A DNA stretch of 50,611 bases from Ignavibacteriota bacterium (GTDB taxonomy: Bacteria; Bacteroidota; Ignavibacteria; UBA10030). Both the position numbers and the translations under genes were made by a program. Below, piece by piece: positions 1 through 50,611 of the stretch. The notes beneath the pieces are model-generated. The model saw only the letters and a list, made by a program, of their open reading frames with translations. It had not been told where the DNA came from and did no database searches. The stretch covers positions 1 to 50,611 of the forward strand of contig JAKEEG010000077.1 in the NCBI GenBank assembly GCA_022616555.1, in the 5' to 3' direction. The number at the start of each line of letters is the position of its first letter. Position 1 is the stretch's first letter.

Positions 1-508
1 GCGCGGTGGGGATTTCGTAACTCACGATTTGTGCGGCAGAACGCATCGCTCCGAACAGCGACCACTTGTTGTTTGACGCCCAACCCGCCATCAGAATGCC
101 AATCACCACCAGCGAGGAAACGGCAATAGCATAGAACACGCCAAGGTTAATGTTGCTGCCGATGTACTCACTGCTGAAGGGAATAATGGCAAATCCGGCG
201 AACGTGCCTACAAACACCACATACGGTGCCAAAAGAAACAATGCTTTGTCGGCAACCGTCGGGACGGTATCTTCCTTCTGAACCAACTTGAGAATATCCG
301 CGAACGGCTGGAGCACACCGTGCCATCCTGTGCGCATATAAGCGACGCGATCCTGCATGTGCGCGGAGACTTTCATCTCCATGTAGAGCGTCACAAGCGC
401 ATAAAGAAGCACGAACACCAATGGCAATGCTGCAAGGATGACGTACACCAAAAACGAGTCACCTAGCCCAAGAAGAGAATCTAATATAGAGCGGAGCAGT
501 TGTTCCAT
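1..508 (-). CDS. nuoH: NADH-quinone oxidoreductase subunit H, partial (C-terminus outside the window)
   Basis: This is the membrane subunit of complex I that forms part of the quinone-binding chamber. The reverse strand translates from ATG at 508 as [14 protein letters not shown], followed by a long hydrophobic segment and the NuoH-typical stretches [34 protein letters not shown] and [22 protein letters not shown]. About 169 residues are present of roughly 330-350 usual for the family; the gene runs off the left edge. A GGGAGG ribosome-binding site lies at about 515-520. It is the fifth gene of the nuoABCDH run. A perfect 16-bp hairpin sits directly upstream of the ribosome-binding site. Confidence 0.95.
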
Positions 509-518
509 GTTTTTCCTC

Positions 519-553
519 CCCCACTGTCCCCCTCGTAGAGGGGGACAGTGGGG
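519..553. repeat. Perfect 16-bp-stem hairpin between nuoD and nuoH
   Basis: Arms at 519-534 and 538-553 are exact reverse complements with a 3-nt loop. The core resembles the hairpin at 9034-9054, where CCCCCT pairs with AGGGGG. It abuts the nuoH ribosome-binding site, so it may be a dispersed repeat that also affects nuoH translation or transcript stability. Confidence 0.75.
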
Positions 554-570
554 AAAACCTTATTACCAAG

Positions 571-595
571 CCACCCTTCGATAAGCTCAGGGTGG
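571..595. repeat. Short palindromic repeat downstream of nuoD
   Basis: CCACCCT at 571-577 pairs with AGGGTGG at 589-595 around the loop core TTCGATAAGCTC. It looks like one of the dispersed intergenic hairpins common in this window. No run of T follows, so I do not call it a terminator. Confidence 0.55.
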
Positions 596-608
596 CCTCC
601 TACTTTAA

Positions 609-1796
609 TTACCTGTCAACCTCTCCAAGCACGATATCCACACTGCCGACGATGGCAACCAGATCGGCGATCATGCAGCCGCGGGAGATTTCCGGAAGCA
701 CGCTTAAATTTACAAAGGCTGGTGAGCGCGCTTTCACGCGATACGGTGTCGTCGAACCATCGGAAATCACATAGAAGCCAAGCTCGCCGCGCGGGGATTC
801 TGTGCGTACGTACACTTCGCCATGGTCGGGGCGGATGCGCTTGGGAATCGCTGCTTGCACATTGCCTTCCGGCAACGCAGCAAGCGCCTGTTCGATGATT
901 CTTACACTTTCCTCCATCTCTCGCACGCGCACAATATATCGGTCCCAGCAATCACCGAGCGCTCCCATCTCTCCTTTTCCAACTTGCGGCTGCCATTCGA
1001 GTTTGTCGTATACGCCGTACGGATCGTCGCGACGCAAATCCCAATTCACGCCCGAGCCGCGCAACATCGGCCCGCTGCACGCGTAGTTAATCGCCACATC
1101 AGCCGGCAGGACACCGACGTTCGCCGTTCGCTCGATGAAAATTTTGTTGTACGTGAGAACATCGTTCAGCTCTTTAACCTTCGGCTTGAAGTAAGCGCAG
1201 AACTCCTTGGCCTTCTCGACAAACTTCGGCGGCAAATCGTGAGACACGCCGCCGACCCAGATATAATTATAGAGCAGACGCGCGCCGCACGTCATCTCGA
1301 ACAAATCGAGAATACGCTCGCGGTCGCGGAAACACCAGAGGAAGGGCGTGAACGCGCCCATGTCGATGCCGTACGTGCCGAGCGCGATCAAGTGGCTGGC
1401 GATACGCTGCAGCTCCGCCATGATGACGCGGATGTATTCAACGCGGGGCGGCACTTCTAATTTTAACAATCGCTCAACGGCGAGCGCATAACCCCAATCG
1501 TTGTTCATCGACGCGAGATAATCCATGCGATCCGCGTACGGGATCACCTGCTGGTAGTTGTTCATGTGCTCGGAGTGCTTCTCGAAGCACCGGTGCAGGT
1601 AGCCGATGTGCGGGATGACGTCCACAACAATCTCGCCGTCCACCACGATCTCCAGACGCAACACGCCGTGAGTAGATGGGTGCTGCGGGCCCATGTTGAT
1701 GATCATCTCATCGGTACGAAGCGTCTTGCCGGTCGAGCTTTTGATCTCTCCCGGCTGTGTGACGTAATTCGTGGGAAGTGTTTTGCTGACGGTCAT
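609..1796 (-). CDS. nuoD: NADH-quinone oxidoreductase subunit D (49 kDa)
   Basis: This peripheral-arm subunit of complex I lines the quinone site together with NuoB. The 395-residue product carries the family signature [15 protein letters not shown] near residue 30, followed by [15 protein letters not shown], the region around [15 protein letters not shown]-like residues ([16 protein letters not shown]), and the conserved C-terminus ending DIVLGEVDR. The length matches stand-alone NuoD, so NuoC and NuoD are separate here rather than fused as in E. coli. It follows nuoC after 7 bp. The next gene in the same direction is nuoH, not nuoE. Confidence 0.97.
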
Positions 1797-1803
1797 AGCG
1801 GGA

Positions 1804-2280
1804 TTAGTACGGAACCTTCATGCCGTTGTAAAATTCTGGGACTTGGAAATCTTTTCGGAGTGGAAAGCCGGGGTAATCGTCGGGACACAAGATGCGGCGG
1901 AGGTCGGGATGCCCGTCAAACTGGATGCCGTACATATCGAACGCCTCGCGCTCGTGCCAGTTCGCCGTGCCCCAGATATCGTGCACGGACTGGATGCGCG
2001 CGTTGTCCTTGGGACAGTTCACCCGAATCACCGCTTTATGCTTATGCGTCATCGAATACAGATGATACACGATGCCGAGATTCCCATCATTATAATCCAC
2101 GCCGCTCAGACAGCTCATGAAATCGAACTGAAACGCCGGCTCGTCGCGCAAGAACGTGCAGATTGCGTTCGTCTTATCCGCCGCAATTCGAATCCACGGC
2201 TGCTGGGCATCCAACTTAGATTCGACAACCGCGTCGCCGAACTTGGCACGGAGATTATCGTGTATTTCTTGGGGGGTCAT
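1804..2280 (-). CDS. nuoC: NADH-quinone oxidoreductase subunit C (30 kDa)
   Basis: This is a peripheral-arm complex I subunit. I place the start at ATG 2280 ([16 protein letters not shown]), giving 158 residues; the reading frame stays open further upstream, but that extension lies inside nuoB and looks non-coding. The family signature is clear: [19 protein letters not shown], then [23 protein letters not shown] with wording typical of the 30-kDa subunit. The start overlaps the nuoB stop by ATGA (2277-2280), which indicates translational coupling. Confidence 0.95.
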
Positions 2281-2768
2281 ACCTTTTTCTTTACGGAACT
2301 TTCTTTGCGAACCTTTTCCTGCAATTTCATAATACCTTCGAGCAGTGCTTCCGGGCGGGGCGGGCAACCGGGAACGTACACATCCACCGGAATCACACGG
2401 TCGACGCCCTTTAATACATGGTAGCCGTGTTCCCAGTAAGGACCGCCGCAATTGGAACAGCTTCCCATCGAAATCACGTAGCGCGGCTCGGGCATTTGGT
2501 CGTAGAGACGTTTGATGCGCGACGCCATTTTGAGCGTGACTGTGCCCGCGACGATCATCACATCCGTCTGTCGGGGCGTGGCGCGCGGAATCACGCCGAA
2601 GCGCATAATATCGAAATTCGACGCTGACGCCGCCATCATCTCGATAGCGCAGCATGCAAGCCCGAACTGCATCTGGAACAGCGACGAGAGCCTCGCCCAG
2701 TTCAACAGGCTGTCGAGCGAGGTGATGATGATGTTGCTGTTTTCGAATTTATAATCGTGCAGACCCAT
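2277..2768 (-). CDS. nuoB: NADH-quinone oxidoreductase subunit B (20 kDa, PSST)
   Basis: This subunit carries the N2 [4Fe-4S] cluster that passes electrons to quinone. In the 163-residue product the ligand pattern is visible: adjacent Cys39-Cys40 in [11 protein letters not shown], Cys104 in MGSCSNCGG, and Cys135 in [27 protein letters not shown] is another family hallmark. The extra Cys107 next to Cys104 (SCSNCGG) is a natural variant of the usual SCANSGG-like stretch. The gene lies 9 bp after nuoA and overlaps nuoC by 4 bp. Confidence 0.97.
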
Positions 2769-2777
2769 AAAAGTACC

Positions 2778-3215
2778 TTAAACCGGTGTCGGCTCTTGAA
2801 CTTCTTTTGGCTGAACAAGATTGACGCTGCGCTTCAGCATCGGGATTTCCGGCTTCGGCTTATCCCAATCCAAATCGCCCTTCACCCACACGTAAGCCAG
2901 GCCGACCAGCAAAATAATCAAAAAGACAGCCATCTCCAGAAAAGCGAAAAGCCCCAGCTCACGATACACCAGGGCCCACGGGAAAAGAAACACTACTTCG
3001 ACGTCGAAAATAAGGAAGACGAGCGCGATAACATAAAAACGGACATTGAACCGCACCCACGCATTGCCGACCGGCTCTTCGCCGCATTCGTACGACGACA
3101 ATTTTTCTGGATATGGCCGCTTTGGGCGCAAAATCCATGACGTGACCAGACCGCCTGCCACGAAGACAGCGCCCAGTATAAGAAAAATGAGGATTTTACC
3201 GAATTCGGTGAGCAT
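2778..3215 (-). CDS. nuoA: NADH-quinone oxidoreductase subunit A
   Basis: This is a small membrane subunit of complex I. The start is set at ATG 3215 ([17 protein letters not shown]), giving 145 residues; the open frame upstream is leader sequence that includes the promoter. Three membrane helices are visible (about residues 7-27, 63-83 and 90-110). The hallmark [20 protein letters not shown] is followed by [19 protein letters not shown]. It is the first gene of the nuo cluster, about 60 bp downstream of a TTGACA promoter. Confidence 0.95.
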
Positions 3216-3276
3216 TAATTCTCGAATTGGTACAAGCTGAGTGTTAGTACAGCGGACAACTAAACAGCACTTCAAA

Positions 3277-3304
3277 TATATATAAAAATTTGTCCGATTG
3301 TCAA
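3277..3304 (-). promoter_or_regulatory. Sigma-70-type promoter of the nuo operon
   Basis: On the minus strand a perfect TTGACA -35 box (3299-3304) is followed, after 16 bp, by TATATA (3277-3282). A TATATTTG sequence overlaps it, which also resembles the -7 element of Bacteroidetes promoters. The predicted start is about 55 nt upstream of the nuoA ATG. Confidence 0.7.
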
Positions 3305-3433
3305 GAAGAAGTAGAAGGCGGAAGTTACATCGTACCGTGCGATCAGGACTTACGTCCTGACCGAATATACACTTCGTATCAAGAGATAAATCCTGACACC
3401 GCAAACAATCTCGTTATTCAGTGGTTAGATTGT

Positions 3434-3456
3434 CCCAAAGGGATCCCTTCGGGACT
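3434..3456. repeat. Dispersed repeat, copy A (identical 23 bp at 9084-9106)
   Basis: The 23 bases here, containing AAAGGGATCCCTTCGGGAC, recur exactly at 9084-9106. The core includes the palindrome AAGGGATCCCTT. It lies in the intergenic space between nuoA and the receiver remnant. The rest of 3216-3503 holds the nuo promoter and no gene. Confidence 0.65.
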
Positions 3457-3503
3457 TCGGCACATAAGGCCTCGCAATGACAATTATTTTGGCGCTCCTG
3501 CGA

Positions 3504-3965
3504 TTAACTCTGTTCCTTTTCCCCGTTGTCCAACACATGCCGAATTTTTTTCAGCAGCACTGCGGGGATGAACGGTTTTTGCACAAAATCTTTTACGCCG
3601 GCATTGAAGACATCAGACCTCAACCCTGGCTCGATGTATCCGCTTGCCAGAATCGCCTGTATCCCAGGCTTGATTTTTTTCATCTCCTTGAACATGTCGA
3701 AGCCGCCCAATTTGGGAAGCCCCATATCGGAGAGCACGAGCGAGATTTTCTCGCTATTTTCCCGAAAGACCTGTACTCCCTCTACGCCATCCCGAGCCGT
3801 TAGCACACCATATCCCTTGCTCTTCAGCACCATCGTTGCCAGCTCCCGGAGCATATCCTCATCCTCCACCAGCAAAATCGTCTCCGAACCACCGAGTGTT
3901 TCCTCGACTGTTTCCGACGCTTTGTCGTCTTGCTTGATTTCTGTCGGCTGGATGGGGAAAAGTAC
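3504..3965 (-). pseudogene. C-terminal receiver domain cut off from the upstream hybrid kinase by an in-frame TAG
   Basis: The stretch is open and in the same frame as the large kinase gene that ends at 3966. It translates VLFPIQPTEIKQDD, a linker, GGSETILLVEDEDMLREL, the phospho-acceptor region LVLSDMGLPKLGG, and FVQKPF. This is the usual C-terminal receiver of a hybrid kinase (compare the family pattern GTTFKVYFP before such receivers). The only obstacle is TAG at 3966-3968 where a Lys codon is expected. No ATG and no convincing ribosome-binding site stands before the receiver; the earliest possible start is TTG at 3875. It may be a dead remnant, a readthrough product, or the result of a sequence error. 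Confidence 0.8.
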
Positions 3966-6900
3966 CTAGAATGTCGTTCCGCGCCCAACTTCCGTCTCGA
4001 CATCAATCAGGCCGCCGTGATTTTGTATAATGCCATACACAGTCGACAAGCCTAATCCCGTCCCCTTGCCAAGCTCCTTTGTTGTAAAAAACGGCTCAAA
4101 GATTCTCGCCCGCGTTGCTTCATCCATGCCCGAACCGGTATCCGACACGCTGAGCGAAACGTACGCCTGGCCCTCAGCCGTGGGAAGCCGCTTTCGGACT
4201 GCGTCACCATAGAGAAGTTCGGTTTTGATAGTGATGATACCGCCTTTCGGCATCATGGCGTCGCGCGCGTTGACGCAGAGATTCAGAAGAACCTGGTGGA
4301 CTTGTGTGGCATCCCCTGCAATCAGCGGCAGCTGGTCGTCCAATTGAACGCGCACTTCGATAAGTTTCGGGAATGTTTCATACAAGAGTTTTTTAATTTC
4401 CTTCACCATGTCATTGATTCGTACAGAGCCAATACTCACGTCCGCCTTTCGAGCGAACGTCAAGAGCTGGCGTACGAGAGCGGCGCCGCGCTGGGTTGCC
4501 CGCGTAATTGCTTCCGTGCTCGCGGTGACTTTTTCCCGGTCGGAAGGCATGCGCTCCAGAAGCGTGGTATGCCCGAGGATGATACCGAGAATATTGTTAA
4601 AGTCGTGCGCAATACCGCCCGCCAGCGTGCCGATGCTTTCGAGCTTCTGAGACTGTCGCAACTGGTCTTCTAGGTGCTTGCGGCCGCTGATATCCGTGTA
4701 CATCGCATACACGCCAACGAGTTTATCGTCAATCCTAATCGGATACCCGGTCATTGCAACTTCAATCTTCTCTCCATTTTTTCTTTTTCTTACTGTCTCT
4801 TTGACGACGGATTCTCCGTGGTGAGTCGCAGCCGAATAATCGTCGGCCTCATTTCTCTTGTCATCAGGTGCGATACAATCGTTCAGTGTACGCCCCTTAA
4901 TCTCATCGAGCGTGTATTGGAAAAGCTCTGTGAACGATTTGTTAATATCAAGAACATGATCGTTTGTATCCACAAGGACGATGGCGGAAGGAGAGGATTC
5001 AAACAGTTGCCGAAAGTACGTCGTCTGCCGCAGTATCTCCTTCTCCGCTTTTTTGCGTTCCCCGATGTCTTGATAAATCCGGTACGAGCCGACACGAGTC
5101 TTATCAATAAGGATCGAATACGACGTAAGAGCGACATCAACTCGCTCGCCGTTTTTCTTCTTCCGAACCACTTCTCTCATTATTGCTTCACCTTGCTTGT
5201 ATCTTCCGGCAAGGTCCTGCGCTTCGCCCGCTTGATCGCTCGGCAAGATGAAGTCGCTCAACACATTTCCCTTCACCTCTTCCAGGCTGTATTGGAAGAT
5301 ATCCGTGAACGCTTTATTGATGTCAACAACATTGTCATGTTCATCAAGCAGTGCAATAGCGGAGGGTGAGGAATCAAACAACTGACGAAAGTTTGACGTC
5401 TGCCGGAGCAATTCCTCTTCCGCTCTCTTGCGGTCGGTAATATCTTGCAGGGTCGTGCGAATTCCGGCAACATCCCCTTTTTCGTTGATGAGATAGCGGT
5501 CCTGAACGCTGACGGGCATACGCGAGCCATCTTTCCGGATAAAGACCCGTTCAAACGGCTTAAGGGCTTCTTTGCCGGAGAATTTACGGTTGATAGCTTT
5601 TCGGGAAGCATCTTGTTCCGCAACAAATTCCCATGCGTGCCGCCCAACCATTTCCTCCGGGGTATAGCCCAACATATCGCACTCGGTTCTGTTTACCCTT
5701 GTGATGACGCCGTTCGCATCGATCTCATGATACCCGATTGGAGCATTATCAAACAGCTCGCGGAACCGGGCTTCACTTTCTAGCAACACGGCTTCGGCAG
5801 TGCGACGGTCGGTAATGTCCGTCAGCGATCCGACGATGGCGACAGTCTTCCCGCCTTTTACCAATGGTGCTTCGCGCACCTCCACCCACACTTTCCTCCC
5901 TGACTTGTGAAAGAGCTCCAATTCGTAGGGCGGCTGTGGCTTGCCAGTAGCGATCGCGTCGAGCGTTTTCTGAAAACCGATTTCGTTGACCGGGTTATCT
6001 GAGGCAAATTCCGTCCACCGCTTCATCGCTTCCTTGACTTCGTACCCAAGAAGATCTTTCACCTGCGGACTCAGAAAATACAACTGGTGGTTGACGTCGT
6101 GGGCGTAGAAAAGATTCGTGCTGCTTTCAATAATGTTCTTCAGTTTCGCTTCGTTTTCTCGAAGAGATTCCTCGGCGTGTTTTCGCTTTGTAATGTCGGC
6201 ATAAATGCTGTACACGCCAACTTGTTTGCCGCCAATGACCACAGGGTAGGCAGTAAGCGCAACCTCCACCAGCGTTCCATCTTTGCGCTTTCGTACTGTC
6301 TCTTGCAGAATCATTTCTCCGCGTTCGCGACGCGCTGCTAAATCCAGCACTTCTTCCATTTTCTCTTTTGGCACTATGTAATCACGCAGAGAGCGACCCT
6401 TAACATCATCGAGCGTATACTGAAAAATTTCTGTAAAGGCTGGGTTAACGTCCAAGACGCAGTCGCAGGTATCACGCAGTACAATACCTAAAGGGGATTT
6501 TTCAAATAGCTGACGAAAGAAGGCTGTCTGTTGAAGCAGATCTGCTTCGGTTTTTTTACGATCGATGACCTTCACCACTTGAGACGAAACGTATTCAAGA
6601 ATTTGCTTTTCAGTGTCTCCGTACGCATGGTTATTCTTGTAGTGCTGCACCGCCATCACACCAATCGTCTTGTTCTCAATCTGCAAAGGCACCCCGAGCC
6701 AGATGCGGGATGGGGTTCCGACCATCTCAGCTTCCCCACGCTCTGCTAGCTTCGCGTGGTCTTCCTCCGTGCACAACAGCGATTCGCCTGTGCGGAGCAC
6801 GTGTGCGGTTAATCCCCTTCCCGGCTTTGCAGGAGGCGAGGGCTCGTCTTCCGTGTCGAACTCGTCAACAAAGTAGGGGAAACTAAGCAGGTCTGCTTCT

Positions 6901-8192
6901 GCATCGTAGCGGGCGATAAAGAAATTCTCCGCCGGCATGACTTCCTTGACAATCTGATGTATAGCCCTGTATAACTCGTCAATATTCTTTGTCTCGTCTG
7001 CAACAGACGCAATGCGGTACACAGCGTTTTGCATCTCCTCAGCTTTTTTCCGCTCGGTCACATCGAGCGCGAGCACGAGGCGTGCCTCCCTGCCTTGAAA
7101 TGTCAGCCCGTGCGCGGTAATTTCAACAAAAATATCCGACCCGTCTTTTTTGCGATGCCGCCATACACCCCGCCGTTCGATGGACCGTCTTACTTTAACG
7201 ATATCTTCCATGAGCGTCGGTACCTCTGACTCCGGACGAATATCCTTAATCGTCATGGAAAGAAATTCTTCGCGGCTATAGCCGTAGTGTTTCACAGCCG
7301 CATCATTCACCGCCAAAAAACGCAGCGTCTCCAAATCGAATACCCACATTGGGAGCGGGTTGGAGTCGAAAAGGTGGCGATACCGACTCTCGCTATCCCT
7401 CAAAGCCTCTTCTACCAATTTTCGGTCGGTGATATTGCGGGCGATGTTGCGATATTCAATGACTGTACCCTTGGCGTCGCGAACAATTCTCGTGGCTTGT
7501 TCGACCCAAATCGGCTGGCCGCGTTTGGGCTGGGCGCGGAATTCGCACAATGAATCTACAGAACCATCCGCCGTACGGGATTTGTAAAAATCTACTACGC
7601 GATGGCGGTCAACTTCAGCGATCAACCGTGTGTAGGAGTGTCCGATAATCTCCTCCGGCAGGTAGCCTGAGCTGGCAAACAAATTCGGGCTTCCGTATAC
7701 CACTTTGCCTTGAGCATCCACGACATAAAAGATTTCGCTGATGTTCTCCACAAGGCTGCGGAACAGCTCTTCGCTCTCGCGCAACGCGTCTTCAGCTTGT
7801 TGTTGCTGCTCACGGGCGTGTTTACGCTCCAGCGCGTTTTTGACTGCCGGGCCCAGACGTGAAATACGTTGTTTCAATACGTAATCCGCCGCTCCGGCTT
7901 TCATACACTCCACAGCCGTCTCCTCGTCCATCGAGCCGGTAACAATAATGAATGGGACCGCCGGAGCTATTTTGAGGGTGATTTTCATTGCGGAAATCCC
8001 ATCGAACTGCGGCATTGCGTAATCGGAAAGGATGAGGTCGGGTGGGGAATTTTTCAAGAGGTCGGTAAATTCACGTTCCTTTGAAACAACCGTTACAGTA
8101 AACTTGATGTTCGCATCCTTCAACTCTGCCTTCATGAGTTCTACGTCGGCGGGGTTGTCCTCCAATATCAGGATATGTGTGGTCTTAGGCAT
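3966..8192 (-). CDS. Large PAS/GAF hybrid sensor histidine kinase, interrupted before its receiver
   Basis: This 1408-residue cytoplasmic kinase starts at ATG 8192. Domains in order: receiver (residues 1-125; Asp12, phospho-acceptor Asp57, Lys107), PAS about 140-260 and 265-385, GAF about 390-550, five more PAS domains about 555-1180, then HisKA with GGIAHDFNNILG and a HATPase domain with NLCVNARDAM, DTGSGMDEATRARIFEPFF and GKGTGLGLSTVYGI. PAS 3, 6 and 7 are close internal copies (FRQLFESSPSAI-type), suggesting tandem duplication. No membrane segment is seen. The reading frame ends at TAG just after GRGTTF, where homologues continue into a second receiver that is still present in frame downstream. 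It lies in a signalling locus with an Rcp1-like regulator. Confidence 0.9.
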   Translation of the reverse strand: MPKTTHILILEDNPADVELMKAELKDANIKFTVTVVSKEREFTDLLKNSPPDLILSDYAMPQFDGISAMKITLKIAPAVPFIIVTGSMDEETAVECMKAGAADYVLKQRISRLGPAVKNALERKHAREQQQQAEDALRESEELFRSLVENISEIFYVVDAQGKVVYGSPNLFASSGYLPEEIIGHSYTRLIAEVDRHRVVDFYKSRTADGSVDSLCEFRAQPKRGQPIWVEQATRIVRDAKGTVIEYRNIARNITDRKLVEEALRDSESRYRHLFDSNPLPMWVFDLETLRFLAVNDAAVKHYGYSREEFLSMTIKDIRPESEVPTLMEDIVKVRRSIERRGVWRHRKKDGSDIFVEITAHGLTFQGREARLVLALDVTERKKAEEMQNAVYRIASVADETKNIDELYRAIHQIVKEVMPAENFFIARYDAEADLLSFPYFVDEFDTEDEPSPPAKPGRGLTAHVLRTGESLLCTEEDHAKLAERGEAEMVGTPSRIWLGVPLQIENKTIGVMAVQHYKNNHAYGDTEKQILEYVSSQVVKVIDRKKTEADLLQQTAFFRQLFEKSPLGIVLRDTCDCVLDVNPAFTEIFQYTLDDVKGRSLRDYIVPKEKMEEVLDLAARRERGEMILQETVRKRKDGTLVEVALTAYPVVIGGKQVGVYSIYADITKRKHAEESLRENEAKLKNIIESSTNLFYAHDVNHQLYFLSPQVKDLLGYEVKEAMKRWTEFASDNPVNEIGFQKTLDAIATGKPQPPYELELFHKSGRKVWVEVREAPLVKGGKTVAIVGSLTDITDRRTAEAVLLESEARFRELFDNAPIGYHEIDANGVITRVNRTECDMLGYTPEEMVGRHAWEFVAEQDASRKAINRKFSGKEALKPFERVFIRKDGSRMPVSVQDRYLINEKGDVAGIRTTLQDITDRKRAEEELLRQTSNFRQLFDSSPSAIALLDEHDNVVDINKAFTDIFQYSLEEVKGNVLSDFILPSDQAGEAQDLAGRYKQGEAIMREVVRKKKNGERVDVALTSYSILIDKTRVGSYRIYQDIGERKKAEKEILRQTTYFRQLFESSPSAIVLVDTNDHVLDINKSFTELFQYTLDEIKGRTLNDCIAPDDKRNEADDYSAATHHGESVVKETVRKRKNGEKIEVAMTGYPIRIDDKLVGVYAMYTDISGRKHLEDQLRQSQKLESIGTLAGGIAHDFNNILGIILGHTTLLERMPSDREKVTASTEAITRATQRGAALVRQLLTFARKADVSIGSVRINDMVKEIKKLLYETFPKLIEVRVQLDDQLPLIAGDATQVHQVLLNLCVNARDAMMPKGGIITIKTELLYGDAVRKRLPTAEGQAYVSLSVSDTGSGMDEATRARIFEPFFTTKELGKGTGLGLSTVYGIIQNHGGLIDVETEVGRGTTF

Positions 8193-8499
8193 TGTACGAA
8201 GCGTGCGTTGCCGGTGTTGGCGTCACACTCTTACACTCGTTTCGGAAAGAGAACAATTCAGGAAGAGCGCGCTCGCTTTGCGAGAGCGGTTTCGGGAGGG
8301 TGGATGCATTGCGCTATCGGGAGCAACATTCTGCGCCCCGGTGGATCTCATGAGTACCCCCATTTAGAAGGAGCTTGAAGTTCAATCCAAAATACTCTCG
8401 CGTACAACAAAAGTCAAGACAACTACTCACGAATACGCACTGTAAAAGTCGGATAAATCCTACATCGTTTCCGGGAAATGCAAAAATGCGCTTATTTCT
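8193..8499 (-). other. Leader region of the hybrid kinase; no gene
   Basis: This 307-bp gap holds a promoter (8389-8417) and an apparent untranslated leader of about 190 nt. An imperfect hairpin, CGCTCGC pairing with GCGAGAGCG, lies near 8270. I see no coding potential and no recognised riboswitch. Confidence 0.5.
8389..8417 (-). promoter_or_regulatory. Sigma-70-type promoter upstream of the hybrid kinase
   Basis: On the minus strand TTGACT (8412-8417), a 17-bp spacer and TATTTT (8389-8394). The promoter lies between the Rcp1-like regulator and the hybrid kinase, so the hybrid kinase can be transcribed on its own. Confidence 0.55.
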
Positions 8500-8940
8500 T
8501 CAACGCGGCGGTTGATTCAAAAGCAGCCAGTACAGGCCAAGGTCGGCAACGGCTTTGGTGAATTTATCGAAATCCACCGGCTTGACGATGTAACTGTTGA
8601 CTCCCAATTCATAACTCCGCACAACATCCTGCTCCTCTTTCGAAGAAGTGAGAACGACAACGGGAAGTTTTTTCGTCCGTCCATCTTCTTTCACTTTCCG
8701 AAGGACTTCCATGCCGTCAACCTTGGGCAGCTTCAAGTCCAGCAAAATCACTTTCGGACAGTTTTCCACCTTGCGGTCGGAGAATTTGCCCTTAGCGAAA
8801 ATAAAATCAAGCGCTTCCTCGCCGTCCATCACATGGACGAGATGATTCGCGAGGTTGTGTTTCTTCAGCGCGCGGATTGTCAGCTCGGCGTCGTTCGGGT
8901 TGTCTTCGACATAGAGGATTTCGACTTCGTTGTAATTCAT
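8500..8940 (-). CDS. Single-domain response regulator, Rcp1-like
   Basis: This is a stand-alone receiver of 146 residues, without an output domain. It has the acidic pair and wording typical of Rcp1-type regulators ([19 protein letters not shown]), the phospho-acceptor in [17 protein letters not shown], the Thr/Ser region VVLTSSKEE, and Lys in [11 protein letters not shown]. The family usually takes phosphate from phytochrome-like kinases of the SVSHDLRAPLRGI type, and exactly such a kinase is encoded upstream (9200-13887). So it is probably the partner of that kinase. Start ATG 8940 is preceded by GGGAGGC. Confidence 0.92.
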
Positions 8941-9033
8941 GCTGCCTCCCGTTTAGTGCCCATTACCGTATCAAAAAAGTAGCTTGTAATATTTAGATAA
9001 AGGAAACCCCCCGTTCGCTGAGAAGCGCTCGCG

Positions 9034-9153
9034 TCCCCCTTGGTTAGGGGGACAAAGCGGTTTGCTCAACGCTTTTCCCCTCTCCCAAAGGGATCCCTTC
9101 GGGACTAACTAAGGAGGGTGTCCCAAGCTTTTTGTTGGGACGGGGTGGTTACT
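9034..9153 (+). repeat. Composite of dispersed hairpin repeats
   Basis: The region between the kinase and the response regulator holds a hairpin with arms GTCCCCCT/AGGGGGAC (about 9034-9054), the 23-bp repeat shared with 3434-3456, and a hairpin with arms GTCCCAA (9120-9126) and TTGGGAC (9135-9141) followed by GGGGTGGTT. The block 9071-9153 is related to 15398-15450 in the opposite orientation. No gene is seen in 8941-9199. Confidence 0.65.
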
Positions 9154-9199
9154 GTTATTCAGATCTCAAATACAATATCATTTATTTGTAACACACTAA

Positions 9200-11554
9200 T
9201 TAGTGCCCATTTTGTGGTAGTGCGAAATAAAACGTGGCTCCCTGGTTGACGGCAGCTTCCGCCCAGACGCGTCCTCCATGCCGGTTGATGACGCGCTGCA
9301 CAATTCCCAAGCCGACGCCCGTTCCTTCAAATTCATCCTGCCGGTGGAGCCGCTGAAACACGCCGAAAAGCTTATCATAGTATTTCATATCGAAACCGGC
9401 GCCGTTGTCCTTCACGTAATACACACATTCGCCGTTTTCCTGGTAGGAACCGATTTCCACTCGCGGGTTTTGCGTGTGCCGGGTAAACTTGTACGCGTTG
9501 GAAATTAAATTATGCCATACCTGTCGCAGCATCGAGCCATCGCACACGACCGGCGGCAATGATTTTAGCGCAAGATTGACCGTATGCCCATGTTCTAACT
9601 TCGAGACATCCGCGACGATCGATTGCGCCATATTCATCATATCGACAGTCCAGACGCGGAGCTCCTGGCGGCTCAAACGGGAAAACGCCAGCAGGTCATC
9701 TATCAACTGGCCCATTTTCGAAGTGTTCGCGACAATATTTCCGAGGAACCGCTTGCCCTCGTCATCGAGCTTTGCCGCGTAGTCTTCCAACAACAAGCGC
9801 GAGAAACCTTCAATGCCTCGAAGAGGTGCACGGAGGTCGTGTGAAACGGAGTAGGAAAACGATTCTAGCTCTTTGTTGAGTCTCTCGAGTTCCTCAGACC
9901 GGCTTGCTACTTCTACCTCAGTACGCTTACGCTGAGTGATGTCACTATTAATAGCTGCCAAACACAACGGTTCGTGCGTAGCGGGGTCAATAACCATAAA
10001 AGCTCTCATCGCCGCATCCCATGCTTCACCTGTTTTGAAGTTACGCAGCCGCCCTTCCCCTTCCCACCTTCCTTCTTTCAGTACAGCGGGCAAGCCTTCA
10101 TACTGAATCAAGTTCCATGTAGCCGGTTCACAATAGGCGGCAATCGGCTTGGGCTGCTCTTGACCGGGTTCAAGCCCAATCAGTTTTCGTCCACCGTCGT
10201 TGAGATAAAAAACTTCACCCTGTAAATTTGCCAGGCTCACAAACTCAAAACTGCTATCCGCCATTGCGACAAACATCTGGAGTTTCTTGTTGGCTAATTC
10301 AAGCTGTTTTGTACGTTCGTTGACCCGCTCTTCTAACCCTTCATTCAACTTTTTGATTTCCTCATAAGCCCGCTCTCGTTGCTCCGTGAGCTGAATTCTA
10401 TTAAACGTAATTGAGATACGGTTCGCCATCGTTGAAAAGTATTCGAGCTGTTCCTTCGTCGGCACGCGCACGTCTTCATCGCCGAAGCTTCCCGTGCCGA
10501 GCGCGCCGAGTTTCCGGTCGGCGAGCATCATCGGCACGTTGATTATCGTACGGTTCTGAAGCGCATTCACAATGTCCTTATTGGTGCGCGGGTCTAGACG
10601 AGCGTCTTCAACAACCACCGGACGGTCGTTTTCAAAGATTTCCTCAAGCATCCGGTCCCCTTTTACCTGAAGCACTGGGAAGTCCTTATTCACAGAATCC
10701 GCAGTGCCGCCGGCAATTGTGATCAAGGAAGCCGTCTCGCCGTCTTCAGCAAACAGATACGCCCATACATTATTATACCCGAGCACAAATCTTACTTCCA
10801 CAAGCGCCGCGGAAAGGACAGCAGAAAACGTTTGTGCCTGGGATGCTTGTTTTGAAAAGCGCAGCAACGATTCGTTATGCTTCTCGCTTGTGAGTAATAT
10901 TTCTTCGGATCGCTTTCGCTCCGTGATGTCGACAATCGAGCCGAGGATGTGTTTTTTTCCAGAAATTTCAATGGGGTTGAGTCCGATCTCCAGTGGAAAT
11001 TCTGTTCCATCTTTTCGTAATCCATACAAGTCTCTACCCGCTCCCATCGACCGCGTTTGCGGACTTGCAGTGTAATTGGAACGAAACATCATATGACCCT
11101 TGCGAAAACGTTCGGGCACCAACATTTCAATCGGCTTGCCGAAGAGTTCCTCGCGCTTGTATCCAAACAAGCGCTCTGCCTCAGAATTGACGAGTATGAT
11201 TTTGCCTTCGTGGTCAACAATCACCATACCATTAGGTGCGGATTCCACGGCAACGCGGAATCGTTCTTCGGCATGTTTACGCTCAGTAATATCGACAATC
11301 GAACTGAGGACGTGCGTTTTCCCGTCGATTTCAATGGGGTTGAGTCCGATCTCCAAAGGAAACTCCGTGCCGTCTTTTCTGAGTCCGTAGAGGTCGCGAC
11401 CGGAACCCATCGATCGTGCCTCCGGCTCAGCTGCAAAGTCCGCACGGAATGCCACGTGGTGTTTGCGAAAACGCTCGGGGATGAGTATTTCAACTCCTTT
11501 CCCAATGAGTTCCTCACGTGTATAGCTGAACATGCGTTCCGCTTCTTTGTTCAC
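9200..11554 (-). CDS. PAS/GAF sensor histidine kinase, C-terminal part of a frameshifted gene
   Basis: This 784-residue frame opens with GTG at 11554, in the middle of a PAS domain (NKEAERMFSYTREELIG). Domains: PAS remainder (1-75), a second, closely similar PAS (about 80-200), GAF (about 215-375), coiled coil, PAS (about 415-540), HisKA with SVSHDLRAPLRGIEGF and HATPase with NLISNAYKFTRH, DNGAGFD and GTGVGLGIVQRV. The kinase core is of the phytochrome/Rcp1-partner kind. There is no ribosome-binding site before the GTG. The upstream frame ends with TGA overlapping this GTG (GTGA, 11551-11554). The parallel PAS copy reads VIVDHEGKIILVNSEAE, so the break falls exactly where VIVDD..KINLVNKEAE should be continuous. 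The simplest reading is loss of one base in what was one gene of about 1560 codons. Confidence 0.85.
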   Translation of the reverse strand: MNKEAERMFSYTREELIGKGVEILIPERFRKHHVAFRADFAAEPEARSMGSGRDLYGLRKDGTEFPLEIGLNPIEIDGKTHVLSSIVDITERKHAEERFRVAVESAPNGMVIVDHEGKIILVNSEAERLFGYKREELFGKPIEMLVPERFRKGHMMFRSNYTASPQTRSMGAGRDLYGLRKDGTEFPLEIGLNPIEISGKKHILGSIVDITERKRSEEILLTSEKHNESLLRFSKQASQAQTFSAVLSAALVEVRFVLGYNNVWAYLFAEDGETASLITIAGGTADSVNKDFPVLQVKGDRMLEEIFENDRPVVVEDARLDPRTNKDIVNALQNRTIINVPMMLADRKLGALGTGSFGDEDVRVPTKEQLEYFSTMANRISITFNRIQLTEQRERAYEEIKKLNEGLEERVNERTKQLELANKKLQMFVAMADSSFEFVSLANLQGEVFYLNDGGRKLIGLEPGQEQPKPIAAYCEPATWNLIQYEGLPAVLKEGRWEGEGRLRNFKTGEAWDAAMRAFMVIDPATHEPLCLAAINSDITQRKRTEVEVASRSEELERLNKELESFSYSVSHDLRAPLRGIEGFSRLLLEDYAAKLDDEGKRFLGNIVANTSKMGQLIDDLLAFSRLSRQELRVWTVDMMNMAQSIVADVSKLEHGHTVNLALKSLPPVVCDGSMLRQVWHNLISNAYKFTRHTQNPRVEIGSYQENGECVYYVKDNGAGFDMKYYDKLFGVFQRLHRQDEFEGTGVGLGIVQRVINRHGGRVWAEAAVNQGATFYFALPQNGH

Positions 11555-13887
11555 AAGATTAATCTTGCTACGTCGTCGACGATCACCATGCCGTTCGGCA
11601 AGGAGTCAATCGCAAGCTTAAATCGCGCTTCCGCCCTCTTACGCTCACTAATATCCCGAATGATGCCTATGAACGTATGTTTGCCGTCTTTTATATGTTC
11701 ACCGAACGATGCTTCAAGGGGGATTTCCTTCCCGTTTTTATGCAAGCCGGAAAGCTCGATACCTTCCCACGTAATATGCTTTTTTCCCGTTGCGAGGTAA
11801 CGCTCGACAGCAGCCTTGTGCACGTGCCGCAGATACTCCGGCATAAGCATAGTGAGTTGCTTACCGATGATTTCCTCGGGCGAGTACCCGAAAACTTTGT
11901 GAATAGCGCGGTTGGCAAATAGAATTGCGCTGGTTTCATCGATGGTAATGATGCCATCGCTCGCGGTTTCGGCGACAATACGATAACGTTCTTCCGAGTC
12001 CCGGAGCGCCTCTTCAGCCTTCAGAATATTTGTGACATCTTCGTGCGAAAGCACGATTTCTCGAACGGTGCCTGTTGCATCCTTTACAGGATAGATCACC
12101 GCCTCTGTCCACCGTGGCGTTCCCGTCTGACCAATATCTCGCGGGTCGTAATAGACCGGCGGAATGACCACCAGTTCTCCTGCAAATGCCTTTTGGAGAT
12201 ACGGCAAGATCCCTCGCACGGCAACTTGCGGGTCTTTGAGAATGTTATATCCTTTCAGCTGTTCCCGCTTCGATCCCCAGAGCTCCTCCCACGCCTTATT
12301 CGCCCTCAAGCAGGTGCCGTCGGGGGCAAAGACCTGAATACTGAGTGGCGATTGCTCGATGATGGCACTCAGACGTTCCTCCGAAAACGCAACTGCCTCT
12401 TGCGCCCGCGCCCGCTCGGTCACATCGTTCGCGAGAACCAATTTCCCTGCCCTGCCAGCAAAGTCAACATCGTGCGAAGTGATCTCCACATCGATGACTG
12501 TACCGTCTTTTTTCCTGTGTTTCCATACACCCGCTTTGTCCTGTCCAGTATGACGCTGTGCGAGGTCGTCGAGTAGGCGCTGCAATTCTTCCGGGGGACG
12601 GATATCCTTAATCGTCATCGATAAGAATTCGTCGCGGCTGTATCCGTATTTATCAATCGCAGCGTCGTTCACAGCGAGGAACGAGAGCGTTTCGACATCA
12701 AACACCCACATCGGCAGCGGATTGCTTTCGAACAATTGACGGTAGCGTTCTTCGCTCTGGGTCAGCTCGCTCGACTTTCTGACGATTTGGACGTCCCTGT
12801 CCTCAATTTCACGTTGCGATGATTGAATCCTCTCAATCATCGTATTGAAGGCGTAAGACAGCTTCCCAATTTCATCCCGCCGCGCCACTTCAACAGGTTT
12901 GGAGAAGTCTCCCTGCGCCATCGCTTCGGTAGCAAGCGTGAGAGCGCCAATCGGTTTGGTGATGGTGCGGCTCAGGAACCACGCAATAACAAAACTTACG
13001 AGCAATAGTACACCGCCAACCATCACCACTATTTGCACAAAACTATTGGTGCCCGTCATCACGGCCGCGTACGGAAACTCGATAATAATGACCCATGGCG
13101 TACCCAGCACAGGGCGCGACGCTGCGAGCACTTCATCCCCGGAAGGACGGCTGTACTGGAGCATCTCACGTGTGTTGACTATTTCGACGGAGTGAGCGGG
13201 CACAGCGGTGAGCAAGTCGGTCCAGAGCGAACCATCGGCGTTCGCCATGTACAACGTTGCCTGCGTGCCGAGAAGCCGCGAGACTTGTTCGAGCGCATTC
13301 GCCGAAGTAGCGTATCGCCGCCATCGCACGATGTATCCGAGAAGGCGGTCACCATCTCGTATGGCGACAACGATGGGATAAAAAGCCGAACCGTCGTGAG
13401 AACGTATCGAACCAACTATACCGAATGTAGGGGCTTTCGACGCAAATACGAATTCGGAATCCAGCGCCGTTGAAACGAGCGGCTCCGGCTGCGTAAGTCC
13501 CAACAGGAATTTTTTGTTCGCGCTCCAGAGTTCGACAATCGACATCGAATCGCGGGGAGGCCGAAACGCCTCGAACGCTGCTATCGCCTGCGCGCGGGAA
13601 CGGGTTCCAGACGAACGGAAAAAATCACGCACCGCTTCTGTTTCCCCGGTTATGCGAGTCGCCGTTACCATGGTGCGCAAGGACTGGCTGAACAACGTGC
13701 TGAACTGGTCCACCAAACTGTTCAATCTTCCGCTGCCGACTTCGAGTGCCGCGTTTCGCATGCCGTAATACGACGCCGCAACATAGATAGCAATCACGCC
13801 AAACGTGAGCAAGCCGATCACCAGCATCAGCCGGTACTGGATTGAAGTTGTTCGCAGGAACGATTTCACGCGTTGTGCCCGCATCAT
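11551..13887 (-). CDS. Membrane PAS sensor protein, N-terminal part of the frameshifted kinase
   Basis: The 778-residue product has a membrane helix at about 20-45, a periplasmic sensor of about 240 residues with Cache-like wording (YPIVVAIRDGDRLLGYIV, SRPVLGTPWVIIIEFP), a second helix (about 285-310, VVMVGGVLLLVSFVIAWFL), a HAMP linker (TKPIGALTLATEAMAQGDF) and PAS domains at about 375-500, 505-630 and 635-755. A fourth PAS starts (LAIDSLPNGMVIVDD) and is cut by a frameshift, ending VARLIL. It has no kinase domain of its own. ATG 13887 is preceded by GAAGGGAG. It may still be coupled to the downstream frame by re-initiation at GTGA, but the break inside a PAS fold argues for a recent lesion or a sequence error. 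Confidence 0.85.
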   Translation of the reverse strand: MMRAQRVKSFLRTTSIQYRLMLVIGLLTFGVIAIYVAASYYGMRNAALEVGSGRLNSLVDQFSTLFSQSLRTMVTATRITGETEAVRDFFRSSGTRSRAQAIAAFEAFRPPRDSMSIVELWSANKKFLLGLTQPEPLVSTALDSEFVFASKAPTFGIVGSIRSHDGSAFYPIVVAIRDGDRLLGYIVRWRRYATSANALEQVSRLLGTQATLYMANADGSLWTDLLTAVPAHSVEIVNTREMLQYSRPSGDEVLAASRPVLGTPWVIIIEFPYAAVMTGTNSFVQIVVMVGGVLLLVSFVIAWFLSRTITKPIGALTLATEAMAQGDFSKPVEVARRDEIGKLSYAFNTMIERIQSSQREIEDRDVQIVRKSSELTQSEERYRQLFESNPLPMWVFDVETLSFLAVNDAAIDKYGYSRDEFLSMTIKDIRPPEELQRLLDDLAQRHTGQDKAGVWKHRKKDGTVIDVEITSHDVDFAGRAGKLVLANDVTERARAQEAVAFSEERLSAIIEQSPLSIQVFAPDGTCLRANKAWEELWGSKREQLKGYNILKDPQVAVRGILPYLQKAFAGELVVIPPVYYDPRDIGQTGTPRWTEAVIYPVKDATGTVREIVLSHEDVTNILKAEEALRDSEERYRIVAETASDGIITIDETSAILFANRAIHKVFGYSPEEIIGKQLTMLMPEYLRHVHKAAVERYLATGKKHITWEGIELSGLHKNGKEIPLEASFGEHIKDGKHTFIGIIRDISERKRAEARFKLAIDSLPNGMVIVDDVARLIL

Positions 13888-14214
13888 GCGCTCCCTTCAG
13901 AACATTCAGCATGACCGCGTGATCCATGCGCGGCGATGAACACTAGCATAGACTGTTTGAGTTGAGAAAAAAAGATATGAACATTCGCTTGAGTGCTGAG
14001 AAACTCAACACACAACGGTATAACGTGGAAAGAACGATATGTGGTGGCAGGAAAATTCATTCGGCTCCCCAAACCGGATGACAACGCTTACGGTGAAAGG
14101 TAAACGGGGAGTTGTTAAAAGTCAAGGATAGAGAACACACACGAAAAGATTGTCGTGAAGTTCGTTGAGGTAAGCGTTAAAACCTCCTTAAAAACGGCGG
14201 CTCGAGAAAAAACC
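13888..14214. other. Intergenic region upstream of the membrane sensor; no gene
   Basis: Together with the terminator at 14215-14246 this is a gap of about 440 bp. Short open frames lack ribosome-binding sites and family features. Presumably the promoter of the membrane sensor kinase lies here, but I cannot single out convincing boxes. Confidence 0.4.
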
Positions 14215-14246
14215 AACGTCCCGTTTTAACACAAAAACGGGACGTT
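14215..14246 (-). terminator. Intrinsic terminator downstream of the ferredoxin gene
   Basis: AACGTCCCGTTTT (14215-14227) pairs with AAAACGGGACGTT (14234-14246), a 13-bp stem with a small loop. On the minus strand it is followed by GGTTTTTTC. This fits a Rho-independent terminator for the leftward ferredoxin transcript. Confidence 0.8.
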
Positions 14247-14329
14247 GAATAATCCTACCCACTATTAATATCACCAAGAAAGCGAGATTGCTTCGACACA
14301 AAACGTCTCGCAATGACAGAGGATCTTTG

Positions 14330-14686
14330 TTACTTCTGGTATCCCCACTTCTTATAGTTTGCGTCGATCTGCTCCGGTGTCGGATGTTGCAAAATTGGCT
14401 CGGGCGTTGTGGTAAATTCTTCTTTCGAGTGCGCCTGGAAGACCTGCGCGTTGATTTCTGTATCCTCTTTGAAAATATCAGGCACGGCGGCGTCTTCGAA
14501 AATTGCTCCCCACGGACACTCCGGTTCGCACGCGGCGCAGTTAATGCATTCCTCCGGCTGAATGAAAAGCATCTTACGATAGCTCGGGTCGTCCACGGTT
14601 AATCCATAAATGCAGTCGACCGGACATACTTTTACGCATGCAACATCTTGACAGTCGGCGCAGAGTCGTGTAATTACCCATGGCAT
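14330..14686 (-). CDS. fdxA: 7Fe ferredoxin ([3Fe-4S][4Fe-4S])
   Basis: This soluble electron carrier has 118 residues. The N-terminal cluster motif is CADCQDVACVKVCPVDC (Cys9, 12, 17, 21, 25) and the second is ECINCAACEPECP. This is the FdxA/7Fe arrangement, in which Cys9, Cys17 and a late Cys bind the 3Fe cluster and the others bind the 4Fe cluster. The sequence EPECPWGAIFED is close to FdxA homologues. The C-terminal tail of about 40 residues is typical for the family. It lies 75 bp downstream of the CBS protein, separated by a 20-bp palindrome, and has its own terminator. The partner is unknown; low-potential donors of this type can serve a NuoEFG-less complex I, but that is only inference. 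Confidence 0.92.
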   Translation of the reverse strand: MPWVITRLCADCQDVACVKVCPVDCIYGLTVDDPSYRKMLFIQPEECINCAACEPECPWGAIFEDAAVPDIFKEDTEINAQVFQAHSKEEFTTTPEPILQHPTPEQIDANYKKWGYQK

Positions 14687-14724
14687 AGGAACATCTCCTT
14701 ATATAGTTCGGATGAACGATTTCG

Positions 14725-14744
14725 CCTGCCTGCCGGCAGGCAGG
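14725..14744. repeat. Perfect 20-bp palindrome
   Basis: The sequence CCTGCCTGCCGGCAGGCAGG is its own reverse complement. It stands between the ferredoxin and CBS genes. It looks like a dispersed repeat rather than an operator, because no regulator is nearby. Confidence 0.6.
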
Positions 14745-14761
14745 GCAGCTTTCTGTTCCGC

Positions 14762-15289
14762 TTACGCACCTTCTCGCTGCTCTGTTTTTCTGATTGGCTC
14801 CGGAGGGAGGTTCAGCACCTCTTCCGGAAAGTGTTCGATGATGAAACTCATGATATCTTTCACCGACAACACAGCGACCGGCTTGCCTTTTTCATCGACG
14901 ACCGGCACATGACGATAGCCGCCGACAGTCATCGCATTCAGCACGTAGGCGATACTGTCTTCGTGCTCGAACGCTTCGGGCTTCGCGGTCATCACGTCCT
15001 TCACCTTCAGCTTCTCTATATCCTTTTTGCCGAACACACGCGTCAGGATATCGCGCTCGGTGAAAATTCCCACCATCTTTCCGCCTTCAGTGACTAGGAC
15101 ACACCCAACCTTGTTCTGCTGCATCAGCTTAACGGCGTCGGCAACAGTTTGAGCTGGACCGATTTCCACCGGCTTGTGCAGGTTCAGGTTTTTGATGGCT
15201 TGGGTGAAGGTTCTGGAATCCAGCGCCTTCGCACCGGAGCCCTCATTATACATCCGGTGTATTTCGTCCTCAAGTTCTTCTTCGTGCAT
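14762..15289 (-). CDS. CBS-pair domain protein
   Basis: The 175-residue cytoplasmic protein has an N-terminal acidic stretch (MHEEELEDEIHRMYNEG) and two CBS repeats: about residues 35-95 (TVADAVKLMQQNKVGCVLVT, MVGIFTERDILTRVF) and 100-160 (VMTAKPEAFEHEDSIAYVL, YRHVPVVDEKGKPVAVLSV). CBS pairs bind adenine nucleotides and act as regulatory modules or energy sensors. No catalytic domain is attached, so its target cannot be read from the sequence. A strong promoter lies upstream. The ferredoxin gene downstream may be co-transcribed. Confidence 0.9.
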   Translation of the reverse strand: MHEEELEDEIHRMYNEGSGAKALDSRTFTQAIKNLNLHKPVEIGPAQTVADAVKLMQQNKVGCVLVTEGGKMVGIFTERDILTRVFGKKDIEKLKVKDVMTAKPEAFEHEDSIAYVLNAMTVGGYRHVPVVDEKGKPVAVLSVKDIMSFIIEHFPEEVLNLPPEPIRKTEQREGA

Positions 15290-15338
15290 ACGAGCCTCTT
15301 ATCTGAGGAACGATGGATGGGACAGCTTGAACAGCAAT

Positions 15339-15367
15339 ATTATAGATAAGACAAACCCAAATTGCAA
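15339..15367 (-). promoter_or_regulatory. Sigma-70-type promoter of the CBS gene
   Basis: TTGCAA (15362-15367), a 17-bp spacer and a perfect TATAAT (15339-15344) on the minus strand. The predicted start is about 40 nt before the CBS start codon. Confidence 0.75.
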
Positions 15368-15397
15368 GTGGAAAGTTGGGGTTTTTCCTTAGTAGTC

Positions 15398-15450
15398 AAC
15401 CACCCCGTCCAATGCTTGGACACCCCTCCTTCATGAAGGAGGGGAAAATG
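15398..15450 (-). repeat. Dispersed hairpin repeat, related to 9071-9153
   Basis: Two perfect hairpins are present: GTCCAA/TTGGAC (15407-15421) and CCCCTCCTTC/GAAGGAGGGG (15423-15444). Read on the minus strand, the order TTTTCCCCTC, AGGAGGG, GTGTCC, GGACGGGGTGGTT matches the copy at 9071-9153. Confidence 0.65.
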
Positions 15451-15470
15451 CTTTACGAAGTTTCGCGTCC

Positions 15471-16181
15471 TTAGCGCATTTCGTGGGTCTTGCTGTTGCG
15501 TAGTTTTTTCAAAAGCCTTCTCAGCACGGCGGGACTTTGCAGTTCCCTCAGCGCGTCTGCGGCTATCCACCGCGCAACGGGAGAATCGATACGCGCTATC
15601 TCCTGTGCCGCGTGGATTGCCGCGCGGTTGAGCTCCGCATTGCGTTTGCCGATTTGCCTGAGCGCCCAGTTGACGGCTTTCTTGACGAAATTCCTGCCGT
15701 CCGTTGCCCCTCGTTTGAGAGCGGGAAGCATACGAAGGAAATGCGTATCGGGCGCTTTCTTGTCGTGCACCGCAAGGACAGCCATCATGACGAAGCCCGC
15801 CCGCTTGACGAATTCTTCCTTCTTCTTGCACCACTCAAAGGCTTTCGCGTAGGCAAAGGGAGTCATGCGAAATAAAAATGTGCAGCAGGAATCGCATACA
15901 GCCCACGAGTCGAAGTCACGCACCCAGCGGTCCATTTGCCGCTCGGTGACACGCTCCGGCTCGCCGACGAGGCTTGCCAGAATGCGTGCATCGTGCACGC
16001 CGCTTGACCAGAGCTGTAACGAGAGCTTTTGGTCTTTGCCGATTTTCTTTGCTATAGCGTGGATATCCGGAGCCGCGACGCCGTAAGCTTTCTTGGGCAC
16101 GATGCCGTAGCGCTTCATGCCTTCAACGTTACGCTTGCTGCCGCGGGATTTAAGGAGTTTGAGGGCTGTGGAGAGGGTCAT
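15471..16181 (-). CDS. AlkD-like DNA alkylation repair protein
   Basis: This is a HEAT-like all-helical protein of 236 residues, the size of AlkD-family DNA glycosylases that remove alkylated purines. Visible family features are YGVAAPDIHAIAKKIGKD near the start, the stretch DSWAVCDSCC (residues about 92-101), FVKRAGFVMMAVLA, and KKAVNWALRQIGKRN followed by SPVARWIAADALREL. The catalytic Trp/Asp/Arg residues of AlkD are approximated by FDSWAVCD and WALRQ, but I cannot align them rigorously. It ends the leftward gene run that includes DUF2283. Start ATG 16181. Confidence 0.88.
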   Translation of the reverse strand: MTLSTALKLLKSRGSKRNVEGMKRYGIVPKKAYGVAAPDIHAIAKKIGKDQKLSLQLWSSGVHDARILASLVGEPERVTERQMDRWVRDFDSWAVCDSCCTFLFRMTPFAYAKAFEWCKKKEEFVKRAGFVMMAVLAVHDKKAPDTHFLRMLPALKRGATDGRNFVKKAVNWALRQIGKRNAELNRAAIHAAQEIARIDSPVARWIAADALRELQSPAVLRRLLKKLRNSKTHEMR

Positions 16182-16255
16182 TACAGATTACAGATTGGGG
16201 ATTTGATATGCGAGATGTGGGGTATGCGCCAAAGAGGAAAAGTGCAAAGGTAAGG

Positions 16256-16489
16256 CTACTTCACGAGATGCAAATCTGCACTGAACGGCAATGCTTTCGC
16301 CCGGGAGTTGCGAAAACGGCGCGTAAAATTGAGGATGGTAACTGCTTCTAACTTTCCGGATTTCTTATTTAACCGGACAATAAGGTCGTTACCTACTTCC
16401 CGCGAGATCTGAGTCTTCGAAGTCTTTTTCTTTTTAAAGTAGAGAATGTCTGCTTCCGCGTCGTAATAGAGTTTCATACCTTTCGCCAT
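16256..16489 (-). CDS. DUF2283 family small protein
   Basis: The 77-residue product begins MAKGMKLYYDAEADILYF, the signature of DUF2283, followed by IVRLNKKSGKLEAVTILNF. The typical family member has about 70 residues and no known function. It overlaps the stop of the preceding gene (16474-16788) by 16 bp, so the two are translationally coupled. This small-protein pairing resembles toxin-antitoxin or nuclease-immunity organisation, but the function is inferred only from the arrangement. Confidence 0.75.
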   Translation of the reverse strand: MAKGMKLYYDAEADILYFKKKKTSKTQISREVGNDLIVRLNKKSGKLEAVTILNFTRRFRNSRAKALPFSADLHLVK

Positions 16490-16788
16490 ACTGTTTCTCC
16501 AAGTTTTTGTCTGTCAGAACTATAAACAGTCAAGACGGATTTACGCAACCTGTCAACTACTACTACAAGATACTTTCCGCCTAAGACAATGTCAAACCAT
16601 TTATAGAACAATAGAACATTGATGTTATACTGAGATTTTCGAATTTCATCAGGAGAACCCAAAATATCGGGAATATATTTAAAGCATTGACGAATTTCGG
16701 GATGGTGCTCAACAATATGCCTGCGCCGATCGGCATACAGAATAACGTTCTCGTCCAGATAAGGGCAGAAACAACGTGTGGATGGCAT
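16474..16788 (-). CDS. Small protein, possibly nuclease/toxin-like, paired with DUF2283
   Basis: The 104-residue product begins MPSTRCFCPYLDENVILYAD. It contains RRHIVEHHPEIRQCF, then DEIRKSQYNINVLLFYKW and a beta-rich end (KYLVVVVDRLRKSVLTVYSS). The His-rich segment followed by PDEIRKS resembles small phage-associated or RelE/barnase-like nuclease domains in which a text such as IxxHPE and DPxEVRxS occurs; I regard this as a resemblance only. It overlaps DUF2283 by 16 bp and follows the cobalamin adenosyltransferase after 11 bp. Confidence 0.7.
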   Translation of the reverse strand: MPSTRCFCPYLDENVILYADRRRHIVEHHPEIRQCFKYIPDILGSPDEIRKSQYNINVLLFYKWFDIVLGGKYLVVVVDRLRKSVLTVYSSDRQKLGETVWRKV

Positions 16789-16799
16789 AATTTGTCACA

Positions 16800-17351
16800 T
16801 TACTTTGGTCGCCACTCCGTCTCCCCCACACCATCCAGCTTGTTCGCGTAGCGAGCCATCACAAAGAGCAAATCGGATAAACGGTTGAGGTACTGCACAG
16901 GCTCTGCGCCGATTTTCTCTTTTTTGGCAAGTCTGACAACCAGCCGCTCGGCACGACGGCACACGGTGCGCGCAAAGTGCAGCTGCGCGGCAACAGAACT
17001 CCCTCCGGGCAAAATAAACGCTCGCAATGGCGAGAGGCGTTCTTCCCACTTGTCTATTTGTTGCTCGAGTTGCTCGATATGCGAGGAAACGATGCGCGGG
17101 ATGTTCTGCGTGTTGCGTTTTTTGGAGCGGGGTGTCGCGAGGTCAGCGCCCAGTATAAACAACTGATCCTGGACTTGCCCGAGTACATCGTCAAGCTCCT
17201 TCTGAGGCTTGAGTGACCGGACAACGCCCAGGACCGAGTTTAATTCGTCCACCGAGCCATAGGCTTCGATGCGGAGCGTGTCTTTGGCTACGCGCTTGCC
17301 GCCGAATAATGAAGTATCGCCCTTATCACCTTTGCGTGTGTAGATTTTCAT
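16800..17351 (-). CDS. ATP:cob(I)alamin adenosyltransferase, PduO type
   Basis: The enzyme converts cob(I)alamin and ATP to adenosylcobalamin, the cofactor of mutases and class II ribonucleotide reductase. The 183-residue product starts MKIYTRKGDKGDTSLFGG, the N-terminal hallmark of the PduO/MMAB family, then RIEAYGSVDELNSVLG, FILPGGSSVAAQLHFART, CRRAERLVVRL and YLNRLSDLLFVMARYAN. All match the ATP- and B12-binding regions. It is 11 bp downstream of the cyclic-nucleotide-binding gene, so the two are probably in one transcript. No B12-dependent enzyme is encoded in this window. Confidence 0.95.
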   Translation of the reverse strand: MKIYTRKGDKGDTSLFGGKRVAKDTLRIEAYGSVDELNSVLGVVRSLKPQKELDDVLGQVQDQLFILGADLATPRSKKRNTQNIPRIVSSHIEQLEQQIDKWEERLSPLRAFILPGGSSVAAQLHFARTVCRRAERLVVRLAKKEKIGAEPVQYLNRLSDLLFVMARYANKLDGVGETEWRPK

Positions 17352-17362
17352 GGAGCGGTGGG

Positions 17363-18310
17363 TTATCGCACCGAAGAGGTCCCTTCGGGAGAATCGGCTT
17401 TCGGCACCACGTCCCGTTCCATGTCTTCCATGCGCTTTTTCAGCCCGGCGTGCTCAGCTTGAAGCGCTTCCTGTACCTGCATGAGGTCGGTTGTGCGCAG
17501 CTCATCGATTTTCGCGTGCAATTGCTGGAGCATTAATTCCGATTTAAGGTTCACCTGATAATCGAGGTCTGCGCGGAGCCGGTCTTTCTTTTGGGCGCGG
17601 TTCTGGCTCATCATAATCACAGGACCCTGCAGCGCAGCGATAGTCGAGAGCATGAGGTTGAGCAAAATAAACGGGTACTCGTCAAATGGCTGGGCGAGAA
17701 GCTGCCAGGTGTTCAACCCCATCCACACTCCCATAAAAAACAAGAAGCTGAAAATAAACGACCAACTGCCCCCGAATTCCGCAACCTTGTCCGCTACCCT
17801 ATCGCCAAAACTGAGTCGCTCTTCAATTTCCTCGTTCACGTTCTTGGAGGCAAGCGACGTCACCAACTCGTTCGTTGCGCGGAGGCGCTTGCCGATTTCG
17901 CTCACCATGGAAATGGCAACTGAAGGACGTTCGATGAGAAAACCGAGGAAGTCATCGCGCTTCATCTCGAGCAGCCGGCATTCTTCCAACGCGCGCGCAG
18001 TTGCTGTGCGCGGCAAGCCGTCCAGCAGCGAGAGCTCTCCGACAAACTCTGCTTGCCCCAGCACGGAGACGCGCATTTCCTTATCCGCTCTTTTGAAGAG
18101 AAGAAATTTTTGCCGCTCGTCCACCGGAACGGTGATCTCGAGAGAGCCTTCCTCGATCAGGAACATCGAATCGCCGCGGTCGCCTTTGTGAAAGAGTGCC
18201 TGGCCATCTTTGAGACGCCGCTCTTTCCACAATTGTAGCAACACCTCGACATCCGCTTCGGTCAGCTTTTCAAATATGGGAATTTTGATAAGGTCTTCGC
18301 GAGTCATCAT
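17363..18310 (-). CDS. Cyclic-nucleotide-binding domain protein with DUF1003 membrane domain
   Basis: The 315-residue protein has a CNB domain (residues about 10-135: ALFHKGDRGDSMFLIEEGSLEI, AEFVGELSLLDGLPRTATARA) and then a DUF1003 region from about 165 to 270 (FGDRVADKVAEFGGSWSFIFSF, with two membrane helices and YPFILLNLMLSTIAALQGPVIMMSQNRAQ) and a charged coiled coil at the end. DUF1003 proteins are inner-membrane proteins of unknown function. The CNB part could sense cAMP/c-di-GMP or another ligand, or be a degenerate version. Position 18310 reads MMTRED; either ATG could be used. Confidence 0.88.
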   Translation of the reverse strand: MMTREDLIKIPIFEKLTEADVEVLLQLWKERRLKDGQALFHKGDRGDSMFLIEEGSLEITVPVDERQKFLLFKRADKEMRVSVLGQAEFVGELSLLDGLPRTATARALEECRLLEMKRDDFLGFLIERPSVAISMVSEIGKRLRATNELVTSLASKNVNEEIEERLSFGDRVADKVAEFGGSWSFIFSFLFFMGVWMGLNTWQLLAQPFDEYPFILLNLMLSTIAALQGPVIMMSQNRAQKKDRLRADLDYQVNLKSELMLQQLHAKIDELRTTDLMQVQEALQAEHAGLKKRMEDMERDVVPKADSPEGTSSVR

Positions 18311-18379
18311 CGAGGTCGGTACCCCGTGCGCCCTTTACAGAAACTTACAAAACTCCTGTCAAAGAAGAAAGTCCTACAG

Positions 18380-18427
18380 TAGAGTCCAGTTCTTAACTGG
18401 ACATGTCTGATTACAAATCGGACTCTA
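18380..18427. repeat. Nested hairpin downstream of the M20 peptidase gene
   Basis: An outer stem TAGAGTCC/GGACTCTA (18380-18387, 18420-18427) encloses a perfect inner stem GTCCAGTT/AACTGGAC (18384-18391, 18395-18402), so alternative pairings are possible. It begins one base after the peptidase stop codon on the minus strand and may act as its transcript end. Confidence 0.55.
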
Positions 18428-19813
18428 CTATTTCTTGCCATTGCCCCAATAATTCGTCAATTCGTTATAGAAATGTGCAGATGTCCTCATACCGCCGAAG
18501 AAATTATCCAGGTTGATATGCTCGTCCGGGGCGTGGGCGTTCTCATCCGGCAAGCCAAAACCTAGCAATACGGTATCGAGGCCGAGGATTTCCTTAAACT
18601 GCACTACAATGGGAATCGAGCCGCCTTCTCTTTGATAGAGCGGCTTCTTGCCGAAGCCTTTCTCCAATGCCGCAACCGCCGCCTTGACTCCCGGACTATC
18701 AATAGGCGTAATCGCAGCCTCGCCGCCGTGCAGGGCTTTGACTTTGAGGTCGATAGTCTTCGGAGCGATGCGCTTGAGGTGCTTCTCGAACAACTGAGCG
18801 ATCTTATCGGATTTTTGGTTTGGAACCAGCCGCATGGAAATTTTTGCAAACGCTTTGGAGGGCAGGACTGTCTTCGCACCCTCCCCCGTGTATCCTCCCC
18901 AGATACCGTTGCACTCGAGCGTGGGCCGCGCCCATACGCGCTCCAAGCTGGAATACCCTTTTTCGCCGTACAATTGCTTAACGCCGAGATTCTTCGAGTA
19001 CTCCTTGTCGCTCCACGGCAGCTTTTTGTACGCGGCGCGCTCTTTTTTTGACAACGCGCGGACATCGTTGTAGAATCCTTTAATCGTCACCTTTCCGTTT
19101 TTGTCGTGCAACGAGGCGATAAGCTCGCTCAGAGCTTGAATCGGGTTGTGCACCGAACCGCCGAACGTACCGGAGTGCAGGTCGCTGTTCGGTCCCGTGA
19201 CCTCTACCTCCATATACGCCAAGCCACGCAAGCCGTAGCAGACAGACGGCACGCCTTTCTTGAACATGGATGAATCGGAGATCAGTACCAAATCCGATTT
19301 CAGCAATTGCTTGTGCTCTTTCACGAAATTCTCAAGGTTCGCACTTCCGACTTCCTCTTCACCCTCGATGATCATCTTGATGTTCACCGGCAATTTGCCT
19401 TCGTTCTTCATATAAGCTTCGATGGCTTTGAAGTGGATGAACACCTGGCCTTTGTCGTCTGCGGAGCCGCGGGCATAAAGATTATCGCCTCGAATTGTGG
19501 CTTGGAAAGGCGGGGAAGTCCAGAGATTCAACGGGTCGACGGGCTGGACGTCGTAGTGCCCGTAGAAGAGAATGGTGGGTTTTCCCGGGGCGCCCATCCA
19601 CTCGCTACAGACGATGGGATGGCCGGGCGTTTCAAAGATCTGCACATTCTGCATGCCGATCGTGCGCATTTGGTCGGCAACCCACTGGGCGCATTTGCGC
19701 GTATCGCCGTTGTGGTTACTTTGCGAGCTAACACTGGGGATGCTGAGAAATTCCGTAAGCTCGTTGAGGTAGCGCTCCTTATTAGAGTCTAAAAATGAAA
19801 TGACATTTTGCAT
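18428..19813 (-). CDS. M20 family metallo-dipeptidase
   Basis: The protein is a two-zinc exopeptidase for short peptides. I use ATG 19813 (MQNVISFLDSNKERYLNEL), giving 461 residues, because AAAGGAACG stands 5-6 nt upstream; an earlier start would add 10 residues. Metal and catalytic regions are visible: ILFYGHYDVQPVDP (His and catalytic Asp), YARGSADDKGQVF (bridging Asp), IIEGEEEVGS (catalytic and metal Glu), LISDSSMF, and near the end GLPDENAHAPDEHI (last zinc His). The dimerisation/lid domain lies at about 195-350. No signal peptide, so it is cytoplasmic. A promoter is visible upstream. Confidence 0.93.
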   Translation of the reverse strand: MQNVISFLDSNKERYLNELTEFLSIPSVSSQSNHNGDTRKCAQWVADQMRTIGMQNVQIFETPGHPIVCSEWMGAPGKPTILFYGHYDVQPVDPLNLWTSPPFQATIRGDNLYARGSADDKGQVFIHFKAIEAYMKNEGKLPVNIKMIIEGEEEVGSANLENFVKEHKQLLKSDLVLISDSSMFKKGVPSVCYGLRGLAYMEVEVTGPNSDLHSGTFGGSVHNPIQALSELIASLHDKNGKVTIKGFYNDVRALSKKERAAYKKLPWSDKEYSKNLGVKQLYGEKGYSSLERVWARPTLECNGIWGGYTGEGAKTVLPSKAFAKISMRLVPNQKSDKIAQLFEKHLKRIAPKTIDLKVKALHGGEAAITPIDSPGVKAAVAALEKGFGKKPLYQREGGSIPIVVQFKEILGLDTVLLGFGLPDENAHAPDEHINLDNFFGGMRTSAHFYNELTNYWGNGKK

Positions 19814-19857
19814 TGCTCGTTCCTTTACAAGTAGATGGAACAAAAATGATGTGTTTT

Positions 19858-19886
19858 AATATAGGTATCAACTCCACGAAAGGCAA
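19858..19886 (-). promoter_or_regulatory. Sigma-70-type promoter of the M20 peptidase gene
   Basis: TTGCCT (19881-19886), a 17-bp spacer and TATATT (19858-19863) on the minus strand, about 45 nt before the ATG. Confidence 0.6.
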
Positions 19887-19916
19887 CAGAGGAAGAGTAC
19901 TCTTTTTATTTCTATG

Positions 19917-19968
19917 GAGTGCATCAACCGAGTTGGTGCAGTGCCTCAATTGGATTGAGGCACTCCAG
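19917..19968. repeat. Pair of adjacent hairpins in the divergent intergenic region
   Basis: TGCATCAAC can pair with GTTGGTGCA, and GTGCCTCAAT pairs perfectly with ATTGAGGCAC around a TGG loop. The two stems lie next to each other between the M20 gene and the divergent S9 peptidase gene. They look like dispersed repeats. The rest of 19814-20060 holds the M20 promoter and presumably that of the S9 gene. Confidence 0.5.
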
Positions 19969-20060
19969 AAGCTAACCGATTTTTCTTGTAGCATTCTTTC
20001 ACATCCCTTGCTACATTAAGCCCACCGCGTTCTTAGTCACATCATCATTCGAGGTGCATC

Positions 20061-22307
20061 ATGAAATCGAGAACCGTTCTCTCCTTCCTTGTGCTACTTG
20101 CGTTGTTCACGGTTACACACGCGCAAACGAAGCGCGCGATGACCTACATGGATGTCATTGAAATGGCGTCCGTCGGCAGCGCTGCCATCAGCCCGGACGG
20201 CAAATGGGCGCTGTATGTCAAAACAACTACGGACTGGAAAGCTGCGAAACGTTTTTCAGATGTGTATCTTGTCTCCGCCGAGCGCGGCATTTCCGCCACC
20301 CGCCAAATGACCTATACTAAAGAGAAGAATGAAACATCCCCAAAATGGTTGCCGGATGGAAAATCGTTCGTATTTCTTTCGAATCGTGAGGCCCCGGAAT
20401 CCAAATCCGGCCAGAACCAGCTCTACTGGATGCGCCCGGACGGCGGCGAAGCACAAAAAATAACAGAGACGAAAGAAGGCGTGGGCCCGTTCGCTTTCAG
20501 TAAAGACGGCGTGTGGCTCGCGTTTTCTACCGGTAAAGACGACGAGCAGCAGGTTTGGACGCTGAAGGTCGCCGACTTCGGCAAGGAAAAACCCAAACAG
20601 CTTACCAAGCATTCTGCCGGAATTGAAAGCTGGCAGTTCTCTCCCGATAGCAAGCGCATTTATTTCCTCGCGGCGGATTCGGCGGATAAATCCAGTAAGG
20701 ACCGGAAAGAGAAAAAATTCAGCGTGAACATCAGGAATGAGGATTCTCCCCCGGTTCACTTGTGGGCATTCGACATCGCAGACAGCACAAAAACTCGCCT
20801 TACGTCATCACCGGAGTACAGTGTGAGCAGCGTGCAAATTTCTGACGACTCAAAATGGATTGGATTCCGCGGTACGCCCTCCGACCGTTATCAACGAACC
20901 GTCACAGAGTCAAATACCTACAGCGATCTCTATCTGCTCGAAGTGGCGACTGGAACAATCGAGCGGCTGACCGACAATAAAGAAATAGGCGAAAGTTCTC
21001 TCAGCTTCTCGCCGGACAGCAAGCTAATGGCGTTCTCGGCAGCAAATGACTTCCAGTATTTTCGCAATTCACGCGTGTTCGTACGCCCGGTTACCGATAA
21101 GGGCGGCGCATGGAAAGAACTTGGCGATGGGTTTGACGGCGACATCGGAGTTAGTTTCTGGTCGGAGAACGGCAAAACGATTTACTTTAACGAGGGATGG
21201 CGGGCAACCAATCAGCTTTTCGCGCTCGATGTGGCAACAGGCAATGTTAAGCAAATTACCAACGTGACCGGTGTAGTATCCGTCCAGCAGGACGACGACA
21301 CGAAGAAGCTTATTGTGAATTACTCCGACCCGAGCACCCCCTTCAACATCTATACTGTTGCATCGGTCGAAAGAATTTCCAATAAAAAGAATTGGACGCA
21401 GTTAACCGACTCCAATCCGCAAGTGGCAAAACTTCTACTCGGAGAAACCGAGGCGGTGCAATGGAAATCCGCAGACGGCACAATGGTCGAAGGCATTCTG
21501 GTCAAGCCTGTCGGATATGAGAAGGGCAAGCGCTATCCGCTCATCGTGCAAATCCACGGTGGACCCGCCGCAGCCTCGTTGCTCTCATTTAATGCTGGTT
21601 ACCAGTATTACTCGCACATTTACGCAGCGGCAGGCTATGCCTGCCTCCTGCCGAACTATCGCGGCTCATCGAACTACGGCGAGAAGTTCAGAATGGAAAC
21701 ATCCGGTGATTACTACACACGCGGCTTTGAGGACATTATGGCTGGCGTTGACCACCTGATTGCCGCCGGCATTGTGGATGGCGACAAACTCGGCGCAATG
21801 GGCTGGAGCGCTGGCGGGCATTACTCAAATTGGATTCTCACGCACACCGACCGCTTCAACGCAATCTCCTCCGGGGCGGGGACGATGAACTGGATTTCCA
21901 TGTATGCCCAAAGCGACGTCCAGCGCAACCGGGAATTTTATTTCCAGGGACAGCCGTACGACCGGTTCGAGCATTTCTGGGACGTCTCCCCGTTGAAATA
22001 CATCAAAAACGCGAAGACGCCGACGATGATTCATGTCGTGGATGGCGATCCGCGCGTGCCGCGGCCGCAAAGCGACGAGCTGCACATGGCGCTTAAAAAA
22101 ATAGGCGTGCCGACGGAGTACTTTGTGTATCCCGGCAACACACACGGCATTACCAAGATGCGCAACCAAATGGTGAAGATGGTCTCGGAGTTCAACTGGA
22201 TGGAAAAATGGATCACCGGCAGGCAGGAATGGTTTTCGTGGGATGAATTGCTGAGGACATTGAAGGATGAGAAGGGTGAGAAAGAAAAAGAAGTAGCGGA
22301 TAAATAA
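20061..22307 (+). CDS. Exported S9 family prolyl oligopeptidase-like peptidase
   Basis: The 748-residue serine peptidase starts with a signal peptide (MKSRTVLSFLVLLALFTVTHAQ). An N-terminal beta-propeller with repeated SPDGKW / SPDSKR / SDDSKW / SPDSKLM elements (about 40-430) precedes an alpha/beta hydrolase domain (about 480-720). The nucleophile is in GAMGWSAGGHYSNW, the Asp in HVVDGDPRVP and the His in YPGNTHGITK; PLIVQIHGGPAA forms the oxyanion region. Such enzymes cleave short peptides in the periplasm. It is followed by ferrochelatase after about 110 bp containing two small hairpins. Confidence 0.93.
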   Translation: MKSRTVLSFLVLLALFTVTHAQTKRAMTYMDVIEMASVGSAAISPDGKWALYVKTTTDWKAAKRFSDVYLVSAERGISATRQMTYTKEKNETSPKWLPDGKSFVFLSNREAPESKSGQNQLYWMRPDGGEAQKITETKEGVGPFAFSKDGVWLAFSTGKDDEQQVWTLKVADFGKEKPKQLTKHSAGIESWQFSPDSKRIYFLAADSADKSSKDRKEKKFSVNIRNEDSPPVHLWAFDIADSTKTRLTSSPEYSVSSVQISDDSKWIGFRGTPSDRYQRTVTESNTYSDLYLLEVATGTIERLTDNKEIGESSLSFSPDSKLMAFSAANDFQYFRNSRVFVRPVTDKGGAWKELGDGFDGDIGVSFWSENGKTIYFNEGWRATNQLFALDVATGNVKQITNVTGVVSVQQDDDTKKLIVNYSDPSTPFNIYTVASVERISNKKNWTQLTDSNPQVAKLLLGETEAVQWKSADGTMVEGILVKPVGYEKGKRYPLIVQIHGGPAAASLLSFNAGYQYYSHIYAAAGYACLLPNYRGSSNYGEKFRMETSGDYYTRGFEDIMAGVDHLIAAGIVDGDKLGAMGWSAGGHYSNWILTHTDRFNAISSGAGTMNWISMYAQSDVQRNREFYFQGQPYDRFEHFWDVSPLKYIKNAKTPTMIHVVDGDPRVPRPQSDELHMALKKIGVPTEYFVYPGNTHGITKMRNQMVKMVSEFNWMEKWITGRQEWFSWDELLRTLKDEKGEKEKEVADK

Positions 22308-22365
22308 CAGGTTGAAACCTCCCCCTGCCCCCTCGGGGAGGGAGACAAAAAAATTAGGATCGGTC

Positions 22366-22380
22366 GGGAGTAGAACTCCC
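22366..22380. repeat. Small perfect hairpin upstream of ferrochelatase
   Basis: GGGAGT pairs with ACTCCC around AGA. A second hairpin, CCTCCCC (22318-22324) with GGGGAGG (22335-22341), precedes it. Both resemble the G/C-rich dispersed repeats elsewhere in the window. Confidence 0.45.
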
Positions 22381-22415
22381 TCCCAGGACAAATAATGAAC
22401 GAGGAGAAATCATAG

Positions 22416-23492
22416 TTGTCCCAGAAAGTTGCGGTCTTAGTGTTTCAGTTAGGCGGACCGGACTCACCAAAAGCGGTTGAGCCGTTTCTTTATAATTTGT
22501 TCAAAGACCCGGATATTATCGATTTTCCCGGCGCGTTTCTCGGACGCAAGGTGCTGGCGAAAGTTATTTCAATCCTGCGCGCAAAGAAAGTCGCACACCA
22601 CTACGACGAGATCGGCGGTAAGTCGCCAATCCTCGAGCTCACCAACCAACAGGCGCACGCACTTGAAGCTCGCCTGAAAAGCGAAGGCGTCGATGCTACC
22701 GTTATTGTCGCCATGCGGTACTGGCACCCGATGACGGACGCGGCTATCAAGAGAATTAAGGAAGGCGCGTTCAACAAAGTCATCCTCCTTCCCCTCTATC
22801 CTCAGTTCTCTCAAGCGACGACATACTCCAGCATGAACGAATGGAATCGCGTAGCCAGCAAACAGCGATTGAACGGCGTCCCGACACAGCTCATTTGCTG
22901 CTACCCGAATCATCCGTTAATGGTCGAAGCTTTCGTAGACAATATCAACAAGAGCCTACAGCGATTCGGAAATATACCGCAGGAGGATATTGATATCCTC
23001 TTCAGCGCTCATGGTGTGCCGATGGAGTTCATTACGAATGGCGACCCGTATCAATTACAGGTGGAAGAAACTGTCCGCAAGGTTGCAGAAGCAGGAGCGT
23101 GGAAATCTCCGCATCTTGTCTGTTACCAGAGCCGCGTAGGACCACAGCAATGGTTGGGCCCGTCGTTGCTGGAAGCGATTGAAGAACGCGCGCGTAACGG
23201 GAGGAAGAATATCCTCGTCGCCCCAATTTCGTTTGTTACCGAACATATCGAGACGCTCCACGAAATAGACATGGAAGCGCGTGAACACGCCCAGCATTAC
23301 GGAATAGCACAATTTGAAATGATGCCCGCGCTCAACGACCATCCGAAATTTATCGCGTGCCTTGCAGACCTTGTGCAAGCGCGCCTGCATTCGCGCTTCG
23401 ACCCGGTCTCCAAATGCGAGAGACTCTCGCAAGAATATCCCGGCCGGCCGACTCCGACACTCTGTCCCTGGTACGGCAAAGCCGCGCAATAA
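22416..23492 (+). CDS. hemH: Ferrochelatase
   Basis: The enzyme inserts ferrous iron into protoporphyrin IX, the last step of haem b synthesis (or acts on coproporphyrin III). The 358-residue product shows the family motifs: AVLVFQLGGPDSPKAVEPFL at the N-terminus, PLYPQFSQATTYSS, the catalytic His in FSAHGVPMEFI, YQSRVGPQQWLGPS, and the catalytic Glu region ISFVTEHIETLHEID. The start is TTG at 22416, supported by GAGGAG about 10 nt upstream; no ATG is available. Translation from TTG suggests moderate expression. Confidence 0.95.
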   Translation: MSQKVAVLVFQLGGPDSPKAVEPFLYNLFKDPDIIDFPGAFLGRKVLAKVISILRAKKVAHHYDEIGGKSPILELTNQQAHALEARLKSEGVDATVIVAMRYWHPMTDAAIKRIKEGAFNKVILLPLYPQFSQATTYSSMNEWNRVASKQRLNGVPTQLICCYPNHPLMVEAFVDNINKSLQRFGNIPQEDIDILFSAHGVPMEFITNGDPYQLQVEETVRKVAEAGAWKSPHLVCYQSRVGPQQWLGPSLLEAIEERARNGRKNILVAPISFVTEHIETLHEIDMEAREHAQHYGIAQFEMMPALNDHPKFIACLADLVQARLHSRFDPVSKCERLSQEYPGRPTPTLCPWYGKAAQ

Positions 23493-23645
23493 TACCAAAC
23501 TGCCAAAAATAAGCCGAAAAACAGGTGTCAGCGCGCGACAGGCAATGTGATGCAGGACAGAACAAGCGCGGTCGAGTGTGCAAGTTATTTGAAAACGCTG
23601 TATATTATGCAGCACAAGTAGCTGCGAACAACATCAGGAGTTGAC

Positions 23646-24359
23646 ATGAGTAAACCGTTTTCCCGTTTGTCTCTTCTCGGAGCAATGCTTCTCGTCGTTC
23701 CGCTTCTGCTGACGGCGCAAACGATGAGCGAAGCCGAACGCCCCGAAGACAATCTCGCTCCACAAGAATTTACCGACATCATTAAGGAAGCGTGGACGTT
23801 CCTCAAGGACGAGACCGATGCGTTTTTGAAAGCAACGGAGGCGAAAACAGAATTTGAAACGACTCCGGAGTTTCAACGACGGGTGGAGGGTTTGCGGCGC
23901 GAATATCTCGCCAAGACGGCAAAGTTTTCAGAAGACAAAAAATACGCACAGCGAGAATTCGGGATTCTCTTTAAAGCCAACCTTGTGTCTTACGACGCAG
24001 ACCGGCGGGTGTACCGCGTCACGTCGAATACGGCAGTTGAAATTCCCTATGATATTCCGTGGCTCGACGTCAGCATCGACCCGAACCCTCTTGTGCTTCT
24101 GGCGGATTCCATCGCACGAGGGTACCGCAGTACAAGCATGATCCTCAAGATGTCGCCGGCGCTCCGCTACGAAGCGCCGATGGACCTCGCCAAGAGCGTC
24201 AAGTCCGGTGAGACGAATCTGTACTTCCGGGTCCGGGTGACTTTCAACATGGTGCAAGATAATAAATTCAGGAACCAAGCACGATTGACAATCACCGCGT
24301 ATCACATTCAACTGTTCAGCCGCGAATCGAACACCATTTATTGGGAAGAGGACCTGTAA
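23646..24359 (+). CDS. Exported protein of unknown function
   Basis: I do not recognise this 237-residue protein. It has a signal peptide (MSKPFSRLSLLGAMLLVVPLLLTAQ) and then an acidic stretch, a helical middle (EAWTFLKDETDAFLKATEAK, residues about 45-115) with FQRRVEGLRREYLAK, and a beta-rich C-terminal half (VYRVTSNTAVEIPYDIPWL, LYFRVRVTFNMVQDNKFRN, ARLTITAYHIQLFSR). Probably it is periplasmic or attached to the outer membrane. CAGGAG precedes the ATG by 5 nt. It follows ferrochelatase by about 150 bp and has a hairpin terminator. Confidence 0.8.
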   Translation: MSKPFSRLSLLGAMLLVVPLLLTAQTMSEAERPEDNLAPQEFTDIIKEAWTFLKDETDAFLKATEAKTEFETTPEFQRRVEGLRREYLAKTAKFSEDKKYAQREFGILFKANLVSYDADRRVYRVTSNTAVEIPYDIPWLDVSIDPNPLVLLADSIARGYRSTSMILKMSPALRYEAPMDLAKSVKSGETNLYFRVRVTFNMVQDNKFRNQARLTITAYHIQLFSRESNTIYWEEDL

Positions 24360-24383
24360 GACTGACTCATTCGTAGTACACGA

Positions 24384-24418
24384 ACAACGCCCCGTATCGA
24401 GAAGATAGGGGGCGTTGT
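24384..24418. terminator. Bidirectional terminator-like hairpin
   Basis: ACAACGCCCC (24384-24393) pairs with GGGGCGTTGT (24409-24418). It lies between two convergent genes, the unknown exported protein and UspA. The T-rich tail is weak (CGTTTG). Confidence 0.6.
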
Positions 24419-24435
24419 CGTTTGCACGGGGGAGG

Positions 24436-24963
24436 TTAGCTATGCGTTTCTTCCCGTGCACCGGTGAAATGAAGTGAACATGCAATGTCATCTTCCGTGA
24501 TGGGAATATATTCCCTGATTTCCTCCGGCTTTAGGGTCAGTACTGGACATCGAGCGTACCGCACAACTTTCTCAGCTACACTTCCCAGCAAAACGTGCCG
24601 TAATCCTGTCCGGCCGTGCGTGGACATCACGATCAGATCTGCATGAATTTCCCCCGCAGTGTGAACGATCTCGTGAGCGGGCGAGCCAAAGCGAACCTCG
24701 ATGCGTACACTGTGCCGTGTAAGATTATTGTTCAGTAGCAGATGTTGGATCCGTTCGATGAGTTCTCTCCTCCGCGACATTTCCGACCCTTGGTCGGCTG
24801 CTAGAGCACCAACCATTACCTCCATCCTATTATGAACATCATCGACATACACAAGCGTTAGTTCAGCATCAAACAGCTCTGCGAACTCCTGCCCAAACAT
24901 CACTGCCTCTAGGGAAAACCTTGAAAGGTCTGTCGGGATGAGTATTTTTTTAGGCGTTTTCAT
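24436..24963 (-). CDS. Universal stress protein A family
   Basis: The 175-residue cytoplasmic protein has the Usp fold: KKILIPTDLSRFSLEAVMFG at the start, ELTLVYVDDVHNRMEV, and the ATP-binding motif VMSTHGRTGLRHVLLGSVAE (G-x2-G-x(9)-G-S) followed by KVVRYARCPVLTLKP. Presence of the full motif suggests an ATP-binding UspA-type protein. The members respond to starvation and other stresses, but the specific role is unknown. There is no visible operon partner; the porin gene lies upstream on the same strand with about 95 bp between. Confidence 0.93.
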   Translation of the reverse strand: MKTPKKILIPTDLSRFSLEAVMFGQEFAELFDAELTLVYVDDVHNRMEVMVGALAADQGSEMSRRRELIERIQHLLLNNNLTRHSVRIEVRFGSPAHEIVHTAGEIHADLIVMSTHGRTGLRHVLLGSVAEKVVRYARCPVLTLKPEEIREYIPITEDDIACSLHFTGAREETHS

Positions 24964-25059
24964 AACATTTCCCTCGCTTTCACACTTCTCTTAAGTTTCG
25001 TAACATATTGTGGAACGCCGGTCACAGCGTTCCCCAATTGCCAGTGCCTCTCCTACTCG

Positions 25060-26388
25060 TCAGAATACAACTTGTATTTGCATCCGAGCATCGACGACCG
25101 TCTGCCGTTCGTTTTTGCCGCCGGAGACAATATACGTTACCTGGTCAGGTTGTTGGGTAATCACGTATGCTCCACTGCCATCCGAAACTACCGGGACGTT
25201 GAAAAGAACAGGCAGGTCAGCCGTTAGCTTCACACGGTCGCTCTTGATATAGTACGAGATGCCGAGGGCGACCTCTTGAATCATCTTGCTGTCAAGAATC
25301 GAGAATGTTGAGCCATCCGCTGACGACGTTACGGCAAAATTCTTGTCAGGCTTAATGAATGCATACCTCAGAGCGATTTCAAACGACATAGTATACACAG
25401 CGCCTTGCACTCTGCCCGATGTGGTTTGCAACGAACCAAAATCGTTCTTGTATGATCCATGATTCAGTTCAGCCTCGCCGGAGAGGGCAACGGTTTCCGT
25501 CATTGACTCTCTGAATGCACCATCAATACCGACTTGCCACAAGGTGCCTTTACTGAAGGGACGCTTCGCGATAAAGGGGTTCCAGTTACTGTTGAGCAGA
25601 AGGGATTTATCCGCCAGTTTGACATTCAGAGCAGTGGAATGGCCGACTTTTGAATCCTTGGTATAGAGCGCATTCACATACATTGCCGCGCCGCTGCCTG
25701 AATTGACGCCGGTTTGCTTCATTGTATACACATCTGCATCGTACCCGCTGTTGAAACCGACGCGGGTCACAAGCATCGGCAAGCCGAGGTCCTGCGGAAT
25801 GGAACGAATGGGCACATCGCGCCCGCCGCCTGTGAACACACCGAATGTTCCGGTAAACATTCCGGCAGATCCATGGACTGCAACACCAACGTCACGCCCG
25901 ACACGCGCTGTTAAATGCTGGATAGAACGGTCGCCGAATTGGAGATAGCCCGAGTTCGTCAAATCTTCGCGACTGAACGGAACTTTGAATTGTCCGACCT
26001 TCAGGTAAATGGACTCGCCCAGTGGAATGTCTGCACTCAGATCGAGCAACGACAGTGCAACACCCGGCGATGGGGCTTTAACTTCTTCCTCTCCACCGAA
26101 CGCGAGCTGCATGTTGAACTTCACGCCATCGTAATCACCATTCACACCCAAGCGAGCCTGTTTCAAAAACAGGTACATCCGGGTGCTGTTGGCGACGTCG
26201 TCCTTCACGCTTTGCATGAAACCGAGCGTTTGCAGACGACCGAAAATATGAAAATTGGATGAGGGCTTCACCGAGCTGATTTGTTGTGCCGGCTGTTGTT
26301 CACCCTCTGCCGCATCTTGTGCGATTGCAACGTTCAGAACAAGTATCGTTAAGAACGCCGCAAAAAGGATTGAATGTATCCGTCGCAT
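25060..26388 (-). CDS. Porin of the phosphate-selective O/P type
   Basis: This is an outer-membrane beta-barrel of 442 residues. The start is ATG 26388 (MRRIHSILFAAFLTILVL) with GAGGAGGTT upstream; an open extension further upstream is intergenic. A signal peptide ends at IAQ. Barrel strands with alternating aromatic and polar residues run through the protein: FHIFGRLQTLGFMQS, RLGVNGDYDGVKFNMQLAF, YLKVGQFKVPFSRED and IQHLTARVGRDVGVAVHG are typical of OprP/OprO-like porins. It ends MQIQVVF with the C-terminal Phe needed for outer-membrane assembly. The substrate is not certain from the sequence. It is divergent from two YceI genes. Confidence 0.88.
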   Translation of the reverse strand: MRRIHSILFAAFLTILVLNVAIAQDAAEGEQQPAQQISSVKPSSNFHIFGRLQTLGFMQSVKDDVANSTRMYLFLKQARLGVNGDYDGVKFNMQLAFGGEEEVKAPSPGVALSLLDLSADIPLGESIYLKVGQFKVPFSREDLTNSGYLQFGDRSIQHLTARVGRDVGVAVHGSAGMFTGTFGVFTGGGRDVPIRSIPQDLGLPMLVTRVGFNSGYDADVYTMKQTGVNSGSGAAMYVNALYTKDSKVGHSTALNVKLADKSLLLNSNWNPFIAKRPFSKGTLWQVGIDGAFRESMTETVALSGEAELNHGSYKNDFGSLQTTSGRVQGAVYTMSFEIALRYAFIKPDKNFAVTSSADGSTFSILDSKMIQEVALGISYYIKSDRVKLTADLPVLFNVPVVSDGSGAYVITQQPDQVTYIVSGGKNERQTVVDARMQIQVVF

Positions 26389-26467
26389 GATAACCTCCTC
26401 TACATTTATATTATGAAATGATGAATTGTACCTAAGTTGCGCTTTATAGTTGTCTCCGACTTTCCAA

Positions 26468-26483
26468 CACAACTGCAATGCCA
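26468..26483 (-). promoter_or_regulatory. Weak sigma-54-like element upstream of the porin
   Basis: On the minus strand TGGCATT (26477-26483) followed by TTGTG (26468-26472). The -24 GG is present with a 10-bp gap, but the -12 dinucleotide is GT, not GC. It stands 80 bp before the porin start. It could be a degenerate or chance match. Confidence 0.3.
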
Positions 26484-26632
26484 AAGCAGATTCTTTCCAA
26501 TACCACTCAAATTTTAAGATTACTGATAACCGATTTCTCGTCTTTAAGAAAAATAAGCGTCGAAATTGGCAAAACTGAGAAATTGCCCGCGTTATCGTTG
26601 CGAGATGCTGAAGAAAAACAATGCTTTGAAGA

Positions 26633-26648
26633 TGGTACGGGAGTTGCA
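26633..26648 (+). promoter_or_regulatory. Sigma-54 (-24/-12) promoter of the YceI genes
   Basis: TGGTACG-GGAG-TTGCA matches the consensus TGGCACG-N4-TTGCW with one difference. The -24 GG and -12 GC are separated by exactly 10 bp. The predicted start is about 40 nt before the first YceI ATG. Confidence 0.7.
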
Positions 26649-26699
26649 CATTTCTCGTTAAAGAATTTGAATCGCATTTTCATAGAAAGGAAACTCGTT

Positions 26700-27308
26700 A
26701 TGAAATCTCTAAGTAAAATCTCAGTTGTCGGAATTCTGCTTCTTGCCGCTACTGCCATCGGTTTTGGCCAAACAAGTAAGATGATATTTACACTGCAGCC
26801 GGGAAGCAAAGTCTGGTTTGACGGAACGTCTACACTGCACAATTTCACGTGCGAGGCAAAAGTTGTTGAGGGGTCGGGAACCGTGATGCTTGGGACTGAT
26901 TGGCCTGCTCTCTCTTCTCTTACCGTTCGGGTACCGGTTATGGAGATCGAAAGCGGGAAGGAATCGATGAACGAGAATATGCAGGAAGCGTTGAACGTGG
27001 AAGACTTCAAGCACATTCTGTACGAATTCACATCCGCTGAACTACTTGAAGCGACAGCTCAAACTGCTCAATTAAAGACTTCCGGTATCCTGACCGTAGC
27101 AGGAAACAGTAAGAGTGTCGAAATGAATGTCACCGCCACAAAGAAAGACAACGGCGCGATTCAGTTCACAGGCTCCGTTTCTCTTCTGATGACGGACTTT
27201 GGCGTAGAACCGCCAACAATGTTTCTCGGAACCATCAAAACCGGGGATGCCATTACCGTGCATTTCGATGTTACGGCCAGGAATGCGAATACAACAGAAT
27301 TGAGATAA
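26700..27308 (+). CDS. YceI family exported protein 1
   Basis: The 202-residue protein is a lipocalin-like polyisoprenoid-binding protein of the periplasm. I start at ATG 26700 (MKSLSKISVVGILLLAATAIG) because it opens a signal peptide and is preceded by AAAGGAAAC; 74 upstream codons in frame are leader. Family features: GSKVWFDGTSTLHNFTCEA, VRVPVMEIESGKESMNENM, DFKHILYEFTSAE, and SGILTVAGNSKSVEMNVTA, followed by FTGSVSLLMTDFGVEPP. YceI proteins are linked to base or acid stress and isoprenoid quinone transport, but this member's ligand is unknown. It is transcribed from a sigma-54-type promoter. Confidence 0.9.
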   Translation: MKSLSKISVVGILLLAATAIGFGQTSKMIFTLQPGSKVWFDGTSTLHNFTCEAKVVEGSGTVMLGTDWPALSSLTVRVPVMEIESGKESMNENMQEALNVEDFKHILYEFTSAELLEATAQTAQLKTSGILTVAGNSKSVEMNVTATKKDNGAIQFTGSVSLLMTDFGVEPPTMFLGTIKTGDAITVHFDVTARNANTTELR

Positions 27309-27326
27309 CTCTTTCATGAAATACCT

Positions 27327-28004
27327 ATGCAGCCCTTCAAAAAACATATTGTTATTCTTCTGCTTGTAGCAGCCTCGAGCATTTGTTCTGCGCAGGAGCA
27401 GGATTCAGTGCCTTATATCCTACTTCAAGGAAGCAAGCTGTGGCTGGAGGGCAGCTCGACCATTAATACGTTTTCATGCGGAACAGAATCCGTTGTCGGC
27501 TTTGGTCGGGTATCGGTACGTGGATTGGACAGAGTGAGAACACAGGGAGGGGAACCTACAAGCCCACATACCAATTCAATCATTGAAGTTTCCATCCCAG
27601 TGATGACGCTGGATTGCGGTAATTCCTCCATGAATGATGATCTGCGCGAGGCGATGAAGTCTGCTTCTTTCCCGTATATCCGTTACCGGTTTCTTGAAGC
27701 CAAGCCGATGCAAACGGATTCCGAACTTTCACCTTCACAGATCTTTAACACACTCGGCGAAATTACCATAGCGGGAATTACGAACCGGATTGAAATCCCG
27801 GTTAAGGCCGAAGCATTAACCGGGGGCAGGTTTCGCCTTACGGGCAACAAGGCGCCTTCTATGCTCGACTTCAACATTACACCACCTACCGCTTTCTTCG
27901 GACTCATCAAAGCTCATGACAAGCTTGTTGTTCACTTTGAGCTGCTGGTAGGACCGGAGGATCTCTCTACGGATGAATTGACTCGGGCCGGGGATTTCAA
28001 GTAA
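27327..28004 (+). CDS. YceI family exported protein 2
   Basis: The 225-residue paralogue of the preceding gene starts 18 bp later and is certainly in the same operon. It has a signal peptide (KKHIVILLLVAASSICSAQ). The shared pattern is GSKLWLEGSSTINTFSCGTE, VSIPVMTLDCGNSSMNDDL, SFPYIRYRFLEAKPM, and GEITIAGITNRIEIPVKAE, then FRLTGNKAPSMLDFNITPP. The two copies differ widely in sequence, so the duplication is old. A strong hairpin terminator follows. Confidence 0.9.
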   Translation: MQPFKKHIVILLLVAASSICSAQEQDSVPYILLQGSKLWLEGSSTINTFSCGTESVVGFGRVSVRGLDRVRTQGGEPTSPHTNSIIEVSIPVMTLDCGNSSMNDDLREAMKSASFPYIRYRFLEAKPMQTDSELSPSQIFNTLGEITIAGITNRIEIPVKAEALTGGRFRLTGNKAPSMLDFNITPPTAFFGLIKAHDKLVVHFELLVGPEDLSTDELTRAGDFK

Positions 28005-28032
28005 CGTACGGTGAAACAACGTGCTATGTATA

Positions 28033-28064
28033 AAGAAGGGGTGCTCGACTGAGCACCCCTTCTT
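28033..28064. terminator. Intrinsic terminator between the YceI and TonB genes
   Basis: AAGAAGGGGTGCTC (28033-28046) pairs with GAGCACCCCTTCTT (28051-28064), a perfect 14-bp stem with a 4-nt loop. It lies between convergent operons and can act for both. Confidence 0.85.
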
Positions 28065-28109
28065 GCGTTTCACAGTTCCGCCTTTAAAACTGTATCGCCG
28101 GAACATTTG

Positions 28110-28841
28110 TTACGATGTTACCGCGTTTCTCAGTTCGAAACGCACCATGATGCTCACCTTCACTTTGACGGGCGTTCCCCGTTGCTTGCCAGGGATAAAT
28201 TTCGACTGCCGGAGCGCATCCACAGCCGCTTCATCGCACCCACCGCCTATTCCCTTGAGGACATCTGCGCGTATCACGTCGCCTTTCTCGTTCACGTAGG
28301 CTAACAAGATCACTTTGCCCTGAATCCCAGCCCTTAGCGCGATGTCCGGATACGCCACGCGCCTCATCAACCCCTCCACTCCGCCGATAAGTTTCGGTGG
28401 CTCCTCAACGACGACAAAGTAACTGTCTTCCTCGTCCTTGCTATCTCCTCCGTTCGGGGGCGGAGGCGGCGGAACATCTTCCGTAATGTCTAGCTCTGAG
28501 TTTTGGAGCGGCACATCATCCAGCGCTTCCGCTCCAGGCGCTTCAATGGGTATAGCCGGGCGCGGAGGTGGCGGCGGTTTATTCTCTTGCCGCGTTTGGA
28601 CAACATCTTGTATTGCGATGGACTCTTTAACAAACATCACCGTCCGTCGTACACCCACCTCAGCCGGAAAAAACTCGAATCCCATAATAACACTGAAGAG
28701 AGCGAAAATGAGCGATAGCTCGAACAGCCGCTGTGGGGTTGTACCGAGTTTCTTTACGACATCCACGTTAACCTTCGGCGCAATCCCGGAGGGCCTTCTC
28801 ATACGGCTTAAGAACGGATATTTGACTTTTTCGAGTAGCAT
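28110..28841 (-). CDS. tonB: TonB-family energy transducer
   Basis: The protein transmits the proton-motive force of the ExbBD complex to outer-membrane receptors. Its 243 residues show a cytoplasmic N-terminus, one membrane helix (about 40-58, FELSLIFALFSVIMGFEFF), a proline-rich periplasmic linker (KPPPPPRPAIPIEAP, EDVPPPPPPN), and the TonB C-terminal domain (about 155-243: RRVAYPDIALRAGIQGKVIL, VLKGIGGGCDEAAVDALRQS, FIPGKQRGTPVKVKV). It is the last gene of the sigma-54-type operon with the receiver-like and zinc-finger genes, 29 bp after the latter. No exbB/exbD are adjacent. Confidence 0.93.
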   Translation of the reverse strand: MLLEKVKYPFLSRMRRPSGIAPKVNVDVVKKLGTTPQRLFELSLIFALFSVIMGFEFFPAEVGVRRTVMFVKESIAIQDVVQTRQENKPPPPPRPAIPIEAPGAEALDDVPLQNSELDITEDVPPPPPPNGGDSKDEEDSYFVVVEEPPKLIGGVEGLMRRVAYPDIALRAGIQGKVILLAYVNEKGDVIRADVLKGIGGGCDEAAVDALRQSKFIPGKQRGTPVKVKVSIMVRFELRNAVTS

Positions 28842-28870
28842 GGCTTCACCTCATCACAGAGAAACGGCGG

Positions 28871-29278
28871 TCAACCGCTCAATAAACTAATGCTCTTCAT
28901 CAATTCAAGAGTTACTCGATACGAACTGCTGCTGCGCTGTTCGCAGATTGCACAATGCCGTCGTGTTGGATGTTCCTCAAGCTCTTGCTCGTCAAGCTCC
29001 CGTTTGCACTCCTGGCAAAAGCCGTACGTCCCTGAAACAATGCGTTCGACGGCATCTTGCAGCTCTTTCGACTCTGGGCCTGGTATATGGCAGAGGATTC
29101 TGTGCTTTCTTAACGCCAGGAAGGTTTCATCAATCGTTAAGTTTGGGCGAACGCATAAGTTTCGCACATACAATTCGTTCAGAACCTCGCTGAGAGTCTG
29201 ATGATATTCCCTCCAAATCAATACATCGACACGTTTGAGCAGGATTAATTTGAGCTTATTCAATACTTGAGCTTTCAT
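28871..29278 (-). CDS. DksA/TraR-type C4 zinc-finger protein
   Basis: The 135-residue product starts at ATG 29278 (MKAQVLNKLKLILLKRVDVL), with ACGGAGGTCGTC as a strong ribosome-binding site; an ATG 10 codons earlier lacks one. The N-terminal part is helical and the C-terminal part has a TraR/DksA-like finger: YGFCQECKRELDEQELEE then RRHCAICEQR, i.e. two CxxC pairs. DksA-like factors act in the secondary channel of RNA polymerase. The acidic tip residues of DksA are not obvious, so whether it binds polymerase is uncertain. It overlaps the receiver-like gene by 23 bp. Confidence 0.85.
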   Translation of the reverse strand: MKAQVLNKLKLILLKRVDVLIWREYHQTLSEVLNELYVRNLCVRPNLTIDETFLALRKHRILCHIPGPESKELQDAVERIVSGTYGFCQECKRELDEQELEEHPTRRHCAICEQRSSSSYRVTLELMKSISLLSG

Positions 29279-29747
29279 GACGACCTCCGTAAGTTGACGG
29301 AAGCTCATTTACGATGAGTTCCGAAATCAACTCGGTAATTTCATTCACATCGAGCGGCTTAAAAAACACAAACGCTCCCAGCTTGAGGATTTCGCTGTCT
29401 AATGCCAGGTTCTCCTTGTAGTTACGCAGCAAAATGATAGGGGTCTTCAACGGAACCTGTTTTAACAATACAAGCTGCCTCAGACTTTCAGCAGGCATTG
29501 AGGGTAAATCGACTACCAAAACTCGCGGCGAAATGTCATGTATAAGCTGAAGAAGTTTTGACCACTCAGTTTCCATCACCGTGACGAACCGGTTTTCGAA
29601 CAGCATCGTCAGGCTAACGGCAAGATCTTTATCCGAGCTGAATACGACGACCGGACCGTTCTCCACTTTTCCCCGGTCTAGTTTTGGGTCGAGCTTCGGA
29701 CAATACATGCCGTCTTGTCTGTGGAAATATTTTTTTGAATCTCTCAT
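29256..29747 (-). CDS. Receiver-like (pseudo-receiver) protein
   Basis: The 163-residue protein has a receiver fold after a charged N-terminus: GPVVVFSSDKDLAVSLTMLF, VLVVDLPSMPAESLRQLVLL, TPIILLRNY and VFFKPLDVNEITELI. The phospho-acceptor Asp (VVDLP) and the late Lys (FFKP) are present, but the early acidic pair is replaced by SSDKD, so metal binding and phosphorylation are doubtful. The start is uncertain. ATG 29747 is 4 nt from the predicted sigma-54 transcription start; GTG at 29669 is preceded by GGGGAAAA and begins right at the domain. It leads an operon with the zinc-finger and TonB genes. Confidence 0.8.
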   Translation of the reverse strand: MRDSKKYFHRQDGMYCPKLDPKLDRGKVENGPVVVFSSDKDLAVSLTMLFENRFVTVMETEWSKLLQLIHDISPRVLVVDLPSMPAESLRQLVLLKQVPLKTPIILLRNYKENLALDSEILKLGAFVFFKPLDVNEITELISELIVNELPSTYGGRHESSSIE

Positions 29748-29760
29748 CCCTTAAATAAAC

Positions 29761-29776
29761 TGCAAGAGACGTGCCA
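29761..29776 (-). promoter_or_regulatory. Sigma-54 (-24/-12) promoter of the receiver/zinc-finger/TonB operon
   Basis: On the minus strand TGGCACG (29770-29776), four bases and TTGCA (29761-29765), an exact match to TGGCACG-N4-TTGCW with a preceding C. It lies 14 bp before the first possible start codon of the receiver-like gene. Confidence 0.85.
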
Positions 29777-29846
29777 GAGCAGGCGATGAACAAAGACGCT
29801 AAAATATTAATGGATGTACGTGCTGGAGGAGAGAAAATTCCCAATT

Positions 29847-29874
29847 GTGAAAACCCCACGCTGGGTATTTTCAC
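29847..29874. promoter_or_regulatory. Inverted repeat, candidate activator-binding site
   Basis: GTGAAAA (29847-29853) and TTTTCAC (29868-29874) form a palindrome with inner CCCA/TGGG pairs. Its centre is about 110 bp upstream of the predicted sigma-54 start, the usual place for an NtrC-family binding site. No T-run follows, so it is unlikely to be a terminator of the activator gene. Confidence 0.5.
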
Positions 29875-29916
29875 TTTCGAGACATGAAGGGGAAACGACA
29901 GGAGGGCCGACTTTTA

Positions 29917-31284
29917 CTATTTCGTCGGGATGCCGAGGTCGTCCATTTTCCTGTAGAGGGACGAGAGGCTAACCCCAAGAGCCTTCGCGGTTTTTTCCTT
30001 ATCTTTTTGGTTCTGCTCGAGCTGACGCTCGATGTACGTTCGCTCGAATTGCTTCACCGCATCTCGTAGCGAATGACCGCTTGCCGCGGAATACGCTGTT
30101 CCATTGCCATTCGAAGGCCGAATATACTCTGGTAAATATTCTATCCCGATGTACTCTTTCTCGCAAAAGATCACCGCACGCTCGATGACGTTTTCCAGCT
30201 CCCGGATTTCGCCCTTCCATTGGTAATGCATTAGCGCACTCATCGCATCGTTCGTGATGCCCTTGATCGGACGGGACATCTGGTGCTTGTACATGTTGAG
30301 GAAGTGCTGCGCGAGCTGCGGAATATCTTCCGGGCGCTCGGTCAGCGACGGCAGATGAATCTCCACTACGTTCAACCGGTAGAACAAATCCTCCCGAAAT
30401 TTTCCTTCCTCAGCAAGCTTCCTCAAATCGCGGTTCGTCGCGGCGATGATCCGAACATCCACCTTTTGGGAGTCTGTCATTCCGACCGGCGTGATTTCCT
30501 TCGCTTCGATGGCGCGCAGGAGCTTAACCTGCAAGTGCAGCGGGATCTCACCCACTTCGTCCAAGAAAATCGTGCCGCCATCTGCTGCTCGGAACATGCC
30601 CTCCTTATCCATAGTCGCACCGGTGAACGAACCCTTTTTATGTCCAAACAGCTCGCTCTCAAAAAGCGTCTCAACAATTGCGCCGCAGTTGACGGTCACG
30701 AAACGCTTGTTAGTGCGGTGGCTATTGTAGTGAATCGCCCGCGCCACAAGCTCTTTACCGGTCCCACTTTTGCCGGTGATCAAGATGGTGCCCTCGCTCG
30801 TTGCAACCCGCTTGATCGTCTCGAACACTTCATTCATGCGCTCACTTTTGCCGATGATGCGGTCGAAGTCATAATTCCTGTTCAATTCCTGGCGCAAGAG
30901 TGAGTTTTCGAGCGATAACGAGCGGTATTTCAAAAGCTTTTTGACACGGTACAGGAGGTCGTCAAAATCGACCGGCTTGAGGATATAATCATACGCTCCA
31001 TTTCGAAGCGCCTGCACGGCCGTTTCAATCGAGCCGAAGGCGGTGATGATCATGACGAACGTCTGCGGCGTCCGCCGGGTGATCTCACCCAATAGTTCCA
31101 TGCCCCGCATTTCGGGCATCTCAATATCAGTAACAATGACATCGAACGGCTTCTTCTCCTGTTTTTCCAGTGCTTCTCGACCGTTGGAAGCTTCCTCGAC
31201 GTCGAAGCCTTCTTTTTTCAGAATGAACCCTAAGGACTCCCGAATAATTTGTTCATCATCAACAACGAGAATACGCTCAGCCAC
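29917..31284 (-). CDS. NtrC-family sigma-54 activator
   Basis: The 455-residue regulator has a receiver (residues 1-120, phospho-acceptor Asp53 in VTDIEMPEMRG), an AAA+ domain (140-380) with Walker A GKSGTGKE (171-178) and Walker B GGTIFLDEVGEIP, and a Fis-type helix-turn-helix at 412-455 (AKALGVSLSSLYRKMDDLGI). The sigma-54 contact loop is GSFTGA (218-223) instead of the usual GAFTGA. It overlaps the kinase stop by 8 bp and is certainly its partner. Its likely target is the sigma-54 promoter immediately downstream (29761-29776), with others at 26633 and perhaps 32727. Confidence 0.95.
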   Translation of the reverse strand: MAERILVVDDEQIIRESLGFILKKEGFDVEEASNGREALEKQEKKPFDVIVTDIEMPEMRGMELLGEITRRTPQTFVMIITAFGSIETAVQALRNGAYDYILKPVDFDDLLYRVKKLLKYRSLSLENSLLRQELNRNYDFDRIIGKSERMNEVFETIKRVATSEGTILITGKSGTGKELVARAIHYNSHRTNKRFVTVNCGAIVETLFESELFGHKKGSFTGATMDKEGMFRAADGGTIFLDEVGEIPLHLQVKLLRAIEAKEITPVGMTDSQKVDVRIIAATNRDLRKLAEEGKFREDLFYRLNVVEIHLPSLTERPEDIPQLAQHFLNMYKHQMSRPIKGITNDAMSALMHYQWKGEIRELENVIERAVIFCEKEYIGIEYLPEYIRPSNGNGTAYSAASGHSLRDAVKQFERTYIERQLEQNQKDKEKTAKALGVSLSSLYRKMDDLGIPTK

Positions 31285-32719
31285 GTTGTGCTCCTTTCAA
31301 TGGTAACAATACTTTAAATGTGCTTCCCGTCCCCGGCTCGCTTTCGACTAATATATCCCCGCCGAAGTTCTTCACGATACCGTAACTTACCCACAACCCA
31401 AGGCCGGAGCCCTTGCCAATTTCTTTTGTCGTAAAGAACGGGTCGAATATTTTTTCTTTGTCCTCTCGGGAAATGCCAGTGCCGGAATCTCGGATGGCGA
31501 TTTCGATGTTATTCGTATCAAGGGCTGTCTGAATCCAGATTGACCCGGGCTTCCCCTGCAACGCGTCCACCGCGTTAATGAGAATATTGATAAACACCTG
31601 TGTTAATTGGTCCGGTACAATCATCAGTAAAGGAAGATTCTCCCCCATCGTTTCGTGGAAAGTAATCTCCCTCACCTTTTTACCGTATTTGACGATATTC
31701 AACGCGTCGCGAACAACCTGGTTCACATCCGTTGAACGAACCGTGTGCGTAGAGGGACGCGAGAAATCCACAAGATCCCGAATTGTGCGGGAAATCCTCC
31801 CCACCTGATTCTTAATCAACTCGAGCTTTTCCTTCGCAAAATCATCGCTCGTCGTGCGCTGGATGACTTGTACCAGCGACGAGATGGATGTTAGCGGGTT
31901 GCCCACCTCATGCGCGATGCCTGCCGCAAGCGTACCAATACTCTCCATCTTTTGCGACTGCACGAGTTGTTGCTCTAGCATTTTCTGTTCCGTGATGTCC
32001 CTGTGCGCCCCTAAAAATCCTACGACCTCCGCCTCATCGTCAATAATCGGTGAAATCAACAATTCCGTGTGCAAGGGAGCGCCGTCTTTTCTCCGGTTTT
32101 CAACTTGCCCCTGCCAAACTTTTCCGCCTAAAATAGTTCGCCACACATGCTGCCAAAATTGCCTCGAGTGTTTGTTGCTTCTTAACAGTTTGGGATTCTT
32201 GCCAATCAATTCTTCCTTAGAATATCCGCTCCACTTCTCAAAAGCCGGGTTCATGTAAATCATCAGCCCATGAGCGTCGGTAATCTGGATTGGGTTAATC
32301 GTTCGCTCTATAACGTTCGAAAAGCGCAGGAAGTCTAGGTCGCGCTGTTTTTGCTCAGTCATATCCCGGGCGATGACCACGCTGAATGTTCTCTCCATCG
32401 ACTCAAGCTGCTTAATCTGCACCGAAACATCCAACGCTTTTGCACTGCCCGTGAGAAATTGAGAATCAAACCTCTTGCCATCGGACGTGAGGTACGAGAG
32501 AAATTCCGGCTGACGCCCCTCCGGCACGATTGACATCATCTGCTTCCCGGTCAGGTCATCCCGCCCAATCAACTGTGCTGCTGTCCGATTATAATCGGCT
32601 ATAATCCCTTTCTCATCGAGAACAAATATGAGCTCAGGCATAAGGTCAAAAATCCTGTCGAACTTCGAATAGAGGTTTTGTGTGCTCATCCAATCTTCCG
32701 AATAATTGTTCTCGCTCAT
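31277..32719 (-). CDS. NtrB-like PAS sensor histidine kinase
   Basis: The cytoplasmic kinase phosphorylates the NtrC-like protein encoded downstream. With ATG 32719 it has 480 residues: PAS about 20-135 (FDRIFDLMPELIFVLDEKG), a second PAS/PAC about 140-255 (TDAHGLMIYMNPAFEKWSGY), HisKA with AAGIAHEVGNPLTSIS, and HATPase with ILINAVDALQGK, IRDSGTGISREDKEKIF and KGSGLGLWVSYGIV. The AHEVGNPL wording is that of NtrB-type kinases. ATG 32689 (MSTQNLYSKFD) with GGAAG upstream is an alternative and fits better if the sigma-54-like element at 32727-32742 is used. No membrane helix is visible. Confidence 0.92.
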   Translation of the reverse strand: MSENNYSEDWMSTQNLYSKFDRIFDLMPELIFVLDEKGIIADYNRTAAQLIGRDDLTGKQMMSIVPEGRQPEFLSYLTSDGKRFDSQFLTGSAKALDVSVQIKQLESMERTFSVVIARDMTEQKQRDLDFLRFSNVIERTINPIQITDAHGLMIYMNPAFEKWSGYSKEELIGKNPKLLRSNKHSRQFWQHVWRTILGGKVWQGQVENRRKDGAPLHTELLISPIIDDEAEVVGFLGAHRDITEQKMLEQQLVQSQKMESIGTLAAGIAHEVGNPLTSISSLVQVIQRTTSDDFAKEKLELIKNQVGRISRTIRDLVDFSRPSTHTVRSTDVNQVVRDALNIVKYGKKVREITFHETMGENLPLLMIVPDQLTQVFINILINAVDALQGKPGSIWIQTALDTNNIEIAIRDSGTGISREDKEKIFDPFFTTKEIGKGSGLGLWVSYGIVKNFGGDILVESEPGTGSTFKVLLPLKGAQRG

Positions 32720-32726
32720 TAATGAT

Positions 32727-32742
32727 GACAACCCTTGTGCCA
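32727..32742 (-). promoter_or_regulatory. Degenerate sigma-54-like element upstream of the NtrB-like kinase
   Basis: On the minus strand TGGCACA (32736-32742), four bases and TTGTC (32727-32731). The -24 half is near-perfect and the spacing is right, but the -12 GC is GT. It may allow autoregulation or be a decayed site. Confidence 0.4.
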
Positions 32743-32870
32743 GATTTCGCACTATTAAGAATAATGGAAAATCCATAGAAATCAGCAATAGTTCACACTG
32801 CCGATTCTACAATTTCTCAAATATAAGAAGAAATTCAGATAAATATTCCCATAATCGAGAAAATGGCCTA

Positions 32871-33995
32871 TTAACCAAGGCGTTTTTGGAAGCGGGCAAT
32901 ACTAAGGGACAATATTGCCATCCCAAAGATGAGAAGTGCAAGTGCCTGCGGCCAGAGAGTTTCTATACCAACTCCCTTTAGAAAAAGACCGCGGACGATT
33001 TCGAGGAAATACCGAAGCGGAATAACATAGGTGAGAGCCTGAATAATCGGTGGCATGTTTTCGATCGGAAATGTAAACCCCGAAAGAAAAAGGAACGGAA
33101 ACATCACAAAAAATTGCATCGTCATCAACGCTTGCTGTTGCGTGTGCGATACTGTCGAGACGAACAACCCAAGCCCGAGGGTCGTCATGAGAAACAACGC
33201 GCACAAGCCGAGCAAGAGCAATATACTGCCATGCAACGGTACTTCAAACCAGGTCGTGCCCACCACCATCACGAGAATTACATCGAGAAAGCCGATAATG
33301 ACGTAGGGCAGTAGTTTACCGATGATGAACTCGTGCCGCTTAATGGGTGTGACGAGGATTTGTTCGAGCGTACCAATCTCACGCTCTTTCACAATTGCCG
33401 CGGAGCTGAACGCCGCCGTAATAATAAAGAGAATGAGAGCGATGACGCCGGGAACCATGTAGTTCGCACTGCGTAAATCAGGATTGAACCATACGCGCAT
33501 TTCTGACTTCACGCGTGGAATGCGCACGCTGCCTGTCCGCAGCAATTCCGCTACGAGAATTTCCTGCGCAAATCCGGAAACGATTTGGGAAGAGTAATTC
33601 AGGCTGATGTTGGCCGTGTTGGCGTCCGCCCCGTCGGCAAGTAATTGTAGTTGAGCTTGCCCGCCGCTCGATAGATTGCGACTGAAATCGACTGGAATCA
33701 CCATAGCGAGCGAGGCTTCACTCCGGTCAAGGTACGCGTCAATATCGTTCGGGTTATCGATATACTCGACGATGGTAAAATACCCCGTGTTCGTAAATCG
33801 CTGCACGAGCTCCCTGCTCATCGAGCTACGGTCGAGATTGCATACCACCATGGGAATATTTTTGACATCAACCGTTGCGGCATAGCCGAGCAAAATTGTT
33901 TGTAGAATTGGAGCGACAAGGATAAGAGGCAACATCCGCCTATCCCGTCGGATTTGCAGAAACTCCTTGATCATCAATTCGCGTATACGTTTCAT
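32871..33995 (-). CDS. ABC-2 type transporter permease 2
   Basis: The 374-residue inner-membrane protein starts at ATG 33995, overlapping the stop of permease 1 (ATGA). It has one N-terminal helix (LMLPLILVAPILQTILLGYA-like), a large periplasmic domain of about 150 residues (VVCNLDRSSMSRELVQRFT, SLAMVIPVDFSRNL), then five helices (IALILFIITAAFSSAAIVKERE, IGTLEQILVTPIKRHE, LLPYVIIGFLDVILVMVVG and others). This is the YbhS/YhhJ/Yad-type exporter permease with the EREIGTLEQ motif. It ends the exporter operon and may pair with permease 1 as a heterodimer. Confidence 0.92.
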   Translation of the reverse strand: MKRIRELMIKEFLQIRRDRRMLPLILVAPILQTILLGYAATVDVKNIPMVVCNLDRSSMSRELVQRFTNTGYFTIVEYIDNPNDIDAYLDRSEASLAMVIPVDFSRNLSSGGQAQLQLLADGADANTANISLNYSSQIVSGFAQEILVAELLRTGSVRIPRVKSEMRVWFNPDLRSANYMVPGVIALILFIITAAFSSAAIVKEREIGTLEQILVTPIKRHEFIIGKLLPYVIIGFLDVILVMVVGTTWFEVPLHGSILLLLGLCALFLMTTLGLGLFVSTVSHTQQQALMTMQFFVMFPFLFLSGFTFPIENMPPIIQALTYVIPLRYFLEIVRGLFLKGVGIETLWPQALALLIFGMAILSLSIARFQKRLG

Positions 33996-35122
33996 CGTGA
34001 AAGCTCCCGCCGCAAGCGCAGGCTGCTGATGCCAAGCACAACCACGGTAAACATGCCCATGTAGAGAAATTGCTGCCACACTGCCTCGAAGCCGACACCC
34101 TTAAGTATGACAGAGCGTAAAATCGAGAGGAAGAACTTTGTCGCCATTGCATTCGATATCACCTGCAAGGCTAGGGGCATGCTGCTGATCGGGAAAATAA
34201 ATCCCGACAACAAAAATGCAGGTAGCAAAGAGGAGAACACCGACATGAGGTAGGCGACCTGTTGAGTCTCGGCTATTGAAGAAATCAGCATGCCCTGTCC
34301 AAGTCCGGCAATGAGAAATAACAGTATTGCCGAGTAGAGCAGGAAGAGATTCCCCCTCACCGACACATCGAACAACTGCCAGCCGAGTATCAGCACAAGT
34401 GTTGATGAGAACAGGGCGATAATCAAGTAGGGAATTGTCTTGCCGATAATAATTTCTTCCGCTCGTAAGGGAGAAGTTTTCAATTGCTCCATTGTGCCCA
34501 TTTCTTTCTCCCGCACAATGGACAGCGAGGTCGAGATGACTGTCGCAATCATTAAGATTAAGCCAAAAAGCCCGGGCACGAGGTACTTCGCCGTTTTAAG
34601 CTCAGGGTTATACCAGAGTTTCGGCCTTAAATCGATTGGAAATGCCAGCGATTTGCCCCGTTGTTCAAGCCATTCCGTTTGGATGCGGGACGAGTATGCT
34701 TGAATCGCTTGCGTCATGTATCCTGCTGCCGCCGTGGCTGAATTGGAGTTTGAGCCGTCGAGAATAACTTGTATAAGCGCCTCGTTGCCAGCGTCAAGTT
34801 CATGCGAAAAATCCGCGGGAATAACAATGACGAGGTGTGCGCTGCCACCTTCTAATACGGCATCGATCTCATCCTTCGAGTTAAGTGTTACGAAATAATC
34901 GAAGTATTCCGACTGCGTCATGCCGGCAATAAGATCTCGGCTGCGCGCGGTGCGGTCCTCGTCGTACACGGCAAGCTTTAAATGTTTCACATCAAAATTG
35001 AGTGCGTATCCGACCAGCAGGAGCATGAATGCCGGGAAGAAAATGAGAATCGCTAACGCCCGTATGTCGCGCGCGATCTGACGAAATTCCTTTTTAACGA
35101 TAGGTAGTATGTTGAGAGTCAT
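33992..35122 (-). CDS. ABC-2 type transporter permease 1
   Basis: The 376-residue inner-membrane protein has the same organisation as the next gene: an N-terminal helix (LAILIFFPAFMLLLVGYALNF), a periplasmic domain (LKLAVYDEDRTARSRDLIAG, VIVIPADFSHELDAG), and a C-terminal membrane bundle with REKEMGTMEQLKTSPLR. It overlaps both neighbours by ATGA (35119-35122 and 33992-33995), so the three last genes are tightly coupled. In homologous systems (YbhFSR, YhiI/YhhJ) two such permeases act with a fused or paired ATPase. Confidence 0.92.
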   Translation of the reverse strand: MTLNILPIVKKEFRQIARDIRALAILIFFPAFMLLLVGYALNFDVKHLKLAVYDEDRTARSRDLIAGMTQSEYFDYFVTLNSKDEIDAVLEGGSAHLVIVIPADFSHELDAGNEALIQVILDGSNSNSATAAAGYMTQAIQAYSSRIQTEWLEQRGKSLAFPIDLRPKLWYNPELKTAKYLVPGLFGLILMIATVISTSLSIVREKEMGTMEQLKTSPLRAEEIIIGKTIPYLIIALFSSTLVLILGWQLFDVSVRGNLFLLYSAILLFLIAGLGQGMLISSIAETQQVAYLMSVFSSLLPAFLLSGFIFPISSMPLALQVISNAMATKFFLSILRSVILKGVGFEAVWQQFLYMGMFTVVVLGISSLRLRRELSR

Positions 35123-36075
35123 GCTTTGCGCTCGTCTTCCTCAGCAATCAAATGAATAAATACATCTTCGAGCGATGGGACAATTTGCTCCAATCTGTGC
35201 ATTTTCTTAGATTGAGCATCGAGTAGCTTCTTTATTCTCGCTTTCCCATCCTTTATGCCGCTCGTGCTGACGTGGAACGACGAGCCGAAGATCGACGTTT
35301 CAGTCACCCAGTCTTGTTTCTGCAGCAAGTCCATCGATTCAATCGGATTGTCGCTCTGCACTTCGAAAATCTGATATCGGTCGAGACGTTGTTTCAATTC
35401 AGTGGGCGAACCGAGCGCGATGAGTTTCCCCGCATAAATAAATCCGATCGTGTTACAGTGCTCAGCTTCATCCATATAGTGCGTTGTCACAAATACTGTG
35501 ACGCCGTTGTGAGAAAGCGTGTAGATGAGATCCCAGAAATCCCGTCTCGAAACCGGGTCGACTCCGCCAGTTGGCTCATCAAGAAACACAATCCCCGGTT
35601 CATGAAGAATCGCGCAGCCAAGCGCGAGCCTCTGTTTCCATCCGCCAGAGAGATTATGCGTAAGCATTTTCTCCTTTCCGCCAAGCCCCGCCATTTGGAT
35701 CGCCCACTCTTTACGCGCTTTTAACCGTTGACCTTCCAACCCATACACCCCACCATAGAAATTTATGTTTTGCTCGACCGTCAAGTCTTCATAAAGTGAA
35801 AATCTCTGCGACATGTAACCGATGTTCGCCTTCACCAAATCGGATTGTTTGCCGACATGATATCCGCCCACAACTGCGCTGCCTGTGGTTGGGTCCAACA
35901 AGCCACAGAGCATGCGGATCGTCGTTGATTTTCCCGCGCCATTGGGACCGAGGAAGCCGAAAACCTCTCCGCGCTTCACGTTGAAGTTCATATTGTCAAC
36001 CGCAACAAAGGAGCCGAATCGCTTCGTCAGCCCCTCTACTGTAACGGCGTAATCGTTTGTACTAACTTGCTTCAT
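35119..36075 (-). CDS. ABC transporter ATP-binding protein 2 of the exporter
   Basis: The 318-residue ATPase starts at ATG 36075 (MKQVSTNDYAVTVEGLTKRFG), 4 bp after the TolC stop; an ATG at 36096 would overlap tolC. Walker A is GPNGAGKSTTIRM, the Q-loop is GYMSQRFSLYEDLTVEQN, the signature NLSGGWKQRLAL, Walker B GIVFLDEPTGGVDPVSRR and the H-loop VFVTTHYMDEAE. The C-terminal extension of about 80 residues is of the drug-exporter kind (DrrA/YbhF). It resembles ATPase 1 encoded upstream, so the operon encodes two ATPases and two permeases. Confidence 0.94.
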   Translation of the reverse strand: MKQVSTNDYAVTVEGLTKRFGSFVAVDNMNFNVKRGEVFGFLGPNGAGKSTTIRMLCGLLDPTTGSAVVGGYHVGKQSDLVKANIGYMSQRFSLYEDLTVEQNINFYGGVYGLEGQRLKARKEWAIQMAGLGGKEKMLTHNLSGGWKQRLALGCAILHEPGIVFLDEPTGGVDPVSRRDFWDLIYTLSHNGVTVFVTTHYMDEAEHCNTIGFIYAGKLIALGSPTELKQRLDRYQIFEVQSDNPIESMDLLQKQDWVTETSIFGSSFHVSTSGIKDGKARIKKLLDAQSKKMHRLEQIVPSLEDVFIHLIAEEDERKA

Positions 36076-36079
36076 ATTA

Positions 36080-37426
36080 TTACTCACTCGACGCATCGTT
36101 GGAAATCCCCGCGGCGTGCTTGAGCGCCGCTTGTGCGAGTTGGTAATCGATATTGGCCTGCAGGTAATTAAGCCTCGCCTGAAGCATCGCCACCTCGGCA
36201 TCCAGCACATCAGTGTTGGTACCGATGCCGCTTTTATATTTTTCGTTCGTGATGCGATAGTTCTCTGACGCCTGCTCCAGACCCTTCTTTGCCACAGCCT
36301 GCTTTTGTTGAGACTCCTGCACTTTCCAATACTGTTGCATCACCTGCATTTCCACAGCATTTTCAAGCTGCAGCAGTGCTGCATCCGCCTGCTGTACGGA
36401 GGCTTCCGCCTGGCTGACCTGGTGCGACGTCGTCAGCCAATCCCACACATTCCATTGCACTGTTACTCCAACGTCCCACGTCCCTTCCCATCTATCAGTT
36501 GGCGGAATGATTCTCTGGTTCGGCTTAGCGTAGTCGTATCCCGCCGTCAGTGTGACTTGCGGGTACCAGCCACCGCGTGCGGTAGAAACTCCAGCCTCGC
36601 TCAGTTCCTTGCGGGCGCGCGTGGCTTTAAGCTCCGGGCGATTCTGACGCGCAGTCTGCAACAGTTCCGATGCGGCTTCCGGTGTTTCTACAGCACTAAT
36701 ACTTTCGGGATTATCAGAGGGAACGATCTTTGTCTGCAACGACTTGCCCATCAAATTGTTGAGCGCCATGTTTGCCAAGCGGCGGTTGCTCTCCGATTCG
36801 ATGAGTTTAAGTTTTACCTCTGCAAGTTGAACTTCTACTTTATACACCTCATTTTCCGTTGCCAAACCCTGTCGGGAAAAATTTTGCACGTCCCTGAGGT
36901 GCTCCGAAACTTGAGCAACTGTTTGCATTAATACCTCTTCCATCTGCCGCGCACGGACGAGATTCCAATATGCTTTCTTCACATCAAGAATGAGATCGCG
37001 CTCATCTCTGATAAAATCTTCTTGCGTTGCAACAGCATTAAGCTCCGCTGCTTCTGCGTTATTCAGGAGTCGGAATCCTGTAAAAATCGGCTGCTGAAGT
37101 GATACACGCGCCGAGTAGCTATGATCGATACTCGGAAAGAGCGTGAGCGAGCCAAGTCCCGGCACAGTAACACCAAACGGATCAACCTCGCTCAACTGCG
37201 CGAACTTGCTGGTGAACTTTACTTGCGGAAGCAATGTCGAGAACGCCTCACTCGCTTTTGCCTCGGAAGCAAGGACTTTCGCCCGCGACGCCTTTAAGCT
37301 GTGATTGTGTTGCCACGCTTCCTGTACACAGGTTTGCAAGCTGAGTTGGATTTCGGTTTGCGCATTAGCGAATTGGCCACTAGCAATCAAACCAATGATA
37401 AGCCGAAAAAGAAAATTTTTACTCAT
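36080..37426 (-). CDS. TolC-family outer-membrane efflux protein
   Basis: The 448-residue product begins with a signal peptide (FLFRLIIGLIASGQFANAQ) and has the two repeated halves of outer-membrane efflux proteins: LQTCVQEAWQHNHSLKASRAK, VSLQQPIFTGFRLLNNAEAAE, ILDVKKAYWNLVRARQ, then PELKATRARKELSEAGVSTA, and at the end YRITNEKYKSGIGTNTDVLDAE and ARLNYLQANIDYQLAQAAL. Long coiled-coil helices form the periplasmic tunnel. It lies between the two ATPase genes of the exporter operon, so the operon brings its own outer-membrane channel. Confidence 0.93.
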   Translation of the reverse strand: MSKNFLFRLIIGLIASGQFANAQTEIQLSLQTCVQEAWQHNHSLKASRAKVLASEAKASEAFSTLLPQVKFTSKFAQLSEVDPFGVTVPGLGSLTLFPSIDHSYSARVSLQQPIFTGFRLLNNAEAAELNAVATQEDFIRDERDLILDVKKAYWNLVRARQMEEVLMQTVAQVSEHLRDVQNFSRQGLATENEVYKVEVQLAEVKLKLIESESNRRLANMALNNLMGKSLQTKIVPSDNPESISAVETPEAASELLQTARQNRPELKATRARKELSEAGVSTARGGWYPQVTLTAGYDYAKPNQRIIPPTDRWEGTWDVGVTVQWNVWDWLTTSHQVSQAEASVQQADAALLQLENAVEMQVMQQYWKVQESQQKQAVAKKGLEQASENYRITNEKYKSGIGTNTDVLDAEVAMLQARLNYLQANIDYQLAQAALKHAAGISNDASSE

Positions 37427-37438
37427 ACTGAACCTCGT

Positions 37439-38362
37439 TTAAGAAGTAATCCTGGATATAAACACGTCTTCAAGTGACGGAGAAATTTGTTTTTGACTTT
37501 CTACTTCAATGCCTTCAGCTCGGAGAATGCTATCGAGTTTCTTTAATGTGGATTTCTCTTTCGGGATAACTGCGTGAATCCTATCCCCAAACAGTTGCGC
37601 GCTGATACCGGATTTTGATTCATTAAGTGCAAGAATAGCCTTCCGCGCATCCCTAACAACTATTTCGACAACGTCTTTTGTGAATGATTGCTTGACCGCT
37701 TCGGGCGTATCGCACACAAGAAGCTTTCCCTCGTTCAGCAGCGCGACGCGCGTGCTGCGTTCGGCTTCATCGAGGTAGGGCGTACTGACGACAATCGTGA
37801 TGCCGGACTTCAGGAGTGTGGAGAGAATCTTCCAAAAATCTCGCCGCGAGACAGGGTCTACGCCCGTCGTCGGCTCATCGAGAAATATCACATCGGGCGT
37901 ATGAATCAACGTGCACGCGAGCGCGAGTTTCTGCTTCATACCGCCGGAGAGTCGCCCTGCAAGCCGATCGCGGAATTGCACAAGCCGTGTGAACTGCAGC
38001 AGCTCCTCTTTGCGTGCTTTGAAATCCTTCACGCGGTGTATTTCGGCAAAGAAGTCAATGTTCTCGTCGACGGTCAAATCCCCATAAAGACTGAATTTCT
38101 GGGAGAGATAACCAATGCGTTTTTTTATAGCCTCCCGCTCGGATTTCATCGATAAATCAAGTATTGTGACATTCCCCTCGTTTGGCGGCAATACTCCGCA
38201 CATCATGCGGATTGTGGTGGTTTTCCCAGCCCCATCCGGACCGACCAGAGCAAAGATTTCACCTTTACGGATATTCAACGAGAGGTGATTCACTGCGATA
38301 ATCTTATCATTCTTCTCACCAAACTCTTTGACGACGTTATTAAGTATGACCGCATGAGACAT
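37439..38362 (-). CDS. ABC transporter ATP-binding protein 1 of the exporter
   Basis: The 307-residue ATPase has Walker A GPDGAGKTTTIRM, a Q-loop in GYLSQKFSLYGDLTVDEN, the signature RLSGGMKQKLALA, Walker B DVIFLDEPTTGVDPVSRR and an H-loop in which the usual THY is STPY (VVSTPYLDEAERS). The Thr-His to Ser-Thr-Pro change removes the switch His, so this subunit may have weak or no hydrolysis, as in the degenerate half of asymmetric ABC pairs. It lies 2 bp after the membrane fusion protein gene. Confidence 0.93.
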   Translation of the reverse strand: MSHAVILNNVVKEFGEKNDKIIAVNHLSLNIRKGEIFALVGPDGAGKTTTIRMMCGVLPPNEGNVTILDLSMKSEREAIKKRIGYLSQKFSLYGDLTVDENIDFFAEIHRVKDFKARKEELLQFTRLVQFRDRLAGRLSGGMKQKLALACTLIHTPDVIFLDEPTTGVDPVSRRDFWKILSTLLKSGITIVVSTPYLDEAERSTRVALLNEGKLLVCDTPEAVKQSFTKDVVEIVVRDARKAILALNESKSGISAQLFGDRIHAVIPKEKSTLKKLDSILRAEGIEVESQKQISPSLEDVFISRITS

Positions 38363-38364
38363 TG

Positions 38365-39510
38365 TTATTGTCCTGTGCTAAAGGTAACATCAGCAGGGAT
38401 ACCGGCTTTCAACGAACCGTCGGGATTGACAACTTTTAATTTTACGCCGAATACAAGCTTCGTGCGCTCATCGCGAGTTTGGATGTTCTTGGGAGTAAAT
38501 TCCGCCGTCGGCGATATAAACACAACTCTGCCGTCGAAATTTCTATCGGGAAAAGCATCAACCTGCACTTGCGCAGTGCTTCCTAATTGGATTTTCGGGA
38601 TGTCCGCCTCGGGCAAATACACGGTTACGCTCATCTCCTGCAAGTTAGAGAGTTTCACAACCGCCATACCCGGAGAGACAAGCTCTCCCCGCTCGATGTA
38701 GCGTTTGGTCACCGTTCCCGAAATGGGAGCAACAATTCTGCAATCGTTGACCTTCTTCCGTAGTGCCGCCGCTTGAGCGCTTGCCTGATCCCTGCGCGCA
38801 CGGGCGGCGATAATCTCTTCTTGCCGCGAACCTTTGATTGCTTTCTCGTACGTTTGCTGAGCAATCGTGAAACGAGTTTGGGCATCATCCAATTGCTTTT
38901 GTGAGACACTCTTTGCCTCGTATAATTCCTTCATCCTCTGAAGGTCCGTCTCTGCGCTTTTGAAATTCGCTTCCGCTTGCAGGACATCCTCCTTTCGCAT
39001 GCCTTCGAGTGTGAGCTTGTACTGTGCTTCTGCCATTGCCAGCCCGGCCTCTGCTTGTTTGAGCTGAAGCGACAGGTCGGTTGTATCCAACACGACGAGC
39101 GTATCGCCTTCACGCACAGAAGCACCTTCGTCTACGTAGAGCTGCTCTACAGCGCCGCTCGCTTGAGCGCTAACTGTAACTTCAGTCGCTTCGAGCGTCC
39201 CAGATTCAGTGATGGTTGAGCCGTCATTATCGTCGCAACCGATGAGGACTGTGACAAACACAAACCCAATAAAAAGATTTAACCATGAAGAACGCTGAGA
39301 TCGCGGAGCACTATACTTGAGGCTCCTCTGTTCCGGAACTGCTCTCAAAAACCAAAAAACTGTCATGCCCGCAGATTTTAAGCGGGCATCCACCTGCTGG
39401 ATTCCCGACAAAAACGTTCGGGAATGACAAGTGGTAATTTTTTCTGAGATGGGTTCTTTATATTTCCTCTGTGTCTCTCTGTGTCCTCTGCGGTAAAAAA
39501 ATGTTTTCAT
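38365..39510 (-). CDS. HlyD-family membrane fusion protein (lipoprotein) of the exporter
   Basis: The 381-residue adaptor links the ABC-2 pump to TolC. Core features: a lipobox-like VFVTVLIGCDDN, lipoyl half-domains (VSAQASGAVEQLYVDEGASV, CRIVAPISGTVTKRYIERGE), a helical hairpin with GMRKEDVLQAEANFKSAE and KELYEAKSVSQKQLDDAQ, and a beta-barrel (VQVDAFPDRNFDGRVVFISP). ATG 39510 has GAGG 8 nt upstream, but the first 50 or so codons run through dispersed-repeat-like sequence, so the true start may be ATG 39366. A long N-terminus before a lipobox is unusual. Confidence 0.88.
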   Translation of the reverse strand: MKTFFYRRGHRETQRKYKEPISEKITTCHSRTFLSGIQQVDARLKSAGMTVFWFLRAVPEQRSLKYSAPRSQRSSWLNLFIGFVFVTVLIGCDDNDGSTITESGTLEATEVTVSAQASGAVEQLYVDEGASVREGDTLVVLDTTDLSLQLKQAEAGLAMAEAQYKLTLEGMRKEDVLQAEANFKSAETDLQRMKELYEAKSVSQKQLDDAQTRFTIAQQTYEKAIKGSRQEEIIAARARRDQASAQAAALRKKVNDCRIVAPISGTVTKRYIERGELVSPGMAVVKLSNLQEMSVTVYLPEADIPKIQLGSTAQVQVDAFPDRNFDGRVVFISPTAEFTPKNIQTRDERTKLVFGVKLKVVNPDGSLKAGIPADVTFSTGQ

Positions 39511-39525
39511 GATACATGCCTCAGT

Positions 39526-40155
39526 TTATAAGTTTGGGGAATACGTTGGTTCAAAGAGATGAAGTTTCGCACGTGCGTCATCCGTCAACGCGCCATTGAA
39601 GAGCACCTTGAAAATCGATTGAAATGCTTCGCCAGCCGAGAATGATTGCTCCGAGAGCGTGTACGGGTTGATAATTCCCTCCACGCACGTAACAAACATC
39701 AACATAAAGATGTCCGTGTTGAGGTCCGGGCGAAACACCCCCTCTTGTTTCGCCTGCTGGAACATGACTTGCACTTTCGTCAAGAGTTGCTCCCTGCGGA
39801 AGCTCTCGATTTCCTTCCAGAGTTCGGGCGCATGCTTTTTCATATCCAGCATCATCTGCGCCCTGCCGGTTCGGCCGACAATACTTCCAATGACCGAAAG
39901 GAACTCCGTTAATTTTTGCTCAAACGGCTTATCGGATGAGACGATGTTTCCAACTTGCCGCTCAACCCGCCTCATCATAAAGTGCGCCACCGCGCGCATA
40001 ATGTCTTCCTTGCTCGGAAAAAACTTGTAGATCGTCTTCTTGCTCATGCCAATTTCAGAGGCGATCTCATCCACTGTGACCTTCGAAAAGCCCTGAGAAA
40101 AAAATTTCTCGCCCGCAGCTTGCAGGATTCGTTCTTTTTCTTGTTGGTCTGACAT
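39526..40155 (-). CDS. TetR/AcrR family transcriptional regulator
   Basis: The 209-residue regulator has an N-terminal TetR helix-turn-helix (ILQAAGEKFFSQGFSKVTVD, IASEIGMSKKTIYKFFPSKE) and a helical ligand-binding part (MLDMKKHAPELWKEIESFRR). It is the first gene of the exporter operon, 15 bp before the membrane fusion protein gene. Two inverted repeats in its leader (40166-40179 and 40189-40216) are candidate operators, so autoregulation and drug- or metabolite-induced release of the exporter genes is likely. The ligand cannot be read from the sequence. Confidence 0.94.
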   Translation of the reverse strand: MSDQQEKERILQAAGEKFFSQGFSKVTVDEIASEIGMSKKTIYKFFPSKEDIMRAVAHFMMRRVERQVGNIVSSDKPFEQKLTEFLSVIGSIVGRTGRAQMMLDMKKHAPELWKEIESFRREQLLTKVQVMFQQAKQEGVFRPDLNTDIFMLMFVTCVEGIINPYTLSEQSFSAGEAFQSIFKVLFNGALTDDARAKLHLFEPTYSPNL

Positions 40156-40165
40156 GTTTTTCTAC

Positions 40166-40179
40166 CTTAGTGTTCTAAG
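40166..40179. promoter_or_regulatory. Inverted repeat, candidate TetR operator
   Basis: CTTAG (40166-40170) and CTAAG (40175-40179) around TGTT, 11 bp before the TetR start codon. It is short, so it is weaker than the longer repeat next to it. Confidence 0.4.
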
Positions 40180-40188
40180 TTATATTTT

Positions 40189-40216
40189 GGAAACTATAAA
40201 AGTTTTTTTAGTTTCC
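40189..40216. promoter_or_regulatory. Inverted repeat, candidate TetR operator
   Basis: GGAAACTA (40189-40196) and TAGTTTCC (40209-40216) are exact reverse complements separated by 12 bp. The site lies in the leader between the promoter and the TetR start codon, a usual place for autoregulation. Confidence 0.5.
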
Positions 40217-40265
40217 GTTCGGGTAATAAAAAAGCCGTTTTCACGGACTCTTAACTTCTTATACG

Positions 40266-40294
40266 AAAATAGCGAAAAATTTGTTTCATGTCAA
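40266..40294 (-). promoter_or_regulatory. Sigma-70-type promoter of the exporter operon
   Basis: A perfect TTGACA (40289-40294), a 17-bp spacer and TATTTT (40266-40271) on the minus strand. The promoter is embedded in an inverted repeat, GCGAAAAATT (40272-40281) with AATTTTTCGC (40299-40308), which could be a further regulatory site. Confidence 0.7.
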
Positions 40295-40318
40295 GGGGAA
40301 TTTTTCGCTTATAAAGTT

Positions 40319-40349
40319 GGGTGGCTTGTTGCAGGCACACAAGCCACCC
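40319..40349 (-). terminator. Hairpin downstream of the PDZ gene
   Basis: GGGTGGCTTGT (40319-40329) pairs perfectly with ACAAGCCACCC (40339-40349). It is 27 bp downstream of the PDZ stop on the minus strand and is followed by AACTTT. It could be a terminator or a dispersed repeat. Confidence 0.5.
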
Positions 40350-40375
40350 TTTACGCATCCCACCGTGTATCTACG

Positions 40376-41389
40376 CTATATACGTCGTAGCATTTTATCC
40401 TTGATGAGCCGCTCGATTTTGAGCTTGGGAATTTCAGGCCGGACCTTCATACGGATATCTTCTTTCAACTCATCCATTTTAAATTTCAGCTCCTCAAGTT
40501 CAGGCGTGTATTTTTCAATGTGAAAGCGCGGAAGCATTTTCAACCTCATATCGAAGTCTTCTCCTAATTCACCATCAAACCCCATGCCCCACGGCTCCGT
40601 GCGGAAATGATAGTAATTCCCTTCATCGCCTTCTTCGATCTCAACTGAGAGTTTCTGGGTTGAGCCCTTGCGGATCACCTCGATATCAACCTTCTCGCCT
40701 CCCTCGTAATCCGAGAGAATGTCCCAGACATCGCTTAGTTCTTCGACCTGTTCGCCCGCCAACTTTACAATCACATCGCCTGCTTTCAACCCTGCTTTCT
40801 CGGCGGCGCTTTCCTTTTCAACGCTTTCTACAAGCACGCCTTTGCCGTCCGGCGCCTGGAAGTATTTGCCCAATTGCTCGCTCAGAGGGCGGAGGTCGGC
40901 ACCGATCGCCTTGCTGGAGCCGAACATATGCATACCCATGCCGTTGTGCGAAAAAACCTTGCTCATTCGATTGGGGTTCTTGCCCACGGTGAGGGCGAGC
41001 GTTTGGGACGCTCCCTTACGGTCGATTTTGACATCGACTTTCGTCCCTGGCTTCACCCTGCGGACAGCTTTGGAGAGGTCCTCCGCATCATAAATCATCC
41101 GCTCGCCGAACTGGACCACGACATCGCCCTCTTTGAGCCCTGCCTCAGCTGCCGGACTTTTCTCTTCCACTTCATTAATCATAGCCCCTTCATCCACCTT
41201 ATTGCCGTTGGCTTTGGCAAGCTTGCGGTTTAACGATTGAATCGAAACGCCGATATAACTTCTGCTGCTGCGCGAAGAGCTATACACTTCTACCGGGCGC
41301 CCGGGATCCTGCGGCGCTTCGGTTGTAACGGGGAGCGTATCATACGATCCCACCATTAACAGTGCGGTTAGTATTGTCGATACCATCAT
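40376..41389 (-). CDS. Exported protein with two PDZ domains
   Basis: The 337-residue protein has a short signal-like N-terminus (MMVSTILTALLMVGSY), a Ser/Arg-rich stretch, PDZ 1 at about 42-135 (YIGVSIQSLNRKLAKANG, AEAGLKEGDVVVQFGERM, ALTVGK) and PDZ 2 at about 158-250 (GADLRPLSEQLGKYF, AEKAGLKAGDVIVKLAGEQ). The C-terminus is charged and helical (ELEELKFKMDELKEDIRMK). There is no protease domain, so it is not a DegP-type enzyme; it may be a scaffold or a chaperone-like envelope protein. GGAGGAAG precedes the ATG pair at 41384-41389. Confidence 0.85.
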   Translation of the reverse strand: MMVSTILTALLMVGSYDTLPVTTEAPQDPGRPVEVYSSSRSSRSYIGVSIQSLNRKLAKANGNKVDEGAMINEVEEKSPAAEAGLKEGDVVVQFGERMIYDAEDLSKAVRRVKPGTKVDVKIDRKGASQTLALTVGKNPNRMSKVFSHNGMGMHMFGSSKAIGADLRPLSEQLGKYFQAPDGKGVLVESVEKESAAEKAGLKAGDVIVKLAGEQVEELSDVWDILSDYEGGEKVDIEVIRKGSTQKLSVEIEEGDEGNYYHFRTEPWGMGFDGELGEDFDMRLKMLPRFHIEKYTPELEELKFKMDELKEDIRMKVRPEIPKLKIERLIKDKMLRRI

Positions 41390-41490
41390 GAGACTTCCTC
41401 CTTGCTAAAGTACAATGCAGTGAATTTCGTACGTGTATAGACGCAGCAATAACTGGGAGTGTTCCCTGCTACTGGGCAGGAGCAGCAACA

Positions 41491-41517
41491 AAAAAGCCCT
41501 TGTTTCAAGGGCTTTTT
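41491..41517. terminator. Bidirectional intrinsic terminator
   Basis: AAAAAGCCCTTG (41491-41502) pairs with CAAGGGCTTTTT (41506-41517) around TTT. The A/T tails on both sides make it active on either strand; here it ends the leftward anti-sigma transcript. Confidence 0.85.
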
Positions 41518-41527
41518 ACTGTTGAGA

Positions 41528-41571
41528 TGTCCGACTTTTAGCTCTGTACGCGCGCTGCTATAAGTCGGACA
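41528..41571. repeat. Hairpin repeat with GTCCGACTT arms
   Basis: TGTCCGACTT (41528-41537) pairs with AAGTCGGACA (41562-41571), with a further TAGC/GCTA pair inside. It is similar in style to the hairpin at 18380-18427 and is probably a dispersed repeat. Confidence 0.5.
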
Positions 41572-41595
41572 CGTATACTACACTAAAACGCAAAA

Positions 41596-41615
41596 GGGCA
41601 CGATATATCGTGCCC
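41596..41615. repeat. Palindromic repeat, copy 1 (copy 2 at 46258-46287)
   Basis: The 20-bp sequence GGGCACGATATATCGTGCCC is a perfect palindrome. At 46258-46287 a longer version has A/T at the one pair where this has G/C, so the pairing is conserved while the sequence has changed. Confidence 0.7.
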
Positions 41616-41667
41616 CTACAAAAAATCTGTATCCGCTTTTATCCGTTTAATCTGCTGCTTCAGTGTT

Positions 41668-42789
41668 CTATTTTTTTGTTTTAGTCTGTTGCGTTTGCTG
41701 CAACGCGTCCAACCCGCCGCGAATTTTGTAACCGATCTGCTCGCCGTCGATAAAGATAATAATTGAGTCGGCATTGACTTGCTCGACCATAGCATTCTGT
41801 GTCTTCTGTCTTTGTTGAGACACGTTACGATAGAGCGTGAAATTGAGATAGCCGTCCTGTTGCTCGATCAACGTCTGGACAGTATTCGCATCGAGCCTCT
41901 GCTGTTTCATTTGTTGTGAGCGCGGCAGTTCTTCGACGGGCAACTCGGTTACTGTAACAGCGGTAGTATTGGCTTGTTGCACCCCCTCTGGCCGTATTTG
42001 TGGCGCAGCGAGTACTCGCTTCTCTTTAAGAGCCTCTTGGGCAGCGGCTTGTTGGAGTGCATCAGCCGACTGCTTACTCGTAATGACAATGCCATCCACC
42101 CAAATCTGCGGCCGCGGGATATCACCTTCTAGTGCCGCCATTTCCTGCCGTCCATCTATCAACGCTTCATCCTTCTTCGCCATAGCACCCGCGGCAGGAG
42201 CTGGTGATTCGGCTATATGCAGATCACGTTCTGCTCTCTTTCGTTTCGATTCTTCCTCACGCTGCGCAAAGGACTCGGCTGCCTTCGCGTCGTAACGCGA
42301 ACGGTCTGCTGTTTCTCCCGTCGCCAAGCGCTCAGCTGGTTGCGGTGGTTGGACGTCATCTGCCTGACCGGCCTTATCTATCTTACCAAGGGCGCCCGCC
42401 TCGCCCTGCAACTCCTGCTCCGTAGTGCCCTGCTGAGTATCATCGCCAAGGGGGATCCACTTGTTATAGACTCCCAACCCAAACAACACTACGAGCGTCG
42501 CAGCGATGCTTACAATGCGCACCCAGGGCGTACGCTGCTCAGGCGGGGACTGCCCGGCTTGTACGCGCTCTTTCAAACGGGCTTTCATCTCATCCCGCCC
42601 CACGCGCTTGATACCGAGAACAAGCCGCTGCTCATCGCGCACGGTGCTCTGGCACTCCTCGCACGTCAGCAGATGCGCCTCAAGCTCTTTGCGCCGCGCG
42701 GCATCAAGCCTGTGCAGTACGAACTGCTCGAGCAGCTCTGCGTCTTGTGTCCAATGTATGTTGGGTGAGTTGGTCATTGTTGAACCCAT
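41668..42789 (-). CDS. Zinc-finger anti-sigma factor, membrane-anchored
   Basis: The 373-residue protein has an N-terminal anti-sigma zinc site (HLLTCEECQ, H-x3-C-x2-C, residues about 40-48), a membrane helix at about 90-108 (VSIAATLVVLFGLGVYNK), and a long periplasmic part rich in Gln and Ala (QQGTTEQELQGEAGALGK, QKAAAQEALKE-like) without a recognised domain. It probably controls the adjacent ECF sigma factor. The DUF559 cassette separates the two genes. ATG 42789 lies inside the cassette's terminal repeat and has GGAAGGGG before it; ATG 42777 (MTNSPNIHW) is probably the ancestral start. Confidence 0.85.
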   Translation of the reverse strand: MGSTMTNSPNIHWTQDAELLEQFVLHRLDAARRKELEAHLLTCEECQSTVRDEQRLVLGIKRVGRDEMKARLKERVQAGQSPPEQRTPWVRIVSIAATLVVLFGLGVYNKWIPLGDDTQQGTTEQELQGEAGALGKIDKAGQADDVQPPQPAERLATGETADRSRYDAKAAESFAQREEESKRKRAERDLHIAESPAPAAGAMAKKDEALIDGRQEMAALEGDIPRPQIWVDGIVITSKQSADALQQAAAQEALKEKRVLAAPQIRPEGVQQANTTAVTVTELPVEELPRSQQMKQQRLDANTVQTLIEQQDGYLNFTLYRNVSQQRQKTQNAMVEQVNADSIIIFIDGEQIGYKIRGGLDALQQTQQTKTKK

Positions 42790-42823
42790 CCCCTAACCCC
42801 TTCCCTAATTATTAGGGAAGGGG
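42783..42823 (+). repeat. Left terminal inverted repeat of the DUF559 cassette
   Basis: This 41-bp unit begins AACCCATCCCC, and its inner part forms a hairpin (CCCCTTCCCT, 7-nt loop, AGGGAAGGGG). The reverse complement of 43228-43268 matches it at 35 of 41 positions with no gap; four of the six differences are in the loop. Confidence 0.85.
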
Positions 42824-42835
42824 AATATGGCATTT

Positions 42836-43210
42836 TTATTCCGACAAATATTTTTCTAACTGCTTTAATACATCGGTTAGTCGGCGTTCTACTTCTTCAT
42901 TCTTGAAACGCACTACCCGGATACCTTTATTGTTGATTAAATGAGTTCTCAATTCGTCGTGTTCTTTCTGCCGCTCATGAATTCTTCCGTCTAGCTCAAC
43001 AACTAACTTGCGTTCATAACAATAAAAATCAGCAATGAAAAATGTTGGTCTGCCTTCGTTGAGGCATAATAACGGGTGTTGCCGCAAGAACTTCTTACCC
43101 AACAACTTTCTATCTCGCAACTCTTCCCATAGGATGCGCTCGGCCTCCGTCATATTCTTCCGCAGTTCGCGTGCTATCTGTTTTGCGAACTCTAAAAGTT
43201 TTTTACTCAT
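42836..43210 (-). CDS. DUF559 family endonuclease-like protein
   Basis: The 124-residue product has the Vsr-like restriction-nuclease fold typical of DUF559: MTEAERILWEELRDRKLLGK, KFLRQHPLLCL, FFIADFYCYERKLVVELDG (with the catalytic-type Asp and Glu), RIHERQKEHDELRTHLI and IRVVRFKNEEVERR. All expected residues are present, so the gene appears intact. Proteins of this family are found singly in many genomes with variable neighbours. Here it is flanked by inverted repeats. Start ATG 43210; GGGGAGG of the adjacent repeat lies about 13 nt upstream. Confidence 0.92.
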   Translation of the reverse strand: MSKKLLEFAKQIARELRKNMTEAERILWEELRDRKLLGKKFLRQHPLLCLNEGRPTFFIADFYCYERKLVVELDGRIHERQKEHDELRTHLINNKGIRVVRFKNEEVERRLTDVLKQLEKYLSE

Positions 43211-43227
43211 ACGTACTCATTCGACCT

Positions 43228-43268
43228 CCCCTTCCCTGATTTTCAGGGAAGGGGCTGGGGGATGGGTT
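43228..43268 (-). repeat. Right terminal inverted repeat of the DUF559 cassette
   Basis: This is the inverted copy of 42783-42823, with the same hairpin arms (CCCCTTCCCT and AGGGAAGGGG) and a different loop. The last two bases belong to the sigma factor stop codon. Confidence 0.85.
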
Positions 43269-43830
43269 AAGTCATTTGTAATATCCTCTCCAGCGCCTTC
43301 TTGCATTGATACTTTTTCGCCTTTACCGTATCGGCGTTGGCGAAACCCATCCTCTTCGCGATTAACTCCGTCGAAAGCTCCTCCCAATAGAACAACATCA
43401 GTAACGTTCTGCACGGTTCGCCTAATTTATTGAGCGCGATCCGCACAAGTTGAGCCGCTTCATCATCGATCAATTCATCCAACACTGAGATACCGCCATC
43501 TCCAATCTGGTCGGACTCAAGTTCCGTGGGAATTTCCCTTTTCATTCGCGAGAGCTTTCGGTACCACATATTCCTAACGGTCGCATATAAAAACGTACTC
43601 AATTGCGCGGTCAGCTCAAACTTGCCTGATTGGATCCGCTCCCATAAAATCACCAACGCCTCCTGCAACATATCCTCCGCGTCGTCCGGCGTCCCGCTGT
43701 TGCGCGTAACAAATGCCGTGATAGGCTTCCGGTTCGCCTCATACACCGAGACCAATGCCTCTTCGTCTCCCGCCCGGATGCGTTCAACTATGCGCTGGTC
43801 AGATTGTATCAGGCTCAACGACGGGCTCAT
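43267..43830 (-). CDS. ECF RNA polymerase sigma factor
   Basis: The 187-residue sigma-70 family factor has region 2 (about 20-90: EALVSVYEANRKPITAFVTR, DAEDMLQEALVILWERI, STFLYATVRNMWYRKL) and region 4 (about 125-185: LNKLGEPCRTLLMLFYWEEL, IAKRMGFANADTVKAKKYQC). The text matches ECF factors of Bacteroidota-like organisms, including the KKxxCKKxL helix. The stop TAA is partly formed by the end of the DUF559 cassette's terminal repeat. It is divergent from the VWA gene. Its regulator is presumably the anti-sigma protein on the other side of the cassette. Confidence 0.93.
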   Translation of the reverse strand: MSPSLSLIQSDQRIVERIRAGDEEALVSVYEANRKPITAFVTRNSGTPDDAEDMLQEALVILWERIQSGKFELTAQLSTFLYATVRNMWYRKLSRMKREIPTELESDQIGDGGISVLDELIDDEAAQLVRIALNKLGEPCRTLLMLFYWEELSTELIAKRMGFANADTVKAKKYQCKKALERILQMT

Positions 43831-43929
43831 TTACCTTTCACTAGTTAATGACATAAATAGACAACAGGTAAACGAAATTACTCATAATCAACCATTTTTC
43901 AAACTTCTCAAATTAAGGAGGGTAGTATC

Positions 43930-45267
43930 ATGAAACTCACGCAGTTTTTCGCCGTCATAGCGGTCGTATTGCTGACAACGGCGTTGGGCTTCGCGAACGA
44001 CCTGTTCCCGACTCGCACAATCGGGCTTAACGCCCGGCTGAACAGCCCCTACATCTCATCCCTAGGAGGTGTCGCCTACCTACACGTTTCGGTCACTACG
44101 CCGAATATCGGCGTCGCGAAGCGGCGGCCAATGAACATCTCCGTCGTGCTTGACCGCAGCGGCTCGATGGCGAGCGAAGGAAAAATCGACTACGCCAAAC
44201 GCGCGTTGAACTCGCTTATCGACCAGCTCACCAACGACGATATTCTTTCCATCGTAATTTATGATGACTATATCGACGTTCTGCGGCCCGCCGCGCCGGT
44301 CCGTAACAAGTGGGAAGTGAAGCGGCTTGTCGAATCCGTCTATGCGCGCGGAGCCACCAACCTCGGCGGCGGGATGATGGAGGGCTTCAGGCAGGTAGAG
44401 CAATATGTGAGCAAGGAATTCGTCAACCGTGTCGTGCTGCTTTCCGATGGCTTGGCGAACGAAGGTATCGTTGACCCGTATCAACTCAATAAGATAGCGA
44501 AACAGTACCGCTCTAAATCCATCACCATCACCACGATGGGCGTTGGGCTGGATTATAACGAGAACCTGATGGTCGGCTTGGCGAACAACGGTGGCGGAAA
44601 TTACTATTTCATCGAAAGCCCGAATACGCTCGCATCAATCCTACGGAAGGAATTTAACATGCTGTCCAGCATTGTTGCGCAGAATGCCGTGTTGGAGCTT
44701 TCGCTCGGCAAGGGCGTGCACCTGAAAGACATCATTGGCTGCGAGTACCGCCCTGAGAATGCCTTGTATCTTGTGCCTATCGGCGATCTTTATGCGAACG
44801 AGACGCGCGAGTTTACGCTGGAACTTGTCATCCCGCCGGGCAGGCGCTCATTCACCGCCGCGAGCGGCGTGCTGCGCTACAAGACGGAATTCGCCGGCTT
44901 GCGACGCCAACCGGAATTCGATGTAACAATCCACTACACGGACGACTACGTCATCATCGAAAAGAACCGTGATATGGAAACGCAGGCCAAAGCCGACATC
45001 GCCGTCTCCACACGCCGGGTAGAAAAAGCGATGGAAGCTGTCGATGAAGGCCGTATGGATGATGCTGCCAAGGAATTGCGCGATGCGAAATCGGTATTGA
45101 TGGCATCACCTGCGGCATCTGCAGATGGCGCCGGAGCGGGATACTTACTACAACAAGCGGGAGAGTTGGACAAGTACGAACAACTGTTGAAAGACAGTAC
45201 TGATACCCGCCGGGCGAAGAAGGCAATCCAGTACGAAAATTACAGGAACCAACGAAATAAGAAGTAA
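43930..45267 (+). CDS. Exported von Willebrand factor A domain protein
   Basis: The 445-residue protein has a signal peptide (FFAVIAVVLLTTALGFAN) and a VWA domain at about 65-240 with an intact MIDAS: Asp75-x-Ser77-x-Ser79 in VVLDRSGSMAS, Thr in YARGATNLGGGM, and Asp in VVLLSDGLANEG. A beta-sandwich region (about 260-340) and a helical tail (KADIAVSTRRVEKAMEAVDE) follow. Such Ca-activated, YfbK-like proteins are periplasmic or surface binding proteins. The gene is divergent from the ECF sigma gene, so it may be part of that regulon. AAGGAGGG precedes the ATG. Confidence 0.9.
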   Translation: MKLTQFFAVIAVVLLTTALGFANDLFPTRTIGLNARLNSPYISSLGGVAYLHVSVTTPNIGVAKRRPMNISVVLDRSGSMASEGKIDYAKRALNSLIDQLTNDDILSIVIYDDYIDVLRPAAPVRNKWEVKRLVESVYARGATNLGGGMMEGFRQVEQYVSKEFVNRVVLLSDGLANEGIVDPYQLNKIAKQYRSKSITITTMGVGLDYNENLMVGLANNGGGNYYFIESPNTLASILRKEFNMLSSIVAQNAVLELSLGKGVHLKDIIGCEYRPENALYLVPIGDLYANETREFTLELVIPPGRRSFTAASGVLRYKTEFAGLRRQPEFDVTIHYTDDYVIIEKNRDMETQAKADIAVSTRRVEKAMEAVDEGRMDDAAKELRDAKSVLMASPAASADGAGAGYLLQQAGELDKYEQLLKDSTDTRRAKKAIQYENYRNQRNKK

Positions 45268-45322
45268 TTTGGTAGGGGTTTTGTCGAAGGCATCCCTTCG
45301 GAGATTAACCAAACCCCTACCT

Positions 45323-45355
45323 AAACCTGCGAGGTTTTAAAAACCTCGCAGGTTT
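45323..45355. terminator. Perfect hairpin between convergent genes, copy 1 of a repeat
   Basis: AAACCTGCGAGGTTTT (45323-45338) pairs with AAAACCTCGCAGGTTT (45340-45355), followed by TT. It serves the VWA and REC/ATPase genes. Almost the same sequence occurs at 46326-46358, so the element is a repeat as well as a terminator. Confidence 0.7.
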
Positions 45356-45365
45356 TTCATTTATA

Positions 45366-46241
45366 TCACACTGGTATCGTCAACTTCACCTTGTTGCCCT
45401 TCTCCAAGAACTCTACTTTCAGATACTTGTTCGTGATGGCGATACCGCGGCCGTGGTTGTCAAATACGCGCACTTCGTCCATTTCGATATACTGCTTCCA
45501 GTCGAACCCCTCGCCTTGGTCTTCCACTACAAGCGTAATACTGTCGGCATCACGCTTAAATGCCACTTGCACATACTTCTCTGCGTGTTCGGGAAGTCCC
45601 ACGCGGCGCTCCACCTCTTTCAGCCATATGCCTTTTTCCACAAGCTCGGATTTTTCGCGATAGGAAATCCCTAAATTCCCGTGCTCCACCGCGTTCGTGA
45701 TGATTTCTGTAATCCCTACCACGTACTGAGGCGAGCCGGTCGCGTTGGCAATCCGCACGGCCAACGATTCTCCCTCTGTCAGCGAGCGAAACCGGAATAC
45801 ACCCTCCTGCAAATGCTGGAAGGAATTCTCCCCTTCCCGCACCTGCCGGTAAAGCTCCTGTCTATTCCGGAAATCCGCTACCGCCGCCTGCACGATCGAT
45901 TTAATCAGCTTCGCATCTGCGGGCTTGATCAGATAATAGAATGCGCCCTCTTCAATTCCCTGCCGGATGTGCTCGGGACCCGCCATTCCGGTGAGCATTA
46001 CTACGGGAATATGCTCCAACTCCGGCTGCTGCTTCAACCATTTTAATACCTCAATACCGGACATTCCCGGCATCGACCAGTCGAGCAGTATCGTAGCAAG
46101 CTCGCTTTTCGCTGCAGTGATAACCTCCTGCGCTTCCAGTCCATCCCGCGCCTTTAAGACACGGTAACCGGAGTCCTTCAGGAAGTTCCCCGTGAGGTAC
46201 AACATCTGTACATCGTCATCAACGAGAAGAATAGTATTCAT
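45366..46241 (-). CDS. Response regulator fused to an RsbW-like HATPase domain
   Basis: The 291-residue protein has a receiver at 1-125 (NTILLVDDDVQMLYLT, ILLDWSMPGMSGIEVLKW, YLIKPADAKLI) and, after a linker, an anti-sigma-type HATPase at about 165-290 (VGITEIITNAVEHGNLGIS, LVVEDQGEGFDWKQYI, FDNHGRGIAITNKYL). No HisKA domain is seen, so it is a phosphorylation-controlled anti-sigma kinase or ATP-binding switch protein rather than a sensor. ATG 46241 (MNTILLVDDD) begins the receiver. The open frame upstream is translation of a palindromic repeat. There is no anti-anti-sigma (STAS) gene beside it. Confidence 0.9.
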   Translation of the reverse strand: MNTILLVDDDVQMLYLTGNFLKDSGYRVLKARDGLEAQEVITAAKSELATILLDWSMPGMSGIEVLKWLKQQPELEHIPVVMLTGMAGPEHIRQGIEEGAFYYLIKPADAKLIKSIVQAAVADFRNRQELYRQVREGENSFQHLQEGVFRFRSLTEGESLAVRIANATGSPQYVVGITEIITNAVEHGNLGISYREKSELVEKGIWLKEVERRVGLPEHAEKYVQVAFKRDADSITLVVEDQGEGFDWKQYIEMDEVRVFDNHGRGIAITNKYLKVEFLEKGNKVKLTIPV

Positions 46242-46257
46242 AGTGCGCGGTACAACG

Positions 46258-46287
46258 GGTAGGGGCACAATATATTGTGCCCCTACC
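46258..46287. repeat. Perfect 30-bp palindromic repeat, copy 2 (copy 1 at 41596-41615)
   Basis: The two halves (GGTAGGGGCACAATA and its reverse complement) match perfectly. The inner part equals the repeat at 41596-41615 except for one compensatory pair. It lies just before the start of the REC/ATPase gene. Confidence 0.7.
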
Positions 46288-46325
46288 AAAAGAACTAAAG
46301 ATTGCCGAAAGAAGCAAGAGACCCA

Positions 46326-46358
46326 AAACCTGCGAGGTTTTAGAAACCTCGCAGGTTT
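46326..46358. terminator. Hairpin downstream of the S9 peptidase gene, copy 2 of a repeat
   Basis: AAACCTGCGAGGTTT (46326-46340) pairs with AAACCTCGCAGGTTT (46344-46358). It lies 6 bp after the peptidase stop codon on the minus strand and is the second copy of the hairpin at 45323-45355. Confidence 0.65.
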
Positions 46359-46364
46359 AGTAAT

Positions 46365-49049
46365 TTACTTCACCAGCTCGGTAACCGCCTTGCCGCCGCC
46401 CATTGCTGCCGGTAACTGCATTTCGGATTTCACCGTGCGGCGTCCGTCTTTGCTAATCCACAATGTCGTGTTTCCGCCGCCTTCTTCTTCCGATTTCAAC
46501 TCTACTTTGAACGTATCAAACGTGCCCGCAGCAACCGTTACTTTTTCTGAACCCGACACTTTCAATGACATTTTCCTGGCCGCCGCGCTCATCATATCGA
46601 ACGTCTCAATCGTACCGCTGTATCCTTCAGTGAGTGGGAGCGTACTCACGGGAATTTCCAAGCCGGCGCCATCCGTAAGCACAGGACCAGACGTCTTTGC
46701 TTTAATCGGCATCTCCTGAGGCCCGGCAACAATTTTTCCTTCTACCGCACTCGACGTAAAGTTCATCGACATTGTTGCCATACCTTGTGTTCCCGAGCGG
46801 TGTATCGGCAACATTGTTGTTGCATCCACATCCAGCGTATCTGTGGCACTGCCCATGGGACCACTGCCAGCATCAACAATACGCCATATTTTTCGGTCGC
46901 TAAGTGTTGCTTCGGAGATAGTTCGCTTGCGGTTGATCGTCATCTCTTGTCCCCTCATATTGAGCTTCATCGAGTAGTCCGCCGTGTAGGGCTTGAGCAT
47001 CGATCCTTTGAAGGCATTCATAAGGGATTTCGATTCCGCCATCGCTGGCTTTTCCGGGAGTGTGACAGTCTTGATGTCTACTGTAAGCGCGGTAAGTTTA
47101 GACTGAACCTCCGGCGTCACTGATTCCTGGTAGCGTCCGCCCAAATGTTTCGCGAAGAATTTTTCCATTGCCGTGTAGTGCGCCATCCGGTTATCGCGTC
47201 CGGCAAAGCCGTGGCCTTCATCCGGTGCGACGAGATATTCCACCTGCCGTCCGAGCTCGCGCATCGCTACGACAATCTGGTCTGACTCGTGCTTCTTCAC
47301 GCGCGGGTCGTTTGCGCCCTGCACCACCAACAGCGGCGCTTTGATGTTCTTGGCGGAGTTCAACGGCGACTGCGCTTCGAGCATCTTCAAGTCCTTCGCG
47401 TCGTCCATGTCGCCCACGCGCACGGCGAAGATTTTCTTAATCGGCGCCCAGTACGGCGGGATGGAGTTCAACAGCGTGATGATATTAGAAGGACCCACGT
47501 AGGAAATTCCCGCCGCATACAAATCAGGTGTGAACGCCAGTCCGGCGAGCGTCGCGTAGCCTCCGTACGAGCCGCCGTAAATCGCCACACGTTTCGGGTC
47601 GGCAATGCCCTCTTTAATAAGGAACTTCACCGCGTCCGAAATATCGTGCTGCATGGAGCCGGTACCCCACTGCTTGTTGCCCGCGTTGAGATACTTCTTG
47701 CCATAGCCGGTTGAGCCGCGGAAGTTCGGCTGGAACACCGCATAGCCGCGGTTGGCAAGGAACTGCGCTTCAGCGTCGTAGCCCCACGTGTCGCGCGCCC
47801 ACGGCCCACCGTGGATGTTCATTACGGTTGGCAAATTTTTCGCCGCCACGCCTTTGGGCACAGTGAGATAGCCGTGGATTTTCATGCCGTCCCGCGCGGT
47901 GTACGTCACGGGCTTCATCGGCGCGAGGTTTTCTGTCGGAAGTTCCGGCCTAGCTTTATACACAAACTCCGCCTTGCCGGTCTTCGTGTCGTAGATGTAG
48001 CGCGAGCCGGGGTCCACGTCGCTGGAAAGCTGCACCATCCACACCGTCTCGTCTGCCGTTGTGCCCGTGAGTGACACTTCACCGTCCGGCAGGGCTTTCT
48101 TCATGCGCTCCCAGTCCTCGCCGAATTTTTTCTGTTTGGGATACACGCGCACGCGGTCGCCAAGGTAAAATGTGGCGAGCAATTCATTGGAGACGTCAGA
48201 GAAAATCGCGTTGGTAAGGTCAACTTCATTCTCCGGGTCTTTGTCGATAAGCTCCGTTTTGCCCGTCGCAAGGTCGAATAATTCCAATTGCGTCTTATCC
48301 AGTTTGCCGCCTTTGTTGGTAATGATATATACTTTCTTGCCGTCCGGCGTAAAGTGCACGGTATTCACAGACTCTTCATTCGTCACCGAATAAATCACCG
48401 TGAGCGTGTCCGGGTCAACGCGCAGGACGTCCGTGCCGCCGGTAGAATTAATGCGCACGCCGAGCCGGAGGCTGCCGTCGAGGTCGAATACCCAGCCCGC
48501 AACGTTCTCTTCGTTCTGGCGGATGAGCTTCCGCTCGCCTGTGACAATATTCAGCCGGTACACATCGTGCAGTTCCGGCTTGCGGTCGTTAATGCCGACC
48601 ATGATTTCATTTGGCGTGTTTTTCGGTACATCATAGATTTGGATGCGGACTTTCTCCAGCGGCGTGAGGTCGTTGGAGGCAGGTACAGGATCGCCAGTTG
48701 CAGTGGGAGAAACCGCATATACGTGGAAGTTCTCGTCGCCGCCTTTATCCTGCACGTAAAGAATATACTTGCTGTCGCGGGACCAGAAGTAGCCGCCGAT
48801 CGGTCGCGCGGTATCCGCCGTGAGAGGCCGTGCGCTCTCGAACGGCGCCGAGCGTTCCTTCACCCAAATGTTGCGCACCCCGTTGAAGGGCTTGAGGAAT
48901 GAAATATACTTGCCATCGTTTGAGAGCTGTGCGCCCGCGATTTCCGGGTCGCCAAAAAACAGCTCGCGGTCGATAATCGGCGGCTGCTGAGCCATCGCGG
49001 TAAGGCTTATTACCACGAAGGTCACTAAGAACACTAAAAAGCGTTTCAT
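46365..49049 (-). CDS. Exported S9 family peptidase with an additional C-terminal domain
   Basis: The start is ATG 49049 (MKRFLVFLVTFVVISLTAMAQ), a signal peptide; the 34 codons upstream are repeat sequence. Of 894 residues, about 25-380 form a beta-propeller and about 390-640 the peptidase domain, with nucleophile in RVAIYGGSYGGYATLAG, Asp in VVQGANDPRVKKHES and His in VAPDEGHGFAGRDN. After this, where S9 enzymes normally end (YTAMEKFFAKHLGG), another 230 residues form a beta-rich domain (YTADYSMKLNMRGQEMTINR, VTVAAGTFDTFKVELK, TTLWISKDGRRTVKSEMQLP) resembling DUF3108-like lipoprotein folds. The usual S9 length is about 650-700. Confidence 0.92.
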   Translation of the reverse strand: MKRFLVFLVTFVVISLTAMAQQPPIIDRELFFGDPEIAGAQLSNDGKYISFLKPFNGVRNIWVKERSAPFESARPLTADTARPIGGYFWSRDSKYILYVQDKGGDENFHVYAVSPTATGDPVPASNDLTPLEKVRIQIYDVPKNTPNEIMVGINDRKPELHDVYRLNIVTGERKLIRQNEENVAGWVFDLDGSLRLGVRINSTGGTDVLRVDPDTLTVIYSVTNEESVNTVHFTPDGKKVYIITNKGGKLDKTQLELFDLATGKTELIDKDPENEVDLTNAIFSDVSNELLATFYLGDRVRVYPKQKKFGEDWERMKKALPDGEVSLTGTTADETVWMVQLSSDVDPGSRYIYDTKTGKAEFVYKARPELPTENLAPMKPVTYTARDGMKIHGYLTVPKGVAAKNLPTVMNIHGGPWARDTWGYDAEAQFLANRGYAVFQPNFRGSTGYGKKYLNAGNKQWGTGSMQHDISDAVKFLIKEGIADPKRVAIYGGSYGGYATLAGLAFTPDLYAAGISYVGPSNIITLLNSIPPYWAPIKKIFAVRVGDMDDAKDLKMLEAQSPLNSAKNIKAPLLVVQGANDPRVKKHESDQIVVAMRELGRQVEYLVAPDEGHGFAGRDNRMAHYTAMEKFFAKHLGGRYQESVTPEVQSKLTALTVDIKTVTLPEKPAMAESKSLMNAFKGSMLKPYTADYSMKLNMRGQEMTINRKRTISEATLSDRKIWRIVDAGSGPMGSATDTLDVDATTMLPIHRSGTQGMATMSMNFTSSAVEGKIVAGPQEMPIKAKTSGPVLTDGAGLEIPVSTLPLTEGYSGTIETFDMMSAAARKMSLKVSGSEKVTVAAGTFDTFKVELKSEEEGGGNTTLWISKDGRRTVKSEMQLPAAMGGGKAVTELVK

Positions 49050-49199
49050 GTTGAAATTCCTTATTGAAGAGAGTTTAGAGTTGCGAGTTTCCTGTTTCGA
49101 GTTTTGGGTTGGTCGGGACAACAATGAACGAACAATTTGGGTGGGATGCAAGGATGGGGGGCGCTGTTGCGTCGCTGGTTAGCCGCAGCTGCCTACCAG
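49050..49199. other. Repeat-like intergenic region
   Basis: The stretch holds degenerate tandem units of the GAGTTTCGAGTTT kind (about 49070-49112), read here as GAGTTTAGAGTTGCGAGTTT and GTTTCGAGTTTTGGGTT. No gene is seen. Confidence 0.4.
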
Positions 49200-49727
49200 T
49201 CAATTATTTTTATCTTCAATAAACCAGGAAGCTAAAAACCCTGCAAGAGTACCAAACAAACCGACACCCGCAATCATTAAGATGGCAGCAACAATCCTTC
49301 CTTCAGTTGTAACTGGATACATGTCGCCATATCCGAGAGCTGTTAAAGTCTCAAATGACCACCAAAGAGCATCTTCAGCAGTCCTAATGTTGCTTTCGTC
49401 TGTATTCTCAACATTCAAAATAGTAATCGAAGAAAAGATGAGGAGCAAAAGCGAGATGTAAAGAACCGCAGAAAAGGTTCCTTGCTTGCGGTTTTTGAAA
49501 ATGTAGAAAACAAGCAATTTAATTGATCGAAGTGCTCTGAGAATACGAATCAGGCGAATCAGGCGTAATACCCGCCCTGCCCGAAGCGTATCTAACATTG
49601 GAATGCTCGATATGAAATCAATCCAGCCCCACTTCATAAACTGAAGTTTGTTTTGCGCCTTACCAAATCGTATTGCGAAATCGATCAAGAAGATAACACA
49701 AATTCCATTGTCTACAAGAGTAAGCAA
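49200..49727 (-). pseudogene. 5'-truncated voltage-gated potassium channel
   Basis: The 175 residues start without ATG (TTG 49727 is the first possible) and enter directly at a membrane segment (LTLVDNGICVIFLIDFAIRF, S3-like). They continue with an Arg-rich S4 (RAGRVLRLIRLIRILRALRS), S5, the selectivity filter in TALGYGDMYPVTTEG, and S6 (AAILMIAGVGLFGTLAGFLASW). S1 and S2, which should precede, are missing, and an in-frame TAA lies just upstream. The break coincides with a small palindrome (49741-49757). Potassium selectivity is likely for the ancestor; the present gene is probably dead or expressed only as a fragment. Confidence 0.75.
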
Positions 49728-49740
49728 ATTCGGGTAGTGT

Positions 49741-49757
49741 CCTAATTACAAATTAGG
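49741..49757. repeat. Palindrome at the truncation point of the channel gene
   Basis: CCTAATT and AATTAGG flank ACA. The following AGGGAAGG makes it similar to the inner hairpin of the DUF559 terminal repeats (CCCTAATTATTAGGGAAGG). Confidence 0.45.
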
Positions 49758-49770
49758 GAAGGCGCTAAGT

Positions 49771-49992
49771 ATGATAAAACAGGGGATTGCGGAAAGGAAA
49801 AAGGAATACCAAAGGCTTGCTATAGAAGCCTTAACGATACTCGAAGTCGTAGAAGAGGCGTTAGAATCTGAGAAAGCGGCTAATGGTGTTATCGAAGCAA
49901 ATCTTCAGCGCGTTTCCTCAGGTCGTGAATACTCTGTTCCGGTTTTACCTGTTGAGCCAAAAACATTGCCAGAAGAAGGTTCAGTTTTTTGA
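49771..49992 (+). CDS. Small protein of unknown function
   Basis: I do not recognise this 73-residue product. It is highly charged and helical in the first 45 residues (ERKKEYQRLAIEALTILEVV, EEALESEKAANGVIEAN), with a Pro/Val-rich tail (REYSVPVLPVEPKTLPEEG). GGGAAGGCG lies 8 nt before the ATG. It is on the plus strand while its neighbours are on the minus strand. The region is repeat-rich, so a chance frame is possible. Confidence 0.4.
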   Translation: MIKQGIAERKKEYQRLAIEALTILEVVEEALESEKAANGVIEANLQRVSSGREYSVPVLPVEPKTLPEEGSVF

Positions 49993-50128
49993 GTTCTCTT
50001 TCAATGGAGAAAACACTCTGCCTGATTTGAACAATGGAATTATCTAAGTTTGGATAGTCCATTGGTAGTACCCCCTATATGTTTTGTTCGTGGTGATAAA
50101 GAAGTTTTACGTTCTTTGAAAATAAAAA

Positions 50129-50146
50129 GGGCGGGTTGAACCGCCC
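50129..50146 (-). terminator. Intrinsic terminator after the 30-codon ORF
   Basis: On the minus strand GGGCGGTTCAACCCGCCC forms a hairpin followed by TTTTTATTTTC. It starts 6 bp after the stop codon of the small membrane ORF. Confidence 0.75.
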
Positions 50147-50151
50147 AGTTT

Positions 50152-50244
50152 CTAACGTAACACGACAGCTAAGATTGCGGCAATAGCCAATAAGACTTTT
50201 GCAACGTCAATCTTTAAGTCGAGCTTACTCTCTGTCCATTTCAT
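50152..50244 (-). CDS. Candidate 30-residue single-helix membrane microprotein
   Basis: The ORF begins ATG 50244 and reads MKWTESKLDLKIDVAKV followed by a hydrophobic stretch LLAIAAILAVVLR to a TAG stop. GGAG lies 8 nt before the ATG. A strong terminator follows at once. Short amphipathic N-terminus plus single membrane helix resembles known bacterial microproteins and type I toxins. Coding status is inferred from the layout only. Confidence 0.5.
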   Translation of the reverse strand: MKWTESKLDLKIDVAKVLLAIAAILAVVLR

Positions 50245-50263
50245 TGGATTGCTCCGTCGAAAA

Positions 50264-50493
50264 GGACTGAGGCGCCTCAATCCGTTAGCGGAATGAGCAT
50301 TATTTATCGTGGCGTTGCTACCACGTTTGGGTTGTTGAACGTTACAACAATCCAAAATTCGACACCAGCAATGTCGAAGTCTCCACCTTTCCGGGTGGGT
50401 TCGTTATTGTGGTGCCATTTAGCCGGAGCTAACAACTCCGACACAGGGTGTGTTAGCACCCTCATAGGTCTGGTGGGAGCTTGCGGCTCCCAC
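50264..50493. repeat. Array of small hairpins with TTAG/TTGC-type loops
   Basis: Consecutive inverted repeats occur at 50264-50283 (contains TGAGGCGCCTCA), 50276-50297 (TCCG TTAG CGGA), 50308-50325 (CGTGG/CCACG), about 50329-50353 (TTGTTG/CAACAA), 50358-50378 (TTCGAC/GTCGAA), 50383-50398 (CCACC/GGTGG), 50424-50440 (CGGAG/CTCCG), 50446-50461 (GGGTG/CACCC) and 50473-50493 (GTGGGAG/CTCCCAC). Several loops share TTAG. No gene is seen in this part. Confidence 0.6.
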
Positions 50494-50512
50494 GAAACCC
50501 ATTGAGTAAATA

Positions 50513-50611
50513 TGATCTTCCCCCGATTTTGCGGACACAGAGAAAAGCCACTATCTTGGTGGCAGAAGGAGGTCCGCAATGGAAAGAGTCAAGAAACGGA
50601 ATCAGTATGAC
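50513..50611 (+). mobile_element. Left end of an IS3-family-like insertion sequence, runs off the window
   Basis: From 50513 the sequence TGATCTTCCCCC, then TTTTGCGGACAC, resembles IS3-family termini (TGA, C-run, GGACA). A coding start with a very strong ribosome-binding site follows at 50579. Only the first 99 bp are in the window, so the other end and any target duplication cannot be seen. Confidence 0.55.
50579..50611 (+). CDS. Probable transposase start, partial
   Basis: The ORF begins ATG 50579 and reads MERVKKRNQYD to the window edge. AGGAGG lies 6 nt upstream. A basic start with KRNQYD is common in IS3-family OrfA proteins, whose text continues with xxFKxxAV. Eleven residues are too few for certainty. 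Confidence 0.45.
   Translation, partial: MERVKKRNQYD

Follow-up and report, generated by a model that had tools for sequence, protein, structure and literature searches.

A DUF559 nuclease gene between BoxC-type inverted repeats in Ignavibacteria: anatomy, relatives and probable mobility

In a 50,611-nucleotide stretch of DNA from an Ignavibacteriota bacterium (the window), a small nuclease gene stands between a sigma factor gene and an anti-sigma gene and is enclosed by two inverted, hairpin-bearing repeats. How did this unit come to be there, and do the nuclease and the repeats belong together? Our best reading is that it is probably a compact mobile element, REPtron-like or homing-like, with BoxC-type ends, moved with the help of its DUF559 nuclease. 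The anatomy of the unit, the association of gene and repeat across phyla, the co-variation of the third strand, the empty and filled sites and the patchy distribution were all computed directly.

A 486-bp unit between sigma and anti-sigma genes

The unit (42783-43268, 486 bp) consists of inverted hairpin-bearing ends enclosing a single DUF559 gene. Its features and neighbors in the window are:

41668..42777, minus strand: zf-HC2 anti-sigma gene (ORF and Pfam; adjoins the sigma gene in relatives; the ORF runs from 42789)
42783..42824, plus strand: cassette end 1, inverted-repeat arm downstream of the DUF559 gene; tail AACCCATCCCC at 42783-42793, linker TAA (TTA on the purine strand, 'type A'), hairpin at 42797-42823; allowed triads 9/9 on the purine strand, GGGGAAGGG/GGGGATGGG
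42836..43210, minus strand: DUF559 (PF04480) nuclease gene, 124 aa (Pfam E 5e-31)
43227..43268, plus strand: cassette end 2, inverted-repeat arm upstream of the DUF559 gene; hairpin at 43228-43254, linker CTG (resembling 'type B' CCG), tail GGGGATGGGTT at 43258-43268; allowed triads 9/9
43267..43830, minus strand: sigma-70-family sigma factor gene (ORF and Pfam; orthologues in relatives)

All three genes lie on the minus strand, with the cassette in the middle. The two ends are 42 nt each, 86% complementary and separated by 402 nt; the equal inverted repeats of the initial annotation (41 bp, 35 matches) were real and one base too short. Each end folds into a hairpin with a 12-bp stem and a 3-nt loop (-13.1 kcal/mol for end 1 and -14.0 kcal/mol for end 2), so that the hairpins reported earlier were present, with arms slightly longer than the 10 bp given. 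Both hairpins had z = -4.6, and 0 of 200 shuffles was equally stable. As had been claimed, DUF559 was the only gene bounded by the repeats.

The sigma stop codon (TAA, 43267-43269) takes its final two bases from one cassette end, which agrees with the initial annotation. Its further proposal, that the other end supplies a new start for the anti-sigma gene, stood only in part: an in-frame ATG at 42789 does lie within the cassette end, upstream of the anti-sigma start, but the start matching relatives is the ATG at 42777 ('MTNSPNIHW'), just outside the cassette. It is thus possible that the cassette gives the anti-sigma gene a new start.

Orthologous sigma genes were taken from order-level relatives, of which 26 were informative. 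In 25 of these the anti-sigma gene was directly next to the sigma gene without DUF559, often overlapping it or a few bases away and at most about 110 bp apart, and hairpins of this kind were found beside 0 of the 26 sigma genes. The view that the two genes usually adjoin was thereby borne out, and the comparison of empty sites gave sites without the cassette in the same 25 relatives. Since the genes of the relatives adjoin with neither DUF559 nor hairpin between them, the unit is best read as an insertion in the lineage of the window. The sigma proteins of the relatives are 43-62% identical, so the insertion junction cannot be fixed to the base, and no exact junction rule for insertions was found. 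No target-site duplication was seen by inspection at the window unit or at dispersed copies, and no transposase was detected inside the window unit, where DUF559 was the sole gene by Pfam; on these grounds a classical MITE or IS was rejected.

BoxC-type repeats and their third strand

A search of the genome for the repeat and for DUF559 genes flanked by it, proposed with the initial annotation, gave about ten close copies of the repeat, some of which were a single palindrome with two tails, and a covariance model revealed dozens of related forms. Among these were at least 12 REPIN-like inverted pairs, 74-100 bp long, whose ends GACCCCATCC...GGTGAGGTC are conserved. All four DUF559 genes of the genome (4/4) had such hairpins on their flanks, with four repeat types represented; those at the other three genes were alike in make-up and differed in sequence type from those of the window. 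The initial annotation had named a DUF559 gene fixed at this site, with repeats nowhere else, as evidence against its proposal; what was found were 25 empty sites among 26 and repeats dispersed in the genome. Its description of a REP/TIR-like unit in which a Vsr-like nuclease stands in for the transposase was supported, as were the empty site and the repeats elsewhere. The tails point outward in the window and inward at many other loci, so the element boundaries vary.

Several other repeat arrangements were observed. On one contig (G000:C31), repeat matches with equal scores lay at mirrored positions, about 33078-35016 and 90311-92249, which suggests a large inverted duplication or an assembly artefact. 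At another locus (L044, 1300-2600), at least six tail-hairpin units, which belong to two types, were clustered around one DUF559 gene. A DUF559 subgroup (L048, L054, L055, L058 and L060) had CACACACCCCT...AGGGGTGTGTG-like repeats on its flanks, whose hairpins have long loops and escape the strict hairpin test.

BoxC/PIT/TM_ECO triplex repeats, which Hoyne is said to have treated in 2000, share with the window repeats a pyrimidine arm, a purine arm, a TTA- or CCG-like linker and a purine third strand, and they too form inverted A+B pairs and are dispersed and widespread. In the window this make-up was found with a Y-arm, an R-arm, the short linkers TTA and CTG and a purine third strand. Their sequence identifies the repeats as BoxC/PIT/TM, a known intrastrand-triplex motif. 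The motif occurs in more than 260 genomes, with 23 copies in E. coli MG1655; its close inverted pairs always combine type A (TTA) with type B (CCG); and only the E. coli motif has been demonstrated to form the triplex in vitro (PMC4666352). In Enterobacter 638, the palindrome is present in 100 copies (PMC2869309).

To date, BoxC/PIT/TM_ECO has been known as (intergenic) repeats without a mover gene, and no mobility genes were found near repeats of this type (Holder 2015, PMC4666352). In contrast to known BoxC, the repeats studied here flank DUF559 in many phyla and also lie in frame in genes. No description pairing BoxC-type repeats with DUF559 was found in the open-access literature, and one may exist elsewhere. 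What is new is the pairing, the repeats and the nuclease family each being known already. The earlier suggestion of an undescribed self-mobilising element therefore holds for the pairing within that literature; the repeats themselves were known (PMC4666352), and mobilisation is deduced from comparison.

In 190 hairpins flanking DUF559 genes, the outer tail behaved as a third strand, co-varying with the arm of the hairpin. A score of at least 7 was reached by 59% of them, compared to 10.5% with swapped tails and 0.9% with shuffled ones. In families with asymmetric arms (e.g. GGGGGAAGG with the tail GGATGGGGG), the tail was a mirror copy of the arm and not a direct copy. An origin of the tail by direct duplication was rejected on account of these mirror copies and of the lower parallel-sense score. 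At the sequence level this is evidence that the relation of the three strands is maintained, which falls short of proof that a triplex forms in cells.

DUF559 and the repeats across genomes

The feature scored was a hairpin with one pyrimidine-rich and one purine-rich arm. In the window's own genome and its order, it lay within 170 bp of 24 of 33 DUF559 genes versus 0 of 26 orthologous sigma genes. A wider sample of 70 DUF559 loci from GTDB, drawn with one peptide pattern, covered Proteobacteria, Nitrospirae, Chloroflexota, Planctomycetes, WOR-3, other phyla and one MAG labelled Euryarchaeota. Here a hairpin within 200 bp was present at 66 of 70 loci and on both sides at 51, whereas control ORFs from the same contigs had one on any side in 13 of 98 cases and on both sides in 0 of 98 (p ~1e-27). 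With orthologous loci collapsed to 45, the weighted counts were 41.5 (any side) and 29.4 (both sides). These controls (0/26 sigma genes; 0/98 on both sides) ruled out that the hairpins are ordinary terminators or palindromes that arose by chance beside a small gene. Although the hairpins do adjoin genes, their third strand co-varies with the arm and the repeats also lie in frame inside ORFs, and we give this explanation almost no credence.

The number of repeats per genome was correlated with the number of DUF559 genes (rho 0.64, kinship of genomes ignored). Another transposase, of the RAYT/TIRYT or IS200-like HUH kind, could move the repeats and leave DUF559 as a passenger between two of them. 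Y1 genes are common in these genomes, and the TIRs of TIRYTs have a common GGGGWSAS motif (PMC3733652) that some of the tails here would fit. However, the palindromes flanking 30 Y1/HUH (RAYT-type) loci of the same genomes differed from the DUF559 repeats, and repeat number was independent of Y1 number once DUF559 was accounted for: the partial correlation, again ignoring kinship, was 0.54 for DUF559 given Y1 (p 6e-6) and 0.08 for Y1 given DUF559. The position of DUF559 between repeats also recurs in many phyla. We consider a HUH mover quite unlikely, and ownership of the repeats by Y1/RAYT genes was rejected, the Y1 loci carrying other palindromes and the repeat number tracking DUF559. Seven loci (L102, L105, L109, L112, L117, L120 and L127) showed Y1/HUH (RAYT-like) genes with inverted palindromes of their own, e.g. 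ACCCCGAAGGGGT, and are apparently ordinary REPtrons/TIRtrons.

Across the phylum (395 genomes), repeats and DUF559 were associated with an odds ratio of 9, kinship ignored; at most 17 candidates were scored per genome, so counts saturate and presence or low thresholds were used. The similarity of elements tracked that of the DUF559 proteins (Mantel rho 0.45, p 0.001). This tracking, together with the absence of hairpins on both sides of any of the 98 control genes, speaks against recombination between pre-existing dispersed repeats as a process that shuffles DUF559 with no functional link. Such repeats are numerous, and repeat loci are rearranged more often than controls (PMC4666352), but we regard this explanation as very improbable. 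Genomes with repeats and without DUF559 exist (5 of 61 with five or more), and in some genomes DUF559 was present and repeats were not detected.

In Comamonadaceae, the DUF559 gene occurs at one orthologous locus, from which vertical inheritance follows. In some clades such as this one the gene is thus fixed, and the initial proposal of a self-mobilising element needs amending on this point. In E. coli, the DUF559 gene ycjD (sapF-fabI) resembles the window unit in having a BoxC copy just downstream, with no BoxC on its other side; across lineages of E. coli, its locus and the eef operon alternate (PMC12817139). In the K-12 locus that was examined (L097, 3706-3744 and 3893-3926), one BoxC copy follows ycjD closely and another, partial one overlaps the 3' end of the gene.

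In the phylum of the window, DUF559 with its hairpins was further found within long frames of MetH, leucyl-tRNA synthetase, HsdR, type ISP and a GATase_5 protein, and the domains were confirmed. A strict hairpin was present on at least one side in 11 of 16 long-frame loci and on both sides in 6. In-frame DUF559 was seen in MetH (L249, L251, L257, L259 and L266), LeuRS (L243, L246 and L265) and HsdR (L248, L250 and L255). Many in-frame DUF559 domains were surrounded by repeat-encoded peptides such as PSGAGGAGK or PLPLGEGLGV.

MetH was compared in 61 genomes of one genus, from which 30 loci were fetched and a tree of the MetH flanks was built with 28 rows. In 8 of the 30 loci about 400 bp of extra sequence was found in the MetH linker before 'GKILMATVKGD', while the rest read straight through. 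The inserts had a C-rich/G-rich hairpin with a tail at both ends, in the same outward layout as in the window. Within this genus, 8 species carried the insertion and at least 20 lacked it; the tree contains 8 filled and 20 empty sites. On it the trait requires about 7 changes, with at least 4 of them forced by well-supported branches, which was no fewer than with shuffled labels. Insert and host similarity were unrelated (rho -0.03, 28 non-independent pairs). This pattern is consistent with homing-like gains and losses that recur at a single site, and may also reflect deep ancestry with many losses. An intein was rejected by inspection, the MetH inserts having no intein-like ends and being read through in frame. 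Inspection also revealed no splicing element around the nuclease, and the window unit is a plain intergenic gene.

The enzyme and a possible mode of spread

The window protein matched PF04480 with 107 bits (cut-off 20.6), and its AF2 model had a pLDDT of 95.3. The best PDB matches by Foldseek were the DUF559 protein NGO0050 (3hrl) and I-Bth0305I (3r3p), reportedly an EDxHD homing endonuclease according to Taylor in 2011; the profile match to 3r3p had an E of 9e-7. The label of a Vsr-like nuclease was right in that relatives with a Vsr-like fold exist, but the closest ones are EDxHD homing endonucleases. Columns E24, D61, H78 and D85 were conserved in DUF559, as were E72 and D74; the first four could be the EDxHD set, with E72/D74 in addition. 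One DUF559 gene has already been termed an EDxHD member (PMC9403480), and in 2005 YcjD was placed close to Vsr within the PD-(D/E)XK superfamily (PMC1189080). Membership in a defence system was rejected, as PADLOC gave just a weak match to a methyl-directed REase.

The Caulobacter DUF559 protein VsrA triggers SOS if a cytosine methyltransferase is lacking (PMC12907096), which indicates that DUF559 members can damage chromosomal DNA and, as some act in an SOS/methylation setting, that not all need be movers. DUF559 could on this basis be a Vsr-like repair or restriction-like nuclease that processes repeat structures, the repeats lying nearby for regulation or by accident. The relatives with a Vsr-like fold, the weak PADLOC match, the fixed locus in Comamonadaceae and the instability of BoxC loci in E. 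coli (PMC4666352) would agree with such a role. It leaves unaccounted for, however, the whole cassette with its repeats in frame in several unrelated genes, for MetH with empty orthologous sites as well, the differing insertion sites in Ignavibacteria and the patchy MetH insertion, and we think it unlikely.

The preferred reading remains a mobile element moved with the help of DUF559. As gene and repeats co-occur in many bacteria, even in frame in housekeeping genes, DUF559 probably spreads these repeats. From the comparative evidence we infer the nuclease as mover, the DNA form recognised and the repair route. The element would be laid out as tail-hairpin, DUF559 nuclease gene and hairpin-tail, and the purine strand of its ends may fold into a hairpin with a reverse-Hoogsteen third strand (an intrastrand triplex). 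The EDxHD/Vsr-like DUF559 would recognise these ends, probably single-stranded during replication or repair, and nick or cut there or at the target site. Host repair could then copy or move the unit, or gene-less tail-hairpin-(spacer)-hairpin-tail derivatives, and preferred sites would be re-invaded in a homing-like manner. Where the gene is fixed, as in Comamonadaceae, DUF559 may act mainly in trans on dispersed repeats. RAYT genes, too, are often fixed at one locus in a clade.

Like a REPtron (RAYT/REP/REPIN; PMC3733652, PMC8266576), the DUF559 unit has one gene, inverted palindromes and an unpaired tail, along with dispersed gene-less inverted pairs and vertical inheritance of the gene in some clades; its gene is flanked by inverted hairpin repeats that are also found dispersed, by which REPtrons are recognised. 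It differs in that its enzyme is an EDxHD/Vsr-like nuclease and not a HUH Y1 transposase, and in that the window tails AACCCATCCCC/GGGGATGGGTT are a mirror third strand without a GTAG or CGTC tag. With I-Bth0305I, DUF559 shares by its model the fold of the catalytic domain and the likely active site, and, as with homing endonucleases, a single site in the conserved gene MetH is occupied repeatedly. Unlike I-Bth0305I, the DUF559 unit has by inspection no intron or intein around it and has hairpin/triplex ends and gene-less derivatives, and the window protein, at 124 aa, has no obvious extra DNA-binding domain. Rickettsia palindromic elements are likewise palindromic units in frame in housekeeping genes, with sequences that differ from the repeats here; to our knowledge they carry no nuclease gene.

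A bolder reading is that the unit represents a new class of mobile element in prokaryotes, whose EDxHD/Vsr-like nuclease specifically recognises triplex ends while host repair spreads the gene together with gene-less BoxC repeats, including by in-frame invasion of housekeeping genes; we hold this tentatively, its chances falling somewhat short of even. BoxC/PIT/TM, known from E. coli since the 1990s and by now from hundreds of genomes, still lacks an explanation of its spread and of the role of the triplex. A nuclease family that accompanies the repeats across phyla makes the question of their spread directly testable, and DUF559, a domain of unknown function, gains a likely substrate. The co-variation argues, from sequence, that the third strand is of importance in cells, and natural in-frame nuclease insertions exist in enzymes such as methionine synthase.
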